A stretch of DNA of 64,000 bases from assembly GCF_041361345.1 (NCBI RefSeq), contig NZ_JBGKAD010000001.1, positions 1,488,001-1,552,000 on the forward strand, read 5' to 3'. A program made the translations under genes and the position numbers. A model generated the notes under the pieces. The model ran no database searches. It was not told the DNA's origin and saw nothing but the letters and a program-made list of their open reading frames with translations. This DNA is from Halobaculum sp. MBLA0147 (GTDB taxonomy: Archaea; Halobacteriota; Halobacteria; Halobacteriales; Haloferacaceae). Positions 1 through 64,000 of this stretch are shown in pieces; the stretch's first letter is position 1, and each line of letters begins with the position of its first letter.

Positions 1-1090
1 CCGTCCAGAGGAAGTGGAACTGTATCCACGCCCAGACGAACACTGTCTGGTACCGGTGTCGCACGCCCCAGAGGTCGGGGAGTAGTGAGTAGAACACCAC
101 CACCACCAGTAGATACGACAAGAGTATTCGAGCGGTTTTTCGTCGGATGAACAGTCTTCCAGCACCGTACAGGGCTGGAATCAGGAACAACCAGTGGAGT
201 ACCGCCGGGAGTTGGAGAAACCAGTAGTTGGGAGCGATAGACCACGGCTGGGGTGTCAGAGTGAATCTGATCAGTCCGAACAGTATCGATTCGAACACGA
301 ACCGGTCCAGAGCGTGACTCCACTGGTTGAACACGTACATCGCCGGTGCTATCAACAGTCCACTGGTGAGCAGCGCTTGCCTACTGTCGAAGAGTGCCCA
401 CAGTACGGCTGCAGCAGTTATTAGAACTGGAACGTAGAAACGAAGCCAGTAGAGAGTCGCCACACTAGCGGCAATCATGACCGCATAGTATATGCTCGCT
501 TTGTTTTTTCCTATTCTTTTAATTTTAATTAAATATAGTAGGATTGTCAGAGAGAGGAGCATCACCATAGTCCCCTTCGTGTTCGTGAAACTCGTCCACG
601 CGAGGACATCCCAGTGGAGCAGAAAGAACACGGTACCGTATCGCGAGTAACTGCTCCCGTGGCCTGACTCGATCAAGAAGTGGTAGAATGCCACGCCACC
701 GACGACAGATAAAAAGATATTGGCCAGTATCGGAGCATGGTACGAAGTACCAAGAATGTCGACAGAGACGATGTTCCACCAGTAGTAGAGCACGTGCTGT
801 GTGTCCAGTTCCGAGACGAGTATGTCGACGCCACTCGGTGGGTACATCAGTTCGGACCGTCCGTACGCATCCCCGACCAGCGCCAACGAGTCCTGATAGT
901 AGCTGATCCCGTCACCGAGCCCGAAGTTGTTCTTTTTCGGTAGGCTAAAATACACTGCCGACGGTACAAACTTGAGGGTCACTACGAGGAGGGCAGTACG
1001 CTTGCCGATGTACGGTGCCAGCAACAGGTAGCTGACGGCAGAAAGAACGATCAGTGGGACAAGGAGAACGTCCAACTCAACAGGCATCAT
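1..1090 (-). CDS. Multi-pass membrane protein, polysaccharide polymerase-like (partial)
   Basis: The reading frame is open from a double ATG (1090 or 1087) to the window edge, giving about 363 codons with the C-terminus missing. The translation is strongly hydrophobic, with roughly nine or ten predicted membrane segments joined by short loops. It starts MMPVELDVLLVPLIVLSAV and later reads GTVFFLLHWDVLAWTSFTNTKG. This fits an O-antigen polymerase (Wzy-like) or a GT-C-type glycan membrane protein. There is no catalytic motif diagnostic enough to choose between them. It heads a run of minus-strand glycan genes (glycosyltransferase, sulfatase-fold enzyme). An AT-rich patch near 500-540 (Ile/Lys-rich segment LIKIKRIGK) differs from neighbouring codon use and suggests horizontal acquisition. 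Confidence in a real gene is high; function is inferred from context. Confidence 0.75.
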   Translation of the reverse strand, partial: MMPVELDVLLVPLIVLSAVSYLLLAPYIGKRTALLVVTLKFVPSAVYFSLPKKNNFGLGDGISYYQDSLALVGDAYGRSELMYPPSGVDILVSELDTQHVLYYWWNIVSVDILGTSYHAPILANIFLSVVGGVAFYHFLIESGHGSSYSRYGTVFFLLHWDVLAWTSFTNTKGTMVMLLSLTILLYLIKIKRIGKNKASIYYAVMIAASVATLYWLRFYVPVLITAAAVLWALFDSRQALLTSGLLIAPAMYVFNQWSHALDRFVFESILFGLIRFTLTPQPWSIAPNYWFLQLPAVLHWLFLIPALYGAGRLFIRRKTARILLSYLLVVVVFYSLLPDLWGVRHRYQTVFVWAWIQFHFLWT

Positions 1091-1208
1091 CAACGGCTAC
1101 GCAGGCGTGGAACTACTAATACCCTCGCATCGGACCCGGGACCCACGCGTATCGTTTTTCTTCTACGAATAGCAAGCCACGACGAACCGAGCCCAGCAAA
1201 GCGGACGA

Positions 1209-2336
1209 TCACCCGTCAAGAGCGTCCATGATTATATTCTCGTACTGTCTCGCAACCTGGTCGATGGTGAAGTTCGCTCTGAAGTACTCTTTCGCCGGAG
1301 TACTCAGTTCTGTCCAGTACGATTCGTCTGTCGACAGCCTGCGAACGATTTCGACGAGTTCCGCCGTGTCTCCGTCCGCGTAACCCGACGGACCAGGAAA
1401 ATCTACGAATCGACCCGGGTCGACATCCAGCCCTACTACAGGCGTCGCACAGCGCCACGCCTCCAGGAACGTGTTCGGGAACCCTTCTTTCGGTGACGTG
1501 TTGACGAGTGCAGTCGCTCGTCTGAAGTAGGTGTGTATCTTCGAGGAGTCCACCGCACCGGTGTAATCGACGTTGTCGAGACCCTCGGCCCGGTCTATGA
1601 TGTACCGGTGGTACTCGGGATCGGTCGACTCGGGACCGATCATAACGAACTCGGTGTCGGGACACTGCTCGGCAAGGTCCAGAAAGAGGTGGGGCCGTTT
1701 CACTTCCTCGTCGACGTTCCCGACCCAGAGGACGAACTCGCGTTCGTCACGTGATCGCACCGTCTCTGCCGGCGGATACCCGTTCGGGACCACGACGGAC
1801 GTCACTCCCAACTTTGTCGAAACTGCTTCCGATTGGTACGCCGTCTGTGAGACGACTGCCCCCGCGTTGTCTACGGCGCGGTCGAACAACCGTGAGAACG
1901 GCATCGACAGCCCTTCCAGATCACGACCGACGTTCTTGTCACTCGAAAGGCTGTACAACCACGGCACCCCGAGAAGCTCGAAGCAAACGTTCAATACGGC
2001 CGCTTTATGTGGAAATCCGCGGAAAAAATAAAAATCGGCATCTGCTCGACGAACGGTGTCGAACAGAACGGCAGCACGTTTCGCCTGACCTACCACACTG
2101 TCGTCGTCGGGCATCGGCGTGTAGCTCCGGTGTAGTGTCACACCGTCTCTGACCTCCGTAGCTGGTTGGCCGTAGTCTCCGACGACGAAGTGCACGTCGA
2201 ACGAGGACTGCAGCTCCTGAGACAAGAGGTACAACTGTCGTTGAGCGCCGCCGCCTTGAACCTCGGCGTCTGGGTTGAAGTAGTGGTACGCAGCGAGTGA
2301 GATCAGGCACAGTTTGGGTTTTCGGTTGCGTGTCAC
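1209..2336 (-). CDS. Glycosyltransferase family 4 (GT-B fold)
   Basis: The protein has 375 residues from a GTG start. The N-terminal acceptor half opens with the GT4-type strand KPKLCLISLAAYHYFN and the glycine-rich loop QGGGAQRQLYLLSQEL. The C-terminal donor half has LWVGNVDEEVKRPHLFLDLA and the EX7E-type nucleotide-sugar site in TSPKEGFPNTFLEAW. Retaining GT4 enzymes move a sugar from a nucleotide donor to a lipid-linked or glycan acceptor at the cytoplasmic face of the membrane. Donor and acceptor cannot be read from sequence. It lies 118 bases downstream of nothing coding on its own strand and 174 bases from the sulfatase-fold gene in the same orientation, so one transcript is possible. 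Confidence 0.88.
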   Translation of the reverse strand: MTRNRKPKLCLISLAAYHYFNPDAEVQGGGAQRQLYLLSQELQSSFDVHFVVGDYGQPATEVRDGVTLHRSYTPMPDDDSVVGQAKRAAVLFDTVRRADADFYFFRGFPHKAAVLNVCFELLGVPWLYSLSSDKNVGRDLEGLSMPFSRLFDRAVDNAGAVVSQTAYQSEAVSTKLGVTSVVVPNGYPPAETVRSRDEREFVLWVGNVDEEVKRPHLFLDLAEQCPDTEFVMIGPESTDPEYHRYIIDRAEGLDNVDYTGAVDSSKIHTYFRRATALVNTSPKEGFPNTFLEAWRCATPVVGLDVDPGRFVDFPGPSGYADGDTAELVEIVRRLSTDESYWTELSTPAKEYFRANFTIDQVARQYENIIMDALDG

Positions 2337-2510
2337 GTCAACTCGCCCTCCGACACGGAAGTCCGATACACACTGGTATCGACACTGTGATACTCTCGTA
2401 CAGTGGTGCTCAGTATAAGTACTTCGTATCGTTGTGGCACTCGGTCCCTGTCGAGGACCAGTGTGCGAACTCTCGGAGACGACAGACTGCCGATGCGTCC
2501 ACCTGTAGTC

Positions 2511-3836
2511 TCACCGGTATCCGAGAGCTTTCAATCGTTCTTCAACACCGGCGTCCGTCGAGACATCCGGAGTCTCGACGTTGTCGGAAGTCTCTTCGAT
2601 GTGTTCTATCCGGACTCGTAACCTGGACTCGAACCTCTCGAGGACAGACGGGTGTTCCGTGGCGACATCTCTCTGTTCGTTCGGGTCCTTGTCCAAATCG
2701 AACAACTTGGTCTCCTCGTTTTTGCCGTCGTAGAGGAAGCTCCAGCCAGGTTCACGGAACCCGATTCGGAGCGCGTCCTCGTCACGCACCCGCTTTTCAG
2801 TTACAGAGTACTGAATATCTACTGTCTCACCACGCGTCGTCGGAAGCAATGATTGGCCCTCGCACCGTTCTCGCATCGTCGGGTCCAGTTGGGCATTGAT
2901 GTGGTCGAGAACCGTCGGCAGGATATCGACCGACCGAACCAGTTCCTCGACAGTCACGGTCGGCACATCTGAGTCGTATGGGAATCGCATGAACAACGGT
3001 ACGTGTGTCAACTCTCGGTACGGGAGGTTGCCGTGGCCGAACAGTCCGTGCTCGTGGAACTCGTCACCGTGATCCGCTGTCACAATCACGAGTGTATCCT
3101 CGAGTTCACCACGACGCCCAAGTCCGTCGAGTAGTTCTCTGAGGTGACGGTCGAAGTACTCGATGTCACCGTAGTAGTCTCGTTCGAGCCGCCGTCGCTC
3201 CTGTTCTGTCACCTCGTCTGGCGACGTGACGGCGGCTTTCCGCCACAACAGTTCGGCAGGGATCTTCTTCCGGTACGTCCGTTCACCACCGAGGTACGGG
3301 CCGTGGACATCCATGTACTGTGCCCAGAGAAACCACGAGTCGTCCAAGTCTTCGACGAGAGAGAGAATTCGCTCGTTAACCGTCGGAGCAGGTGTGTACG
3401 GTGTCTTCGACGCGATACGGTGGAGCCGACTCACGAGTCGGTCGAACTTCTCGGGAAGTCGTTCGAGCTTCTTGTCAGGTTCGAACGCGACCACGTCCTG
3501 CTCGAAGTGGTCGAAGCCTCGGTCGAAGTTTCGTTGACTCGAGACGTACGGGTTAGAGTGGACCGCCGCAGTCGTGTATCCCGCCGACTGAAACTGTGAC
3601 GCGAACGTCGGCTGGTTGGCTTCGAGGAACCAGTGCCCTCCGTAGTCCAGCGGGTACCGTCCGGTCAACATCGCCGTCATCGCCGGTGCCGTGCTGACCC
3701 CCTGTGTGATACACTGGTCGAACCGAACACTTTCCTCGGCAACACTGTCGAGTGTCGGAGTCTCGGTGTCGTCACTACGGATCGCATCCGCGCGGAGTGA
3801 GTCAACGACAACGAGGAGAACGTTTGGCGACCGCAT
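2511..3836 (-). CDS. Sulfatase/alkaline phosphatase-superfamily enzyme with Thr at the nucleophile site
   Basis: The protein has 441 residues. The N-terminal metal site is NVLLVVVDSLRADA (Asp12), and a second metal cluster is TADHGDEFHEHGLFGHGN in the middle. The usual sulfatase signature C-x-P-S-R-x4-T-G reads T49-A-P-A-M-T-A-M-L-T-G, so the formylglycine precursor is Thr and the Arg is Met. Thr nucleophiles occur in the phosphoethanolamine and phosphoglycerol transferase branch. The protein may therefore cleave or transfer a phosphoester on a surface glycan rather than a sulfate. It is soluble by eye, with no clear signal peptide, and ends in a Glu-rich tail. It sits in a glycan locus, divergent from the next glycosyltransferase. 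Confidence 0.85.
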   Translation of the reverse strand: MRSPNVLLVVVDSLRADAIRSDDTETPTLDSVAEESVRFDQCITQGVSTAPAMTAMLTGRYPLDYGGHWFLEANQPTFASQFQSAGYTTAAVHSNPYVSSQRNFDRGFDHFEQDVVAFEPDKKLERLPEKFDRLVSRLHRIASKTPYTPAPTVNERILSLVEDLDDSWFLWAQYMDVHGPYLGGERTYRKKIPAELLWRKAAVTSPDEVTEQERRRLERDYYGDIEYFDRHLRELLDGLGRRGELEDTLVIVTADHGDEFHEHGLFGHGNLPYRELTHVPLFMRFPYDSDVPTVTVEELVRSVDILPTVLDHINAQLDPTMRERCEGQSLLPTTRGETVDIQYSVTEKRVRDEDALRIGFREPGWSFLYDGKNEETKLFDLDKDPNEQRDVATEHPSVLERFESRLRVRIEHIEETSDNVETPDVSTDAGVEERLKALGYR

Positions 3837-4144
3837 TGAGATTTCCAGGTTCGCGGCCAGATTTCAATGTTTGGATTTCGACGGTACACCGTGATGGGGC
3901 CCGTACCCGTCAGCCCGAGTCAGGGAACACCGGCACCACAGCCACAGCCGGTGGCCGACGACCGGCCGTCGCCTCCGAGACGGACTTTTCGACCGAGACA
4001 CAGCCGAAATACCGAAGTCATAAATCCCTCCGAACCTCACCTCAGGCCGAGACAAGACCGGCCGCCGACTCCAGTAGCTGACTCTCCGAGGCGGCGCTCA
4101 AGTTGTAGTATGTCGATCATCAAGGAGCACAATAGGCGGAACAG
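3837..4144. other. Divergent intergenic region
   Basis: About 300 bases separate the sulfatase-fold gene (minus) from a glycosyltransferase (plus). Short overlapping frames here have no recognisable protein features. An AT-rich stretch near 4008-4028 (gaagtcataaatccc) could serve as a promoter element, but I cannot assign it to either gene. Confidence 0.4.
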
Positions 4145-5275
4145 ATGAGCGAGTCGAAAAAAATCCGGCTGTGGTTGCTCATCGGGTCGTTACAGACTGG
4201 TGGAGCGAACAAGAACCTCGTCGACCTGGCGAACGGGCTTGATCACGAGGAGTTCGACGTCACTGTCTGGACGATCCTCCCCGACGACACCCTCGCACCT
4301 GAACTCTCGCCGGCTGTGACACACAGGTCGCTCGACGCCTCGGGGAAGTTCGACCTCGGGGCCGTCGTCGAGTTCCTCCGGGTCGTCCGCCGAGAGTCTC
4401 CCGACGTGCTCCATTCGTTCCTGTTCTTCGACAATCTCCTCGCACGGTTGTCGAGGGTCACCTCTCCACAGACGGCGGTCGTCTCTGGTGTCTTCTCGGC
4501 CCCGACCGACCGGCCGTGGATACGGTCGTTCCTCGACCGTCTCACGACTGGACTCTGTGACCACGTCGTCGCCAACTCGGAGGCGTGTGCGTCTCTCGCC
4601 GTCCGACGAGGAACGCCACCCACACACGTCAGCACGATTCCGAACGCCCGTGAGGTCTCACTGTTCTGGGACGCAGCGGAACCCTCCGGGTTGCGGTCGT
4701 CTCTCGGTATTCCACCCGACGCGACTGTCGTCGGGACGGTGGGACGACTCGTCCCGGTCAAAGGTCACAGGGACCTACTCGCGGCGTGGCCGACAGTCCT
4801 CCGCGCGAACCCGGACGCACACCTCGTCGTCGTGGGAGACGGCCCGGAGCGACAGGCACTCGAATCGTTGACACGAGACTACGACTGTCGTGACTCGGTC
4901 ACGTTCACTGGACGCCGATCCGACGTGCCGGAGCTGCTGGCTACGTTCGACGTGTTCGCGTTTCCCTCTCACTACGAGGGGATGCCGGGTGCGGTCATCG
5001 AGGCGATGGCGGCGGGAGTTCCGACTGTCGGGACCCGAGTCCCCGGAACCACCGAACTCGTCGACGACGGGGAGACGGGTGTCCTAGTCGAGGCGGAGTC
5101 CCCGGACGAACTTGCGACGGCGATCGACGAACTCCTGTCCGACCCGAGCCGGCGTGAGAGACTCGGGCGAAAGGCGAGCCAAGTCGCTGGGGCACAGTTC
5201 TCGCTGGACCGACTCGTCGAGTCTCACTCACAGTTGTACCGAGACTTGGCGGGACAGACGGAGAGTCGGTCGTGA
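4145..5275 (+). CDS. Glycosyltransferase family 4 (GT-B fold)
   Basis: The protein has 376 residues from ATG. The N-terminal half contains WLLIGSLQTGGANKNLVDLA, the glycine-rich acceptor-domain loop. The donor domain has GTVGRLVPVKGHRDLLAAW, VVVGDGPERQALESL, TFTGRRSDVPELLATFDVF and the EX7E site HYEGMPGAVIEAMAAG. This is the textbook order for retaining GT4 enzymes such as poly-saccharide mannosyl- or glucosyltransferases. It is high-GC like the bulk genome, unlike the carbamoyltransferase further on. It is convergent with the epimerase gene, 41 bases away. Sugar specificity is unknown. Confidence 0.9.
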   Translation: MSESKKIRLWLLIGSLQTGGANKNLVDLANGLDHEEFDVTVWTILPDDTLAPELSPAVTHRSLDASGKFDLGAVVEFLRVVRRESPDVLHSFLFFDNLLARLSRVTSPQTAVVSGVFSAPTDRPWIRSFLDRLTTGLCDHVVANSEACASLAVRRGTPPTHVSTIPNAREVSLFWDAAEPSGLRSSLGIPPDATVVGTVGRLVPVKGHRDLLAAWPTVLRANPDAHLVVVGDGPERQALESLTRDYDCRDSVTFTGRRSDVPELLATFDVFAFPSHYEGMPGAVIEAMAAGVPTVGTRVPGTTELVDDGETGVLVEAESPDELATAIDELLSDPSRRERLGRKASQVAGAQFSLDRLVESHSQLYRDLAGQTESRS

Positions 5276-5316
5276 CACGTAGCGGGGACCGGGGCTGTGA
5301 CACAGCGTGACCGCAC

Positions 5317-6297
5317 TCACCCGCGGTAGTAGGAGACTGTCCGTTCGAGCCCGTCGGTGAACTCGACGACAGGCTCGTATCCGAGGTGCTCTCTCGCCTT
5401 GGAGATATCTGCGTGTGAGTGCTTCACGTCTCCCGGACGGAGATCGTCGTACTCCGGCTCGATGTCGGTCCCGAGGATGTTGTTCAGTGCGTCGACGAGT
5501 TCGTTGATCGTCACCCGTCCACCACAACCGACGTTGAATGCTTCACCAGAGACATCGCTCGTCGCGGCGAGGCGATTCGCCTCGACAGCGTTGTCGATGT
5601 ACGTGAAGTCCCGTGACTGTTCACCGTCTCCGTACACGACCGGAGCGTCACCACTCAACATCAGGTCGACGAACTTCGGAATCACCGCCGCGTACTCCCC
5701 GTTCGGGTCCTGACGCGGGCCGAAGATGTTGAAGTACCGGAGTGCCACCGTGTCGAGATCGTACAACTCGTCGAACTGTAACGCCAGTCGCTCCGTGTAG
5801 TACTTCGACAGCGCGTACGGCGACTCGGGGCTGGGAGTCATCGTCTCGACTTTCGGAAGAGTCTCCGTCGAGCCGTACACCGACGACGACGACGCGACGA
5901 CGACGGTGTCAACATCCGCCGCTCGGGCGGCGTCGAGGACCGTCGCAGTCCCCGTACAGTTCGCGTCCGTGGTCGTCATGGGGTCCTCGATACTCCGGGG
6001 GACCGACGGGACCGCGGCTTGGTGAAAGACGTAGTCTACTCCGTTCATCAGCTCTCCGAGGAGGTCACTGTCGCCGATGCTCCCCTCGGTGAAGCTGAAG
6101 TTACTACTGTCACGTAACGGTCGGAGGTTCCGTCTCCTCCCGGTCGCGAAGTTGTCGATCCCCCTCACTTCGATCCCGTCGTCGAGCAGACTGTCGGCGA
6201 GGTTCACGCCGACGAACCCTCCGACACCAGTGACGAGTGCTGTTGTCACACCGAGTCGGTTGTCAACTGGGAAAGTCAGTGTGTCGGTTTCGGCCAT
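5317..6297 (-). CDS. NAD-dependent sugar-nucleotide epimerase (UDP-GlcNAc/glucose 4-epimerase type)
   Basis: This is an extended short-chain dehydrogenase of 326 residues. It has the Rossmann loop TGVGGFVG, the catalytic Ser in ASSSSVYGST and the Tyr-Lys pair in SPYALSKYY. It also has the substrate-side motifs RYFNIFGPRQDPNGEYAAVIPKF (split by GPRQ), GDGEQSRDFTYIDN and NVGCGGRVTINEL. The latter set is typical of UDP-N-acetylglucosamine 4-epimerases (WbpP/GalE-like) that supply glycan assembly. The first 16 residues precede the Rossmann strand, so GTG at 6249 is a possible shorter start. It is divergent from the carbamoyltransferase gene. Confidence 0.88.
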   Translation of the reverse strand: MAETDTLTFPVDNRLGVTTALVTGVGGFVGVNLADSLLDDGIEVRGIDNFATGRRRNLRPLRDSSNFSFTEGSIGDSDLLGELMNGVDYVFHQAAVPSVPRSIEDPMTTTDANCTGTATVLDAARAADVDTVVVASSSSVYGSTETLPKVETMTPSPESPYALSKYYTERLALQFDELYDLDTVALRYFNIFGPRQDPNGEYAAVIPKFVDLMLSGDAPVVYGDGEQSRDFTYIDNAVEANRLAATSDVSGEAFNVGCGGRVTINELVDALNNILGTDIEPEYDDLRPGDVKHSHADISKAREHLGYEPVVEFTDGLERTVSYYRG

Positions 6298-6405
6298 CGA
6301 CAGTCGAACCTGAGCTGCTGCACTCGATGAATCCTATCCGCACCGGTGCTACCTAACGAGCAATCAGCAACCATTAAACCGTTAGTTGGAAATGGGTATA
6401 TACCG

Positions 6406-8117
6406 ATGGTAGTCACTCTCTCGCTGAAAGTTGGCCGGACGAACCTCTTCGGTCACGACTGTAGCGTAGTTCTCGCAGAGGATGGAGAAATCCTCTATGG
6501 TGTCGAGGACGAGCGATTTAGCCGACAGAAGCACGGATCATTGCAGTTTCCGAAAGCCGCGATCGAGGATTGTCTGGCAACCACTGGGAAGGACCTGTCT
6601 GATGTCGACGAAATAATCGCCCCGTACGATCCGAGACATCAAGTCCAGTCGTATAAAAAAATATAACTGCCCTCTGGCAGTCTGAGTTATCGATACTAAA
6701 GAAGCTCCAACGGGCGGAGCAGGCTACCGAGGTGACGGTTCGGAACCGATTCCGGTTGGAGGATGTACTGCAGGACAACTTCGCACAGATCGACAGTGAT
6801 GTCCCACCGATCAGGTTTCTCAACCACCACCGCTGTCACGCTATCTCGGCAGCGTATCCATCTCCGGTCGATCTGGATCTTGTCGTCACTGCAGACCTAC
6901 GTGGAGAGGTTGACGCAACGGTGGTCTGGGAAGTGGGCGACGGAGAGGTCCACCGAAAAAAAACGTTCGAGTGGCCGAACTCACTCGGTTCGTTCTTTGG
7001 GGCTATCACCGAGTATCTCGGGTTTAGGGCGAACAATGGTGAAGGGAAGGTGATGGGACTGGCTCCCTACGGAGAGTCACGCCCCAAATTCTCGGACCCG
7101 TTGCGACAGCGGCTAGACTTCACCGCTGACTACGACGTGATGCCGCTGATAGAGGGTGCACGCATGGAAGACTACGTTGCGCGACTGGAATCGTGGTTTG
7201 GGGAGTCTCGGCGTTCATATGGTGACCCGATTGAGCAGCATCACAAAGATATCGCAGCGGTGGCACAGACCTGTTTGGAAAACGTGATGGAGAACCTCGT
7301 CCGACGTTGGATGGACGAGGTTGATGCTGACGCGTTGGGCCTAGCTGGTGGTGTCGCCCTCAATTGTAAAATGAACAAACACATACGAGAGTTGGATTGC
7401 GTCGATTCTGTGTTCATTCAACCAGTCGCAGGAGACGCTGGAGTCGCCGTCGGCGGGGCACTCGAACCCTTCGGCTTGACGGAGACATCACCTCTCGACA
7501 CGGTGTATATGGGCCCGTCGTTCTCAACCGAAGAGATCAGAGCCGTTCTTGAGCAGAACAAACTCGAATACAGTGAGCCGGACAATTTATATCAGCACGT
7601 TGCAAGGCGGGTCGCCGATGGAGAACTCGTCGGATGGTTCCAGGGATCACTCGAGATGGGACCTCGTGCACTCGGTAACCGGAGCATTCTCGCAGATCCA
7701 CGGGAGGAGAAATCACGTGATCGGGTCAACAAATACGTGAAACACCGTGAGGAGTGGCGTCCGTTTGCGCCGTCGTTGAAAGAATCGGCCGCATCAGACT
7801 ATTTTAAAAACGCTACGAAGGCTCCGTTCATGATACAGACATTCGAAGTAAAGTACAACGAAGCGTCTAATATTCCAGCTGTCTTACATCCGGAAGATAA
7901 CACCGCACGCCCGCAGACAGTTCGTGAAGACCAGAACCCCAGATACCACCGTCTCCTCTCGGCATTTGAGGATCTCACGGGGGTACCTGTCCTACTTAAC
8001 ACCTCGTTCAACGATAGCGGCGAACCTATCGTGGCTCAGCCACGCGAAGCAATCCGTGACTTCTTCTCGATGGGGTTAGACTGCCTCGTCCTTGAGGACC
8101 TCGTAGTGACGAAGTGA
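6406..8117 (+). pseudogene. NodU-type carbamoyltransferase, split by a single-base frameshift
   Basis: Two consecutive frames together encode a full carbamoyltransferase of about 570 residues. The first (6406-6666) has the N-terminal kinase-like motif NLFGHDCSVVL, with conserved His-Asp, and GVEDERFSRQKHG. The second holds NHHRCHAISAAYPS, GEGKVMGLAPYG, LAGGVALNCKMN, GDAGVAVGGAL and the C-terminal carbamoyl-phosphate domain QGSLEMGPRALGNRS, with KHREEWRPFAPS. The frame changes by minus one at a run of seven A at 6655-6661; eight A would restore a single frame. The family carbamoylates sugars or antibiotics. Third-position A/T use is higher than in the neighbours, a sign of transfer. The defect could be a real mutation, a slippery site or a homopolymer sequencing error. 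I chose ATG 6406 because the motif begins soon after. Confidence 0.85.
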
Positions 8118-8132
8118 TACCGCCTCGGTCGG

Positions 8133-9236
8133 CTACTGCTCGCCGGCACGACACAGCGACTCCAGCACCGCCGTCGTCTCCTCGACAGTTCGTCGCCACC
8201 TGTAGGAGTCGTCGAGACCGTGAACCGACCGTTCGGGCTCGATCCAGTCTCGGACGGCGTCCGCGAACGCCGCAGGATCGGTCGTGTCGACGGTGTCCCC
8301 GTTCCCGGAAACGACACTCTCGACCTGTTGGAGTTCGTTGCTGACCACGGGCACTCCGCTACTGATCGCCTCGAGTACGACCCGCGGAAGTCCTTCTGCT
8401 CTGCTCGACAACACGAGAACGTCACTACTGCGGTAGACGCTGGGCATCTCTTCGTACGGAATCTGTCCGAGGAAGGTGACATCGTCTGCGACTCCCAAGG
8501 ACGCCGCCTTTTTATCGAGCGTCTCTCTCAGTGGTCCGTCCCCACAAAGGTACAGTGCAACGTCGGGGACCGCCTCCTTGAGCCGCGCGAAGGCTCTTAA
8601 AATGTCTCTCGGATTCTTTCCGTCTACGAGACGGCCGACGAAGAGGATCACCGGGCCGTCGTGGTTGATGTGCTCACTCGACGGCCCGTCCGGTCTGAAG
8701 CGAGTCGTGTCGATTCCGTTCGACACCACCTCGATACGAGATTCGACCCCGAGTGACTGAACACGTCGTCTGTCGGTCTCCGTATAACAGAAGACGACAT
8801 CTGCGGCCTCGAAGGAGAGACGGCCTAGTGTTCGCAGGTACAGGTCGAACAACCACTCTGGTGCCGTCTGTGAGTAGAGTCCGTGGTTGGTGAGTGCCAG
8901 TGGCGTGTCTGCGAGAACCCGATCGAGACAAGCGACGTTCGTCAGGAAGTACAGGTGTGAGTGTGCGTGGACTACGTCGAACTCCGGCCCTCTGAGCAGG
9001 TAGTCGAGTGCACCGAAGGAGATCTGATTGCCGATGACTTCTGCCGTCTGTGGCTGTCGGACGACCGTGTATCCTGCACGCTCTTCACGCCGTGGGAGTG
9101 TCTCGTCGTCGGAGACAGTCAACACGGTCACGTCGTGACCCATCTCGGCTTGGTCTCGACTCAGAGCGTGAGCGTGATACGTCCCACCACCCGGGACCTC
9201 CGGATACAGATTCTGCGCCACTCGTAAGATACGCAT
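8133..9236 (-). CDS. Glycosyltransferase family 4 (GT-B fold)
   Basis: The protein has 367 residues from ATG 9236, chosen because MRILRVAQNLYPEVPGGG is the usual N-terminal strand of GT4 enzymes; a further 14 codons upstream add only Arg/Thr-rich sequence. The donor domain has VILFVGRLVDGKNPRDILRA, YLCGDGPLRETL, TFLGQIPYEEMPSVYRSSD and the EX7E site SSRAEGLPRVVLEAISSG. It is predicted to be cytoplasmic and to extend a lipid-linked or exported glycan. It is convergent with the carbamoyltransferase and starts one base after the stop of a decayed epimerase fragment on the same strand. Confidence 0.88.
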   Translation of the reverse strand: MRILRVAQNLYPEVPGGGTYHAHALSRDQAEMGHDVTVLTVSDDETLPRREERAGYTVVRQPQTAEVIGNQISFGALDYLLRGPEFDVVHAHSHLYFLTNVACLDRVLADTPLALTNHGLYSQTAPEWLFDLYLRTLGRLSFEAADVVFCYTETDRRRVQSLGVESRIEVVSNGIDTTRFRPDGPSSEHINHDGPVILFVGRLVDGKNPRDILRAFARLKEAVPDVALYLCGDGPLRETLDKKAASLGVADDVTFLGQIPYEEMPSVYRSSDVLVLSSRAEGLPRVVLEAISSGVPVVSNELQQVESVVSGNGDTVDTTDPAAFADAVRDWIEPERSVHGLDDSYRWRRTVEETTAVLESLCRAGEQ

Positions 9237-9237
9237 C

Positions 9238-9618
9238 TCAGTTCTCCACGACGGGCGTCTCGTACCGGTCACGGTCATGGCTGTATCGACCGACGAACGC
9301 AGACCCGTCTCCTGTGACCGTGTGAGGGTGTACGTACCCGAGTGACGCTTCCGTCTCCGGTGTGTCTACGTCCGCGCCATCTGTCGGGTTGACGACCGCC
9401 GTGGCTACGTCGGCCTCCTGGCCGTCCCCACGAACTGGTCCGTAGTCTCCGTTGGGCCCTCGTGTCGCCTCCCGACTTCCTCCCACACTGTACGTCTCGA
9501 TGCCGAGAGCGGAGAGCGACTCGAAGCAGTCGACCACCATCACGTCGTGTCCCCTCGAAGGGACGTCTCCTGAGGGGCCGCTGGGGAATTCCACACCACC
9601 AGTAACCTCAACTCTCAT
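9238..9618 (-). pseudogene. Decayed N-terminal fragment of an NAD-dependent epimerase
   Basis: The 126-residue open frame starts MRVEVTGGVEFPSGPSG and continues RGHDVMVVDCF, where an intact family member would have a VTGGAGFIGSHL-like loop and a GHDVVVVD strand. Further resemblance follows in GDYGPVRGDGQEAD (family: GDY...GDVRDAD). The Rossmann glycines are disrupted, the Tyr-x3-Lys site is absent, and the frame ends after about a third of the usual 320 residues. I read it as a truncated and degraded epimerase copy. It could instead be an unrelated hypothetical protein; the call rests on the N-terminal half only. Confidence 0.45.
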
Positions 9619-9761
9619 AGACGGGTGCGGTCCTCCACAGGTAGAAAATCTATCGATGTCCGGGGACTGTGACCGCGCCCCTGATCGAATCGGGAGCCCA
9701 GATCGGACAGAACTGTGAGATCGGAATATTGATCACCACAGAGTAGGTCGCTCGAACTAGA

Positions 9762-10916
9762 GTGCTCTACTACGTCTCTAGTTCAGAGATTACTGGGAAA
9801 ATGGCACACTCTATTCAACAGATGCGGATGTGTGCTGCGTTCGCCCGCCAGGGTCAACAGGTCTGCTTCGTTCATCCAGCCCACGGTCGAAGTGTCTGTT
9901 GGGACGACATCGCAGACTACTACGGACTCGAGACCAGGTTCGAGATCGAAGATGTTCCAACGGTCGAAGGATTCCTCAACTCGGTCCCTTATGCGGAGCT
10001 ACTCTCGACATCAGTCTCACTGGCCGGTACACTCTTTTCGAAGTTGCTGACTGGCGCGATGGAACCATCGGACATCGTGTACTGTCGTGACTACTACGGA
10101 GCGTTTGTGTTCAACGAACTGCTCCGCCTGATCCCGGAACACAAGCGTCCAATCCTCGCCTTCGAACACCACGACATTATCTCTGCGAGAATGAAGCGTA
10201 GATTTTACCCGTCCATTGATGCCGTCATTCCGATCACACACGCTCTGGAGTCGTACGGGATCGACACCTTCGGTATTTCACCAGAGAACACGTTCGTCGC
10301 ACCTGACGGCGTCGATATCGACCCGTACGAGGGGAAACCAAAGCGAGCGGCACGCGAAGAACTCAACCTGCCGATAGATCGAACAATCGTGATGTACACC
10401 GGTCACTTGTACCCTGGCAAGGGGGTCAATGTCCTCGTCCGAGCGGCATCAAGCGTCGACGGACTGGTCTATGTAGTCGGGGGGCACGAATCAGACATCG
10501 AACGCGTGCAATCGTCGTTCGACGTACCGGAGAACGTAGTATTCACGGGATTCGTTCAACCCGCTTCAATTCCCTCGTATCAACTTGCGGCAGATGTTCT
10601 GGTCGCCCCGTACACGAACGAGTCACGCGATTTCATATCGCCGTTGAAGCTGTTCGAGTACATGGCAGCCGGGCGCCCGATCGTCGCGACGAGCAGATCG
10701 GTACTTAAAGAAGTGTTGACCGACGGGGAGAATGCACTCCTCGCCGAACCCGGCGACTCACACGAGCTCGCCGTTCGAATCAACGATCTCGTCCGCTCCG
10801 AGGAGTTGCGCGAGGAAATCGCGTCGTCTGCACGTGACACGGCCACGGAGTACACCTGGGACGAACGTGCGAAGTCCATACTCGAGTTCCTCGGAGTAGG
10901 TTCATCACAGTCGTAG
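9762..10916 (+). CDS. Glycosyltransferase family 4 (GT-B fold)
   Basis: The protein has 384 residues from a GTG start. The acceptor domain begins LYYVSSSEITGKMAHSIQQ and includes a His-rich loop FEHHDII. The donor domain has TIVMYTGHLYPGKGVNVLV, VVGGHESDIERV, VVFTGFVQPASIP, and the late GT4 motif SPLKLFEYMAAGRPIVAT. That last motif places it with the group that uses SPLKLFEYMA instead of the classic EX7E. Codon use is more A/T-tolerant than in the 4145 glycosyltransferase and resembles the carbamoyltransferase, so the two may have arrived together. Confidence 0.88.
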   Translation: MLYYVSSSEITGKMAHSIQQMRMCAAFARQGQQVCFVHPAHGRSVCWDDIADYYGLETRFEIEDVPTVEGFLNSVPYAELLSTSVSLAGTLFSKLLTGAMEPSDIVYCRDYYGAFVFNELLRLIPEHKRPILAFEHHDIISARMKRRFYPSIDAVIPITHALESYGIDTFGISPENTFVAPDGVDIDPYEGKPKRAAREELNLPIDRTIVMYTGHLYPGKGVNVLVRAASSVDGLVYVVGGHESDIERVQSSFDVPENVVFTGFVQPASIPSYQLAADVLVAPYTNESRDFISPLKLFEYMAAGRPIVATSRSVLKEVLTDGENALLAEPGDSHELAVRINDLVRSEELREEIASSARDTATEYTWDERAKSILEFLGVGSSQS

Positions 10917-10960
10917 TCACTGTCGACAGAGGCGATCTGGCGTCGTGTCGTGTTACTTGT

Positions 10961-11440
10961 TCACTTGCTTCGATACTGTACCAGTGTGACGATGGCGGCA
11001 GTAGACAGGGTGACGGCGAGTACCCGAGGGTCGGCACTCACGTACAGACCTGGGGTTGACGGTCGAATCCACACGGGGAACAACCAGAATCCCGCTGCTT
11101 CGTCGGCGAACACTCTGAACCCGTCTACGACGAGCGAAGTGAGCCCGCCGAAAATAAGCAGTGGATACACCTACCGCCACACCTCTCGGTCGAACAGAAC
11201 GGTAATTCCGACGGCGATACAGATGACGCCCCCAAGAGAGCCGATCGACGCGTAGCTGAACGGAACTCCCAGCGACTCCCGAACGACGGAGTCGGCTACC
11301 ACGAGTCTGATTTTCACCAGATCTGGAATCGCAGCACCCCCCATCGCGATAGGAATCCAGCGACGTGGAACCTCTACACGCCATCACGCGGCGGCCAACA
11401 GGACGTACGGGACGAGCACGTGTGTCAGCAAATCAGCCAT
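10961..11440 (-). pseudogene. MADLLTHVL-type membrane hydrolase (YdjM/DUF457-like) with two in-frame stops
   Basis: Reading from ATG 11440 gives MADLLTHVLVPYVLLAAA, then TGA (11386-11384). The frame continues with VPRRWIPIAMGGAAIPDL, then TAG (11173-11171), then VYPLLIFGGLTSLVVDGF and VWIRPSTPGLYVSADPRV to a natural stop. The paralogue at 18868-19350 aligns codon for codon without gaps. It has Gly where the TGA stands (GGA to TGA) and Glu where the TAG stands (GAG to TAG). The reading frame is otherwise preserved, so inactivation looks recent or the product is dispensable. The family is annotated as metal-dependent hydrolase-like inner-membrane proteins. The start overlaps the upstream OB-like gene by 8 bases. 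Confidence 0.85.
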
Positions 11441-11906
11441 CTTTCGCCTCCAGGGTGAGCCCTGCCGTGTCGATCTGCCAGTATCTGAACACCGTGACCA
11501 GGACGAGGCCAGCACCGAGGATTGACACGCCGAACTTGTACAGCCGCGATTCCCTCGAGGACTCGACCACGACGACCCGGTCTGCGGCGAGCACCCTATC
11601 AGGACGTACGACACCGAGAACCTGAACGGTTCCCCCGGGGCGGACAGCTGCGTCGAACGATCGGACACGGACCGTGTACGTCTCGCCCCGGGCATCGACT
11701 TGGACGTGCACCACTCGGTCGCCCACTGAGGTGACCGTCCCGAACAGGAACGTCTCTTTACCGACGTGTGCGTCGTAGTTCTTTGCCAGTTCGTTGTCGG
11801 TGGGATACGGCCAGCGATCTTCGAACATAGCGTCGTAGTGGATCCCCATCGCGACGGAACAGGCGACGGCTAGTCCGAGAACGACGAGACGGCATCGAAC
11901 CTTCAC
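11433..11906 (-). CDS. Two-TM protein with an OB-fold-like middle domain
   Basis: The protein has 157 residues from GTG. An N-terminal membrane segment or signal anchor (VVLGLAVACSVAMGIH) is followed by WPYPTDNELAKNYDAHVG and a beta-rich domain. That domain reads LFGTVTSVGDRVVHVQVD, then VRPGGTVQVLGVVRPDRVL, as in OB-fold nucleic-acid or cofactor-binding modules. A second membrane segment (LYKFGVSILGAGLVLVTVF) is near the C-terminus. It is paralogous to 19343-19822 over its full length and overlaps the next gene by 8 bases in both copies. This implies translational coupling and joint function with the membrane hydrolase. No enzymatic motif is visible. Confidence 0.75.
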   Translation of the reverse strand: MKVRCRLVVLGLAVACSVAMGIHYDAMFEDRWPYPTDNELAKNYDAHVGKETFLFGTVTSVGDRVVHVQVDARGETYTVRVRSFDAAVRPGGTVQVLGVVRPDRVLAADRVVVVESSRESRLYKFGVSILGAGLVLVTVFRYWQIDTAGLTLEAKDG

Positions 11907-12397
11907 ATCTCAGACTGCGAGAGATGTTAGTTTCAATTCCGCGCTCGCACGTACCACGGCAGGAGTAACACCGTTGCCTCAACTGGCGTAGACTACATCG
12001 GCATTGTCCTTCACAGTCGACCGAACGAGTCGAATACGACCGCCGATTGGTCACCAACGAGATCAGAGGGCCAGGTTGTAGAGACGTCGGTGAGCGTCCG
12101 AAGAGTTGTGTCACCGCCGTCGTGTAACTAAACGGGTTCCTCATCAAGTACCACACCACCGACGTGTGGAACGCTCAGAACCGGGTCACCGGCACTCCGA
12201 TCGGTGTCGTTCGCCGTGAGCAACGGTGGTACGTCTGTGTGAATCGTCGCCGATCCAAGCGTTCGACGACTGCGCCCTGGAGGAGCCACCGTTTCCACGA
12301 CTCTGAGTCCGGGTGAGGTCTCAGCCTCGCCTCAGTTGGGTGATCGTCTGGAGCCAGGTGATTGATAATGCTCCCTCTCCTACGCATCTGTAGATCG
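11907..12397. other. Intergenic stretch without a convincing gene
   Basis: About 490 bases between the OB-like gene and a hypothetical gene. Frames here are short and have no recognisable motifs. One plus-strand segment near 12130-12290 reads VWNAQNRVTGTPIGVVRRE, then RWYVCV. It faintly resembles transposase-type segments but is interrupted, so I do not call it. Confidence 0.35.
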
Positions 12398-12883
12398 ATG
12401 ACGCACGACCGTGGCGACATCGAATCGGAGTCAAACGAGCGATCTGTGTCACGACTGGCCGTGATCCTCGGAGGAACGGCTCCAGAGTCTGTCTTGTCGT
12501 CGTCACGATTTGTCACGGTGATACGGACACTGCCACGCTTGGTTCGTGGGTCGTTGCTCTACCGCTGGTTGAATGTAAATCTAGATTCGGCGGTAATCGT
12601 GATAGACCTCAGGGAGACGTACATCGTCGGACCGTTGCTTCGTGTGATAGACGAACTCAACGAGCGTATTCGTCCACACTGGGAGCGTTCACGTCTCCAA
12701 AGTATCGTCTACAGCGCCGGTTCCCAGATCAAGAGGTTTGGAGAGACGCGTGTCGGGGAACTGGTACTTGGCGTACTGGAGCCACCAGAGCCGATCGACG
12801 ACGAGGCAATAGTGAACGCTACGAACGGACATGATCGAAACTCCAAAGAAAACGAACAGATCGGAGCCAGTGATTCTGAGTGA
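12398..12883 (+). CDS. Hypothetical protein next to the glycosylation block
   Basis: The protein has 161 residues from ATG 12398 (an in-frame ATG at 12362 would add 12). I do not recognise a family. The central part is orderly, with SRLAVILGGTAPESVLSSSR, LYRWLNVNLDSAVIVIDLRE and GPLLRVIDELNERIRPHW. It looks like an alpha/beta domain with hydrophobic strands and amphipathic helices. The tail is polar and acidic (NGHDRNSKENEQ). It is convergent with the DUF4330 gene. Third-position bases are mixed, so it may be part of the transferred glycan island. Confidence 0.5.
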   Translation: MTHDRGDIESESNERSVSRLAVILGGTAPESVLSSSRFVTVIRTLPRLVRGSLLYRWLNVNLDSAVIVIDLRETYIVGPLLRVIDELNERIRPHWERSRLQSIVYSAGSQIKRFGETRVGELVLGVLEPPEPIDDEAIVNATNGHDRNSKENEQIGASDSE

Positions 12884-13038
12884 CGGCGACCGGGGACGTG
12901 TGATCTCCATCGACACGGATGGTTTATTTGTAGAAAGTATAAAGGAAGAATATTGTAGTAGTGTGATCCTTCCGGAACGACTGCTTCGACGGTCGGTACC
13001 ACACTCTGAGAAAAGAGACAAGAGGCTGACAAACGGGG

Positions 13039-14745
13039 TCACCCGCCGATCGACACGACCGTCGCCTCAATCGTGATTGTCCCGAGGTCCAGGGTAATCA
13101 ACTCTCCCTGTCGGACCGGTTCTCCTTTGAATCGGACGCCGTCGACGGTCTCCTGTACTTCGAGGCTGACGTTCATCCGCACGTCCCGCAGTGTCGGGTG
13201 ATCGAAGACGCCAAGTTCACCGTCATCTCCACGGATCAAGATCGTTGATGGGGTTCGCTGGACATCGGTGAGCCGGGCCAACACTTCCCCACCAGTGCGT
13301 TCTACCATCCCCGACTGTATCGACTGTGCGATGTCCGCACGAACCTCGTTGAGTCTGAGAGTGGCCGTCCGTGTCGCCGGAGTCCCCCGTCGGTTCGTCG
13401 TCCCGACACGCTCTATTTTGCCGGTGAATTCGTAAGCGTCTGTTCGAATCGCCAATTCATTTCCTTCTTTTACAAATTTGTTTCTAAACCTCGGTGCTTC
13501 ACCGTACGAGACAGTCCGTAGTGAGAGACCGACTGCGATCCGCTTGCGGTCTGGGTTACTCGTTCCATACGCGCTGACGTTCGTGACGGTAGCCGTCACG
13601 TCATTACCGACACGAACACTATCTCCGACGGAGAGTCGATCGGCCGTCTCCGGGTCGACTGTATCCGTGACGAGGACTTTCGTTCGGCCTGCAGCAAGTC
13701 CCCCGCCGATGTCGTCAATGGTCCCCGTGATCGTGTATTCGCCAGTGTCGAGCGTTAGTTGCTGGCCTCGTTGAATCGGTGTCGACCCGAATCGGAGCGT
13801 ACCTGCTCGACGGACAGCAGTGAGGTTGACCGATAGGAAAACGACCCGCCGGTCGGGCTCATCAGTCAGATAGACACGGTGGGTGTCAACCGTCGCGATG
13901 GTCTCATCGGCGACGGTGACCGTGTCACCGGGAGCGATCTGTCTGGCTCGTTTAGCTGGGAGAGTCGTACGGAGAACAACCGACTCAGTGCCGACGCGCG
14001 GGTTCTGGTTGATCGCCTCGATGCGGCCATCGAGTGTGAAGTCGGGGGCCGCCAGACGGAACGTCTGACCAGGGCGGATCTGTCGACCGCCGAATCGATC
14101 CACGCCGTTTCGCGCGAGTGTCGAGAGATTCAGTGTCGCATAGACGAGTCGGTTTGTCGGAGTCGTCGTCGGTTGGATGGTGACGTTCTCCACGACCGCT
14201 ACACGTCGGCCCGCGACGACAATTCGGTCGCCTTGATCAATTTCCGTCGCCTTTTTCACCGAGAGGACATCTCGAACGAGGACCGTAGTTGAACTCGTCG
14301 TGAGTTGCCGACCGCCGCCGAGAGCACGGATCTCACCGCTCACTTCGTACTCACCGGTGATCACGTCGAGAGTCCGGCCGAGGCGTGGGGGGACACCGTC
14401 GTATCTGATCGTGTCACCCGCGCGTTCGCCCGTAAGCGAGACTCGCGTGACTACTCGTGTACCACGGCTCGTCGGAGTCGTGTACACGTCCGTGATCCGT
14501 AGCTCGGCCGTGCCCGTGGGGCTGTACACGTCTCCGTCTTCAATCGCCTCAACGACGAACTGCGGTTGAACACCCAAGTCGAGCGTGGCGTTCACGGCCC
14601 CGAGTGTCGGATCGGATTCGTCACCGGATCCAACCAGTGCCGCGCCGGCGGCCGCAGCGACGAGAACAGCCAGCACTACCAACGCGTCAACCACGTTCAC
14701 GCGGCCGAACAAGTTGCCATCTTCGTCTATGAGTTCCACAGGCAC
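13039..14745 (-). CDS. DUF4330 protein with five tandem repeats, membrane anchored
   Basis: The protein has 568 residues from GTG. Residues 1-15 (PVELIDEDGNLFGRVNVVD) are the DUF4330 signature, and residues 18-39 form a membrane anchor. The rest is a run of five related beta-rich units at about 52-143, 153-245, 256-347, 356-447 and 463-567. Each ends in an RF-x-G...G-x-LTLDTGEYTITGTI-like strand pair: VSGEIRALGG, LDGRIEAINQ, ITGTIDDIGG, FTGKIERVGT, IEATVVSIGG. The bulk is predicted to face outside. DUF4330 proteins occur near polysaccharide or glycosylation genes. This one is divergent from the oligosaccharyltransferase gene, with 146 bases between, which suggests joint regulation. No catalytic residues are evident; a scaffold role is inference. 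Confidence 0.8.
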   Translation of the reverse strand: MPVELIDEDGNLFGRVNVVDALVVLAVLVAAAAGAALVGSGDESDPTLGAVNATLDLGVQPQFVVEAIEDGDVYSPTGTAELRITDVYTTPTSRGTRVVTRVSLTGERAGDTIRYDGVPPRLGRTLDVITGEYEVSGEIRALGGGRQLTTSSTTVLVRDVLSVKKATEIDQGDRIVVAGRRVAVVENVTIQPTTTPTNRLVYATLNLSTLARNGVDRFGGRQIRPGQTFRLAAPDFTLDGRIEAINQNPRVGTESVVLRTTLPAKRARQIAPGDTVTVADETIATVDTHRVYLTDEPDRRVVFLSVNLTAVRRAGTLRFGSTPIQRGQQLTLDTGEYTITGTIDDIGGGLAAGRTKVLVTDTVDPETADRLSVGDSVRVGNDVTATVTNVSAYGTSNPDRKRIAVGLSLRTVSYGEAPRFRNKFVKEGNELAIRTDAYEFTGKIERVGTTNRRGTPATRTATLRLNEVRADIAQSIQSGMVERTGGEVLARLTDVQRTPSTILIRGDDGELGVFDHPTLRDVRMNVSLEVQETVDGVRFKGEPVRQGELITLDLGTITIEATVVSIGG

Positions 14746-14891
14746 TCCCTCATTCCTCGGACGCGGCGATGGCTTTAAAAATATTGTGAAACGGTGGTCA
14801 GCGACTGCAGGCCCCTACTTCGGATATATTTTACATTTTTTGTAATTACCTTGTCCGATGTTCGGTCCAGTGTCTCAGTCATCCGACGACA

Positions 14892-17249
14892 GTGTCGACT
14901 ATCGTCGTTCCCGAAGCATTTAATCCCTATCTCACAACACTCAGTACTGTGGACGGCCGTGATGTAGCGGATCTGCTCGACGAGCGTCCCGACTTGGAGC
15001 CTGCTCTACGTGCAGTACTCGATACAGACCCCCCGTGGACGTTCGATGACATCGAAGTGGATTCGGGCGCATTCGGAGAGCTCGTGTCTCGTGGAGTCGT
15101 CGAAGAACACGAACACGGTTACCGTGTCGCCGACCCCGACGCCGTCCGATCGGCACTCGTCCGCCCAGACAAAAGTCAGGATGCGTCCGGCGACACTGAG
15201 AGCCGTTGGCTGACCCGTCGATCCTACTCGCTGGATCGAGAGAGCACCATCGCAGTCGCCGGTGCCCTCCTGTTCGTTGCACTTCTTCGGCTGATCTCAT
15301 ACCCCAAAATATTTCATGGGGAAGAAATCACACTATCAGGAAACGATCCCTATTACTACAGATTCTGGGTAGAGAGGATAATCGCTTCCGATCAGTTCAC
15401 CGCTACGGCACTGCCCGATCAAGTCACGAACGCGGAGCCGCTCTTCGTCGCGGTTCTCAGTTTCGCAGCGGACACTGCTGGAGGGACCGAGACGGCGACA
15501 GGTATCGTGCTCGCGTGTTATCCAGTCGTCGTGGCCGTCGTCACCGGACTGTTGACGTACACCCTCGTGACGACGGTAACGAATGATAAACGAGTAGCAC
15601 TCGCAGCCCTCTTGTTGTTCGCGCTCACTCCGGGGCACGCCTTCCGGACGAGCCTCGGCTTCGCAGACCACCACGCGTTCGACTACGTATGGCTGGTGAC
15701 CACAGTGCTAGCTGCCACTGTCCTCGTCGCCGAGACGACTCGCCACGACGCATCCGATCCGATACGAGCGGTACTCGGCAGCATAGGGATGGCTGTGGGG
15801 ATTGCTGGACAAATACTCGCGTGGGAAGCAGGGCCGCTACTTGTGGTTCCACTCGGGGCGTACGTGGCCATCGACGGACTACTCGGCGTGGACACTGGAC
15901 GCTCACCACTGAACACGCATCTCCCCCTCCTCGCTGGGATTGCAATGGGTGCCGTTCTCACCTGGACCGTCCACACGTCGTTCGGGTGGCATACGACACT
16001 GGTCGCCGCCGTACCGGCGTTGTTGGTGGTGGGAACAGTCGGTGTCTCCGTCGTCGCCGAGCTGTGTCACCGGCTTGGTCTTCACGTCGGAGTTCCGATC
16101 CTCGTGGAGCTTCTCGGTACAGGTGGTGCGGTGGGTCTCCTCGCCAGACGCTACCCCGACCGTTTGAATCGACTGGTAGTGGACGCCGAGACTCGACTGC
16201 TCCAAACGAACTCCCCCGCAGAGGCGGGGGGACTGTTCGGTGAGTCACTCGGATGGCTCCTCCTGTTTGGATTCGTGTTCGTTCTGGCCGTTCCATACCT
16301 CGTGACCAGCACATACCGTATGTTGGACCGTCCGGTCTGGGCGCCGCTAGTCGTGTACACGTGGTCGTTCGTTCTCCTCGCAGCGGTACAAATTCGATTC
16401 ATCGGAGAGATGGCACCTTTCATCGCCGTCTTCGCAGGTGTCGGGTTCGTGTCACTCGCGGCGTGGGTAGACATCATTGAGTCACCACCGGTGCTGACTG
16501 GAAGCGCACCAGAGGCCGTCCGCTCCCTCACCGTGCCGGATCAAGCCACACTCAAGTCACTCACACTGCTGTTGCTCCTCGTAGGAAGTCTAAGCTTCGT
16601 CCAAATCCCGGTCAAGACGAGCCAACTGACGTACACGGACGCACAGTACGAGGCTGCGTCGTGGATGGCGGGTGACGCTGAGGACCGAACCCTCGATTAC
16701 CCTGACAGCTACGTCCTCAGTCGGTGGGGAGACAATCGGTTTTACAACTACCACGTGAACGGGGAGTCAGCCTCCTTCAGGTTTGCACGAGCTACCTATG
16801 GCGATTTCGTGTTCGGGACGAACGGCGAACGATGGTACCAACGTCTCAAAGACCGGGCAGGGTACGTCGTCTTGACAGACGCCACCGTCGGAAACGACTC
16901 GACGCTTGGAACACGACTGTACAGGTCTGATGGGAGTATGACCGACAGTGCACCGGGATTACAACACTATCGGTTGGTACAAATCACTGGAGACGGGCGT
17001 TACAAGGTCTTTTCGCTCGTGCAAGGTGCACGACTTCACGGGACGGGACCAGCCAACGAGACGGTCACTGTCAAGACTGAGGTGACTGTCGGTTCGTATA
17101 CTACGACGTACACACAACAGACGAGAGTCAAGCCGTCTGGTGAGTTCAGTATCATCGTACCATATCCAGGAACGTACCGGGTACGGGGGACTGACGTACT
17201 TGTCTCCGAACGTGCCGTTCAGAGTGGAGCCCGTGTGACTGTCGAGTAG
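14892..17249 (+). CDS. STT3/AglB-like oligosaccharyltransferase with an N-terminal winged-helix-like domain
   Basis: The protein has 785 residues from GTG. Residues 1-92 are soluble and look like a winged helix (VADLLDERPDLEPALRAVL, then GELVSRGVVEEHEHGYRV). The GT-C membrane domain begins at about 119. The first external-loop acid motif is GNDPYYYRFW (150-159) and the second is GFADHHAFDYVW with Asp-His-His at 259-261. Both match archaeal short oligosaccharyltransferases. The peptide-binding WWDYG motif, expected near 612, reads SRWGDNRFYNY and is degenerate. The C-terminal 150 residues are beta-rich. Such enzymes move a dolichol-linked glycan to Asn of exported proteins. The altered motif raises doubt about standard sequon recognition. 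A phosphoglycosyl transferase gene follows. Confidence 0.82.
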   Translation: MSTIVVPEAFNPYLTTLSTVDGRDVADLLDERPDLEPALRAVLDTDPPWTFDDIEVDSGAFGELVSRGVVEEHEHGYRVADPDAVRSALVRPDKSQDASGDTESRWLTRRSYSLDRESTIAVAGALLFVALLRLISYPKIFHGEEITLSGNDPYYYRFWVERIIASDQFTATALPDQVTNAEPLFVAVLSFAADTAGGTETATGIVLACYPVVVAVVTGLLTYTLVTTVTNDKRVALAALLLFALTPGHAFRTSLGFADHHAFDYVWLVTTVLAATVLVAETTRHDASDPIRAVLGSIGMAVGIAGQILAWEAGPLLVVPLGAYVAIDGLLGVDTGRSPLNTHLPLLAGIAMGAVLTWTVHTSFGWHTTLVAAVPALLVVGTVGVSVVAELCHRLGLHVGVPILVELLGTGGAVGLLARRYPDRLNRLVVDAETRLLQTNSPAEAGGLFGESLGWLLLFGFVFVLAVPYLVTSTYRMLDRPVWAPLVVYTWSFVLLAAVQIRFIGEMAPFIAVFAGVGFVSLAAWVDIIESPPVLTGSAPEAVRSLTVPDQATLKSLTLLLLLVGSLSFVQIPVKTSQLTYTDAQYEAASWMAGDAEDRTLDYPDSYVLSRWGDNRFYNYHVNGESASFRFARATYGDFVFGTNGERWYQRLKDRAGYVVLTDATVGNDSTLGTRLYRSDGSMTDSAPGLQHYRLVQITGDGRYKVFSLVQGARLHGTGPANETVTVKTEVTVGSYTTTYTQQTRVKPSGEFSIIVPYPGTYRVRGTDVLVSERAVQSGARVTVE

Positions 17250-17365
17250 TGACCAAGATTCACGTTCAAAAAGGGGTATGACCGACCGAACCGTCTCACG
17301 ATACCGTCCTGCAACAGGATCACACTACGAAGTGGTTAAGTACCGAACGGACCCGATGTACACCG

Positions 17366-18787
17366 ATGAGTAGCCAGCGGTGGTACCGGCTCGTGACCCT
17401 GTTGGGAACGCTCGTCGTGACGGCGGTCATTGTCGTCACGGCCCGGTCCACCCCGGTGCAACAGCTCGCCACGAACATACCGGTGCTGTCGACGCTTCCG
17501 GTGAGACCACATAGTCAGTCCGAACTGTTCGTAGAAACTGCCATCGCGGTCGCAGTCGTTGGCGTCGTCTTCACACCGCTGTACAAGCCACAGCCACGGC
17601 GGATTCTCGACACTGCGAGTCTCGCGGCCTACCGGACGGTGTTCGCGATTACCATTCTCGCGACCGTCGGATACTTCGACTACACCTATCGACTGCCCCG
17701 ACTCACGCTCATCGTGGCAGCACTGATGCTACTCGTCACGCTCCCGACGTTGCTCATGCTCGTCAGACGCCGGCCTCGCGAGACGACGCGTGCGGTGGTG
17801 ATTGGGGACGACCCAAACCTGATCCAGACCGTCATCGGCGTAGCAGACTTCACAGTAGTCGGGTACGTCGCGCCGCCGACTGTCAGACAGAAGTTATCGA
17901 CGAGGTGGGATCGAGAGCAACTTGACGCGATCACGGACGGAGGCACCATCGGGGGAAAGGGATGTATCGGGGGAATTGCACAATTCCCCGAGGTGCTGAC
18001 CGAGTATGATATCGATACCGCAGTACTTGCATTCAAACAGTCGGATAGAAAGGAGTTCTTCGGGACAATCGAGGTGTGCCACCAACACGGTATCGACGCG
18101 ATGGTTCACGAGGCACACGCAGACACACTGTTGACAGACGAGATGGAGCGTGGACCGCTAGTCAGTGTCGTGGTGGAGCCGTGGGATTGGCAAGATCGGC
18201 TGGTTAAACGTGGGTTCGATATTGCGTTTTCCACAGTCGCGCTGACCGTACTGTCACCCCTACTGGTTGTGATTGCTCTCGCGATCAAACTTGAGGACGG
18301 CGGAACCATCCTGTACAGACAGGAGCGTACAGCCAACTTTGGGGATGTGTTTACTATTTATAAATTCCGGAGTATGATCGAGAACGCGGAGGCAGAGACG
18401 GGTGCAAAACTGAGTGAAGGAGACACTGGGAGTTGTGATCCACGGGTCACTCGTGTCGGCCGCGTTCTCCGTCGAACTCACCTCGACGAAGCACCACAGT
18501 TATGGTCTATTTTGATTGGAAATATGAGTGTCGTTGGGCCCCGTCCTGAGCGGCCGGCACTCGACGCCGACATTCAGGATGGTGTCAAGGACTGGCACAA
18601 GCGGTGGTTCGTCAAGCCAGGACTAACCGGGTTGGCACAGATCAACGACGCAACCGGTCACGAACCCGCCGATAAGCTCCGATACGACGTAAAGTACGTC
18701 AAGACACAGTCGTTCGAGACGGACATCAAAATCGTTCTGCGACAGGTGTTTCAGGTATTGGTCGATCTCTGGGAGATACTGCGGTGA
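17366..18787 (+). CDS. Bacterial-type sugar transferase (phosphoglycosyl transferase, WcaJ/PglC-like)
   Basis: The protein has 473 residues. The N-terminal half has several membrane segments and a Rossmann-like CoA-binding segment (TRAVVIGDDPNLIQTVIGVA). The C-terminal catalytic domain starts KRGFDIAFSTVALTVLSPLL, a reentrant helix. It continues with YKFRSM at about 332-337, the Asp-Glu pair in RTHLDEAPQLW, SVVGPRPERP and KPGLTGLAQI. These are the conserved residues of monotopic phosphoglycosyl transferases that load a sugar-1-phosphate on a polyprenyl phosphate. It probably starts a lipid-linked glycan that glycosyltransferases nearby extend. It lies 116 bases after the oligosaccharyltransferase gene on the same strand. 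Confidence 0.9.
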   Translation: MSSQRWYRLVTLLGTLVVTAVIVVTARSTPVQQLATNIPVLSTLPVRPHSQSELFVETAIAVAVVGVVFTPLYKPQPRRILDTASLAAYRTVFAITILATVGYFDYTYRLPRLTLIVAALMLLVTLPTLLMLVRRRPRETTRAVVIGDDPNLIQTVIGVADFTVVGYVAPPTVRQKLSTRWDREQLDAITDGGTIGGKGCIGGIAQFPEVLTEYDIDTAVLAFKQSDRKEFFGTIEVCHQHGIDAMVHEAHADTLLTDEMERGPLVSVVVEPWDWQDRLVKRGFDIAFSTVALTVLSPLLVVIALAIKLEDGGTILYRQERTANFGDVFTIYKFRSMIENAEAETGAKLSEGDTGSCDPRVTRVGRVLRRTHLDEAPQLWSILIGNMSVVGPRPERPALDADIQDGVKDWHKRWFVKPGLTGLAQINDATGHEPADKLRYDVKYVKTQSFETDIKIVLRQVFQVLVDLWEILR

Positions 18788-18867
18788 GACGAGCGGTACG
18801 ATTGTGTGATCGAAACCGCTACACAGATGATCCACAGGTTGGTTAGAAGAGCGAAATAAAACGTCGA

Positions 18868-19350
18868 TCACTCCACGTACCGAGTGTCAAGGAGCCATAC
18901 TACGCCGACAACGATACCAATGATTGCTGTGACACGTGGGTCAGAACTCACGTAGAGATTCGGCGTGAGTGGTCGAATCCACACCGGATACAGCCAGAAG
19001 CCGGAGGCTCCGTCGACGAACACGCGAAGCCCATCGAGGACCAACGACGTACAGCCACCGAATACCAGCAACGCGTACACTTCCTGCCACACCGACCGCT
19101 CGAACCAGACAGTGAACCCACCAGCAATCACTGCGACACCAGCGACAGACGCGATCGGATCATACTCAAACGGAACACCGAGCATAGATTGGATCACAAC
19201 CTCATCAAGCACCAGGTCCAACTTCATAAGATCAGGAATCGCCGCCCCACCCATCGCCACTGGAACCCACCGTCGTGGCACCGACCAATACCATCCACCG
19301 ACAGTCAGTACCACGTATGGAACGAGCACGTGGGTCAACAGATCAGCCAT
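18868..19350 (-). CDS. MADLLTHVL-type membrane hydrolase (YdjM/DUF457-like), intact copy
   Basis: The protein has 160 residues from ATG 19350. MADLLTHVLVPYVVLTVGG gives the N-terminal His-containing motif of the family, followed by AMGGAAIPDLMKLDLVL with the Pro-Asp pair. Three further hydrophobic segments and VWIRPLTPNLYVSSDPRV follow. This matches the inner-membrane metal-dependent hydrolase-like family, whose substrate is not established. It overlaps the upstream OB-like gene by 8 bases. A longer in-frame start at 19461 would run through the neighbour gene and is rejected. Its paralogue at 10961-11440 has two nonsense codons. Confidence 0.78.
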   Translation of the reverse strand: MADLLTHVLVPYVVLTVGGWYWSVPRRWVPVAMGGAAIPDLMKLDLVLDEVVIQSMLGVPFEYDPIASVAGVAVIAGGFTVWFERSVWQEVYALLVFGGCTSLVLDGLRVFVDGASGFWLYPVWIRPLTPNLYVSSDPRVTAIIGIVVGVVWLLDTRYVE

Positions 19351-19822
19351 CGCGAGCCTCCAGTCGAAGCGGTTGTGTCCTGACCTGCCACGAATTGAAA
19401 AACAACCCGAGAACGAGTGCCGCCCCAAGCACCGAGACACCGTACTTATATAACGCGGCACCGCCGCTGCGGTTCACCACAACAACCCGATCGACGATAA
19501 CTGACCGATCAGATGCAACTGTTCCAAGCACCTGCACAACACCACCAGGCTCGACAGAGGCACGCACATCCGTTGCCGTGAGCCGTAACGGACCGCGATC
19601 AGTATCAACGACGAGTTGCAGCGTTTCGCTATCTGCATCGACACTCACAACCTGCCCAAACAGGAACACAGTCTCGCCGACATACGCATCGTACTCACTC
19701 GCAAGCGCATCTTTCGTGGGATACGGCCACTCCTCATCATACGTCTGAGCATAATGCACCCCACTGGCTAACACAATTCCAACCACACACAGTGTCACCA
19801 CCACGCGGGGCCACGTGCGCAT
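19343..19822 (-). CDS. Two-TM protein with an OB-fold-like middle domain, second copy
   Basis: The protein has 159 residues. An N-terminal anchor (VVVTLCVVGIVLASGVHYA) is followed by EEWPYPTKDALASEYDAYVG, the OB-like domain (FLFGQVVSVDADSETLQLVV; VEPGGVVQVLGTVASDRSV) and a C-terminal membrane segment (YKYGVSVLGAALVLGLFF). The full-length paralogue is at 11433-11906. The conserved pairing with the hydrolase gene, the 8-base overlap and the flanking of the oligosaccharyltransferase block are the main clues to function. A link to cell-surface processing is only inferred. Confidence 0.76.
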   Translation of the reverse strand: MRTWPRVVVTLCVVGIVLASGVHYAQTYDEEWPYPTKDALASEYDAYVGETVFLFGQVVSVDADSETLQLVVDTDRGPLRLTATDVRASVEPGGVVQVLGTVASDRSVIVDRVVVVNRSGGAALYKYGVSVLGAALVLGLFFNSWQVRTQPLRLEARDG

Positions 19823-19917
19823 GCACTATGCTCTACCCACGCACCTATTCAACATATCGAGACACACCCAATCACCCTCCTGTGGGCTCTTCACGAAAAG
19901 AAATCCACACCACTCGA

Positions 19918-20205
19918 TCACCGACACAACAGCGACAACTCTTGCAGATGTGCCTGAATCGCCTGCCGGCCAAGCGGCGACAGCTGATACCGGGTCACAT
20001 TCCCACGCGGATAGTCCTCAAGATACCCCGCAGTCTCCAACCGCCCGAGGTGCTCGTACACCGTCGAGTCACTCACCGCGCCACCGCGACACTCACCGAG
20101 CCGTTCGATCACATCCACACCACTCGGACGCTGTGACACCCGCTGGCAGGCACACACCACGGCCAGCAAGTCCCGCTGGATCGCCGGCCGATCCAACAGC
20201 GTCAC
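19918..20205 (-). CDS. PadR-like winged-helix regulator
   Basis: The protein has 95 residues from GTG 20205. The frame extends to 20316 but the added residues are hydrophobic and unlike the family. The order LDRPAIQRDLLAVVCACQ, SGVDVIERL, SDSTVYEHLGRLETAGYLED and YQLSPLGRQAIQAHL is that of PadR/MarR-type winged helices common in haloarchaeal mobile elements. Helix 3 is SDSTVYEHLGRLETAGY and the wing is RGNVTRYQLS. It lies 137 bases downstream of the coupling ATPase gene, on the same strand, so it may regulate the element's transfer genes. Confidence 0.7.
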   Translation of the reverse strand: MTLLDRPAIQRDLLAVVCACQRVSQRPSGVDVIERLGECRGGAVSDSTVYEHLGRLETAGYLEDYPRGNVTRYQLSPLGRQAIQAHLQELSLLCR

Positions 20206-20342
20206 GGCCACCACCCCGATACACCCAGTACTCGACAAGCCAATACACCGAACCAACGGCAGGAACCAAATCCGATCATAAGCGAGCGAGCCGACCAATC
20301 GCGTCGACTCACCCACACCTGCGCGTACAAACCCCGGGCGCG

Positions 20343-22754
20343 CTAGTGGTCCGTCACCTGCGGCGTGGCCAACACGTCCTGTAACTGCGACATCGTGAAC
20401 ACTCCCGTCGCGCCAGGCGCATCCAGTGAAATATCACTCAACGGCGTCGTCGTCGCGTACGACGCGTCCAATCGTGGCGCCCCATCAGTCGGATCTGACA
20501 ACGGCCCCAAGATCGCATCGTGCGCAGCAGCGCGCGAGGAGGCCACCCACAACGCCTCTGACACCTCCAACTCAACAAACTGATCGTAATCGGCGGGCGC
20601 CGCCCGCCCGGTATCATGCGTCGCCCGTTCGGCCTCCCCACCAACAACCACCGCCCCAGCATCGTCAATCCCAGCCACGTCAAGGCGCCCATCAACACCA
20701 TCGGGCGCATAATACGACCGCGCTTCGACCACCGGCGACTCCGAGTCCCCAACATACTCACGCGCCACGTACCGCCGTAACGCCTCGACCAAGGCCGCAT
20801 GCGAGGCGGTCTCGTTGAGATCACCCGCATCCGGCCCGAACGTCACACCCTCACGCGCAAGATCATTCACCATGTCCTTCCCCTCGGGGGTCACCGTGTA
20901 CATCGTCCGGCGGAAATCATCATCCTCTTTCAACAGCCCAGCCTCGACACACGCTGCCACATCGTCAGTACTCGCCCCCACGGCGTCTCGCACCACCCGC
21001 ATACTGTCGAAGACGAGATCGAACTCCGCCCGGGTATATCGCTGTTCCATCGCGTTCAACACCACCTGTACTAATCGCAGTTGCGTGCCCGAGACCGGCG
21101 CCTCCGCAATCTCCTCGGGCGTACACTTCACGGCGGCCGCAACGGGCGGCACCCGCTCGCGATTCACCGCCGCCCACTCACCGTGACACCCCACCGCTCG
21201 CCGCAACCCCGCAAACGAGGGCGCGTACAACCGCCCACACTCACCACACGCAACCGCGTGTCGCTCCCCGTCATACGACACCCCACGCGGTAACGCATCA
21301 CAGAAGGGCAGCGTCGTCGTCTGTGGACTCGTTGGCGCGGACTCCGACTCCTCATCCGCTTCACTCTCATCACGCTCTTCGCCAAGCGGCACACAGTAGG
21401 CGTCACGACACGCGGCGACCCGCTGGCTAAATGCCTCGTCGAACCCCGCCCCAAGACCATCACCCCGCTCGGGATGCCCCGGCGGCAACGGCGGGGACTC
21501 GATCAACTCCAGCGTGGGCACATCCCCCTGAAACGTCGGTGGCGGCTGATACAACCACTCCCCATCTGATAACCCACGCAACATCCTCGCCACCTCAGCC
21601 GGCGAATCATGGACCGTGGCCAACGCATCCGCCAACCCCTCATCAGCGTCAACCCGCCCACACAGCTTCAACGCGGTCTCAGCGAGTAACTCTCCGTACA
21701 GTGGCTCGGTCCCGGCCGCTGGCGCGTCCGCTGCCTGCCGGGGATACTGCATCGCCGCCCATACCGACACACCCATCCCACGCCCTTCGGCGAGATACCG
21801 CTGCATGAGCGGCGTCAACCCCAGCGTCGCGAACTCATCAATCGCCACGAGCACGTCCGCCGGCGTCGCGCCGGCGGGCAATGTCTGCTGGCGCCGCTGC
21901 AACGCGAACCACAACTGCGCTACCAACAGATGCGTCACCGCACGTTGCTGGCTCACGCCGAGCGCCCCCACATCGATGATGATCGTCACGTCCTCACCGA
22001 GCCACTCACCGAACCGAAACGCCGGCGGGGCCCACGTCCGCGCAGCCTCACCACCGGCGGGGTCCGGCACGACATCAGCAAGCGTCGCCAAGACCGGATC
22101 ACCCGCCACCTTCTCGACACGCGTGGCCGCCCCCTGCATAATGCGGTCCACGAGTTGTTGATCACCAGCCGTCAACTGCCGGAGCAGATCCTCGAGCCGT
22201 GGCGAACTGACCGGCGGGCTCGTCCCGTCCATCCGCACCCGCTGAATTGCGGCCAACAGCTGGCGGTGGGGAAAGGCATCACTACCGTGCTCAGTGTCGA
22301 ACGCGGCCGCGACCAACCGCCGGATCACGTCCTCGGCCCGGATCGCATCATCGAAGTTCGGCTCCAACAACCGCAACACCTGCAGATACTGATCGATCCG
22401 GCGTTCGACAGCCAATGCACGGTCTAGCCCGGCCTCAAGTGCCGGCCGAACATCGAACAACCCCATCGCGGGCACGACCTCCCCGACTGGCAGGTACACC
22501 ACGTCCGAGAGGTCCCCGTCGACGGCATACAGACACCGTGCGAGCGTCTCCGGGAAGCCGTCGCCTTTCCCGTCGATGACGATCTGGGTGTGGTCGCCCG
22601 CGACGTGGCCACTCGTCAGCAACTGCTGTAAGAGGACGGACTTCCCGCTGCCGGTTTTGCCGCTGATCAGGGCGTGGACCGGCAGGTGGTCGGGATCGAT
22701 TCCAAGCGGATCGCCAGTGGCACGGTCAGTGCCGTACAGGATGTCTGCTATCAT
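20343..22754 (-). CDS. TraG/VirD4-HerA-type coupling ATPase of a mobile element
   Basis: The protein has 803 residues from ATG 22754, chosen because MIADILYGTDRATGDPLGID precedes the ATPase core directly. The Walker A motif is ISGKTGSGKSVLL (about 30-42) and Walker B is VLVAIDEFATLGL, followed by a TraG-like arginine-rich segment (RYLAEGRGMGVSVWAAMQYP). After about 480 the protein changes to a Cys pair (CGECGRLY), a winged-helix-like region (YTVTPEGKDMVNDL) and a C-terminal domain. That last domain, DGRLDVAGIDDAGAVVVGGE, resembles a restriction-endonuclease-like fold; this last point is tentative. Such ATPases drive conjugative DNA transfer in haloarchaeal plasmids and integrative elements. 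No relaxase or VirB4 partner is in the window. Confidence 0.82.
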   Translation of the reverse strand: MIADILYGTDRATGDPLGIDPDHLPVHALISGKTGSGKSVLLQQLLTSGHVAGDHTQIVIDGKGDGFPETLARCLYAVDGDLSDVVYLPVGEVVPAMGLFDVRPALEAGLDRALAVERRIDQYLQVLRLLEPNFDDAIRAEDVIRRLVAAAFDTEHGSDAFPHRQLLAAIQRVRMDGTSPPVSSPRLEDLLRQLTAGDQQLVDRIMQGAATRVEKVAGDPVLATLADVVPDPAGGEAARTWAPPAFRFGEWLGEDVTIIIDVGALGVSQQRAVTHLLVAQLWFALQRRQQTLPAGATPADVLVAIDEFATLGLTPLMQRYLAEGRGMGVSVWAAMQYPRQAADAPAAGTEPLYGELLAETALKLCGRVDADEGLADALATVHDSPAEVARMLRGLSDGEWLYQPPPTFQGDVPTLELIESPPLPPGHPERGDGLGAGFDEAFSQRVAACRDAYCVPLGEERDESEADEESESAPTSPQTTTLPFCDALPRGVSYDGERHAVACGECGRLYAPSFAGLRRAVGCHGEWAAVNRERVPPVAAAVKCTPEEIAEAPVSGTQLRLVQVVLNAMEQRYTRAEFDLVFDSMRVVRDAVGASTDDVAACVEAGLLKEDDDFRRTMYTVTPEGKDMVNDLAREGVTFGPDAGDLNETASHAALVEALRRYVAREYVGDSESPVVEARSYYAPDGVDGRLDVAGIDDAGAVVVGGEAERATHDTGRAAPADYDQFVELEVSEALWVASSRAAAHDAILGPLSDPTDGAPRLDASYATTTPLSDISLDAPGATGVFTMSQLQDVLATPQVTDH

Positions 22755-22839
22755 GGTGTATACGTATGAATGATTGAAATAGGGGAAACGCCACCCGCGC
22801 CACGTGTGATGACAGCGGGCGCGGAAGGCGGTTGTGAAG

Positions 22840-24150
22840 CTAGTCGTCGTCGTCGTCACCGGGCGCTTGGTCAGTGTCCCACCCCGAACTCCGTTGGTCA
22901 GCCAGGGTGGTGGCGCTGTCAGGCGCCGGCGTGCGATCCACGTGTGAACTCTGCCGCTCACTCCGCCGGCTGGGGACATCCGAGGAGACCAGCAGCGTCG
23001 TCAGCTTTTCCGCTGACACAGTCGGGTACTTCTCGGCTGACAACCCGGGATACCCCGCGCGGAACCACGACTCCGTGGGCGTGACACCCTGGAGGAGACG
23101 CCGCGTGTCGGCTGGGCCGTACCGCGTCGACGAGAGGGTGACACTCGCCCGTGGCGTGCCGAACAACACGTTGAGTGGTTCAGTCGCCACGGTCTCGTCC
23201 ATGATGGTGAGATCCGACGCGACCGGCGTCCACACCACCGTCCGAACCTGGAAGAAATCCGGCTCCATCGGTTCCTGATAGCGGTCGTACTGTGCCGGGA
23301 AGTGACTCCTCCCCCACCGCAACGGGACAAACGAGAGCGCCTTGCCGGCATACCCCAGCAGGACCCGGAGTGGCTCAGGATTGTCCGCAACACAGGCCTC
23401 CCGGACGATGGCCAGTTCACTGTTGGCAACGGGGTCGTGGTGGAGTGACATCGTCACCACCATCGGCGTGTGTGAACTGCCCTCCTGGAGCATCGAATCG
23501 AACAGCCGGTCAGGCGTCTCCGGTCCATCCGATGCATACGGTGGCAGGTATCGTCCAGTCGGGTCATCCTCAGATACCGTTGCCTCGACGGCTTCGACAC
23601 GGGTGGCCGTGGTGAGGACCGCTGGTGGGTCCGTGCACTCGATGGTGTGTGTGGCACCGATCGTGTCCTCGAGCGTCGCCGCGAACTGCTCGCGTTTTCG
23701 ACCCGGGACATCAACGTACAGCTCGAACTGTCCGTCCTGGGCAACACGGTGGACGGTGAGGCCACTCTGTGCAGTCGACTGCGCACGGTACCGATCCACG
23801 ACCGCGAACACCACAGTCGGTGTCACGACGACCGCTGCCAACCCGACACTTGCTGACAACAGTGCCTCACTGGCGGCATTCGCCCACGGCGTAAGCACCG
23901 GGACCGATCCCGACCCGAGTGTGGCCGCCAGGGCCACTCCACCGGCAAGTGTGAATGCCCCGAGGATGAGGCTGCCGGTGACCGCGAGCGCGATGCCCCA
24001 CCCGATGAGACCAGGATGTGACCGGACCGGGGTGGAGACCGTCTTGACGAACTCCCGGGTGACTTCACGAAGCGCTTCGTCTGCCGCATCGCTCAACTCA
24101 CTCCCACTTCGGGGAGTGATGCGGATCATGTGATCGTTGTTCTCTGACAT
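22840..24150 (-). CDS. Two-TM membrane partner of the coupling ATPase
   Basis: The protein has 436 residues. Residues 1-45 are polar. Two strong hydrophobic hairpins follow at about 50-75 (LIGWGIALAVTGSLILGAF) and 85-115 (ALLSASVGLAAVVVTPTVV). Then comes a cytoplasmic alpha/beta region with FELYVDVPGRKREQFAATLED and VVWTPVASDLTIMDETV. The tail is Ser/Asp-rich and ends in six acidic residues. I do not recognise a named family. Its position 85 bases upstream of the coupling ATPase and its membrane topology suggest it anchors the ATPase or is part of the transfer channel. That role is inferred. Confidence 0.7.
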   Translation of the reverse strand: MSENNDHMIRITPRSGSELSDAADEALREVTREFVKTVSTPVRSHPGLIGWGIALAVTGSLILGAFTLAGGVALAATLGSGSVPVLTPWANAASEALLSASVGLAAVVVTPTVVFAVVDRYRAQSTAQSGLTVHRVAQDGQFELYVDVPGRKREQFAATLEDTIGATHTIECTDPPAVLTTATRVEAVEATVSEDDPTGRYLPPYASDGPETPDRLFDSMLQEGSSHTPMVVTMSLHHDPVANSELAIVREACVADNPEPLRVLLGYAGKALSFVPLRWGRSHFPAQYDRYQEPMEPDFFQVRTVVWTPVASDLTIMDETVATEPLNVLFGTPRASVTLSSTRYGPADTRRLLQGVTPTESWFRAGYPGLSAEKYPTVSAEKLTTLLVSSDVPSRRSERQSSHVDRTPAPDSATTLADQRSSGWDTDQAPGDDDDD

Positions 24151-25361
24151 GTTTTCCGCAGTCAGGCGGAGGGGGGCATCGGTAATATGCTTTGTCGATA
24201 GCTTAGTTTGTTGGAATCTATTTTAGCAGCCGGAGCAAACCAGATATGATAATTGGTATTTAAACATGGATGCTGGCTTGGATACCCAAACTGACTAACA
24301 TATAGTGTATTTTGTAATAGATTATGCCACTTTAGTCGATGGTAGAGGGACATGCTGAGAGACTGATAAAAATTGTGTCATGAATGATAATACCGTTCTA
24401 GATAGAACGGTCGTGTGAACCAACTGGTGCCTTCTACCAGATCCAAGTGTCTCTGATGGACCGCCAGTTGAACACGGTTCACTGGAGTGTCCGGTACGAA
24501 TTGGAGCTCTGCTCACAGCATAAGTCGCAGACAGCCAGGAGACAGCGAACTGTTCCACAAACCCTCAGACGCGCTCAAAGCCGCGAAGCGACGTGCTTGC
24601 CGTCAGGTAGCTGATCTTAGTTAGAGCACATACGACAATAGAGCCCGGGGATAATGGACTGGTGGGTGATGTGTGGTGGGTGTGAGGCCCACGGCTCAAT
24701 CTTATCGACGTGAGCATAGTGTGCTGGCAAGTGGTGACGGGGTGGACTGCGTGAGCGCGCGTGGCGGCGCGTATGTGAATACAGGATGTCGTAGGCACGC
24801 GCGGTCGTCGAGGTGGGCCTCGTGGGCACTCGTGGACAGGCAAGCGTGACAGAGGGATGTGATCAGATGTAGGGGTGTCTGTTGGAAATCTGTGTGTAGA
24901 TAGTGCGAGACGTCTGTGTGTCCACTGGTAGCTGGAGTGTACAATTGTGATAGTCTGTTCAATTGCTGGACCCAGCGATCAGCCACGTGGGGGTCCAACG
25001 GGTCGCATTCGGTAGCGTCAATCAACAAGCAGATACACACACCCGAGACACGTAGTGCCACTCAAGCCCCTTTGGCCCAGTGTGGATCACATCTCACTGG
25101 CGTACTGTCGCACCCTACTCGCAACGACACGTATGCTCACAGACGGTCCGTCTGACCGCCACAAAGACATCAAATGCCTCCCCTCCCCCCGTATTACCAC
25201 GGAGCTGTGTGGCGTCTGTGCCAGGACACAAACCCACTCAAAACCCATTAGAAGCTGTATGGGGCCTATAGAAAGCGTCTGTGTGTCTGTGGAAGAGTAG
25301 TGCTCAACGGAAGCGGGAGATATGAATGTGGTACAGTGAGACCGAGGACGGTACCAACACC
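24151..25361. other. 1.2-kb stretch of the mobile region without a convincing gene
   Basis: Composition falls in GC, particularly at 24170-24400, and frames are broken by stops. The small frames present have proline/histidine-rich or low-complexity translations typical of non-coding reading. I see no integrase, rep gene, tRNA or clear attachment site here. A 20-base palindrome at 24392-24411 is the only clear signal. Confidence 0.5.
24392..24411. repeat. Near-perfect palindrome in the mobile region
   Basis: Nine-base arms (ACCGTTCTA and TAGAACGGT) are exact inverted copies separated by two bases. It stands alone in the AT-rich gap upstream of the two-TM/ATPase operon. It could be an operator, a recombination site or part of an element end. 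There is no second copy that I noticed. Confidence 0.6.
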
Positions 25362-25625
25362 TCAGAACAGATTCTGACTCTGGTTTGAAATTGCTGCCTC
25401 CGGAAGGAGGATCACAAGGCTAAGGTCGCGGTCAAATGCCCATACAGCATCACTGTCACTGTCGAACTCGCATTCATGGACCACGTTTGCGGGAATCGTG
25501 GTGCGATGTGAGCCACCACGATGCCCGATTGAGCGTGTTTTGACGGAATCAATAGAGATATCGGCGACACTGCTACAGTCCTGCGACTCCGCGATCAGGT
25601 CTTCAAGGGTCACTTCATCTGACAT
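25362..25625 (-). CDS. AbrB/SpoVT-like small protein
   Basis: The protein has 87 residues from ATG 25625; an earlier ATG at 25652 adds nine residues unlike the family. The core is VKTRSIGHRGGSHRTTIPANVVHECEF in two steps (GSHRTTIPANVV then DSDAVWAFD). This matches the swapped-hairpin AbrB motif with TTIP-x-N-V in place of the typical VTIP-x-x-V. AbrB domains bind DNA as antitoxins or plasmid regulators. No toxin-like neighbour lies next to it, so it may be an orphan regulator of the element. Confidence 0.6.
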   Translation of the reverse strand: MSDEVTLEDLIAESQDCSSVADISIDSVKTRSIGHRGGSHRTTIPANVVHECEFDSDSDAVWAFDRDLSLVILLPEAAISNQSQNLF

Positions 25626-25870
25626 GCATGCTGCGGGAGGGCACCAGAGCACTAGTAGACTGGAGACTGTCCGAGTCTGTGGACAAGATTCTCTGTAATC
25701 AGCACCTCAATCCTAGTTTCGCTTTCTCTGTGGCAGACGATTGATAGGTTGTGGGAACATGTTGCAATTGGTGCTTATTACATTTGCTCGCACCCGTTGA
25801 GACGCGATGCCTCGAACAATCGAAAACCCGATGACGCGGCCACTAAGCAGTCGTGTCGTGGAGGGAACCG

Positions 25871-26761
25871 ATGGGTAGTGTTCCCGAGGGTCTAGCCCAA
25901 GAGATCCGAGACCGAGACGGGGGCTGTGTACTGTGTGCAACAACCAAAGACGAAGCGTCGCTCCACGTTCACCACAAGATCCCGGAAGAAGAGGGTGGAA
26001 AGACAGTACCTGAGAACCTCATTACGCTGTGTAAGTCCTGTCATCACCAGCACCACCGGTCTGGGGTGGCCGATGGCGGAATCGCCGATATCGACCCGGA
26101 CAACTACGATCAGGACCTGACGAACGTAGATCAGGACATCATTGGCGTGTGCAAGCAACACGGGCCGAGTAGTGTCGGTAAACTCATTGACACAACCGGA
26201 GCCACAGGCACGTACGTTCGGAATCGTGTTCGGTACCTGTGGGCTCATGGTGTATTGTCCCGCTCACAAGAGGGAACGTATGGACTACCGGCTGACGTTG
26301 AGTCACCAGCCAAGGGAACGCTTCCAGATGAATCGTACACCGCGTTCCTACTGGGCCGTGATGAAATGTTGCGACGACTCAGTGAGGCGTCAGTCGACAC
26401 AGACGATGTGTTGGAGGCTGTTGGGTTGAGTAGCGACTCTGTGGATCGAGCTCTCAACCGAGTTGCTGGCTGGGAACCACCAATTGATGAAAATTGGCAT
26501 CGCGGTCGTGACGACAGCGTCGACTGTGATCCAGTCACGAGAGCACCGCCAGCAAGAGAGAATGAATCGCAACAGAACTCCGAACAGGGCATCAAAGGAC
26601 ACAGACAGCCAGACACGCCGTCACATCACGACGTGTGTCGGTGCCAGTGCCAGCGTCAGCGCGCACAACCGCGTCGGCAGGGGACAGCTGACGCTGCCAC
26701 CCTTCGAGAGCTCGTACAGATGTTTGAACAGCGCCGACACCAGCCACGGAGGCGTCTATAG
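25871..26761 (+). CDS. HNH endonuclease with a C-terminal winged-helix-like domain
   Basis: The protein has 296 residues from ATG 25871. The N-terminal HNH zinc-finger nuclease reads C19-V-L-C22, H34-H35 in LHVHHKIP, N49 in VPENLITLC, and C54-K-S-C57-H58. This is the standard HNH order with two Cys pairs. Residues 95-150 (GVCKQHGPSSVGKLIDTTG, then VRNRVRYLWAHGVLSRSQ) look like a winged helix. The C-terminal region is Gln/Arg-rich and includes a Cys-x-Cys-x-Cys stretch (CRCQCQ). HNH nucleases with HTH domains are common in mobile elements and restriction systems. The target is unknown. Confidence 0.78.
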   Translation: MGSVPEGLAQEIRDRDGGCVLCATTKDEASLHVHHKIPEEEGGKTVPENLITLCKSCHHQHHRSGVADGGIADIDPDNYDQDLTNVDQDIIGVCKQHGPSSVGKLIDTTGATGTYVRNRVRYLWAHGVLSRSQEGTYGLPADVESPAKGTLPDESYTAFLLGRDEMLRRLSEASVDTDDVLEAVGLSSDSVDRALNRVAGWEPPIDENWHRGRDDSVDCDPVTRAPPARENESQQNSEQGIKGHRQPDTPSHHDVCRCQCQRQRAQPRRQGTADAATLRELVQMFEQRRHQPRRRL

Positions 26762-26986
26762 ATGGAGTCAGACACACCGGAGCGACCACGAGGTGATAAA
26801 AAGGAGCGAAATGCACGCCAGCGTGCACGCAGGGAGTTACAACGAGCCCTGGCGACGCTTGACGCGGGCGGGTACGCACAGACGATCACACACCTGGCAA
26901 AGGTGCAACAACATCTCGCCACCTGTATGCAGGCAGCGTTGACACGAGCGCGTGAAGAGCCCACAGGCGACGAGACGGAGACGTAG
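26762..26986 (+). CDS. Small basic/helical protein coupled to the HNH gene
   Basis: The protein has 74 residues, and the ATG abuts the HNH stop codon directly, so translation is probably coupled. The sequence is highly charged with a single long amphipathic helix pattern (KKERNARQRARRELQRALAT, then HLAKVQQHLATCMQAALTRA). No family is recognised. The small size, helical nature and exact junction suggest a partner or immunity-type protein for the nuclease, but that is inference. It could also be an uninformative downstream frame. Confidence 0.5.
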   Translation: MESDTPERPRGDKKERNARQRARRELQRALATLDAGGYAQTITHLAKVQQHLATCMQAALTRAREEPTGDETET

Positions 26987-27064
26987 GGAGCGACAAGCAC
27001 TGTTTCTACACGCGTGGCGATACACATCGGAGCTTACAATGCAGCGGCGCAACCACCACACGGT

Positions 27065-27978
27065 ATGGAAATAAACGTGTCCTCGTCACCGGCGGTGCCG
27101 GTTTCATCGGATCGAACCTCGCGAACAGTCTCGCCGTCGACAACGACGTGACGGTCGTCGATGACGGGTACCTCGGCACACCAGAGAACCTCCGTGACGA
27201 CGTGACCTTCGTCGAGGCGAGCGTCACCGACGACGATCTCCCGACGGACGTCGACGTCCTCTTTCACCTCGCGGCGTTGTCCTCGCTGACGATGCACGAG
27301 GACGACCCGGCACGCGGCGCGCGGGTCAACGTCGAGGGGTTCGTCAACACGGTCGAGCAGGCCCGGCAAGACGGCTGTGAGACGGTCGTGTACGCCACCA
27401 CTTCCTCGATCTACGGCGACCGGACGGAGCCGTCCGCCGAGACGATGCCGGTGGCGGCCAACACGGGGTACGAGGCGTCGAAACTGGCTCGCGAGCGGTA
27501 CGCGGAGTACTTCCACAACTACCACGGGATGACCCTCGCCGGACTCCGGTACTTCTCCGTCTATCAGGGGTATGGCGGCAGCGAGGGCCACAAAGGCGAG
27601 TACGCCAACGTGACCGCACAGTTCGCCGAGGACATCGCGAACGGCGAGCAGCCGGAACTGTACGGCGACGAGCGTCAGACACGCGACTTCACGCACGTCG
27701 ACGACATCGTCTGGGCGACCGTCCTCGCGGCCGAGCACGAACTCCGGGGGATCTACAACGTCGGGACGGGTGAACAACACTCCTTCCGCGAGGTCGTCGA
27801 GTTGATCAACGAGACGCTCGGCACCGACGTGGCCCCGACGTTCGTCGAGAACCCGCTGGAGGTGTACGTCCACGACACGATGGCCGACTACTCCAAGCTG
27901 GAGTCCGCGACCGGCTGGGAGCCGGAGATCGACCTCGAGACCGGGATCGAGCGCGTCTGCGAGCAGTACACGGAGTAG
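27065..27978 (+). CDS. NAD-dependent sugar-nucleotide epimerase with an out-of-frame start
   Basis: From 27067 the frame encodes NKRVLVTGGAGFIGSNLANS, a perfect Rossmann start, then ALSSLTMHE, ATTSSIYGDRTEP (catalytic Ser) and GYEASKLARERYAEYF (Tyr-Lys). It continues with RYFSVYQGYGGSEGHKGEYA, GDERQTRDFTHVDD and NVGTGEQHSFREV. The only ATG, at 27065, is offset by one base, and no ATG, GTG or TTG occurs in frame upstream before a stop at 26953. GTG 27148 is in frame but would remove the nucleotide-binding loop. A one-base loss near the ATG, next to GGAAATAAA, would explain this. It lies just beyond the right side of the mobile region. Confidence 0.82.
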
Positions 27979-28072
27979 TGAAACCGGGAGAGTAGGGAAC
28001 TCGCTGTGTCGTGACCGACCCGTCCGCCGACTGGATCGGCTCCACACGGACGACGCCGGTCGGCGTCGCGTC

Positions 28073-28594
28073 TCACACCTCGTTCGCGACTGCGGCTTCG
28101 AGGATCGGCGCGTAGCCGGGTTCGACTGACGCGTCGGCACGGTCGAGACGGGCCGGGTTCCAGAACCGTGCCGCAGCAGCGTCCGATCCCGCCTCGACGG
28201 TCCCACTCGTCGCCGACCACGGGGCGGTGTAGATCACGACCAGTACCGTTCGCCCGTCTGGATGTGTCACGTGGTGAGTCGTCAACAGCGACAGCGCGTC
28301 TGTCGCGACGGTGAGTCCGGTCTCCTCGGCGAGTTCACGACACGCGGCGGCCGGTGCCGGCTCGTCGTACTCGAGGTACCCTGCCGGGACACTCCAACTC
28401 CCAACCGCTGGCGGCACCGTTCGCTGGACCAGTAGCACCGCGTCGTCGTCGACGACCAAAATCCCGGCACAGGGTCGTGGATTCCGGTAGCGTGGCGCAT
28501 CACACTTCGGACAGTACGGCCGTTCGCGACCCTCGATCACGCGACTCTCCAGTCCAGCACCACACTCGACACAGTGTCGCGGCGCAACGTCCAT
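28073..28594 (-). CDS. Nudix hydrolase with N-terminal zinc ribbon (NADH pyrophosphatase-like)
   Basis: The protein has 173 residues from ATG 28594; longer in-frame starts give only Arg-rich antisense sequence. A zinc ribbon, C-V-E-C (9-12) with C-P-K-C (about 28-31), is followed by the Nudix box GYLEYDEPAPAAACRELAEETGL. The Nudix box has Gx5Ex7REUxEExGU spacing fully intact. Such proteins hydrolyse nucleoside diphosphates linked to another moiety, often ADP-ribose or NADH. The substrate cannot be specified. It is divergent from the universal stress protein gene. Confidence 0.88.
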   Translation of the reverse strand: MDVAPRHCVECGAGLESRVIEGRERPYCPKCDAPRYRNPRPCAGILVVDDDAVLLVQRTVPPAVGSWSVPAGYLEYDEPAPAAACRELAEETGLTVATDALSLLTTHHVTHPDGRTVLVVIYTAPWSATSGTVEAGSDAAAARFWNPARLDRADASVEPGYAPILEAAVANEV

Positions 28595-28716
28595 CGGCTG
28601 TCGAGTGTGTCCCGACGTGGAAGTGCGTGTCGAGGCATACACCGTGTCGACGCACGAGGCGGTACCACGACACCCCGAGAGCAACGTACAGATACCACCC
28701 CCACGTACATTGTTCG

Positions 28717-29199
28717 ATGACACTCCTCGTCCCCTACGACGCCTTGGAGCTCGCCGACACCGCACTCGCCCGCGCCGCCGCCTTCGGCGACCTCCTCGAG
28801 GAGCGCGTCCTCGCCGTGACGGTCGTCCCCGAGCACAACGCCCGGTACGCTCGCGAGCGCGGCTGGCTCGCCGCGGACGAGCCGTTCGACCGCGAGACGA
28901 TCCACGAGCGACTCCGCGAGCAGATTCGGGAAATCGCGCCACACGCTGCGACGCGGTTCGAGCGCGTCGACCGTAACGCGCCCTCTGGGACCATCTCGAC
29001 GCGCCTCCGCCGTGTCGCCGCGAGCGAGGACACCTCGATGGTGTTCGTCGGGAGCGACTCGGCCGGCCGACTCACCCGCTCGATCGCCAGCGTCGGCTCC
29101 GGCGTCGCCGCGGACGCCGCCTACGATGTGGTGATCGTCCGCCGACCTGGGCCGTCGACGAGCGAGACGCTCCGCGACGTGGAACCCGAGGCCGAGTGA
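28717..29199 (+). CDS. Universal stress protein (UspA family)
   Basis: The protein has 160 residues from ATG 28717. It opens with TLLVPYDALELADTALARA (strand 1 with loop Asp), has a central LAVTVVPEHN strand, and ends with the nucleotide-binding VFVGSDSAGRLTRSIASVGSG. The latter is the G-x2-G-x9-G(S/T) region of ATP-binding Usp proteins, somewhat modified, followed by AAYDVVIVRRPG. It is a soluble dimer-forming stress protein of unspecified partner. Start choice rests on the family N-terminus; the longer frame contains the antisense of the Nudix gene. Confidence 0.85.
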   Translation: MTLLVPYDALELADTALARAAAFGDLLEERVLAVTVVPEHNARYARERGWLAADEPFDRETIHERLREQIREIAPHAATRFERVDRNAPSGTISTRLRRVAASEDTSMVFVGSDSAGRLTRSIASVGSGVAADAAYDVVIVRRPGPSTSETLRDVEPEAE

Positions 29200-29286
29200 C
29201 CGATTCGCGGACGAGAAGGAGACCCACCGGTCGGTCGGATCGGACGCACCGCACGAATCGATGAGAACCCGCGACGAGTCCTCGGT

Positions 29287-30039
29287 CTACCGCTCGATCA
29301 GTTCGACCTCGTGGCCGTCCTGGTCCTTCGTGAACGCGTAGCTGAACCCACAGGACTCGGGGTCGCGGTAGTCCTCGCTCTCGCGAGTCATCACGGTCGC
29401 CCAGTCGTCTTCGAGGTCGTCGACGCGGACGGCGAGGTGGCCCCACGCGTCACCCATCGTGTACTCGCGGCCGTCGTAGTTGTACGTCAACTCGACGGCC
29501 ATCGCCTCGTCGGCGGCGCCTTCCGGCTTCGCGAAGTAATTCGCGAAGGTGTCGGCCTCCCAGCGGCCGGTGTGTTCGTACTCGAAGGTGCGCGTCCAGT
29601 AGCCCAGCGCCTCCGTGGCGTCCTCGACGCGGATCATCGTGTGGTCGAGCGACCACCGCGCGCCGTGGTCGCGCTCGACGATCTCGATCTCGTGGCCGTC
29701 CGGGTCCTTCACGAACGCGTACCCGGGGTTCTCCTCGGGCGGGCGGTAGTCTTCGACACCCTCGTCCATCAGCTCGTAGTACGCCTCCTCGACGTCCTCG
29801 ACGCGGACGGCGATGTGGCCCCACGCGTCGCCCAGCTCGTAGGTGTGGTCCCCGTGGTTGTACGTCAACTCGAGGATGGCACCCTCCTCGTGCATCTCCT
29901 CGGGCCCCAGGAAGTAGTTCGTGAAGTCGCCGCCGTCCATCTCACCCTTCACCTCGTAGTCGAGGTGGGTGGTGTACCAGTCGATCGCCTCCTCGTCGTC
30001 TTCGACCCGCATCATCACGTGGTCGAGCGTGTACGCCAT
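29287..30039 (-). CDS. Two-domain VOC/glyoxalase-family protein
   Basis: The protein has 250 residues. Two VOC units are each complete: LDHVMMRVEDDEEAIDWYTTH to DPDGHEIEIVER, and LDHTMIRVEDATEALGYWTR to DQDGHEVELIER. In both, metal ligands are visible as His in LDH, Glu in LELTYN/VELTYN, His in WGHIAVRV/WGHLAVRV, and Glu in EIEI/EVEL. This matches tandem glyoxalase I. Lactoylglutathione lyase would need a thiol substrate; haloarchaea use gamma-glutamylcysteine, so the physiological substrate is inferred. It is an isolated gene. Confidence 0.85.
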   Translation of the reverse strand: MAYTLDHVMMRVEDDEEAIDWYTTHLDYEVKGEMDGGDFTNYFLGPEEMHEEGAILELTYNHGDHTYELGDAWGHIAVRVEDVEEAYYELMDEGVEDYRPPEENPGYAFVKDPDGHEIEIVERDHGARWSLDHTMIRVEDATEALGYWTRTFEYEHTGRWEADTFANYFAKPEGAADEAMAVELTYNYDGREYTMGDAWGHLAVRVDDLEDDWATVMTRESEDYRDPESCGFSYAFTKDQDGHEVELIER

Positions 30040-30202
30040 ACCCGAGTGGTGGGTCGGGCGTTCGATAAGGCTACCGACGGGCGACGCGACCGCCGGATTC
30101 GGGGTGTGAACGCAGGCCACGGACGGGGGGCGGCCCACGGAGGGGTCGCGACCCACCGAATCGCCTCGCGGCCCACCGCGGACGAACACACCGACAGCCA
30201 GG

Positions 30203-30649
30203 CTATCCGACCAGCCACCCGCCGACGGCCGCACCCAGCAGTGCCGCGAGCAGCGTCCCGCCGCCGAAGCGGAGTGCCGTGCGCCACTCACGGTCCGCGA
30301 GCAGCGACCGCGTCTCGACAGCCAGCGAGGAGAACGTCGTGAAGGCACCACAGAACCCAGTGCCGACGAGCGCCGCGGCCGACGACGGGAGCCCGCCGGT
30401 CGCGACCAGGCCGGCGACGACGCCGAGCAGCCAACTCCCGACGACGTTCACCGCCACGGTCGCGCGACGCCCGTCGAGGCGGCGACCGACGAGTGCGCGC
30501 GCCGTCGCCCCCGCCGCACCGCCGAGTGCGACCAGTGCCAGTGTCCCGAGCGATGGGGGTGTGGTCGCCGCCGCGAGCACCACCGCCGGCTCGGCGACGC
30601 CGTCGCCCACCGGTGCCGCCACGCCGTCGAGAACACCGACGAACGTCAC
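30203..30649 (-). CDS. crcB2: Fluoride channel CrcB/Fluc, subunit 2
   Basis: The protein has 148 residues from GTG 30649, whose codon overlaps the stop of crcB1 (GTGA). An N-terminal extension of about 35 residues precedes the first membrane segment, LALVALGGAAGATARALVG. The family signature is GFCGAFTTFSSLAVE, with the conserved Asn in VAVNVVGSWLLG. Four membrane segments are predicted. Fluc channels are dual-topology dimers, and haloarchaea commonly encode a heterodimer from tandem genes. The extended start is the only one that gives exact overlap. Confidence 0.9.
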   Translation of the reverse strand: MTFVGVLDGVAAPVGDGVAEPAVVLAAATTPPSLGTLALVALGGAAGATARALVGRRLDGRRATVAVNVVGSWLLGVVAGLVATGGLPSSAAALVGTGFCGAFTTFSSLAVETRSLLADREWRTALRFGGGTLLAALLGAAVGGWLVG

Positions 30650-30987
30650 GCTCGCCTCCCGAGTGTGACACCGACCATCGCGCCGGCGAGGCCGAGCGCG
30701 TACGTCGCGAGGACGTACCCGACGGCCGCAGGCGCCGACAGCGACAGCGTCTCGACGGTGAACGTGCTGTACGTGGTGAACGACGAGCAGAACCCGGTCG
30801 CGGCGAACGACTGGAGTCGATCGGGGAGTCGCCGCGCCGCGAGCACCCCGAGGAGGAGACTCCCGGCGACGTTCGCGACGAGTGTCCCACCCGGCGTCGC
30901 GACGACCAGCGCGACGGCGTACCGCGTCGCCGCACCGAGGGCACCGCCGAGTGCGACGAGACCGAGACCGACGAGTGAGTCGTCCAC
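30646..30987 (-). CDS. crcB1: Fluoride channel CrcB/Fluc, subunit 1
   Basis: The protein has 113 residues from GTG 30987. Membrane segment 1 is LVALGGALGAATRYAVAL, the conserved Asn is in LVANVAGSLLLG, and the signature is GFCSSFTTYSTFTVE. It pairs with crcB2 by the GTGA overlap and exports fluoride passively. It lies 21 bases downstream of a HerA-like ATPase gene, so the three minus-strand genes probably share a transcript. Confidence 0.92.
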   Translation of the reverse strand: MDDSLVGLGLVALGGALGAATRYAVALVVATPGGTLVANVAGSLLLGVLAARRLPDRLQSFAATGFCSSFTTYSTFTVETLSLSAPAAVGYVLATYALGLAGAMVGVTLGRRA

Positions 30988-31008
30988 GGACCGCGGTGCG
31001 GGACGAGC

Positions 31009-32292
31009 TCACTCGTGGGTTTCGGAACGCCGCGACGGCTTGGGACGCGGCGCAGACCGGAGACTGTCGCGCGGGAGCGAGTCGCGGTGGGTGTCGGATC
31101 CGTCGATCGAGTCGGACCCGTCGTCGGTGTCGGGACGATCCGCGACGCGGTCGCTCGCGCGGGGCGATCCACCGTCGTGTGGTGTTCGGCGCTCGCGGAC
31201 GCGGACGGTGTGGGCCACCTCCGTGGTGTCGTCGACGACGAGCGCGACGCCGCGGCGGTCCGGGAGCCGCTCGTGGAGACTTCCGTCGAGGTAGCTCGGC
31301 CGCGTCTCCGTCAGTGCGGTCACGTCCGCGCGACTCGTGAGTCGGTGGGCGACAAGTAAGTCCGACTGTGACACCGCCGTTCCCGGGAGTGCCGCGGGCC
31401 GCTGGGTCGCACAGACGACGGAGACGCCGGGCGAGCGTCCACGGGTGAACAGTCGGTCGAGTGCCGGCCCCGCGACGCCGTCGAACCGGACGTGCGCCTC
31501 GTCGATCAACAGCCACGGGAGGACGGCCGTCTCGTCGGCGAGGCAGTGTTCGTAACAGCCCCGCGCGACGACACGACACACCGCGTCCGTCGCCGGGTCC
31601 GGTAACGCGGCACAGTCGAGCACGGTCGGTGTGCCGTCGGTCAACAGTGCTCGGGGGCGGAGTCCCTCGGGGTCGAACACGTCCCACGCCGCCGCCCGCC
31701 GGAGGTGGTTCGTCGCGACCCGACGCGTCCCCGGGTCGACAGCCAGGTCGTCGACTGGCGAGTCTCCCACGGCCGAGTCGTCCACAGACGAGTCGTCCGC
31801 ACTCGCGAGTGTCTGGCGTGCGGCGGCGAGCGAGTCGGTCGTCGCGACGGCGTGCCAGACGAGCCCGCCGGCGGGCGTCGTCGGGTTGAGACCGACCAGC
31901 GAGGGCCACGCCCGTGCCGGGAGGTCGACCGCACGGACGCGCGGGCGTCGGACGACCGTGATCGCATCCCCGTCGGCGCCACTCGCGTCTCCATCGGCAC
32001 TACTCGCGTCCCCGTCGCCGACGCGCGGCGCGCTCGCCAGTCCGGCGAACTCCCCCATCGTGTCGAGGACGACGGGCGTCACACCCGGTGCGGCCGCGAG
32101 CCCTTCGGCGAGGACGCCGAGGGTGTGCGACTTCCCGCTGCCGCGTTTACCCACGACGACCGCCGCGTGTGGCCCGTCCGTGTCCAGCGCCACCGCGCCC
32201 GCCCCCGACCCGTCGCGTGCTCTGTGGCGGCCGAGTGCGAGTGTCGCCGCCGACGCCCCCGTTCCACCCTCGCGTCGTCCGAGTGTCGTCAC
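31009..32292 (-). CDS. HerA-like (DUF87) DNA-translocase-type ATPase
   Basis: The protein has 427 residues from GTG 32292; an in-frame ATG at 32319 lies inside an inverted repeat and adds nine residues. Walker A is VVGKRGSGKSHTLGVLAEG and Walker B is PWLLIDEAHVRFDG. A sensor-like segment SVVCATQRPAALPG and an arginine finger region (HRLTSRADVTALTE) follow. The middle contains acidic low-complexity inserts (DGDASSADGDASGADGD; SVDDSAVGDSPVDD). The tail is Ser/Asp-rich and poorly conserved. HerA pumps DNA in end resection or element defence, but the usual NurA partner is absent. Here it leads directly into crcB. Confidence 0.82.
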   Translation of the reverse strand: MTTLGRREGGTGASAATLALGRHRARDGSGAGAVALDTDGPHAAVVVGKRGSGKSHTLGVLAEGLAAAPGVTPVVLDTMGEFAGLASAPRVGDGDASSADGDASGADGDAITVVRRPRVRAVDLPARAWPSLVGLNPTTPAGGLVWHAVATTDSLAAARQTLASADDSSVDDSAVGDSPVDDLAVDPGTRRVATNHLRRAAAWDVFDPEGLRPRALLTDGTPTVLDCAALPDPATDAVCRVVARGCYEHCLADETAVLPWLLIDEAHVRFDGVAGPALDRLFTRGRSPGVSVVCATQRPAALPGTAVSQSDLLVAHRLTSRADVTALTETRPSYLDGSLHERLPDRRGVALVVDDTTEVAHTVRVRERRTPHDGGSPRASDRVADRPDTDDGSDSIDGSDTHRDSLPRDSLRSAPRPKPSRRSETHE

Positions 32293-32371
32293 GTGGTGTC
32301 TGGTTCCGGTACCACACAAGAACCCTCGTGTGAAGGTTGAAACCGGATACCGGGACCACCCACCACGTGAC
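32288..32371. repeat. Inverted repeat around a divergent start pair
   Basis: The left arm is 32288-32313 and the right arm is 32345-32371. The reverse complement of the left arm matches the right in 21 of 24 aligned positions from TACCGG to CACCACGTGAC. Both arms contain the GTG start codons of the divergent genes (32292 minus, 32367 plus), in the context accacGTGac. About 30 bases lie between the arms. The two genes thus have mirrored start regions. Confidence 0.7.
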
Positions 32372-32939
32372 CGAGAACGACGCGACGGGTTCGACAGCGG
32401 GGGAGTGTACGGCGACGGCGACCGGCAGCCGCGAGGGCGCGAGTGAGATGGGAGACGGCGGGTCGGGAGGGTTCGGCACGGAGAGAGGCGACGGGCCGCT
32501 CTCGCGGTTCCGGAGCGACGAGCGAGCCATCGAGGGGTTACCGGTCAGACTCGTCATCGCGCTCGTCGTCGGGGTGGCGAGTCTGAGCGTGATGTTGAGT
32601 ATGGTCAACGGGATCGGTGGCCTCCAGACGACGGAGTTGGACGCCCGCCCGACACCGGAGGTGACGACGCCGGGCGAGCAGTCGCTGACGGTGCGGGTGA
32701 TCGGCGCCGACGGGGACCCGGTCGCGGACGCGACGGTCGTCGTCTCTGGCGACACCGCGTCGCTGTCCGGGCCCGCGACAGCCGAGAGTGGGCCAGACGG
32801 CAACGCGACCGTCCAGGTCACTCCCACACTCGGCCCGAACCAGGCGGAGGGGACGCTAACGGTGGACATCAAGCCCCCGGCTGCGGGCGGGTTCGCGGAC
32901 AGACGACAGAACACGGAGGTGCTCGTGATCGCCGACTGA
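32367..32939 (+). CDS. Membrane-anchored Ig-like/beta-sandwich protein
   Basis: The protein has 190 residues from GTG 32367, in the right arm of the inverted repeat; ATG 32337 is also in frame. Residues 1-55 are Gly/Thr/Glu-rich. RAIEGLPVRLVIALVVGVASLSVML forms one membrane segment, in a pattern seen in haloarchaeal pilin-like and exported anchored proteins. The exterior part has TPGEQSLTVRVIGADGDPVADATVVVSGD, a carboxypeptidase-regulatory-like or Ig-like sandwich. It is divergent from the HerA-like gene. Function is unknown. Confidence 0.65.
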   Translation: MTENDATGSTAGECTATATGSREGASEMGDGGSGGFGTERGDGPLSRFRSDERAIEGLPVRLVIALVVGVASLSVMLSMVNGIGGLQTTELDARPTPEVTTPGEQSLTVRVIGADGDPVADATVVVSGDTASLSGPATAESGPDGNATVQVTPTLGPNQAEGTLTVDIKPPAAGGFADRRQNTEVLVIAD

Positions 32940-33017
32940 GTTCGGCCGGGCGAGCGGCCGAGCGACGGTGCGGGTCGTCGCCGGAGAGCGGCGCCTCCAC
33001 CGTACCGAGAGCGGTCG

Positions 33018-34076
33018 TCAGTCCCGGTAGAACGCCTCTGTCCCGTGGTTGTCCACCCAGCCGTAGGCGAACAGCCGGATCGCTGGGAACCGTTCGAGCG
33101 GCGCGCGACCGTCGTCGCCGACCGCGCGACCGGTGGCGCCGTCCCAGACACTCCCGTCCGCACTGAACCGAACCGGCGCACGCGTGGCGGCGCCAGTGCC
33201 GCCGGCAGTGGCGACACCCTCGCCGTGGGCGTCCCGCTCGACGCCGGACTCGCGGTCGACACCACCGTCGTCGACCGGCGTCCAGTCGAAACCGGGGTCG
33301 TGGAACGCGTGGAGGCCGTCCGGGGTGGCGAACACCACCACGTCGGTGCCGCCGACGGTCACCGTCACCACGCCGCCGGCCGCCTCGGCGACGGGCCGCG
33401 GGACGCCGACGGCGTCGCCGTCGTGTTCGAGTCCGCAGACGACCGTCTTGGGATCGAGCCAGTCGAGCGGGAACGATCGCGACTCCGCGTCCGGGCGACG
33501 ACCGCCGAGACCGAACCCGTCGCTCTCGAAGTAGTCCGCGAAACTCTCCTCGACGTAGTCGATGGCTGCCGGTTCGTCGTCGTCGCTCGCCGTCTCGCTG
33601 GCACCGCCGGGTGCCGCCAACACCGCGGCGTCCGGGTGCGTCTCGCGGAACCGCTCGTACGTGGTCACCGCCGCGGGGAGGACGGTCAGCTCCGTCCCCG
33701 CCAACTCGCCGGCGATGGCACGCGAGAGCGACTGCTTCCACTCGCTGCCGGTCTCGTGGTCGTACATCACCAGCGTGTCGTCGGCGAGTTTCCCCGAGAC
33801 ACCGAAGGTGAGCGTCCGGTCGTCGACCCGGCGGTCGAAGACGAGGACGCTCCCGCACAGCGGACACCACGTCACCGCGATCGGGACGCCCGCGAGTTCG
33901 TCGTCGACGATCTCGTGGTAGGTCAAGTACCGGATCGGGTAACCGCGTACCGCGCCGTCGATCTCAACGACCACCACGTCGTCGTCGGGGGCGTACGGGT
34001 ACGCGTCGACCGGCTCGAACGCGGGGTCGTACACCGGCGGGATCGCGTCCCGCGGCAACACGTCGACGACGTTCAC
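33018..34076 (-). CDS. DUF3179 domain protein
   Basis: The protein has 352 residues from GTG 34076, which overlaps the alaX-like stop codon (GTGA). The DUF3179 signature is intact: RYLTYHEIVDDELAGVPIAV, TWCPLCGSVLVFDRRV, GVSGKLADDTLVMYDHETGS and EWKQSLSRAIAG. The C-terminal third has AYGWVDNHGTEAFYRD. The CPLCG cysteine pair may bind a metal or haem-like cofactor, but the function of this family is not known. No signal peptide is seen. Coupling to the alanyl editing gene suggests only shared transcription. Confidence 0.85.
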   Translation of the reverse strand: MNVVDVLPRDAIPPVYDPAFEPVDAYPYAPDDDVVVVEIDGAVRGYPIRYLTYHEIVDDELAGVPIAVTWCPLCGSVLVFDRRVDDRTLTFGVSGKLADDTLVMYDHETGSEWKQSLSRAIAGELAGTELTVLPAAVTTYERFRETHPDAAVLAAPGGASETASDDDEPAAIDYVEESFADYFESDGFGLGGRRPDAESRSFPLDWLDPKTVVCGLEHDGDAVGVPRPVAEAAGGVVTVTVGGTDVVVFATPDGLHAFHDPGFDWTPVDDGGVDRESGVERDAHGEGVATAGGTGAATRAPVRFSADGSVWDGATGRAVGDDGRAPLERFPAIRLFAYGWVDNHGTEAFYRD

Positions 34077-34912
34077 GCGTCGCCCTCGCCGTCCGTCCCC
34101 TCGGGGTCCGTCGTCTCGCCGTCCGCTCGCTCGGCGTCAGCCGCCTCGTCGTCTGCTCCCTCCCCCGTCACGTCGACCGGTTCTGGCGGCGTCACGTCGG
34201 CGAGTTCGAACGTCACCCGCTCGGTGTCTGACCCCTGTGTCGTCCGTCCGGTGACAGTCACCTCCCCGAGCGCGGCGGTATCGGCGACGTGGGTGCCGGC
34301 ACAAGCGGTCCGGTCGAACGGATCGTCGGGGTCGCCGATCTCGACGATCCGCAGTTCCTCGATGGAGTCCGGCAGCAGGTCGATCCGCGTCCGCTGGGTG
34401 TCCAGCTCCCCCTCCGCGGTCTCCCGGTCCATCGTGTAGTCGCGGACACCGAGTCCGTCGTCGACCAGGGCGTTCAGCTCCGCCTCCACGTCCGCCAGTT
34501 CCGTCTCGGAGAACCGCTCGTACTCGCAGTCGAGTCGCGCGCGGTCGGCGTACAGTTGGTTGCCGACGGTCGGCGCGTCGAACTCGGTCAGGAGAACCGC
34601 GGAGAGGAGGTGCTGAGCCGTGTGGTACCGCGAGTGGGCGTACCGCCGCCCCCAGTCGAGGGTCCCGACGACCCGCGTCCCGGCGGCCGGCGGGTCCCCG
34701 TCGACGGTGTGGTAGATCGTGTCCTTCTTCGTCACGTCGGTGACGGGGAGTCGCTCGCCGTCGACCAGGAGCGTGCCGGTGTCGTTCGGCTGCCCCCCGC
34801 CGGTCGGGTAGAAGTGTGTGGCGTCCAACACGACGCGGTCGTCGAGTGCTCGCTCGACGGTCGCCCGGAAGCGGCCGACCCCACTGTCCGCGAGGTACAG
34901 TTGCTCTGTCAC
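34073..34912 (-). CDS. Alanyl-tRNA editing protein (AlaX family)
   Basis: The protein has 279 residues from GTG 34912, chosen because TEQLYLADSGVGRFRATV begins the AlaX fold; the longer frame adds an Arg-rich segment. The zinc ligands are present as HTAQH (His-x3-His) and, later, CAGTHVADT (Cys...His). FYPTGGGQPNDTG is the N-terminal glycine-rich motif. AlaX deacylates Ser/Gly-tRNA-Ala in trans. The last 40 residues are an acidic tail (ADDEAADAERADGETTD). It is translated upstream of the DUF3179 gene. Confidence 0.9.
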   Translation of the reverse strand: MTEQLYLADSGVGRFRATVERALDDRVVLDATHFYPTGGGQPNDTGTLLVDGERLPVTDVTKKDTIYHTVDGDPPAAGTRVVGTLDWGRRYAHSRYHTAQHLLSAVLLTEFDAPTVGNQLYADRARLDCEYERFSETELADVEAELNALVDDGLGVRDYTMDRETAEGELDTQRTRIDLLPDSIEELRIVEIGDPDDPFDRTACAGTHVADTAALGEVTVTGRTTQGSDTERVTFELADVTPPEPVDVTGEGADDEAADAERADGETTDPEGTDGEGDA

Positions 34913-35095
34913 GAGCGGAGAGAGTCGGGCCACCCACAAATCCGTTCTGTCGACGGGTGTCTGGGAGACACGACGGCCGAGTGACGCCCCACGCGACCCG
35001 TCGACGCGGACACGGTGAGCCGCCACGGGGCGTCTGGGCGGCGCTGCGGGGTCGTGCGAAGCCATTAAGGACGCAACCCGCATCAGAGTCGAGTA

Positions 35096-35161
35096 ATGAG
35101 AACCGACTACGTCTCTTCGATTCGTGTCGTCTGGAGGTGTCGCCCGTGGGCGTCGAGGTGA
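35096..35161 (+). other. Possible 21-codon leader ORF upstream of the HD gene
   Basis: ATG 35096 opens MRTDYVSSIRVVWRCRPWAS and then one Arg and TGA. It sits about 30 bases after a TATA-like box (cattaagg, 35063-35070), the spacing of leaderless haloarchaeal starts. It overlaps the HD gene in another frame. A leader peptide or an unused ATG are both possible. Confidence 0.35.
35133..35139 (+). promoter_or_regulatory. Strong Shine-Dalgarno deciding the HD gene start
   Basis: GGAGGTG lies six bases before GTG 35146. Most genes here are leaderless and lack such a site. It singles out GTG 35146 over GTG 35137, which overlaps the site itself. Confidence 0.6.
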
Positions 35162-35844
35162 GAGAGACGGGCGTCGAGCCGTCGGCGTTCGCCGAGATGG
35201 AGCGGTTCGTCCGCGAGTACCTCGTCGCCTCCGTCGAGAGCGAGGAAGACGGCGGCCGGATGCGCTGGTACCCGTGGCACTCCGCCGAGTACCGCTTCAA
35301 CCACATCCGTAACGTCGTCGACATCGGCGAACACATCGCCCGCGAGGAGGGGGCCGACGTGGACGTGGTCCGCGTCGCCGCGCTGTTCCACGACGTGGCC
35401 AAACTGGAGGCCGACCAGGACGTCCACGCCGAGGAGGGCGCTCGGGTCGCCCGCGAGTTCCTCGAGTCGCGCGGCGAGTACGCCCCGTCGTTCGTCGACG
35501 AGGTGGTCGACGCCGTCGCAGACCACTCCTACCAGGGCCCGGTGACGGACCTCTCGCTGGAGAAACAGTGTCTGATCGAGGCGGACCTGCTCGACAAGAT
35601 CGGCGCGAACGGGACGGCACTGATGCTGTTGCGGATGGGCTACGAGTCCCGGACGCACATGGACGCCGCGACGATGGTCGAACGGGTCTACCAGCGCGGG
35701 AAACGACACGCCTCCCGCGTCGAGTCCGAGACCGGCGAGGCGGTCGCCCACCGGCGACTCAAGCGCGTCCGCTGGTTCCGCGAGTGGCTCGAAGACGAGG
35801 TGACGGCGATGGAGATCGACGAGAGCGAAGTCCGGTCGAACTGA
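35146..35844 (+). CDS. HD-domain phosphohydrolase
   Basis: The protein has 232 residues from GTG 35146. HD-domain metal ligands are visible: His in EYRFNHIRNVVDI, the His-Asp pair in AALFHDVAKLEAD, and later AVADHSYQGP and EADLLDKIG. The HD superfamily hydrolyses phosphomonoesters or diesters, often of nucleotides. Haloarchaea carry this version widely (MRWYPWHSAEYRFNHI is characteristic) without an assigned substrate. It is 91 bases upstream of egsA. Confidence 0.88.
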   Translation: MGVEVRETGVEPSAFAEMERFVREYLVASVESEEDGGRMRWYPWHSAEYRFNHIRNVVDIGEHIAREEGADVDVVRVAALFHDVAKLEADQDVHAEEGARVAREFLESRGEYAPSFVDEVVDAVADHSYQGPVTDLSLEKQCLIEADLLDKIGANGTALMLLRMGYESRTHMDAATMVERVYQRGKRHASRVESETGEAVAHRRLKRVRWFREWLEDEVTAMEIDESEVRSN

Positions 35845-35904
35845 GCCCGTTCGGCCGCCGAGACGGCCGCGAGCGGTACGGACTCGTGTCACGGAGACAC
35901 GAAA

Positions 35905-35914
35905 CCATTTCAAC
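35905..35914 (+). promoter_or_regulatory. TATA-like box upstream of egsA
   Basis: CCATTTCAAC ends 22 bases before the ATG at 35936. This spacing suits a leaderless transcript, a common arrangement in haloarchaea. Confidence 0.45.
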
Positions 35915-35935
35915 GGTGCCGACGGAGACGCGGGT

Positions 35936-36988
35936 ATGACAGACAAGTCGCGGTGGATCCAGTTGCCGCGCAACGTGCTCGTCGGCCACGGGATGCTCGA
36001 CGAGGTCGGCGCGGCGGTCGGAGAGCTGGGGCTGGTCGGCACCGCCCTGGTCGTCACCAGTCCGACGCCCGAGGAGCTCGCCGGCGAGCGGGTGCGATCG
36101 CAGTTCGACGACGTGGCGAGTGTCACCATCGACCACGCCGGGTACGACTCCATCGAGCGCGTCACCGAGGCGGCCCACGAGACGGACGCCGCGTACCTCG
36201 TCGCACTGGGCGGCGGGAAGGTGATCGACGTGGCGAAGATGGCAGCCGACGAGGTGGGGCGTGGCTTCGTCTCCGTCCCGACGGCCGCCAGCCACGACGG
36301 GATCGTCTCCGGCCGGTCGTCCATCCCGGAGGGAGACACCCGTCACTCCGTCGCGGCGGACCCGCCGCTGGCGGTCGTCGCCGACACGGAGATCATGGCA
36401 CGCGCGCCGTGGCGGCTCACCACCGCCGGCTGTGCGGACATCATCTCGAACTACACCGCGGTGAAGGACTGGCGGCTCGCCAGTCGACTGAAGGGCGCTC
36501 ACTACAGCGAGTACGCCGGCGCGCTCTCGGAGATGACCGCCGAGATGCTCGTCGGCAACGCCGACTCGATCAAGGAGGGGCTCGTGGAGTCCGCGTGGCT
36601 CGTCTCGAAGGCGCTCGTCTCCTCGGGCGTCGCGATGTCCATCGCCGGCTCCTCGCGGCCCGCCTCCGGCGCGGAACACCTGTTCTCGCACCAACTCGAT
36701 CGGATCGCACCCGACCCGGCACTGCACGGCCACCAGGTCGGCGTCGGGTCGATCATGATCGAGTACCTCCACACCGGCGAGGACGGCGGCTGGCGCCTGA
36801 TCCGCGACGCGCTCGACCAGATCGGCGCGCCGACGACCGCGGCGGAGTTGGGAATCGAGCCGGACGTGATTCTGGAGGCGCTGGCGACGGCCCACGAGAT
36901 CCGCGACCGGTACACCATCCTCGGCGACGGGATGAGTCCGGCCGCGGTCGAACGTGTCGCGCAGACGACCGGCGTGATCCCGGAGTGA
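35936..36988 (+). CDS. egsA: sn-Glycerol-1-phosphate dehydrogenase
   Basis: The protein has 350 residues. It makes sn-glycerol-1-phosphate from dihydroxyacetone phosphate with NAD(P)H, setting the stereochemistry of archaeal membrane lipids. The N-terminal nucleotide-binding domain has YLVALGGGKVIDVAKMAA and FVSVPTAASHDGIVSG. The metal ligands are Asp in TTAGCADIISNY, His in GAEHLFSHQL, and His in ALHGHQVGVG. This is a strongly archaeal gene. A leaderless promoter is likely. Its 3' end is followed by partial copies of its own terminal sequence. Confidence 0.95.
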   Translation: MTDKSRWIQLPRNVLVGHGMLDEVGAAVGELGLVGTALVVTSPTPEELAGERVRSQFDDVASVTIDHAGYDSIERVTEAAHETDAAYLVALGGGKVIDVAKMAADEVGRGFVSVPTAASHDGIVSGRSSIPEGDTRHSVAADPPLAVVADTEIMARAPWRLTTAGCADIISNYTAVKDWRLASRLKGAHYSEYAGALSEMTAEMLVGNADSIKEGLVESAWLVSKALVSSGVAMSIAGSSRPASGAEHLFSHQLDRIAPDPALHGHQVGVGSIMIEYLHTGEDGGWRLIRDALDQIGAPTTAAELGIEPDVILEALATAHEIRDRYTILGDGMSPAAVERVAQTTGVIPE

Positions 36989-37060
36989 CCTCGCCGAATC
37001 GAGGCGTGATCCCGGAGAGTCGAGAAGAGATCTCGGCGAATCGAGGGATGATCCCAGAGG
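36971..37060. repeat. Degenerate duplications of the egsA 3' end
   Basis: The segment GGCGTGATCCCGGAG at the end of egsA (36971) recurs at 37003, and as GGGATGATCCCAGAG at 37045. The intervals are 32 and 42 bases, with GAATCGAG between copies. It lies between egsA and a convergent peptidase gene. Confidence 0.6.
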
Positions 37061-37081
37061 GTCGAGGACTGACCTCGGTAG

Positions 37082-37777
37082 TCAGTCGTCGCCCGCGTGT
37101 CGCGACTCGAACTCGTGTCGGCCGTCGGCGTCGGCATCGAGTCTCGCGATCCGGTCGGCCAGCGCCGGGTGCCAGGAGAACCGACCGCCGTCCGCGAGGT
37201 GACCGTCGGCCGACAGCGTCGCGAGTGCGGCCGCGAGTCGCTCCCCACCGGTCACTCGTGCCGCGAACCGGTCGGCGTCGTGTTCCGTCCAGCGGGCCAG
37301 CGCGACGGAGACGGCGACGGTCGGGACGAGCAGCGCCAGCCCGACGAGGAATCCCGTTCCCGGCGCGAGCCGCGCCGCAGCGACCCACGACACGGCGAAG
37401 ACGACCGGCACGGCGAGCCGGAGCGGGACGTGCCGCCGGCGGAGGTGGCCGTACTCGTGGCGTGCGACCGCCGCGACGGACTCGGGAGCCAGCGTCTCGC
37501 ACAGCCCGGTCGTGAGGAACACGCGGCCGAACCGCGGGGAGATTCCGGCCGCGAACGCGGCCGCCGCGTCGCCGGCCGCGACGACACGCACGCGCTCGGG
37601 CGGGACGCCGGCCGCGACGAGGTGGTCCCGCTCGGTCGGCGTCGGCCGCCGCGTCGCGCTCGTCGCCGCGATCACGGCCGGCGCGAGCGCCGCCGCGAGG
37701 AGGCCGACGACGACCACCAGCCACAGCTCCCACCAGGTCGCGAGCAGGTCGGCGGCGAGGGCGATCGGCCCGGTCAC
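37082..37777 (-). CDS. M48-type membrane metallopeptidase
   Basis: The protein has 231 residues. An N-terminal membrane segment (LLATWWELWLVVVVGLLAAAL) is followed by a peptidase core. The core has the zinc motif VAAVARHEYGHLRRRH (HExxH) and the third ligand in ARWTEHDADRFAA. Two further hydrophobic segments lie between. It is shorter than HtpX but keeps the M48 order. It probably degrades membrane or periplasm-facing substrates; none can be named. It is convergent with egsA. Confidence 0.85.
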   Translation of the reverse strand: MTGPIALAADLLATWWELWLVVVVGLLAAALAPAVIAATSATRRPTPTERDHLVAAGVPPERVRVVAAGDAAAAFAAGISPRFGRVFLTTGLCETLAPESVAAVARHEYGHLRRRHVPLRLAVPVVFAVSWVAAARLAPGTGFLVGLALLVPTVAVSVALARWTEHDADRFAARVTGGERLAAALATLSADGHLADGGRFSWHPALADRIARLDADADGRHEFESRHAGDD

Positions 37778-38118
37778 GTCTCGTCACTCCCGTCGGTCGT
37801 CACGGAGTCTGGTACGTCCGAGTCGCGTGTAGGTCTTTTGCCAGGACCAGGAGATGTGCACGGTACTCGGCCGACAGCGACGTTCTGGAGTTGCTGTGGT
37901 GTCTGATGTGGACCGAACATTGTGTGAGGTAGTAGTCAACATCGACAACGATTAAGTAGCGGGAGGCACGATAGAGCCGTGTCGGGAATGGGGGACGATG
38001 ATCCCGCCAGACGGGGTATGAGACCTCCGGCACCGACCGTCGGGCGCCCACCCGTTTCACTACGACGACACCGAGCGACATCCGAAGACGCAAGCCTGTC
38101 CAGCCTCAACCGCAGAGT
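37778..38118. other. Intergenic region, no gene seen
   Basis: About 340 bases between the M48 and DUF420 genes. Composition falls in GC near 37900-37960 (tattaa-like stretches such as acgattaagtagc), which could hold promoter signals. No RNA or protein gene was recognised. Confidence 0.4.
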
Positions 38119-38754
38119 ATGGCAACCGCAGACGCGAGCGGCCCGCTCGCGCGGGTCCGGGAGTACCCGCGGGCGACGGTCGCGGTGGTGTCCGTGATCG
38201 GCTACGCGGCGGTGATCGGGACCTTCGCCGGGGTGTTCCCGATCTTCCCCGACCTGACCCGTGGACAGGTGAACCTCCTGAGCCACGCCATCGCGGTCGT
38301 CAACACCGTGACGACCGTGACGATCGCGCTCGGGTGGTACTGGATCCGTCGTGGCGAGGTCCGCAGACACGCCGCAGCGATGGGCACCTCCTTCGGGTTG
38401 ATCCTCGTCTTCCTCGTCATGTACCTCCTGAAGGTTGGCGGTGGCCCCGGCGAGAAGCGGATCGTCATCGAGTCGGGGATGTTCCTCGGCGCGTTCGCCG
38501 GCACCGTCGAAGCCGTCTACCTCGCGATGCTGGCGATCCACATCCTCCTGTCGGTGGTGTCGGTGCCGGTCGTCCTGTACGCGATCACGCTGGCCGCGAC
38601 TCACTCCGTCGAGGAACTCCGGACGGAGACACCCCACCGGAAGATCGGCCGGATCGCCGCCGGCTCGTGGCTGGTGTCGCTGACGTTGGGCGTCGTGACG
38701 TACGTCCTGCTCAACTGGGTGTACGCCTACGAGTTCGTCGAAGTGAGTTACTGA
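38119..38754 (+). CDS. DUF420 membrane protein
   Basis: The protein has 211 residues with five or six membrane segments. Family hallmarks are HAIAVVNTVTTVTIALGWYW, RRHAAAMGTSFGLILVFLVMYL, LAIHILLSVVSVPVVLYAI and HRKIGRIAAGSWLVSL. DUF420 proteins are often near haem-copper oxidase genes and may assist them, but no oxidase gene is in the window. The conserved His residues lie near membrane edges. Confidence 0.85.
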   Translation: MATADASGPLARVREYPRATVAVVSVIGYAAVIGTFAGVFPIFPDLTRGQVNLLSHAIAVVNTVTTVTIALGWYWIRRGEVRRHAAAMGTSFGLILVFLVMYLLKVGGGPGEKRIVIESGMFLGAFAGTVEAVYLAMLAIHILLSVVSVPVVLYAITLAATHSVEELRTETPHRKIGRIAAGSWLVSLTLGVVTYVLLNWVYAYEFVEVSY

Positions 38755-38820
38755 CGCGGTCGTCGGATCTGACGCCCCGTCTCCGCCGTACGTTCCCGGT
38801 CGCGAGTTCGCCTCGGAGCT

Positions 38821-38830
38821 AGCTTCAAGT
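38821..38830 (+). promoter_or_regulatory. TATA-like box for the winged-helix/MazF-like pair
   Basis: AGCTTCAAGT lies 24-33 bases before the GTG at 38854, the spacing of a leaderless transcript. Confidence 0.4.
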
Positions 38831-38853
38831 ACGATTCCGACCGATACACGGTC

Positions 38854-39339
38854 GTGCCGATCACACGAGACGAGTTCCGGACACTCGACGACGACACGGC
38901 GACCGAGTGGACGGGTGACGACCGGGACGAGCGTGTCGCCGGCCGCGTGTACCGGTTCCTGTTGGCGCACGCAGACAGTGCGTTCCGTCGAGACGAGATC
39001 GTCACGGCGCTCGACGACGACGCGGCCGCGGTCGCGGACGCACTCGACCGCCTCCGCAGAGACGGCCGACTCGCACACCGGGGCGAGTTCTGGTCGGTCG
39101 CCGACGACGAACACGCGAGAGCGGCCGCCGGACGGCTCGCGGCCGGTCGTGCCGACGACCGAGACGGTGGGTTCGCCCCAGACGAGATCGAACGGTGGAT
39201 GGAGGCCGCCGTCGATCCGGTCCCGGCGTTCGCGTCGTCGTCGGACACGGACTCGACGAGCTCCGGACGAACCGGAGCGACCGGGGAGACGACCGAACCG
39301 GGCGACACGTCGACCGACGAGTCGCCGACGGACCCGTGA
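38854..39339 (+). CDS. Winged-helix protein, likely antitoxin partner
   Basis: The protein has 161 residues from GTG. RVYRFLLAHADSAFRRDEI, TALDDDAAAVADALDRLRRD and GRLAHRGEFWSVADDE trace a winged helix of the MarR/wHTH kind. The last 50 residues are acidic Ser/Thr/Asp-rich. The stop codon overlaps the start of a MazF-like gene by 4 bases. The context indicates an antitoxin or regulator for that toxin, although MazF partners are usually ribbon-helix or AbrB proteins. Confidence 0.7.
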   Translation: MPITRDEFRTLDDDTATEWTGDDRDERVAGRVYRFLLAHADSAFRRDEIVTALDDDAAAVADALDRLRRDGRLAHRGEFWSVADDEHARAAAGRLAAGRADDRDGGFAPDEIERWMEAAVDPVPAFASSSDTDSTSSGRTGATGETTEPGDTSTDESPTDP

Positions 39340-39701
39340 CGGGACCCGACCGGCACGTCACCAGCCGTGGCGAGGTCGTCTGGGGACGCGACCCGTTCCG
39401 ATCGGGAACCAACCCACGGCCGTGGGTGGTCGTCGCGTCCGCACGACTCCCGTACCCGAGCCGGGACTCGCTGGCTGTCGCGTGTACGACCAGTTCACAC
39501 CACGCGTCGGCCGTTCGAATCCCGAGCGGTGCGTGGGTCGCCGGTGACCCGAATCGGGAGAGTCACGTCCTCCCGTGGACCGTGACGACGCTGAGAGACG
39601 GCGAAGACGTAGTCGGCGTCCAGGGGAGGGTCCGCAACCAGTTCGTCGAGCGACTCGTCGACGACCTCTGTGCGGTACTCGGACGGCCACCGGAGACGTG
39701 A
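39336..39701 (+). CDS. MazF/PemK-like putative toxin
   Basis: The protein has 121 residues from GTG 39336, which overlaps the winged-helix stop (GTGA). It matches the haloarchaeal PemK-like pattern. SRGEVVWGRDPFRSG is strand 1, with the motif RPWVVVASARLP. Further SDSLAVACTT-like, WVAGDPNRESHVLPWTV and VQGRVRNQFVERLVDDLCAV segments follow. MazF-type proteins are ribosome-independent mRNA endonucleases. Catalytic Arg and Thr/Ser positions look plausible but cannot be confirmed. Confidence 0.72.
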   Translation: MTGPDRHVTSRGEVVWGRDPFRSGTNPRPWVVVASARLPYPSRDSLAVACTTSSHHASAVRIPSGAWVAGDPNRESHVLPWTVTTLRDGEDVVGVQGRVRNQFVERLVDDLCAVLGRPPET

Positions 39702-39828
39702 CTCCGGCGGCCGGAGACCAGATCGTTCGGTCACGACGCGCCGTAGTGACACACGGCACTCGTGCCGACACCCGTCGCCGTCTGCCCGTGCCCGAACGCT
39801 CTTCGGTGCGCCCACACTCTCCGGGCGT

Positions 39829-41142
39829 ATGACGGACACACCGTTGTGGATCGGCGAGACGTTCACGAGTGACGCGGGCTGGGAGCACCTGGAGACCCTG
39901 GTCGACGTCGGCAACCGGATGGCCGGCCAGGCCGGCGAGCGCGAGGCGCTCGAAGCGACCCGAGACGCCTTCACCGAGGCGGGCTGTCGGGACGTCCGGA
40001 TCGAGGAGTTCGACCTGCAAGGGTGGGTCCGCGGCGACGCGACCGTCGAGACGCCCGCCGGCGAGCGGGAGTGTATAGCGCTACCGCGCTCCCCGTCCGC
40101 GTCGGCGACCGGCGAGTTGGTCGACGTGGGTGCGGGACTTCCCTCGGACTTCGAGGAGGCGGACCTCGACGGGAAGGTCGCGCTCGTGTCGACGACCGTC
40201 CCGGACTGGTACGAGCGGTTCGTCCACCGCCGCGAGAAGTACTACCACGCCGTCGAGGCGGGCGCGGCGGCGTTCGTCTTCCGGAACCACGTCGAGGGGT
40301 GTCTCCCACCGACGGGGTCGGTCGGCACCGCCGACGCGCCCATCGGCGAGATCCCCGCCGTCGGCGTCTCGAAGGAGGTCGGCACGCGACTGGCACGACG
40401 CGCGACCGGCGAGTCGGTCACCGTCGCCGTCGACTGCGAGACCCCGGAGACGACCAGCGGGAACGCCGTCGCGGAGCTCGGCCCGGACACCGACGAGGAG
40501 GTACTGGTCACCTCCCACGCCGACGCCCACGACATCGCCGAGGGGGCGATGGACAACGGCGCCGGCACGGCGACGATCGTCGAGATCGCGAACGCTCTCG
40601 CGCGTCGCGAGGCCGAACTGGACACCCGCGTCCGGTTCGTCGCCTACGGGGCCGAGGAGGTCGGACTCGTCGGCTCGACCGTCGAGAGCGAGCGCGCCGA
40701 CCACGACGCCATCCGCGCGATCGTCAACGTCGACTCGAACGTGTACGGCCGCACGCTCGAACTGACGACCCACGGCTTCGACGGACTCGGGGCGGCAGCA
40801 GAACGGGTGGCCGAGCGGTTCGACCACCCGATCGAGGTGGTCCCCGAGTTGGTCCCCCACAGCGACCACTGGCCGTTCGTCCGCCACGGGGTTCCGGGGT
40901 ACATGGTCGCCGGGAAGACGGAGGGACGCGGCCGCGGGTACGGTCACACCTTCGCCGACACGCTCGACAAACTGGAGCCCCGGAACCTCCGCGAGCAGGC
41001 GATCCTCCTGACCGCGCTCGTCGTCGAACTGACGGACGCCGAGACGACCGTCGAGCCCCGGCCCGAGTCCGAGATCGCCGCCGACCTCGAGGCCGCCGGC
41101 CAAGCCGAGGGGATGAAGATCACCGGCGACTGGCCGTACTGA
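39829..41142 (+). CDS. M28-family aminopeptidase with PA domain
   Basis: The protein has 437 residues from ATG 39829. A PA-like insert (LDGKVALVSTTVPDWYERFV, VEAGAAAFVFRNHVEG) precedes the zinc core. The core motifs are VTSHADAHDIAEGAMDNGAG (His and bridging Asp), RFVAYGAEEVGLVGS (Glu-Glu), IVNVDSNVYGR (Asp) and GHTFADTLDKLEP (final His). This is the two-zinc M28 aminopeptidase arrangement. No signal peptide was recognised, so it is likely cytoplasmic. Confidence 0.88.
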   Translation: MTDTPLWIGETFTSDAGWEHLETLVDVGNRMAGQAGEREALEATRDAFTEAGCRDVRIEEFDLQGWVRGDATVETPAGERECIALPRSPSASATGELVDVGAGLPSDFEEADLDGKVALVSTTVPDWYERFVHRREKYYHAVEAGAAAFVFRNHVEGCLPPTGSVGTADAPIGEIPAVGVSKEVGTRLARRATGESVTVAVDCETPETTSGNAVAELGPDTDEEVLVTSHADAHDIAEGAMDNGAGTATIVEIANALARREAELDTRVRFVAYGAEEVGLVGSTVESERADHDAIRAIVNVDSNVYGRTLELTTHGFDGLGAAAERVAERFDHPIEVVPELVPHSDHWPFVRHGVPGYMVAGKTEGRGRGYGHTFADTLDKLEPRNLREQAILLTALVVELTDAETTVEPRPESEIAADLEAAGQAEGMKITGDWPY

Positions 41143-41258
41143 GTCGAGTCGGCCGGGTCGACGCGGCCCTGTACTACCCGTGAGCGAGCGTTCGGAGCCG
41201 TCTCTCCCGTGAAGTTGTTACCACACGGCTTTTGCGTCTCCGGTGCGTACGGGCGACC

Positions 41259-41705
41259 ATGCCCGAGAGACGTGGAACCGACGGCCGGTTCGCACAGTCG
41301 GTGTCCGACGAGGACATCCTGTTCTTCTTCGAGACCGCCGATCGACCGTTCTACGGGACCGGCGAAGTCGCCGAACGGTTCGACCTCTCGAACGAGCAGG
41401 CGAGACGTCGCCTGGAGTCACTCGCCGAGACGGGGGCGCTGGAGGAGGTTCGAGTGAACGAGCGGCACACGGCGTGGCTGTTGGATCGCGACCTGGTCGT
41501 ACTGCGGGCGGAGTCCGACGGGGTCTCCGCACACGACACACAGACCGGCGTCGCCAGCGGCGGCGAGGACAGACCGAGTGCGCTCCGGAACCTCGCGGAG
41601 GCCATCGAAGCACACACCAGGTCGTCTAGCACCGTCGAGGAGGCGACACGAGAGGATTTCGTAGACGAGAGTGTCACGAACAGTGAAGACGGTACCCCGT
41701 TCTGA
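41259..41705 (+). CDS. Winged-helix protein upstream of a HicA-like toxin
   Basis: The protein has 148 residues from ATG 41259, preceded by a box (ggcttttgcg, 41228-41237) at 22-31 bases. DEDILFFFETADRPFYGTGEVAERFDLS and RRRLESLAETGALEEVRVN trace a winged helix, and HTAWLLDRDLVVL forms the wing region. The C-terminal 60 residues are acidic Ser/Glu-rich, ending NSEDGTPF. It is 75 bases upstream of a HicA-like gene and likely its antitoxin/regulator. Confidence 0.72.
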   Translation: MPERRGTDGRFAQSVSDEDILFFFETADRPFYGTGEVAERFDLSNEQARRRLESLAETGALEEVRVNERHTAWLLDRDLVVLRAESDGVSAHDTQTGVASGGEDRPSALRNLAEAIEAHTRSSSTVEEATREDFVDESVTNSEDGTPF

Positions 41706-41780
41706 CTAGATCTTTATCTGTTCTAGTAATAGCTATCGTACCGAAACTGATTAGTGCGGCGAAGGGGAGCCCGTCGGTAG

Positions 41781-42029
41781 ATGCGAACGCAGTTCTCGGG
41801 ACGGGAAGTGGCCACGGTCCTCGTGAACGCCTGGAACTTCGAGCCCGTGAGCCGGAGTGGAGACCACTTGACCCTCCGGTACGAACATCCCGAGACTGGT
41901 GAGGTTCGACGGACGACGGTACCGCTGGCACACGACCCCGTGCGAGAGGGCACTCTGCGCTCCATCGCCGAGGACTGCGGCGCGAACAACTTCCGGGAGT
42001 TCTGCAGGGAACTGGATCGCCGTCTCTGA
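41781..42029 (+). CDS. HicA-like putative mRNA interferase
   Basis: The protein has 82 residues. FSGREVVTVLVNAWNF-like start, SGDHLTLRYEHP (the HicA GSH/GDH region) and GTLRSIAEDCGANNFREFCRELDRRL match the HicA double-stranded RNA-binding-like fold. The key His in GDHLTLRY is present. HicA toxins cut mRNA. The neighbour winged-helix protein replaces the usual HicB partner. After the stop the sequence is pyrimidine-rich, a possible terminator. Confidence 0.75.
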   Translation: MRTQFSGREVATVLVNAWNFEPVSRSGDHLTLRYEHPETGEVRRTTVPLAHDPVREGTLRSIAEDCGANNFREFCRELDRRL

Positions 42030-42179
42030 TCTCTCTCCCTTTCCAACTCGTCGCGTCGGCTGCGCTCTCTCGTCTCTCCACTCGTCGACTACGTCGTCGC
42101 CACACGCCCACTGCGGCGGTCGAGACGAGACGGCCACTCTGGCGACCGAAGCGAAACACCCACCCGCGCGTGTCGCCTC

Positions 42180-42761
42180 GTGGCGGCCGTGCACGAGGAC
42201 AACGAGGTCTGTGTCGTCCGGTACGGCCACCGGCCGGGTCGGGACGACCGGATGACGACCCACGTCGGGTTGACCGCCCGGGCGCTGGGTGCCGACCGGG
42301 TGATCCTCCCGGACAACGCCGGCAACGCGGCCGACACCGTCCGCGACATCACCGACCGCTTCGGCGGGCCGTTCACCGTCGAGTCGCGGACCGTCGGCCC
42401 CAGCATCGCCCGCAACTGGGAGGGCACCGTCGCCCACCTCACGATGTACGGGCTCCCGGTCCAGGAGGTCGAGCAGGAGGTGCGGGAGGCCCACGCCGAG
42501 GAGCCGCTGCTCGTCGTCGTCGGCGGCGAGAAGGTCCCCTTCGAGTTCTACGACGAGGCGGCGTTCAACGTCGCCGTCACGAACCAACCCCACTCCGAGG
42601 TGGCCGGACTGGCGGTGTTCCTCGACCGCCTGTTCGAGGGGCGCGAGTTGGACCGCGAGTGGACCGACGCCGACCGCACCGTCGTCCCCGAGGCGACCGG
42701 GAAGCGCGTCGTCGACGCCGACGGCGACCCCGCGCACGGGACCGGGAGCGGCGAGGAGTGA
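42180..42761 (+). CDS. tRNA (cytidine(56)-2'-O)-methyltransferase
   Basis: The protein has 193 residues from GTG. It belongs to the archaeal aTrm56 family of SPOUT methyltransferases that methylate C56 in the T-loop of tRNA. Diagnostic segments are VRYGHRPGRDDRMTTHVGL, NWEGTVAHLTMYGLPVQEV, VVVGGEKVPFEFYDEAAFNV and VTNQPHSEVAGLAVFLDRLF. The trefoil-knot SAM site (VVGGEKVP, TNQPHSEVA) is intact. A C-terminal tail is acidic. Confidence 0.92.
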   Translation: MAAVHEDNEVCVVRYGHRPGRDDRMTTHVGLTARALGADRVILPDNAGNAADTVRDITDRFGGPFTVESRTVGPSIARNWEGTVAHLTMYGLPVQEVEQEVREAHAEEPLLVVVGGEKVPFEFYDEAAFNVAVTNQPHSEVAGLAVFLDRLFEGRELDREWTDADRTVVPEATGKRVVDADGDPAHGTGSGEE

Positions 42762-42855
42762 CGACGACGCGTTCGGGACGGCGAGGCAGAACACCGGTGT
42801 CGTCGATCACTCGTCACCGAGAGACACCCGACGATTCAAACCGCCGGCACGACAC

Positions 42856-44364
42856 GTGTGCGTCGTGGACGAGGAGACACAGCGAGCGATCGCCGAGTTC
42901 CTGCGCGAGCGACAACGGCGCGACGCCGTCCCCGGTGTCGCCGTCGCGGTGGTGGAGGCCGACGACGGGTTCGCGTCGCTCGACGCGGACGACCCGGCGA
43001 CGTGGGCGGCTGGCTACGGCGCGCGAGATCGGGCCGGCAACCGCCCGGTGACGCCGGACACGCTGTTCGGCGTCGGTGCCGCGACGGAGCCGCTGACGGC
43101 CGTCGCCGTCGGCCAACTCGTCGCCGCCGGCCTCTGTTCGCTCGACGACCCCGTCACGGATCACGTCGACGTGCCGCTCCCGACGAGCGGGACGGTTGCC
43201 GACTCGGACGCGTCCAACGTGGGTGGAACAGTCGACTCGGACTCGCCCGAACCGATCACACTCCGGCACCTGCTGGGCCACACCGCCGGGCTGCCGGCGA
43301 GCGGGCTGCGGGCGGCGCTGCTCGCGCGGCACCTCCGGCTGGGCGGCGACACGCGGCCGCTGGCGACGTGGGACGACGTGCGCGCCCACCTCGCGGCGGC
43401 GTGGGACGGCGAGCCACTCGCGTCGCCGGGCGAACGCGTCGCGCACTCGACGGCGGGGTACGTGTTGCTCGGACGGGTCGTCGAGACCTGCACCGGCCGG
43501 TCGTACGCGGACTACGTCGACGAGCACGTGCTGGCGCCGCTGGGTCTCGAGCGGGCGACGTTCGACGACACCGCCTTCGCGATGGACGACGATCACATGA
43601 CCCAGTACCTGCTGGAGGACGGCGAGCCGACGGCGGCGTCGCTGCCGGCGGCCGAGACGCTCCGCCCCGCGACGGGGCTGCTCGCGTCCGTCCGCCACCT
43701 CGCGGCAATCGCGCGACTCGTACTGGGTGAAGGGAGCGTCGCCGGACGAGAGGTGGTCGACCCGGCGGCGTTGGAGGCGATCGGGTGGGAACGGCGGACG
43801 GTCGCGGGGCGGACGCTGTACGGGCGCGGCGGCGACGTGGCGGTCTCCGGCGGCTACCTCGGGGTCGTGCCGGACGCCGGCGTGGGTGTCGCCGTCGCCG
43901 CGAACGCCGTCCCGGAGTACGGCGTCGGGGAGTTGGGTGCCGGGGTCGTCGCCTGCCGGCTGGGTCACCCGCCGACGGCGGGGGCACCGGCGCTCGCTCG
44001 TCGGCGGCGACACGACCGACTCCGTGGCACGTACACTGCCGGCGACGGCGTCTGGCGGGCTCGCGTCGACACCGAAGGCGAGACGCTCCGGCTGGGCGTC
44101 GAGGGACCGCTCCGGACGAGGGTCTGGCCGCTCGTCGCCGTCACGGACGGCGACGACGACGGGCAGAACGCTGGTGAGAGTGAGTCCGACGAGACGGAGA
44201 CGATCGACGCGGTACGCGCCGGGCGACACGTCTTCCGCGTCGGCGGCGGGGAGACGACACCGGAACGTGCGGTGTTCGACACGTCGGGCGACCGGACGAC
44301 ACTCGTCGTCGGCCGGTGGCGGTTCCGGCGCGTGGACCCGACGCGGGGCGGCGGCGGCGAGTGA
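42856..44364 (+). CDS. Beta-lactamase/PBP-fold protein lacking catalytic residues
   Basis: The protein has 502 residues from GTG, preceded by cgattcaaacc (42832-42842). Overall it follows class C beta-lactamase-related proteins: VPGVAVAVVEADDG, LFGVGAATEPLTAVAVGQL, LRHLLGHTAGLPASGLRA, GERVAHSTAGYVLLGRVVE and LAPLGLERATFDDT. The three catalytic motifs are altered. SxxK is A75-A-T-E78, YxN is H197-S-T199, and the third motif is GRGGDVAVSGG with Arg for His. It is therefore probably a non-catalytic pseudoenzyme or one of another chemistry. The C-terminal 120 residues are a beta-rich DUF-like domain. Confidence 0.82.
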   Translation: MCVVDEETQRAIAEFLRERQRRDAVPGVAVAVVEADDGFASLDADDPATWAAGYGARDRAGNRPVTPDTLFGVGAATEPLTAVAVGQLVAAGLCSLDDPVTDHVDVPLPTSGTVADSDASNVGGTVDSDSPEPITLRHLLGHTAGLPASGLRAALLARHLRLGGDTRPLATWDDVRAHLAAAWDGEPLASPGERVAHSTAGYVLLGRVVETCTGRSYADYVDEHVLAPLGLERATFDDTAFAMDDDHMTQYLLEDGEPTAASLPAAETLRPATGLLASVRHLAAIARLVLGEGSVAGREVVDPAALEAIGWERRTVAGRTLYGRGGDVAVSGGYLGVVPDAGVGVAVAANAVPEYGVGELGAGVVACRLGHPPTAGAPALARRRRHDRLRGTYTAGDGVWRARVDTEGETLRLGVEGPLRTRVWPLVAVTDGDDDGQNAGESESDETETIDAVRAGRHVFRVGGGETTPERAVFDTSGDRTTLVVGRWRFRRVDPTRGGGGE

Positions 44365-44468
44365 GTCGCCAGGACGAGCGAGTCGTGGAGACGACGGGCG
44401 CGCCGACGGCGTCGCGCCGCTCCACGCGAAACCTTTTGCCCGGTGGTGGGCGTACTCTCCCCCAGTCG

Positions 44469-47063
44469 ATGGAACTGATCGTCACCGAGAAGGACAACGC
44501 CGCGCGGCGGCTCGCGGAGATCCGCAGCGAGGGGTCGTTCGACACCGAGCGTCGTGCGGGGACGAACGTCTACCGCTGGGGCGCGACCCGCTGTATCGGG
44601 CTGTCGGGCCACGTCGTCGGGCTCGACTTCCCGCCGGAGTACAGCGACTGGCGCGACGTGGAACCCGTCGAGTTGATCGACGCGCCCGTCCAGAAGGAGC
44701 CCACGAAGGAGGGGATCGTCGCCGCGCTGCGGTCGCTCGCGGCGGAGGCCGACCGCGTGATCGTCGCGACCGACTACGACCGCGAGGGGGAACTCATCGG
44801 GAAGGAGGCCTACGAGATCGTCCGCGAGGCCGCCCCGGAGGTGCCGGTCGACCGCGTCCGGTTCTCCTCGATCACGGCTCGAGAGGTGAACGAGGCGTTC
44901 GCGAACCCCGACGAGATCGACTTCGAGTTGGCCGCCGCGGGCGAGGCCCGCCAGGAGATCGACCTCGTGTGGGGCGCCGCGCTCACCCGCTTCCTCTCGC
45001 TGTCGGCGGGCCAGTTGGGCGACGACTTCGTCTCCGTCGGCCGCGTCCAGGGGCCGACGCTGAAGCTACTCGTCGACCGCGAACGGGAGATCCGCGCCTT
45101 CGACCCCGAGGACTACTGGGAACTGTTCGCGGATCTCCAGTCGCCAGCGGCCGCCGAGACGGAGACGGACGCCGCGACTTTCGAGGCGCAGTACTTTTAC
45201 GAGGCCGACGACGGTACCGAGGCCGAACGCGTCTGGGACGAGGCGACCGCCGAGGCCGTCGCGGCGCGACTGGCGGCCGCCGAGACCGCGCCGGTCACCT
45301 CGGTGCGGCGGCGGTCGCGGACGGACGACCCACCGGCCCCGTTCGACACCACCGCGTACATCTCCGCCGCGGGGTCGCTCGGCTACTCCGCACAGCGGGC
45401 GATGAGTCTCGCCGAGGAGCTGTACACCGCCGGCTACGTCACCTACCCGCGGACGGACAACACCGTCTACCCCGAGGACTTGGACGAGCGAGAGTTGATA
45501 GAGACGTTCACGGAGGTGGAGCCGTTCGCGGACGACGCCGCGTCGCTGTTGGAGCGCGAGGAGATCACCCCGACGGAGGGTGACGAGGAGACGACCGACC
45601 ACCCGCCGATCCACCCGACTGCGGAGGTCCCGAACCGGAGCGACCTCTCGGAAGACGAGTGGGAGGTGTACGAGTTGGTGGTCCGGCGGTTCCTGGCGAC
45701 GTGTGCCGAGCCGGCGGAGTGGGAACACCTCCGCGTCGTGAGCGAGGTCGACGCCGTCGCGGACGGGGTCGCCGCCGGCGAGGAGGGGACCGCACAGGCC
45801 GACGGCGGCGTCGCGGCCGCCGCGAGCGAGGCGCCGTTGTCGCTGAAGGCGAACGGGAAGCGGCTCGTCGAGGCGGGCTACCACGACGTGTACCCGTACC
45901 TGTCTGCCAGCGAGACGCTGGTGCCGGACGTCTCGGAGGGCGAGGAGTTGGTCGTCACCGACAGCCGGTCGGAGGCGAAGCAGACCCAGCCACCTCGCCG
46001 GTACGGCCAGTCGCGGCTGATCGAGAAGATGAAGGAACTCGGCGTGGGGACGAAGTCCACCCGACACAACGTCATCGAGAAGCTGTACGACCGGGGGTAC
46101 GTGGAGTCCGACCCACCCCGCCCGACGCGACTCGCGGAGGCGGTCGTCGACGCCGCCGAGGAGTTCGCCGAGCAGATCGTCACCGAGGAGATGACCGCCC
46201 AACTGGAGGCGGACATGGAGGCGATCGCCCGCGGCGATGTCGACTACGAGGACGTAGCCGGCGAGTCGCGCGAGATGCTCGACCAGGTGTTCGAGGCGTT
46301 GACCGACTCCCGCGACGAGGTGGGCGACCACCTGCGGGAGTCGCTGAAGGCAGACAAGCGACTCGGCCCGTGTCCGGAGAGCGACCACGACCTGCTGGTG
46401 CGACAGGCGCGGGGCGGCTCGTACTTCGTCGGCTGTGACGGCTACCCGGACTGTGAGTTCACGCTCCCGCTGCCGTCGACCGGGCGGCCGATCCTGCTCG
46501 AGGAGGAGTGCGAGGAGCACGGCCTCGCCCACGTGAAGATGCTCGCGGGCCGCAAGACGTTCGTCCACGGCTGTCCGGCCTGCAAGGCCGAGGCGGCCGA
46601 CGAGAGCGAGGACGTGGTGATCGGGGTGTGTCCCGACTGCGGCGACGCGGACGGCGGGGAGTTGGCGATCAAACAGCTCCGGTCGGGCAACCGTCTCGTC
46701 GGCTGTACGCGCTACCCGGACTGTGAGTACTCGCTGCCGCTGCCGCGCCGCGGCGAGGTGGTCGTGACAGAGGAGACCTGCGCGGATCACGCTCTCCCGC
46801 ACCTCGAGATCCACGACGAGGACGACGACGAGCCGTGGGCGCTGGGGTGTCCGATCTGTAACTACCGGGAGTACCAGGCTCGACAGGCCGGCTCGGAGTT
46901 GGAGACACTCGACGGGATCGGCGAGGCGACCGCCGAGAAACTGGAGGCGGCGGGGATCGACGACGTGGGCGAGTTGGCCGACGCCGACCCCGAGACGCTG
47001 GCCGAGGAAGTCGACGGCGTCGGCGTCGACACGATCCGCGACTGGCAAGACCAGATCGAGTAG
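44469..47063 (+). CDS. topA: DNA topoisomerase I (type IA)
   Basis: The protein has 864 residues from ATG 44469, with a TATA-like stretch accttttg at 44431-44438. The Toprim domain has LIVTEKDNAARRLAEI and VIVATDYDREGELIGKEAYE. The catalytic Tyr is 326 in GYVTYPRTDN. The central domain has SVGRVQGPTLKLLVDRE and GQSRLIEKMKELGVGTKSTR. Two C-terminal zinc-ribbon modules follow (CPESDH...CDGYPDCEFTLPLP and CPDCGD...CTRYPDCEYSLPLP), with a third pair (CPIC). A helix-hairpin-helix tail (LDGIGEATAEKLEAAG) ends it. It relaxes negative supercoils. Confidence 0.94.
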   Translation: MELIVTEKDNAARRLAEIRSEGSFDTERRAGTNVYRWGATRCIGLSGHVVGLDFPPEYSDWRDVEPVELIDAPVQKEPTKEGIVAALRSLAAEADRVIVATDYDREGELIGKEAYEIVREAAPEVPVDRVRFSSITAREVNEAFANPDEIDFELAAAGEARQEIDLVWGAALTRFLSLSAGQLGDDFVSVGRVQGPTLKLLVDREREIRAFDPEDYWELFADLQSPAAAETETDAATFEAQYFYEADDGTEAERVWDEATAEAVAARLAAAETAPVTSVRRRSRTDDPPAPFDTTAYISAAGSLGYSAQRAMSLAEELYTAGYVTYPRTDNTVYPEDLDERELIETFTEVEPFADDAASLLEREEITPTEGDEETTDHPPIHPTAEVPNRSDLSEDEWEVYELVVRRFLATCAEPAEWEHLRVVSEVDAVADGVAAGEEGTAQADGGVAAAASEAPLSLKANGKRLVEAGYHDVYPYLSASETLVPDVSEGEELVVTDSRSEAKQTQPPRRYGQSRLIEKMKELGVGTKSTRHNVIEKLYDRGYVESDPPRPTRLAEAVVDAAEEFAEQIVTEEMTAQLEADMEAIARGDVDYEDVAGESREMLDQVFEALTDSRDEVGDHLRESLKADKRLGPCPESDHDLLVRQARGGSYFVGCDGYPDCEFTLPLPSTGRPILLEEECEEHGLAHVKMLAGRKTFVHGCPACKAEAADESEDVVIGVCPDCGDADGGELAIKQLRSGNRLVGCTRYPDCEYSLPLPRRGEVVVTEETCADHALPHLEIHDEDDDEPWALGCPICNYREYQARQAGSELETLDGIGEATAEKLEAAGIDDVGELADADPETLAEEVDGVGVDTIRDWQDQIE

Positions 47064-47086
47064 CCGACCGGCGCTCTCCGTCTCCG

Positions 47087-47172
47087 TCTCTCTAGGTTTC
47101 TCCTCTTCTCCATCTCTCTCCCTACTCGTCTCTCTCCAGGTTTCTCCTCCTCTCCGTCTCTCCCTACTCGTC
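47087..47172. repeat. Tandem polypyrimidine repeat downstream of topA
   Basis: Two copies of a 42-44 base unit (47087-47130 and 47131-47172) read approximately TCTCTCTAGGTTTCTCCTC, ending CCCTACTCGTC. The plus strand is almost pure C/T over about 95 bases. It begins 24 bases after the topA stop and may act as a pyrimidine-tract terminator or form triplex DNA. Confidence 0.65.
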
Positions 47173-47304
47173 TTTCGTTCACCGAGGCGGTGAGTCTGTT
47201 CGCGTCCAGCCGACGGATAGTGTCGGTCCCGGGGAGCCCACCGCGACCGGGGAGTCCACGAACCTCGTCCCTGTGACCGGGCCGAAACAGGGCCGAGGGC
47301 CGGT

Positions 47305-47377
47305 AGCTCACATCGATGTGAGTCTTGTGTGAGCTAGAGCCACCAGATTGAAGTACCAGTGCGAAAACGGACTCACA
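47305..47377. promoter_or_regulatory. Overlapping TGTGAG/CTCACA inverted repeats, likely operator of the RHH gene
   Basis: CTCACATCGATGTGAG (47307-47322) is a perfect 16-base palindrome. AGCTCACA (47305-47312) pairs with TGTGAGCT (47328-47335). A further CTCACA at 47372-47377 touches the ATG of the ribbon-helix-helix gene. Four half-sites at a promoter just upstream of a RHH gene suggest autoregulation. Confidence 0.6.
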
Positions 47378-48090
47378 TGGCACGAGAGATCCGCGTCTCC
47401 GTGGACGACGACGAGGTGTTCGAGCGGATGCGAGCACGCAAGCGAGAGTTGGACCTCTCGTGGGAGGAGGTGCTCCACCGGGGGTTGCGCGACCGGGAGG
47501 GTGGGGTCGAGGACCTGGGCGACCGGATCGAGCGACAGGTGACACGGCGCGTCGAACAGTCGCTCGGCAGCGCGTTCGGCGTCGACGTGGGTGGGCCGGG
47601 CGACCGCGACCCGACGCCGGGGTACGAGCCGGACCCGCCGGGCGGCGTCGACCCGGCCGGCCCGTCGACCCCCGGCGACCCGACCGCCGGCACCGCCGGA
47701 ACGGCCGGGACGGCGGGCGGTACCGGTGGACTCGACGAGGAGATGGAGACGCTGGCGAACGCGGAAGACGCCGTGTTGGCGTTCCCGACGCTCGCGGACG
47801 AGCCGCACAACACGGTGCCCTTGCGCGTGACCATCGAGACCGGGGCCGACGGGATGGCCGTCGACGTGGTCGCGGTGCGGACGAGCCGGGCGGCGGCCGA
47901 CCGCAACCGCTTCGACCGCGGCGCGCGCCGCGCCATCGCCGAGGAGTTGGCCGGCGGCGGCACCGCGACGCTCTCGCTGGCGGCCGGCGAGGAGGAGTAC
48001 CCCGTCGTGCCGGAGCTGTCGTGGGCGACCGAGGACGGCCACCCGACCGTCACCGAGGTCGAGATCGTGGAGGTGCGGTTCGGTGACTGA
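47377..48090 (+). CDS. Ribbon-helix-helix protein with a C-terminal domain
   Basis: The protein has 237 residues from ATG 47377; ATG 47359 is also in frame. REIRVSVDDDEVFERMRARK forms the beta strand and helix A, and DLSWEEVLHRGLRD helix B, of a CopG/Arc-type fold. A Gly/Pro-rich linker (PGYEPDPPGGVDPAGPSTP) leads to a conserved domain with NAEDAVLAFPTLADEPHNTV, and ATLSLAAGEEEYPVVPELSW. It binds DNA as a dimer and probably regulates itself and the overlapping ArsR-like gene. The ligand domain is unrecognised. Confidence 0.7.
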   Translation: MAREIRVSVDDDEVFERMRARKRELDLSWEEVLHRGLRDREGGVEDLGDRIERQVTRRVEQSLGSAFGVDVGGPGDRDPTPGYEPDPPGGVDPAGPSTPGDPTAGTAGTAGTAGGTGGLDEEMETLANAEDAVLAFPTLADEPHNTVPLRVTIETGADGMAVDVVAVRTSRAAADRNRFDRGARRAIAEELAGGGTATLSLAAGEEEYPVVPELSWATEDGHPTVTEVEIVEVRFGD

Positions 48091-48595
48091 GACGGAGCGG
48101 AGCCACGGCGGTGGGACGGGAGCCTCCGAGTACGACGACACGGCGACGAAGACCGCCGAACACGGCGACGCGACGACGACCACCGAACACGGCGACGCGA
48201 CGACGACCACCGAACACGTCGACGCGACTGCGGCGGCTGCCGACGAGACGGTGTTCGCGCTGTTGAGCGACGAGACGCGCGTCGACATCGTCGCGGCACT
48301 CGCGGCGGCCGACGCGACCGGCGGGGAGACGGACGAGGACGACGGCGCGTCCGGGCTGCGGTTCTCGACGCTGCGACACCGCGTCGGTGTCGCCGACTCC
48401 GGGCGGTTCAACTACCACCTCGGCCGGCTCCGCGGCACGCTCGTCGAGCGTGCCGAGGAGCGGTACGTCCTCACGCCGGCCGGCCGACGCGTCGCGCGGA
48501 CACTCGTGGCACCCGCGGCGAACGAGGAGTCGTCCGCGAACGGGGAGTCGAGCGAGGCGGTCGCTCTCAGAGACGGGGAGGCGAGTACCCTCTAG
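48083..48595 (+). CDS. ArsR-like winged-helix protein with a tandem repeat
   Basis: The protein has 170 residues from GTG 48083, overlapping the previous stop by 8 bases. Residues 20-50 contain repeats of EHGDATTTT from a 30-base unit near 48165-48225. The HTH part is FALLSDETRVDIVAALAAAD, GLRFSTLRHRVGVADSGRFNYHLGRL and ERYVLTPAGRRVARTL. This is the common haloarchaeal ArsR/DUF7344-type arrangement. It is cotranscribed with the RHH gene. Confidence 0.75.
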   Translation: MTETERSHGGGTGASEYDDTATKTAEHGDATTTTEHGDATTTTEHVDATAAAADETVFALLSDETRVDIVAALAAADATGGETDEDDGASGLRFSTLRHRVGVADSGRFNYHLGRLRGTLVERAEERYVLTPAGRRVARTLVAPAANEESSANGESSEAVALRDGEASTL

Positions 48596-48683
48596 GGCGT
48601 CGACGTGTCGAACTGAGCGAGTGTGAGACACCGCTGTCGACGTGTCGACCCGAGTGCGTGGGCGACGCGAGCCTCGCCGCGAG

Positions 48684-49118
48684 TCACACCGCCGGCAGGT
48701 CCATCGCGCCGAGCTGGCTCAACAGCGAGATCTGGTCGTGGAGCGCGAACGTCTCGACGATCTTCCCCCGCGAGACGCGAGCGATCGTGACACTCTCCCA
48801 GGAGACCTCCGTGTCGCCGGCCGGAATCCCCATGAACGCACCCGTCTGGACGCCGGTGAACCGCGTCCGCGAGATCAGCGTGTTCCCGTCGACGAACGTG
48901 TCGAGGACGATCGCCTCGAAGTCGGTGAACGCCCCCAACAGCCCCAGCGTGCTCTGTCGGTAGGCCTCGATCCCCTCGCTCATCCCGTTGTTCGTCTGGA
49001 CGCGCACGTCCTCGGCGACGAACTCGTCGAGCCTGTCGAACGCCTGCTCGTTCAGCACCGTCTCCACGAACCGCTCGTGGAACGCCACGAGTCCCGCCTC
49101 GTCTGTACTCTCTGTCAT
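48684..49118 (-). CDS. SnoaL-like/ester cyclase family protein
   Basis: The protein has 144 residues from ATG 49118. AFHERFVETVLNEQAFDRLDEFV, VQTNNGMSEGIEAYRQS, TDFEAIVLDTFVDGN, RTRFTGVQTGAFMGIPAG and VTIARVSRGKIVETFALHD are the NTF2-like fold of SnoaL-type cyclases. The pattern of NGM and the central R-T-R-F-T-G match polyketide-like ester cyclases, but in haloarchaea it is usually uncharacterised. An upstream TATA-like region attacttgta is about 30 bases before the start on the minus strand. Confidence 0.82.
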   Translation of the reverse strand: MTESTDEAGLVAFHERFVETVLNEQAFDRLDEFVAEDVRVQTNNGMSEGIEAYRQSTLGLLGAFTDFEAIVLDTFVDGNTLISRTRFTGVQTGAFMGIPAGDTEVSWESVTIARVSRGKIVETFALHDQISLLSQLGAMDLPAV

Positions 49119-49686
49119 ACAACACCTACGCACCCGGGGTACAAGTAATATCGGATGTGTACCAAACGAGAGCAATTATTCCTGCTGCTATTTGTTCACA
49201 CTTGTCTCAGTTCCCACGTACGTCGTAACTCTACCGGCTGCGTTGTCGATCTCTCCGATCTGTCGTTGCCTGCCGTCGCCGCTCCGGTGTTGCGACTCCA
49301 GTGTCTCCGTTCTGGCGTCGCTTTCGGGTGTCGGTGCGGCAAGTGACGTGTGAACGGCAGAACGACGACGGCGTCGTGTGTCGAGTGGTCGGGTGGGTCG
49401 GGTCCGCGAGAGGGTGGGTGTCGGGTGTGCCGGGCGCGTCCGCGGAGGGGGAACTGCGAGTGCAGCGAGGGGTGTGCCTCCGTGGTCCGCCGGGGGGCAG
49501 ACCGGGGGCGCGCCCACACGGTCGCCGTGCGGGAGACGACTTAATTCTCCGTCAGACGCACGCCGGGCGTCGGACGGACGACAGACGAGAGACCACACGT
49601 CGACGGCCTGCGAGACGCCCGACCCCACCGCACCCGACGAACGCCGAGAGGGCCGACCCCCACCACGCGGTGTGAGGCTAACACTC
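49119..49686. other. Intergenic region, no convincing gene
   Basis: About 570 bases between the SnoaL-like and DapA-family genes. The part next to the SnoaL gene (49140-49210) is AT-rich and promoter-like. The remainder is G-rich with frames of Arg/Pro-rich composition that I read as non-coding. Confidence 0.4.
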
Positions 49687-50574
49687 ATGTCGCCGCCGCG
49701 TGTGTCGGTGGTCGTGCACGGGATCGGACCGCCGCTGGTGACACCGTTCGACGAGTCGGGCGACGTAGACGAGACGAAGCTCCGGGAGGTGGTGCGGTGG
49801 GTCGAGGACCACGGCGTGGACTTCCTCGTCCCGTGTGGCTCGAACGGGGAGGCGGAACTGCTGACCGCCGACGAACGGACGCGGGTGATCGAGGTCGTCG
49901 TCGAGGAGACCGACCTGCCCGTGTTGGCCGGCACCGGCCACCCGGGGCGACGCGAGACGCTGGCGGCGACGACACGCGCCGCCGAGGCGGGTGCCGACGC
50001 CGCACTGGTGGTGACGCCGTTCTACTACGAGCACGACCAGGCCGCGTTGCGCGAGTACTACCGGTCGGTAGCGGACGAGAGTCCGCTGCCAGTGTACCTC
50101 TACTCCGTCCCGAAGTACACCGGCGTCCGATTGACCCCGGAGACGGTCGGTGACCTCGCGACACACCCGAACGTCGCCGGGATGAAAGACTCCAGCGGCG
50201 ACCTCGGCGCGTTCACGCGGACGCGGCGTCGGACCGCAGACGCCGACTTCCAGTTGCTCGTCGGCAGCGGGAGCGTGCTCGGGCCGGCACTGGACGCCGG
50301 TGCCGACGGCGGCGTGCTCGCGCTGGCGAACGTCGCGCCGGCCGCCGCCGCGGAGGTGTACGAGACGGTCGCCGACGACCCGACGGCCGCCCGCGAGCGA
50401 GCCGCCGACCTCGTGGAGTTGAACCACGCCGTGACCGCCGCGTACGGCGTCGCCGGGCTGAAGTACGCGATGCGCCAGCGAGGTGTGTCCGCCGGACACG
50501 TCCGGTCGCCACACCGCCCGCTGACCGACGGCGACGCGCAGGCGCGGCTGGAGTGGCTGATCGAGCCATTCTGA
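49687..50574 (+). CDS. DapA/NAL-family aldolase or synthase
   Basis: The protein has 295 residues from ATG 49687. GIGPPLVTPFDESGDVDE, FLVPCGSNGEAELLTADERTR, VLAGTGHPGRRETLAATTRA, VTPFYYEH and YLYSVPKYTGVRL are the TIM-barrel landmarks. The Schiff-base Lys is 167 in VAGMKDSSGDLG. The family includes dihydrodipicolinate synthase, N-acetylneuraminate lyase and KDG aldolase. The YSVPK pattern and lack of neighbouring dap genes do not decide between them. Haloarchaeal sugar catabolism (KDG aldolase) is one option. Confidence 0.85.
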   Translation: MSPPRVSVVVHGIGPPLVTPFDESGDVDETKLREVVRWVEDHGVDFLVPCGSNGEAELLTADERTRVIEVVVEETDLPVLAGTGHPGRRETLAATTRAAEAGADAALVVTPFYYEHDQAALREYYRSVADESPLPVYLYSVPKYTGVRLTPETVGDLATHPNVAGMKDSSGDLGAFTRTRRRTADADFQLLVGSGSVLGPALDAGADGGVLALANVAPAAAAEVYETVADDPTAARERAADLVELNHAVTAAYGVAGLKYAMRQRGVSAGHVRSPHRPLTDGDAQARLEWLIEPF

Positions 50575-50628
50575 GAGGAGCGGTGGATCGGGACGCGGTC
50601 GCCGTTTTCGGCCGCACAGTGCGGTCCG

Positions 50629-51273
50629 TCAGTCCAGTAGTCCCTCGCGTTCGAACAGCGTCGCCAGTTCTGTCATCGACGCGACGGTCTCGTCACACGT
50701 CGGTTCGACGGCGGCCTTCGGCTCGTACCCGACCGCGAGCCCCGCGGCCGCGAGCATCGGGAGATCGTTCGCCCCGTCGCCGACCGCGACGGCCGTCGCC
50801 ACCGCCTCGTCGACCGCCGCCGCCAACACCGCCAGCGCGTCGTCTTTCGTCCCCTCGATCAGCGGCCCCGTCACCTCGCCGGTGAGCGCGCCGTCCGCGA
50901 CCGGGAGTGCGTTCGCGACGACGGTGTCGACCGCCTCGCTGGCGTCGGCGTGAGCCAGCGCGCGGGCGACGCCCCGCTCGAACCCGCCCGTGAGGATCGC
51001 CACGTGGTGACCCGCGGCGTCGAGTCGCCGGAGGAGCGCGCCGGCGTCGGGGCGTAGGCGCACGCCGTCGAACGCCGCGGCCGCCTCGTCGTCGGGCAGC
51101 CCCGCGAGCAGTCCCGCGCGCTCTCGGAGACTCTCCGCGTAGTCGATCTCGTCGGCCATCGCTCGCTCGGTGATCGACCGCATCTCGTCGGCGACGCCCG
51201 CCCGCTCGCCGAGCGAGACGGTCATCTCCGAGTCCGACAGCGTCCCGTCGAAGTCGAACGCGATCAGTGTCAC
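50629..51273 (-). CDS. serB: Phosphoserine phosphatase (HAD family)
   Basis: The protein has 214 residues from GTG 51273. HAD motif I is AFDFDGTLSDSEMTVSL, motif II is HVAILTGGFERGVARALA, the Lys is in IEGTKDDALAV, and motif III is VAVGDGANDLPMLAAAGLAVG. ANDLPM is typical of the SerB branch. It completes serine synthesis with serA, which lies 1.3 kb away, divergent, with a two-gene module between. Confidence 0.88.
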   Translation of the reverse strand: MTLIAFDFDGTLSDSEMTVSLGERAGVADEMRSITERAMADEIDYAESLRERAGLLAGLPDDEAAAAFDGVRLRPDAGALLRRLDAAGHHVAILTGGFERGVARALAHADASEAVDTVVANALPVADGALTGEVTGPLIEGTKDDALAVLAAAVDEAVATAVAVGDGANDLPMLAAAGLAVGYEPKAAVEPTCDETVASMTELATLFEREGLLD

Positions 51274-51433
51274 GAGTCTCTCTCCGGGCTCCGAGGATTC
51301 AACTGTACTGGTCGGGCGCGTAGACGACGAGCGACCGCCGTCACGGTGTGTCGACGGCCAGCACCTCACGGCGGCCCGTCGACGACCGGACCTCGTCACG
51401 GTGTCTCGACGAGCGGCACCCGCCTCCGGTGCG

Positions 51434-51853
51434 TCATCCCTCCCACAGCGACTCGATCCGGCGTTCGATTCGGTCGAGCACCAGTCCCACCACGTCGCGG
51501 TAGTCGGTCGGCCGCGACTCGTCGACGCCCGGCGTAGCGGCGTCTGGCGGCGGGTGGTAGTGGTCGCGGTCGTTGTGCGTGTTCGGGTGGCGGTCCCACC
51601 GACACTCCCAGTCGCCGTCGGGACGCTCCTCGCGGTAGTGGACGCCGAAGTCGTCGTTGGTGAACCACCGGACGGTGAGTGTCGCCGTCGTCGCCGCCGG
51701 GTAGTACGTCGTCGCGAGCGTCGCCCGGAGCGCGAGGTTCCCGTCGTCGACGAGTCGTGCACTCTCGAACTGCCGCGTCTGCCGGAGCGTGTCGCGGACG
51801 TACTCCAAGACCGGCCGGTCGACGGGTGGTGCCTCCGCGTCGGTCGGGGGCAT
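51434..51853 (-). CDS. Small acidic protein, TumE-like toxin candidate
   Basis: The protein has 139 residues. VLEYVRDTLRQTRQFESARLVD is helical. TLTVRWFTNDDFGVHYREERPDGDWECRWDRHPN and the His/Pro-rich HYHPPPDA follow; in family terms the strand pair ...VHYREERPDGDW...RHPN is distinctive. I compare it to TumE-type (DUF6516-like) toxins seen as partners of winged-helix proteins, but recall is the only basis. The ATG overlaps the upstream stop by one base (TGATG). RNase activity is unproven. Confidence 0.6.
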   Translation of the reverse strand: MPPTDAEAPPVDRPVLEYVRDTLRQTRQFESARLVDDGNLALRATLATTYYPAATTATLTVRWFTNDDFGVHYREERPDGDWECRWDRHPNTHNDRDHYHPPPDAATPGVDESRPTDYRDVVGLVLDRIERRIESLWEG

Positions 51854-52392
51854 CAGTCGCCCGTCGCCTCCCCGTGTGACCGACTCGCCTGTCGACGAGC
51901 GCGCTCGTACAGGTCGCGCTCCTCAACGGCGGTTCGCCACGCCGTGAGGTCGTCGTACACCGTCGCCAGCGGGTCGGCGTCGTCTGGCGACGCGACCGTC
52001 TCGCTGGCGCGGACGGCGTCGACCTCGCTCGGCGCGTCCGCCTCGTACCGCTCGCGGAACGTCTCGATCCGGTCGCTGAGAGCGACGACGCGTTCGCGCA
52101 ACTCCGCGACGGAGTGGTCGGTCGCGAGTTCGTCGACTCGTCGCCACGCGAAGTAGTCGTCGTTGCGCTCGTACGTCGTCGGCCGCCCCTCGTGGCGCGT
52201 GGCGACGCCGAGGTCGACGAACCAGTCGAGGTACTTCCGAGCCGTCTTCGGGTCACACGCCGCGTCGTCCGCGACCGTCGTCGCCGTCGTCGGCGTCCTG
52301 GTCCGCAGGATCGTCCCGTACACCCGCCGTTCCGCGTCCTCGCCGTCGAACGCAGCGTCGAACGGCGGTGGCCCGTCCGCTGGCTGTGTCAC
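51853..52392 (-). CDS. DUF7342-like winged-helix protein
   Basis: The protein has 179 residues. RVYGTILRTRTPTTATTVADDA, CDPKTARKYLDWFVDLGVATRHEG and TTYERNDDYFAWRRVDELAT match the haloarchaeal DUF7342 winged-helix family. A coiled-coil follows (VAELRERVVALSDRIETF, then ERYEADAPSEVDAV). It is the first gene of a pair in which the second is TumE-like. An antitoxin/regulator role is inferred from the pairing. Confidence 0.75.
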   Translation of the reverse strand: MTQPADGPPPFDAAFDGEDAERRVYGTILRTRTPTTATTVADDAACDPKTARKYLDWFVDLGVATRHEGRPTTYERNDDYFAWRRVDELATDHSVAELRERVVALSDRIETFRERYEADAPSEVDAVRASETVASPDDADPLATVYDDLTAWRTAVEERDLYERARRQASRSHGEATGD

Positions 52393-52604
52393 GCTCGAAC
52401 GTGGGTGCCGCCAAGAGATAATTCTTGTTGTCGGGATATTATCCCTCTCGACCTCGCGATACGTGCGGTCGGGCGGTCCGGTCTACGGACGACCGCGTGA
52501 CGGGTGACGGCACAGAGAGACTCTCTGGAAGCCACGAGTCGTGGTCGGCGCAGGAATCCCCACCGCGGAAAGGCTTACACGCGCGCCACGCCAGCCTCGG
52601 GTAG

Positions 52605-54209
52605 ATGCAGGTACTCGTCACGGACCCGGTCGACGACGCCGGCCTCGAACTGTTGCGCGAGGCGGGGCACACGGTCGCGACCGACTACGACGCGGAGGGG
52701 GACGCGCTGCTGGCGGCGGTCGAAGACGTCCACGCGATGATCGTCCGCTCGGGGACGGAGGTGTCCGAGGCGGTGTTCGAGGCCGCCGAGGAGTTGGTGA
52801 TCGTCGGGCGCGCCGGGATCGGCGTCGACAACATCGACGTGGACGCGGCGACGCGCCACGGCGTGATCGTCGCCAACGCACCCGAGGGGAACGTCCGCGC
52901 CGCAGCCGAACACACCGTCGCGATGACGTTCGCCGCCGCGCGGTCGATCCCGCAGGCACACGCTCGGCTCCGCGAGGGCGACTGGGCGAAGTCGGAGTAC
53001 CTCGGGACGGAGTTGGACGGCGCGACGCTGGGGATCGTCGGGCTCGGTCGTGTCGGCCAGGAGGTCGCGAAGCGACTCGACGCACTCGGGATGGAGTTGG
53101 TCGTCCACGACCCGTACATCAACGCCGAGCGGGCGGCGCAGTTCGGCGCCGAGTTGGTCGACGACCTCGAGACCTGTCTCGAACGGGCCGACGTGGCGAC
53201 GATCCACACCCCGCTGTTGCCGGAGACGGAGGGGATGATCGGCGCGGCGGAACTCGAGGCGCTGGGCGACGGGTTCCTCGTCAACTGCGCCCGCGGCGGG
53301 ATCGTCGACGAGCCGGCGCTCGCACGAGCGGTCGACGAGGGGCCGCTGCGCGGGGCCGCCGTCGACGTGTTCGCCGACGAGCCGGTCGCGCCGGACTCCC
53401 CGCTGTTGGCCGTCGACGAGATCGTCGTCACGCCACACCTGGGAGCGAGCACCCGCGCCGCTCAGGAGAACGTCGCCGTCGACACCGCCGAGCAGGTGGT
53501 GGCGGCGTTCCGCGACGAGCCAGTGGAGAACGCCCTGAACGCCCCGTCGCTCGACGAGGCGTCGTTCCCGGCGGTGCGGCCGTACGTCGACATCGCCGAC
53601 ACCGCCGGACGGATCGCGGTGCAGTTGCTCGACGACCGGATCGGCGAGGTGGAGGTCCACTACCAGGGCGAGATCGCCGACCAGGACGTGGAACTCGTCA
53701 CCGCCTCCGCGCTGCGTGGGGTGTTCGGCTCGCTGGAGTACGAGGTCAACGCCGTGAACGCCCCGCGGATCGCCGAGGACCGCGGCGTCGAGGTGACGGA
53801 GAGCAAGACGCGGCAGGCCGCGGACTTCCAGAGTCTCGTCACCGTGACGGTGCGGGACGGCGACGAGGAGTTGAGCGTCTGCGGGACGCTGTTCGCCGAC
53901 GACGACCCACGGATCGTCCGGATCGACGGGTTCCGCGTCGACGCGCGGCCGTACGGCCAGGCGCTGGTGGCCCGCAACCGCGACGAGCCGGGCGTGATCG
54001 GCTTCGTCGGGAGCGTGCTCGGGGGGGCGGACGTGAACATCGCCGGGATGTTCAACGCCCGCCAGACCCGTGGCGGCGAGGCACTGACCGTCTACAACCT
54101 CGACGATCCGGTCCCCGACGACGTTCTCGCGGAGCTGCTCGCCGACGAGCGGATGGTCGAGGCGACCCAGATCAGTCTCGACCGCGAGGGCGGCACGGGC
54201 CGATCCTGA
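52605..54209 (+). CDS. serA: D-3-phosphoglycerate dehydrogenase
   Basis: The protein has 534 residues. The substrate domain begins QVLVTDPVDDAGLELLREAG. The NAD domain has LGIVGLGRVGQEVAKRLDAL, the catalytic Arg in FLVNCARGGIVDEPAL, Glu in DVFADEPVAP, and His in VTPHLGASTRAAQENV. An intervening domain (residues about 320-450) and a C-terminal ACT domain (ARNRDEPGVIGFVGSVLGG, VNIAGMFNARQTRGGEALTV) follow. The ACT domain suggests serine feedback. It catalyses the first step of serine synthesis. Confidence 0.94.
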   Translation: MQVLVTDPVDDAGLELLREAGHTVATDYDAEGDALLAAVEDVHAMIVRSGTEVSEAVFEAAEELVIVGRAGIGVDNIDVDAATRHGVIVANAPEGNVRAAAEHTVAMTFAAARSIPQAHARLREGDWAKSEYLGTELDGATLGIVGLGRVGQEVAKRLDALGMELVVHDPYINAERAAQFGAELVDDLETCLERADVATIHTPLLPETEGMIGAAELEALGDGFLVNCARGGIVDEPALARAVDEGPLRGAAVDVFADEPVAPDSPLLAVDEIVVTPHLGASTRAAQENVAVDTAEQVVAAFRDEPVENALNAPSLDEASFPAVRPYVDIADTAGRIAVQLLDDRIGEVEVHYQGEIADQDVELVTASALRGVFGSLEYEVNAVNAPRIAEDRGVEVTESKTRQAADFQSLVTVTVRDGDEELSVCGTLFADDDPRIVRIDGFRVDARPYGQALVARNRDEPGVIGFVGSVLGGADVNIAGMFNARQTRGGEALTVYNLDDPVPDDVLAELLADERMVEATQISLDREGGTGRS

Positions 54210-54330
54210 CGGGGCGTCGCCGGACGCCTCTGACCCCCTCGTCGCTGGACGGTTCGCACTCGGCTACGCCCGCTCCATCTCGCGGCCACGAGCGGCAACG
54301 TCAGGTGCCCCGCCGTCGAACCCACGGGGC

Positions 54331-55191
54331 GTGACCAGTGACAGTCCGGCGACAGACGCCGACGAGGAGACGGGCGCCGACGACGCGGCGGCAGATCAGG
54401 CGGGCGACATCGGCGACACCGACGGAGCGGCGAGTGGCGCAGACGACACTGGCGAGACGGAGGAGTCGAGCGCAGAGCGAAGCTCCCCGGCACTCGCGCA
54501 CCTCGCCCTGGAGACGGCGGATCTCGACCGTGCGACCGCGTTCTACACCGACCGGTTCGGACTCGTGCCGGTCGACCGGACGGCCCGCGAGACGACGTTC
54601 GACGTTGGCGGGACGCACCTCGTCTTGCGGCGTCCGGACGGCGTCCCGCGTGGTGGGCTCCACGTCCACTTCGCGTTCGAGACGCCGCCACGCGAGGAGG
54701 CGCGGTGGCGCGCCGAGTTCCCCGACGCCGAGACGGTCACCTTCGGGGACACCACCTCCGTGTACCCGTTCGACCCGGACGGCCACTGTCCCGAGGTCGG
54801 CGGGTTCGCCGACACGGGCCAGGGGCTGACGGGCGTGTTCGAGGTCGTCTTGGAGGTCGCCTCGCGACACGACGCCGAGGAGCGGTACCGCGAGTTGGGG
54901 TTCGAGCCGATCGACCGCAGCGAGCGGCGGCGACGGGTTCGGCTCCGCGGCCCCGCAGACGCCGACCGCCCCGTCGACCTGGAGCTGTGGGAGCCACAAC
55001 TCGGCTTGGCAGACGCCCGCGGCGGCGTCCACGTCGACGTCGGGCTCCGGGTCACCGATCCCGCCGCGGCCGCCGAGCGCGCGTTCGGCGACCACCCGTC
55101 CGTCCACCCGTTCGAGCGCCCGGACGGCTCCGTCGAGTTGTACGACCCCGACGGCCACCACCTCGTGTTGTCGCCACGCGACGAGGCGTGA
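54331..55191 (+). CDS. Two-domain VOC family protein with acidic N-terminal tail
   Basis: The protein has 286 residues from GTG. The first 45 residues are acidic Asp/Glu/Ala-rich. Then come two VOC units: LAHLALETADLDRATAFYTDRFGL to YPFDPDGHCPEVGG, and GVFEVVLEVASRHDAEERYRELGFEPID to YDPDGHHLVLS. Metal-ligand His/Glu positions are partly conserved. The substrate is unknown. It differs from the 29287 gene in sequence. Confidence 0.75.
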   Translation: MTSDSPATDADEETGADDAAADQAGDIGDTDGAASGADDTGETEESSAERSSPALAHLALETADLDRATAFYTDRFGLVPVDRTARETTFDVGGTHLVLRRPDGVPRGGLHVHFAFETPPREEARWRAEFPDAETVTFGDTTSVYPFDPDGHCPEVGGFADTGQGLTGVFEVVLEVASRHDAEERYRELGFEPIDRSERRRRVRLRGPADADRPVDLELWEPQLGLADARGGVHVDVGLRVTDPAAAAERAFGDHPSVHPFERPDGSVELYDPDGHHLVLSPRDEA

Positions 55192-55209
55192 GTCGCGGTT
55201 GGGCGCCGC

Positions 55210-55336
55210 GTGACGGGGACGAGTCGCGACCGGTGGGTGCGTGACAGTGAGTGAGTCGCGACCGGTGGGCGCGTGACGGTGAGTGAGTCGCGACCGGTGG
55301 GCGCGTGACGGTGAGTGAGTCGCGACCGGTCGCCGC
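55210..55336. repeat. 32-base tandem repeat, four copies
   Basis: Units start at 55210 (31 bases), 55241, 55273 and 55305 (32 bases each). They share GTGACGGTGAGTGAGTCGCG followed by ACCGGTGGGCGC with few changes. They are contiguous, without spacers, and lie between the VOC gene and a DUF373 gene. Confidence 0.85.
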
Positions 55337-55372
55337 GTGTCGGTGGAGACGCCGGGCGCCGTCCGCCCGGGT

Positions 55373-56584
55373 ATGTCAGGCTTTTTGTCGGGGGAACACG
55401 ACCGGACGACCGTGACGACGTTGGTCCTGTGTGTGGACCGCGCCGACGACATCGGTCGCAAGTCGGGGGTCCGGACGCCGGTGGTCGGCTGGGACGCCGT
55501 CCGCTCGCTCGTGACGGAGGTCGGGTTGGCCGACCCCGAAGACGCGATCGTCAACTCCATCCTCGAGTCGCTGCGGGTCGCCCGCGACCTCGAAGACGGC
55601 GGCGAGGAGACGGTCGTCGCGGTCGTCTCGGGCACCGGCGAGTCCGGCGTGGGCCGCGACCGCGCGCTGGCGGGCGGCCTCGACTCCGTGCTCGACCGCT
55701 ACGACGTGGACGGCGCGGTCGTCGTCGTCGACTCGGCGGCCGACGAGCGCGCGGTGCCCATCGTCGAGTCGCGGCTCCCCGTCGACTCCGTCGACCGCGT
55801 CGTCGTCCGGCAGGCGCGCGACATCGAGTCCACCTACTACCTCCTCAAGCAGTTCACCGGCGACGAGGAACTCCGCGAGACGGTGTTGGTGCCGCTCGGG
55901 ATCGGCCTGATCCTCCTCCCCGTCCTGCTGGTGCAGTTCTCGCCCGCCATCGCGGTCGCGGGACTCACCTCGCTGTTGGGCGCGGCGCTGTTGTACTACG
56001 GACTCGGTGTCGACGAGTTCGTCGAGACCGCGCCGGAACGCGCCCGCGAGGCGCTGTACTCCGGGCAGGTGTCGGTGGTCACCTACGTCGTCGCGGCCGG
56101 GCTGGCGGTCGTCGGCGCGTCGCTGGGGGCCTTCGAGACGACCGGCAGCGGGACGGGGGACCTGCTGGTCGCGACGATGCAGTTCGTCTACACCGCGGTG
56201 CCGTGGCTGGCGGCCGCGGCGTTGACCGCCTCGCTGGGCCGGCTGCTCGACGAGCTGATCCGCGACGAGGCGGTGCGGTCGCCGTACCTCAACCTCCCGT
56301 TCGGCGTCGCCGCGCTCGGGCTCGTCGTCCGCGGGTTCGCCGGCTGGTTCCTCGAACGCCGCGCCGGCCGTGCGCACCTGACGATCCTCGACGTGACGAT
56401 GTCTGCGACCCAACGGCTCGCGCTGTTCATCGTCGCCGGGATCGTCCTGGCACTGGTGGGATTCCGAGTCACCACCCGCGTCTCCGAGGAGACGATCGAC
56501 GAGGCGCTGGACGACGTGATCGAGGTCGAAGCCGGGGAGCGCCCGGACGGCGGGGAGCCGGACGACCGCGGCGACCACGAGTGA
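55373..56584 (+). CDS. DUF373 membrane protein
   Basis: The protein has 403 residues from ATG 55373. The N-terminal soluble half opens TTLVLCVDRADDIGRKSG, with VVVVDSAADERAVPIVESRLPVDS and RVVVRQARDIESTYYLLKQF. The C-terminal half has about six membrane segments (VLVPLGIGLILLPVLLV, VSVVTYVVAAGLAVVGA). DUF373 is an archaeal family of unknown function. It is convergent with a paralogue, with 33 bases between stops. The tandem repeat precedes it. Confidence 0.85.
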   Translation: MSGFLSGEHDRTTVTTLVLCVDRADDIGRKSGVRTPVVGWDAVRSLVTEVGLADPEDAIVNSILESLRVARDLEDGGEETVVAVVSGTGESGVGRDRALAGGLDSVLDRYDVDGAVVVVDSAADERAVPIVESRLPVDSVDRVVVRQARDIESTYYLLKQFTGDEELRETVLVPLGIGLILLPVLLVQFSPAIAVAGLTSLLGAALLYYGLGVDEFVETAPERAREALYSGQVSVVTYVVAAGLAVVGASLGAFETTGSGTGDLLVATMQFVYTAVPWLAAAALTASLGRLLDELIRDEAVRSPYLNLPFGVAALGLVVRGFAGWFLERRAGRAHLTILDVTMSATQRLALFIVAGIVLALVGFRVTTRVSEETIDEALDDVIEVEAGERPDGGEPDDRGDHE

Positions 56585-56617
56585 GTCCGTGGCGGCAGCC
56601 CCGACACGCGGTGGGAG

Positions 56618-57730
56618 TCACGTCGGGTCGGGATCGACGCCGTACCGCGACTCGGCGACGGCGAAGGTGAGCGTCGAGAGGACGCCGAGGATCGTTCCCG
56701 CCGCCAGCGTCACCGCGAGTCGCTGGACCGGGAGCGGGACGAGCCCGGCGACGCCGGGGACGAAGTAGCCCGACAGCCCGTGGACGACGATAGCGATGGC
56801 GACCACGTAGAACGGCGCGTTGACGTACTGCCACCGGAACCGCCCGGCGAGGTACTCGTCGGTCACCTGCCCCAGCGACGTGGTGACGCCCGCCACCGCG
56901 AACCAGCGGACGCCGGTGTAGAGGAACGTCGCGACGGCTTCCGTCGCCGTCGGGGTCGCGAGGGCCGCCCGGACGCTGCGAACCTGTTCGACACCCTGGA
57001 CGACCCCGACGAGGATCAGCGCCACGGCGACGGCGTAGGTGACGATGGTCACGCGCCCGGCGTACAGCCCCTGCCGGAGGCGGTCGGCCGCGGCGTCGAC
57101 CGTCTCCTCTAACCCGAGGCCGTGGAACAGCGAGTACAGCCCCGTCAGCCCGGAGAGCACGCCGAGCAGCGCCGCGCCGGGGACGTTCAACAGCGAGGCG
57201 CCGACGGCGGCCGGGTAGATCAACAGGACGATCCCCAGCGGGACGAGGATCGTCCCCCGGGTCTCCGGGTCGTCCAGCACCTGCTTCATCGTGTAGTAGA
57301 TCGACTCCAGGTCCTGTGCCTGCCGGACGACGACACGGCGCGTGCCGTCGATGGGGACCCGTGACCGGATCACCGGGAAGACGGACTCGTCTTGGGCGCC
57401 GTCGGTGACGACGACGGAGCGGACGTCCTCGCCGGTCGTCAGCGACGCCAGGACGGTGTCGACCTCCTCGCCGACGCGGCGGTTGGCCGCCACGTCCGAG
57501 CCGTCGACGCCCGTGACGACCGCCACCTCCACCTCCTCGTCGACGCTCTCGCGTAACTCGTCGTACGCCTTGACCGCCTGGAACAACACGTTCACGTCGG
57601 AGTCCTCCGGGTCCGCCGTCGCGAGACGGACCGCCGCCTCCTCGACGGCCGCGCGGCCGACGACGGGCGTCTCCATCCCCGTCTTGCGGCCGAGGTCGTC
57701 GTCGAGGTCGACCGGGAGGACCAGGTACAT
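56618..57730 (-). CDS. DUF373 membrane protein, paralogue
   Basis: The protein has 370 residues from ATG 57730; the longer frame adds Arg/Ser-rich sequence. YLVLPVDLDDDLGRKTGMETP, VTGVDGSDVAANRRVGEEVD and RVVVRQAQDLESIYYTMKQVL mirror the plus-strand neighbour, followed by six membrane segments. The two genes are tail-to-tail and clearly paralogous, so they could form heteromers. The function is not known. Confidence 0.85.
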   Translation of the reverse strand: MYLVLPVDLDDDLGRKTGMETPVVGRAAVEEAAVRLATADPEDSDVNVLFQAVKAYDELRESVDEEVEVAVVTGVDGSDVAANRRVGEEVDTVLASLTTGEDVRSVVVTDGAQDESVFPVIRSRVPIDGTRRVVVRQAQDLESIYYTMKQVLDDPETRGTILVPLGIVLLIYPAAVGASLLNVPGAALLGVLSGLTGLYSLFHGLGLEETVDAAADRLRQGLYAGRVTIVTYAVAVALILVGVVQGVEQVRSVRAALATPTATEAVATFLYTGVRWFAVAGVTTSLGQVTDEYLAGRFRWQYVNAPFYVVAIAIVVHGLSGYFVPGVAGLVPLPVQRLAVTLAAGTILGVLSTLTFAVAESRYGVDPDPT

Positions 57731-58265
57731 CGCGAGGGGGTTGCGTGTGAGTGTACGAAAGCTTTCGGGCGCAGTGCGGGCGAACGGCCAGACGCCGTCG
57801 ACTTCGGCGGGGTGGAGTCGATGCCGACCCGTTGCGACGGGAGCAGCAACGTTCGAATGGATTGGCCGTTTGGGAGTGGCGCGCGAGGAACGCGCGAGGG
57901 AGGAGCGAGCGGAGCGAGCGACGAGGCTGGGGAGGGAGAGGTGCTGTGCGAGGCGGTTCCGGGTGGGACCGGAAGGGGCGGTCACGGCGGCTCCGCCGCC
58001 GTTTCCTCGGGAGAGATTCGCTCTCCCGTAGATCCGCTCGCGTTCAGTTCAGTCGTCTCGGCGACCTCTATCGCGCCGAACGGTGCCGAGAGGCGCGATA
58101 TGTCGCCGAGCGACCGCGAGCGGATCGGGGCTTCCCGGGTGACGGCCCCATTCAACTCATGCAGTCTATCCGAACACATCGACACAGGTGTATCGAGACG
58201 CCACCACACCACACACTCTCGGGCGAAACCTCCCGATTAAGTGGCGCGGCGGAGACACTCCGGTG
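57731..58265. other. Structured intergenic region between DUF373 and ROK genes
   Basis: No convincing gene. It contains G-rich and purine-repeat sequence (ggagcgagcggagcgagcga near 57900), a short hairpin at 58008-58028 with eight-base arms (CGGGAGAG/CTCTCCCG), and a long hairpin at 58031-58126. A TATA-like ccgattaag at 58233-58241 precedes the ROK gene. Confidence 0.5.
58031..58126. ncRNA. Candidate structured RNA or cruciform: 34-bp bulged hairpin
   Basis: GATCCGCTCGCG (58031-58042) pairs exactly with 58115-58126. GTCG plus CTCGGCGAC (58053-58065, one unpaired T) pairs with GTCGCCGAGCGAC (58102-58113). TATCGCGCC (58069-58077) pairs with GGCGCGATA (58092-58100). The terminal loop is 14 bases and a nine-base bulge lies on the left arm. 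It may be a structured RNA, a cruciform or a small repeat element. Strand is undetermined. Confidence 0.45.
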
Positions 58266-59240
58266 ATGGCCTCGTACGTGGGGGTCGATCTCGGGGCGAC
58301 GAACGTCCGGGCAGTCGTCGGCGACGAGACCGGCGAGATCGTCGGGATCGCGCGCGACGCGACGCCGACCGGACCGACGGGGATCGCAGTGACGGAGGCA
58401 GTGTTGGACGTGACCCGGCGCGCCTGTGCCGACGCCGGCGTCGCGCCCGAGGAGGTCGTCGCCGCGGGCGTCGGCTCCGTCGGGCCGCTGGACCTGGCGG
58501 CGGGTGCGGTCGAGGACCCCGCGAACCTGCCGGACCGGATCGACCGCGTCCCGTTGACCGGGCCGCTCTCGGAGTTGCTCGACACTGACCGGGTGTCGTT
58601 GCACAACGACACGAACGCGGGTGTGATCGGCGAACGCTTCTACAGCGACCGCAACCCCGACGACATGGTGTACCTCACGATCTCGACCGGGATCGGTGCC
58701 GGCGTCTGTGTCGACGGCAACGTCCTCACCGGCTGGGACGGCAACGCCGGGGAGGTGGGTCACGTCGTCGTCGATCACGAGGGGGCGATGACGTGTGGCT
58801 GTGGCCGCGAGGGCCACTGGGAGGCGTACTGTTCGGGCCAGAACGTCCCGCGGTACGCACGCCACCTCCACGAGACGGAGGACGTGCCGACGGACATGCC
58901 GGTCGACGACGAGTCGTTCGGCGCGCCGGAGGTGTTCGCGGCCGCCGGGACGGACCCGCTGGCGACGCTGACGGTCGAGCGGGTCCAACGCTGGAACGTG
59001 ATCGGCGTGGCGGATCTCGTCCACGCGTACGCGCCGCTGGTCGTCTTCGTTGGCGGCGCGGTGGCGCTAGAGAACCCCGAGACGGTGTTGGAGCCGATCC
59101 GCGAGCGGCTCCCCGAGCGCGTGATGACGAACGTTCCCGACGTGACACTCACGACGCTGGGCGACGACGTGGTCGTGAAGGGCGCACTCGCCGCCGCGCT
59201 CACCGACGGCACCGGCGACCGCTCGCGGCTCTCCGCGTGA
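58266..59240 (+). CDS. ROK-family sugar kinase (glucokinase-like)
   Basis: The protein has 324 residues from ATG 58266. The ATPase motifs are SYVGVDLGATNVRAVVGD, VSLHNDTNAGVIGERFY (catalytic Asp), YLTISTGIGAGVCVDG and VFVGGAVALENPE. The ROK zinc motif reads TCGCGREGHWEAYCSG, with His where many have Cys. Glucokinase activity is likely but the sugar is not proven. An upstream box ccgattaag stands 25-33 bases before ATG. Confidence 0.9.
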   Translation: MASYVGVDLGATNVRAVVGDETGEIVGIARDATPTGPTGIAVTEAVLDVTRRACADAGVAPEEVVAAGVGSVGPLDLAAGAVEDPANLPDRIDRVPLTGPLSELLDTDRVSLHNDTNAGVIGERFYSDRNPDDMVYLTISTGIGAGVCVDGNVLTGWDGNAGEVGHVVVDHEGAMTCGCGREGHWEAYCSGQNVPRYARHLHETEDVPTDMPVDDESFGAPEVFAAAGTDPLATLTVERVQRWNVIGVADLVHAYAPLVVFVGGAVALENPETVLEPIRERLPERVMTNVPDVTLTTLGDDVVVKGALAAALTDGTGDRSRLSA

Positions 59241-59386
59241 GTCGAGCGGCCGGCGGCGAGACGCGAACGATCCTCGCCGCGTGATCGGGGGACGACCGCG
59301 AGACGCGAACGGTTCGTACTCGTCACGCTGTTTGCGACCGTGAGACACACCGACGCCTACTTGCCGCTCCCCGTCCGACGACGGGT

Positions 59387-61057
59387 ATGCGACGGCGCGA
59401 CGCGCTCCGTGCTGGGTTCCTCGCGACGAGCCTCTCCGCGTTCGGTGCCGCCAGCGCTGCGACCACCGACGAGCAGAGAGTCGTCGAGACGGCCGACGGA
59501 CGGGGGAGTGGCCGGGCGACGGCGAGTGCGGCGACGGTCACACCACGCGGACGGCTCCGCGTGCCCGGGACGAAGGAGGCGGTCGTCTCGCCGGACGGGC
59601 AGACGGCGTACCTCGCGGTGACGGACGGGTTCGCGACGGTCGACATCTCGGAGCCGGCGCGACCGCGACTGCTCGCCGAGCGGCGCGAGTTGTTGGCCGA
59701 CGAGGGACCGGGGCCGCTGCGACAGGTGTACGACGTGAAACTGTCCGGGGAGACGCTGGCGGTCGTCGGGCCGGCCAACGGCGGCGACGCGACGGCACGG
59801 CGTGGCGTCTACCTCGCGGACGTGTCCGATCCCGCCGATCCGGCGTTCGCCGGCTTCCACCCGACGTCGTTCCCGATCCACAACTGCGCGTTCGTCGACG
59901 GGACACTGTACCTCACGGGGAACGGCGCGGAGACGGTGGACGGGACGACGCGGAACCCGCTGGTGGTCGTCGACACGACCGGCGACGAGCCGCGCGAGGT
60001 GGCGCGCTGGTCGCTCGTGGCACACGACGACCGCTGGTCGGGCGTGGAGCCGTTCTTCCGGACGCTCCACGACGTGTGGGTCCGCGACGGCCTCGCCGCC
60101 CTGGCTCACTGGGACGCCGGCACGTACCTGCTCGACGTGTCGGACCCGAGTGACCCGACACACCGTGGGACGATCCCGGGGGTGTCGCTCACGACGCTCG
60201 TCGACCCGAAGCGGGGAGAGTACACCACGACGCCGGGGAACCACCACTACGTCGCGACTGACGAGACGAACGATCTGTTGGGCGTCGGCGTGGAGGCGTG
60301 GGCCGTCGAGACGGACGACGGGACGAGAGGTGGTCCGGGTGGGATCACGCTGTACGACGTGTCCGACCCCACCGCGCCGCGCGAACTGGCGACGATCGAC
60401 CCGCCGCGGGCACGCGACGAGACGTTCCGCGGGCCGTGGACCACCTCGCACAACTTCGAGTTCCGAGAGGGCACCCTGTACTCCTCGTGGTACGGCGGCG
60501 GGGTGAAGCGTCACGACGTGTCCGACCCCGCCGCGCCGGTCGAGCGGTCGTGGTGGGTCGACCCAGCCGCCGCGCGGTTCTGGACCGCACGAGTCGCCGT
60601 CCCCGGCGAGTCGTTCGTCGCGGCGAGTATGGGCGTCGCCGAACGTGGTGTGGCCGACGACGCCGGACTGTGGGTGTTCCCGACGACGGACGGCACCGGC
60701 GGCGACCCAGCCGCGCTGACGGCGACGCCGACCGAGACCGCGACACCGACCGAGACCGCGTCCGACGAGGGAACGACCACCGCTTCTCCTACCGGGACGC
60801 CGACCCCCGTGTCGACGCCGACCGTCCAGTCGTCGCCGACGACGGGGGCGACACCCTCGACGGGTGGCGGCTCCGAGGACGGCGGCGGTACGGCGGGTGA
60901 CGGCGGGGCAGACAGCGACACCGAGACGACGACGGAGGGGCCCGGGTTCGGTCTGGCGACGGCACTCGCCGGGTTGGGACTCGGTGGACTCGGTCTCGGC
61001 GCCTGGCGACGACACCGAGCCGGTGGCGACGGGGACGAGGCGGACCGCGAGCGGTGA
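59387..61057 (+). CDS. Secreted LVIVD-repeat protein with PGF-CTERM anchor
   Basis: The protein has 556 residues. A twin-arginine signal ([20 protein letters not shown]) is followed by LVIVD-type beta-propeller repeats, with [42 protein letters not shown] and [15 protein letters not shown] Thr/Pro/Ser/Gly-rich linker (about 445-525) leads to [21 protein letters not shown] and a basic tail. That is the PGF-CTERM signal cut by archaeosortase A. The protein is thus exported and lipid-anchored. The linker is probably glycosylated. The linker contains tandem TATPTET repeats. Confidence 0.85.
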
Positions 61058-61165
61058 GTGGACGACCGACCACGGGCGGGACCTCGTGTGACCGTCCGAC
61101 ACACGCTCCGTGCGGAACCGTGACACACTTCGGTACGGTCGGTGGGTGGTTCGGGGCAACCGCAA

Positions 61166-61173
61166 GCTTTCAA
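61166..61173 (+). promoter_or_regulatory. TATA-like box upstream of the NifU-domain gene
   Basis: GCTTTCAA lies 25-32 bases before ATG 61198, the leaderless spacing. Confidence 0.45.
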
Positions 61174-61197
61174 CCCGTCGCCCCGCAAGAGCGAGTG

Positions 61198-61533
61198 ATG
61201 ACCGACGACGACGACCGGACACTCGCGGAGCGGGTCGAAGACTGGATGGTGGGGCAGATGCCCATCATCCAGATGCACGGCGGGACGAGCGTCGTCCGCG
61301 AGGCCGACCCCGAGGCCGGCCAGGTCGTCGTCGAACTCGGCGGCACCTGTTCCGGTTGCGGGATCTCCGACATCACCGCACAGAACATCAAACGCGACCT
61401 GATCATGGACTTCGACGACGTCGACGACGTGGTCGTCAAGGTCCCCTCGACCGGCGAGGTCGGCGAGTCCACCGTCGAGGGCGGCCGGGGCGGCGACCTC
61501 CAGTACTCCACCGACGGCGCAGACCACTTCTGA
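61198..61533 (+). CDS. NifU C-terminal-domain iron-sulfur scaffold
   Basis: The protein has 111 residues from ATG 61198; a longer frame from 61054 is unneeded. [19 protein letters not shown] and [20 protein letters not shown] show the NFU Cys-x2-Cys motif that carries a labile Fe-S cluster on a dimer. The C-terminal tail is glycine-rich and acidic. It delivers clusters to apoproteins. Confidence 0.9.
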
Positions 61534-61569
61534 ACACAGACGGAGCGGACTACCTCCGACGACAGACTC

Positions 61570-62400
61570 CTACGACAACTCGCCCTGCCGGATCGCCGCC
61601 TCGGCGTCCGCCAGTGCCGCCTCGGCGTCGAACGACGCCACGATGTCGCGGAGGTCCGCCTCGTCGGCGTCCGCCAGCGACTCGACGTAGCTCGTGACGT
61701 TCGGCACGGCACGGCACACGTTGTCGACGATTGGGACGGTCGCGGCCTGCGCGGACCGCGACAGCGGGTTGAGGTCGATCACGATCTCCGTCTTCCCCAC
61801 GTCGCCGAGCGCGGCCGCGCGGTCGCCGTCCTCCAGCGGCACGACGACCACGTCCGCGGCCGCGATCCCGTCCGCGTCGACCTTCCCCCGCTCGTGTGAG
61901 AGGCCGGGGATCCGAGCGTCTGCGTCGAGTCCCTTCACCTCCGCTGCGCCGTGTTCGCGGAGGTGGTCGGCGATCCGCTCCATCCGCTCGCGGGTCCGGT
62001 TGAAGAGGTTCACCTCCACGTCGGCGTCGGCCGCCGCCGCCAACTCGACGACCGCCTCGGGCGCCAGGGCGGCGACGTTGCCGTTGACCGACACGACCGG
62101 GTGGTCCGCCAACAGGAGGTGTGCTGCGGCCGCACGCGCCGCCTCGTCGGCGCTGTCGATGGTCTCCTCGCCCAACAGGTAGTCGAACGCCTCACCGCGT
62201 CCCTCCGCGATCAGTCCCTGTTTGGAGGTGATCCCCTTCTCGACGCCCGCCTCGATCCGGTGGCGCGTCTGGAGTGACTGCGCCCGCGGGTGGTCGTCCG
62301 GTACGTCGTCGTGGTCTGGTACGTCGTCGTGGTCCTCCGACGCCTCGTGTGTCGCGTCCTCGTGATCCGGGCCCTCCTCGTGTGTCGTCTCGTCGCTCAT
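61570..62400 (-). CDS. 4-phosphopantoate--beta-alanine ligase (phosphopantothenate synthetase)
   Basis: The protein has 276 residues. The first 40 residues are a His/Asp-rich tail with DHDDVPDHDDVPD repeats. The core has RHRIEAGVEKGITSKQGLIAEGRGEAFDYL in two halves, PVVSVNGNVAALAPEAVVEL, FNRTRERMERIADHL, and IVIDLNPLSRSAQAATVPIVDNVCRA. This is the archaeal PPS family that joins phosphopantoate and beta-alanine in CoA synthesis. It follows pantoate kinase by 25 bases on the same strand. Confidence 0.92.
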   Translation of the reverse strand: MSDETTHEEGPDHEDATHEASEDHDDVPDHDDVPDDHPRAQSLQTRHRIEAGVEKGITSKQGLIAEGRGEAFDYLLGEETIDSADEAARAAAAHLLLADHPVVSVNGNVAALAPEAVVELAAAADADVEVNLFNRTRERMERIADHLREHGAAEVKGLDADARIPGLSHERGKVDADGIAAADVVVVPLEDGDRAAALGDVGKTEIVIDLNPLSRSAQAATVPIVDNVCRAVPNVTSYVESLADADEADLRDIVASFDAEAALADAEAAIRQGELS

Positions 62401-62425
62401 ACGCTCCGGTTCCGGTGGCAGCGTG

Positions 62426-63466
62426 TTAGCGCCGTCGGAGTCGCACGCCGGTCGGGTCGACGCGGGTCACCGTCGGGTCGTAGCCGGCGTCCGAGAGTCC
62501 GGTGCCGGTGGCGACGACGGTCTCGCCGAGCATCGCCATCGTCGCCTCGCCACCCGTCGCACGGACGGCTTCGACCGCCTCCGCGACCGCCGGCACCAGC
62601 AGGTCCGCCTCACGGGCGAACGTCCGCGCGGCGGACAACACCGTCTGGAGACGCGGCGTCTCGCGGACGCGGTCGAGGGCCCGCTCGCCCGCCGCGGTGA
62701 CCGCCGTCGTGTCGTCGGCCAACACCGCCGCCGTCGAGCGGTCGCCGAAGCTGACGTACTCCACTCGCGGGCGCGCCGGGAGTCCGTCGACCCGTCCGTG
62801 GTCGGGGTCGCCGGGGGCGAGTCGCAGCGGGACGCCGCCGTGTGCGGCGCCGACTACGTCGCCGAGGCCCGTGCCGGCGCGCACCTCCGCGGCGTGGGCG
62901 ACGGCGACCAGCTCGTCGACCGTCCGCGGCAGGTCGTAGACGCGCGCCGCGGCGACGGCGGCACCCAGCGCCGCCCCGCCGGAGACGCCGAACCCCGACG
63001 CGACCGGCACCGCCGATCGCACCCGGATCCGCGAACGGGGGACGCCCAGCGTCGCCAACGTGTGCTCGACCGCCTCGATCGTCGCCCGCTCGCCGTCGAG
63101 TGTCACGACGTGCGGCGTCGTCGGAGAGTCATCGTGGTCGTCCTCGTCGTCGGTATCACCTCCACCTCCGCCACCGCCTCCGTCGGCAGTTCCGGAGGCC
63201 TCGGCGGCGCCGGAGTCCTCTGCGAGCGGTTCGACGGTCGTCTCGATTCCGTCGGCCAGCGCGAGCCCCGCGCCGGTCGCACCGCTGGTCGCCGGCTCGT
63301 CCGTCCGGTGCGGGGCGAAGAAGGCGGTCACGTGCGCCGGGACCACGGCCGTCGCGGTACGGGTCGTCGACTCGACGTCCTCGTCCGTCTGCCCGACACC
63401 TGCCTCGGTCGGCCGCTCGACACCCGCCTCGGTCGGCGGCTGCGGCGCGCTGGCGTCGTCCGTCAC
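62426..63466 (-). CDS. Pantoate kinase (GHMP family, archaeal CoA pathway)
   Basis: The protein has 346 residues from GTG 63466; upstream residues are Arg/Pro-rich. AHVTAFFAPHRTDEPATSGATGAGLALADG is the N-terminal motif (in two parts) and VPVASGFGVSGGAALGAAVA is the GHMP ATP-binding loop. GLGDVVGAAHGGVPLRL and ATGGEATMAMLGETV follow. A nonconserved insert with eight glycines and an acidic tract (TADGGGGGGGGDTDDEDDHD) sits at about 100-125. It phosphorylates pantoate and operates with the neighbouring synthetase. Confidence 0.9.
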   Translation of the reverse strand: MTDDASAPQPPTEAGVERPTEAGVGQTDEDVESTTRTATAVVPAHVTAFFAPHRTDEPATSGATGAGLALADGIETTVEPLAEDSGAAEASGTADGGGGGGGGDTDDEDDHDDSPTTPHVVTLDGERATIEAVEHTLATLGVPRSRIRVRSAVPVASGFGVSGGAALGAAVAAARVYDLPRTVDELVAVAHAAEVRAGTGLGDVVGAAHGGVPLRLAPGDPDHGRVDGLPARPRVEYVSFGDRSTAAVLADDTTAVTAAGERALDRVRETPRLQTVLSAARTFAREADLLVPAVAEAVEAVRATGGEATMAMLGETVVATGTGLSDAGYDPTVTRVDPTGVRLRRR

Positions 63467-63567
63467 GCCCCGTGTGTGACGGGGCCACGGACAAGGGTGC
63501 GTCGGATCGGTCGCCGCCCCGTTCCCCGACCCACGACTACTTGTCGGTGGCACTCGCTCGGGCAGGT

Positions 63568-64000
63568 ATGGAACACGTCGCCGTCGACGAGGTGGACAAC
63601 GCCGTCCAGCCGGCCGCGGTGATGCGCAGACTCACGGACGAACTCGGGTGTGAGGACCTCGCGATCAACTACTACGAACTCGCGCCGGGCGACAGCTTCG
63701 CGTTCGCGTACCACGAGCACTCGGTTCAAGAGGAGGTGTTCGTCGTCCTGTCGGGGACCGCGACCTGGGAGACGGAGTCGGGGACCGTCACCGTCGGGCC
63801 GAACGAGGCGATCCGCTTCGGCCCCGGCGAACGACAGCGTGGCTGGAACCGCACCGACGAGGACGGCGAGGGCGAACGCGTCCGGGCGCTGGCGCTGGGC
63901 GCGCCGCTGTCGTACGGCGACCAGCCGAAGACCGCTCCGTGTCCCGAGTGCGGCGAGGACGCACCCGTCAGCATCGGCCGGCCAGACGACGACCCGGAGG
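63568..64000 (+). CDS. Cupin-domain protein (runs off the window)
   Basis: The frame opens at ATG 63568 and continues past the window edge; 144 codons are visible. LAINYYELAPGDSFAFAYHEHSVQEEVFVV contains the first cupin metal motif (YHEHSVQEE) and GTVTVGPNEAIRFGPGERQRGW the second region. A C-terminal CPECGED suggests a zinc ribbon whose second half may be beyond the edge. It is a small barrel protein of unknown substrate. Confidence 0.85.
   Translation, partial: MEHVAVDEVDNAVQPAAVMRRLTDELGCEDLAINYYELAPGDSFAFAYHEHSVQEEVFVVLSGTATWETESGTVTVGPNEAIRFGPGERQRGWNRTDEDGEGERVRALALGAPLSYGDQPKTAPCPECGEDAPVSIGRPDDDPE

Follow-up and report, generated by a model that had tools for sequence, protein, structure and literature searches.

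A paired OB-fold and YdjM-related membrane protein gene unit in haloarchaea, duplicated beside surface-glycan genes in Halobaculum sp. MBLA0147

The window, that is the whole stretch of 64,000 nucleotides analysed here (Halobaculum sp. MBLA0147, contig NZ_JBGKAD010000001.1, positions 1,488,001 to 1,552,000 of the forward strand), carries two cassettes in the same orientation, each consisting of a gene encoding a small OB protein and a gene encoding a membrane protein, hereafter the partner. Genes encoding a DUF4330 protein, a c104-family homologue, an STT3-like protein and a phosphoglycosyl transferase (PGT) are located between them, and a glycosyltransferase gene adjoins copy 1 (Table 1). An earlier note on this DNA had described both the two same-strand cassettes and the 8-base overlap of their genes, and both descriptions were confirmed, with the same overlap sequence each time. 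Its description of both cassettes as carrying both genes held only in part: OB1, OB2 and the partner of copy 2 are intact open reading frames, while the partner of copy 1 is a pseudogene, which leaves copy 2 as the only complete pair.

Table 1. Features of the duplicated cassettes and of the adjoining genes (positions are those of the window)
Feature	Position	Strand	Remarks
GT4-type glycosyltransferase adjoining copy 1	9762..10916	+	PF13692/PF00534
Broken membrane partner of OB1, pseudogene	10961..11440	-	in-frame TGA and TAG
8-base overlap ATGGCTGA, decayed pair	11433..11440	-	
OB1, intact paralogue of OB2	11433..11906	-	157 aa; GTG start
Homologue of c104, a conserved haloarchaeal family (no Pfam family)	12362..12883	+	match E=1.2e-11 at 12467-12745
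DUF4330 protein	13039..14745	-	568 aa; PF14221 E=1.5e-26
STT3-like GT-C protein, not canonical AglB	14892..17249	+	PF02516 and PF18079
Polyprenyl-phosphate sugar-1-phosphate transferase (PGT)	17366..18787	+	PF02397 E=4.1e-59
Intact membrane partner (MADLLTHVL...), second gene of the pair	18868..19350	-	160 aa; diverged YdjM relative
8-base overlap ATGGCTGA, intact pair	19343..19350	-	
OB2, first gene of the intact pair	19343..19822	-	159 aa; TM-OB-TM

In the partner gene of copy 1, the first stop is a TGA (11384-11386, codon 19) and the second a TAG (11171-11173, codon 90), and apart from these a single frame runs across 160 codons. Recoding of the stops was considered and set aside, as these sites are occupied by Gly and Glu in the intact copy, not by Cys or pyrrolysine. 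The two copies share 60% DNA identity across the whole pair, and at the protein level OB1 and OB2 are 46% and the partner copies 61% identical. For both proteins, the closest sampled relative of each window copy was the other window copy (95/85 in the OB tree and 98/96 in the membrane protein tree), indicating a true but old duplication. Substitutions between the partner copies (0.33/0.23/0.58 at the first, second and third codon positions) were concentrated at third positions, indicating that the copy 1 partner evolved under selection for the greater part of its history. This would also be expected if both copies were functional and specialised for different steps, with the copy 1 stops being sequencing errors or very recent. 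That explanation is very unlikely, as two separate stops are present in one short gene and a second, independent case was found in genome G014, where the partner carries a frameshift beside an intact OB gene (L120 9472-9982). A close relative in Haloquadratum walsbyi J07HQW1 (L205) is apparently intact.

The earlier note had called the block between the cassettes an oligosaccharyltransferase block, and in the sense of N-glycosylation this name was not borne out. The STT3-like protein has SRWGDNR where canonical AglB has SWWDYGH, and S-x-W-[GD]-x-N-R is present in nearly all members of its family covering the site. Its score against TIGR04154 was 144.5 bits, not reaching the curated cut-off of 450, and it shares 28% identity over 233 residues with the canonical AglB of the genome, which is encoded elsewhere (C1:2965033-2968044, 832 bits, SWWDYGH). 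The WWDYG motif helps to build the Ser/Thr-binding sequon pocket (PMC8342417). Since the motif is absent from the STT3-like protein, transfer to N-X-S/T sequons should not be assumed, and STT3-like genes of this type should not be annotated as N-oligosaccharyltransferases. The PGT scored 282.7 bits against TIGR03025, slightly below the cut-off of 295.55. No mention of DUF4330 was found in the open-access papers searched.

For the OB protein, the predicted model of OB2 (pLDDT 93) comprised a TM helix at residues 3-31, an OB barrel at about residues 48-117 and a second TM helix at residues 122-144, and the barrel in this model was five-stranded (strands 51-117). Residues 34-120 aligned with solved OB domains with a VIA Z of up to 11.2 (2.3 Å, 83 residues). 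The OB domains of RPA14/Ten1 and of aspartyl/asparaginyl-tRNA synthetases have a barrel like that of OB2 (VIA Z about 10-11, 2.0 Å over 80 residues), but their identity to OB2 is about 15-20% and the barrel of OB2 lies between two TM helices. CcmE, the membrane-anchored OB protein of the CcmABCDE complex, was also among the Foldseek matches of OB2. The OB domain is probably extracellular and anchored by the two TM helices, since arginines at both ends of the protein suggest that it faces outwards. Nothing points to nucleic-acid or haem binding by OB2. A role as nucleic-acid binder was rejected, the protein being membrane-anchored and neighbours of such a kind being absent. A search of plasmids with OB2 gave no match.

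To describe the pair across haloarchaea, 292 genomes of the class were surveyed, and both genes were found in 119, only the OB gene in 2, only the partner gene in 7 and neither in 164. The OB gene adjoined the partner gene in 102 of the 106 partner hits for which 20-kb regions were fetched, and named carriers of pair loci included Haloarcula, Halorientalis, Natrialba and Halosimplex. The OB/partner pair is a real haloarchaeal unit. The two proteins being routinely found apart, which the earlier note had named as one of the outcomes that would speak against its proposal, did not occur in this survey. The four partner hits without an adjoining OB gene were two fragments and two g11 genomes (loci L158 and L159), each of which has an OB-like match on another contig. 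Of the proposal of an obligate pair, the near-constant joint and adjacent occurrence stands, while strict obligacy is doubtful, because the partner is broken in copy 1 of the window and in G014 with the OB gene still open; in the case of copy 1, however, copy 2 supplies an intact paralogous partner. No description of the pair, nor of YdjM in haloarchaea, was found in the open-access papers searched.

The loci were divided into type A (those closest to the window, 55 regions) and type B (the remainder, 46 regions), and 20 random regions served as controls. An overlap of exactly 8 bases was found in 49 of the 55 type A loci. Among type B, 40 pairs had a placeable start and 25 of these showed the same overlap length, and this conservation across families excludes a chance overlap. 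The distances of OB and partner proteins were correlated (Mantel r 0.76 overall, with 0 of 2000 permutations as high, and 0.72 within type A). The source genome itself carries a third, intact pair, which is of type B (C1:2058582-2059586; L065 8472-9752), and the neighbours of this pair are ordinary genes (HtpX-like, AAA-type kinase). At two loci in other genomes (L130 6899-13207 and L161 7146-12910), two same-strand pairs about 5 kb apart represent independent local duplications.

A gene encoding the STT3-like protein, PGT, DUF4330 protein or c104 (the module genes) lay no more than about 10 kb away in 49 of 55 type A regions, 1 of 46 type B regions and 0 of 20 controls, and the link extended to 16 of the 20 type A genera. 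The corresponding counts for NDP-sugar and other glycan genes were 47/55, 27/46 and 0/20. At the genome level, 55, 54 and 52 of the 56 type A genomes carried STT3-like, DUF4330 and c104 genes, compared to 44%, 36% and 33% of the genomes without type A (Fisher p 6e-16 to 3e-18, with related genomes counted as independent), and genomes with only type B were depleted in all three. Overall, STT3-like, DUF4330 and c104 genes were present in 158, 138 and 129 of the 292 genomes; c104 and DUF4330 were found together in 127, with 2 and 11 genomes carrying only c104 or only DUF4330, respectively. The gene order was STT3-like, OB, partner in Haloarcula; OB, partner, DUF4330, c104 in f4 genomes; and UppP-like, OB, partner, STT3-like, DUF4330, c104 in f7 genomes, where the label UppP-like is a reading of a sequence signature and not a profile match. 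The proposed nearness to glycosylation genes was therefore supported by the neighbourhood survey for the window's type, which is tied to STT3-like, DUF4330 and PGT genes, and the opposite outcome, a pair located mostly away from such genes, did not occur for this type. The type A pair looks like an undescribed helper part of the surface-glycan machinery, and the surface-maturation function suggested in the earlier note is a putative one.

The link has exceptions: 6 of the 55 type A loci lack any module gene at a distance of up to about 10 kb, and neither pair gene is present in 77 of the 158 STT3-like genomes, so the module does not require the pair. Together with type B pairs, including L065, often lying among ordinary genes, the latter count would suit a module of general envelope or stress function that is carried along in variable surface-glycan islands and stands outside the glycan chemistry. 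Such a module is nevertheless unlikely, because the link is specific, type A occurring with STT3-like, DUF4330 and c104 in 52 or more of its 56 genomes whereas type B occurs without them, and because the operon order recurs in three families.

The predicted model of the copy 2 partner was all-helical (pLDDT 91), and a comparison with solved structures (Foldseek, VIA) gave no clear relative, which does not show a new fold. Searches of the window pair against Pfam and NCBIfam profiles returned nothing usable, and the window partner did not match PF04307 (YdjM), the gathering cut-off not being reached. In the partner family, PF04307 was matched by 79 of 84 members (E<=0.01), while 5 of 84 matched PF00882 (zinc-dependent phospholipase C) weakly, and the third partner of the genome scored 36.2 bits against PF04307 (cut-off 29), indicating that the window partner is a diverged YdjM relative. 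YdjM proteins are putative metal-dependent membrane-bound hydrolases, and in the pair family the YdjM gene lies downstream of the OB-TM gene. Five H/D positions are conserved in the family alignment (H7, D40, H67, H102 and D106), and the YdjM family annotation suggests that they may form a metal site. Nearly all of them are retained in type B, which shares them with YdjM, and H7, D40, H102 and D106 in f4 type A, often with H67. In contrast, the window partner retains H7, D40 and D106, with A in place of H67 and S in place of H102; H67 and H102 are lost in the branch of Haloarcula (g27), f7.g32 and the window, and H7 is lost in addition in g42 and g48. The membrane hydrolase of the earlier note is therefore doubtful for the window branch: with the profile missed and two of five residues gone, a working hydrolase is unsupported, and the partner should not be annotated as one.

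The main rival explanation holds the partner to be a catalytically active membrane phosphohydrolase by which polyprenyl-phosphate-linked intermediates are cleaved or recycled, and the OB protein to be the extracellular subunit that binds its substrate. The PF04307 and PF00882 matches, the residues kept in type B and by many type A members from f4, and the UppP-like gene adjoining the pair in f7 genomes are in line with it. It is rather unlikely, as the genes remain paired and module-linked despite the loss of H67 and H102 in the window branch and of H7 as well in g42 and g48.

The best reading, with a probability of about one half, is that the pair is a membrane complex, non-catalytic in the window branch, that serves a surface-glycan pathway started by the PGT and finished by the STT3-like protein. 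The OB protein and its YdjM-type partner would form a two-protein membrane complex, and the type A complex would be accessory to the lipid-linked assembly of surface glycans. In this pathway, the PGT would put a sugar-1-phosphate onto a polyprenyl (dolichol) phosphate carrier, glycosyltransferases would lengthen the lipid-linked glycan, and the STT3-like GT-C enzyme together with DUF4330 and c104 would transfer or polymerise it outside. The partner probably descends from a metal-dependent phosphoesterase-like enzyme, and the window-branch partner, lacking two conserved histidines, is most likely a non-catalytic scaffold or escort, although the loss of two histidines leaves room for another activity.

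The haloarchaeal AglB/STT3 N-glycosylation (Agl) pathway shares with this region an STT3-like GT-C protein that has an AglB_L1 domain and is surrounded by glycosyltransferase and NDP-sugar genes, but the window has a bacterial-type PGT, its STT3-like protein lacks WWDYG, and the canonical AglB lies elsewhere. The synthesis of acidic EPS in Haloarcula hispanica (HAH_1661-1667, AepG; PMC5467301, PMC9943897) likewise concerns a surface polysaccharide that needs a dolichol-phosphate sugar; the genes named in those papers are different ones, and type A operons were found in other Haloarcula. Little is known of haloarchaeal exopolysaccharide synthesis (PMC9943897). Tentatively, and with the odds against it, the STT3-like protein, PGT, DUF4330, c104 and the OB/YdjM-like pair might even constitute one undescribed haloarchaeal surface-glycan machine apart from AglB N-glycosylation. 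A former membrane metalloenzyme would then have turned into a structural subunit of this machine, beside an OB protein. A widespread gene set in which a non-canonical STT3 is joined by a putative dedicated accessory pair offers testable gene candidates in the genetically workable Haloarcula.

With regard to origin, the GC content was 53-65% in the first 28 kb of the window and 68-73% beyond, with a sharp step. In the trees, the window copies nest among f3/f7 sequences, while the host genome belongs to f1; type A was found in few other f1 genomes and in none of three further congeneric genomes that were searched, two of which are incomplete. These observations are consistent with a glycan island acquired horizontally, followed by duplication: the pair may have come in with the island and been duplicated, after which the partner of copy 1 would have decayed.

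The left 28 kb contain glycan genes and mobile-element-like genes and look like an island. Beside copy 2, a gene group (19918-24150, minus strand) encoding a PadR-like winged-helix protein, an 878-aa FtsK/TraG-like ATPase and a 436-aa membrane protein is reminiscent of the border of a conjugative or integrated element. A carbamoyltransferase gene (6346-8117, plus strand) is apparently split into ORFs 6346-6666 (N-terminal-like) and 6732-8117, in the second of which the PF02543 match starts only at profile position 122, and is possibly a second pseudogene. A sulfatase-family gene (PF00884; 2511-3836, minus strand) is also located in the island, and members of the same cluster occur near other pairs as well, as would be expected if the surface glycans were sulfated.
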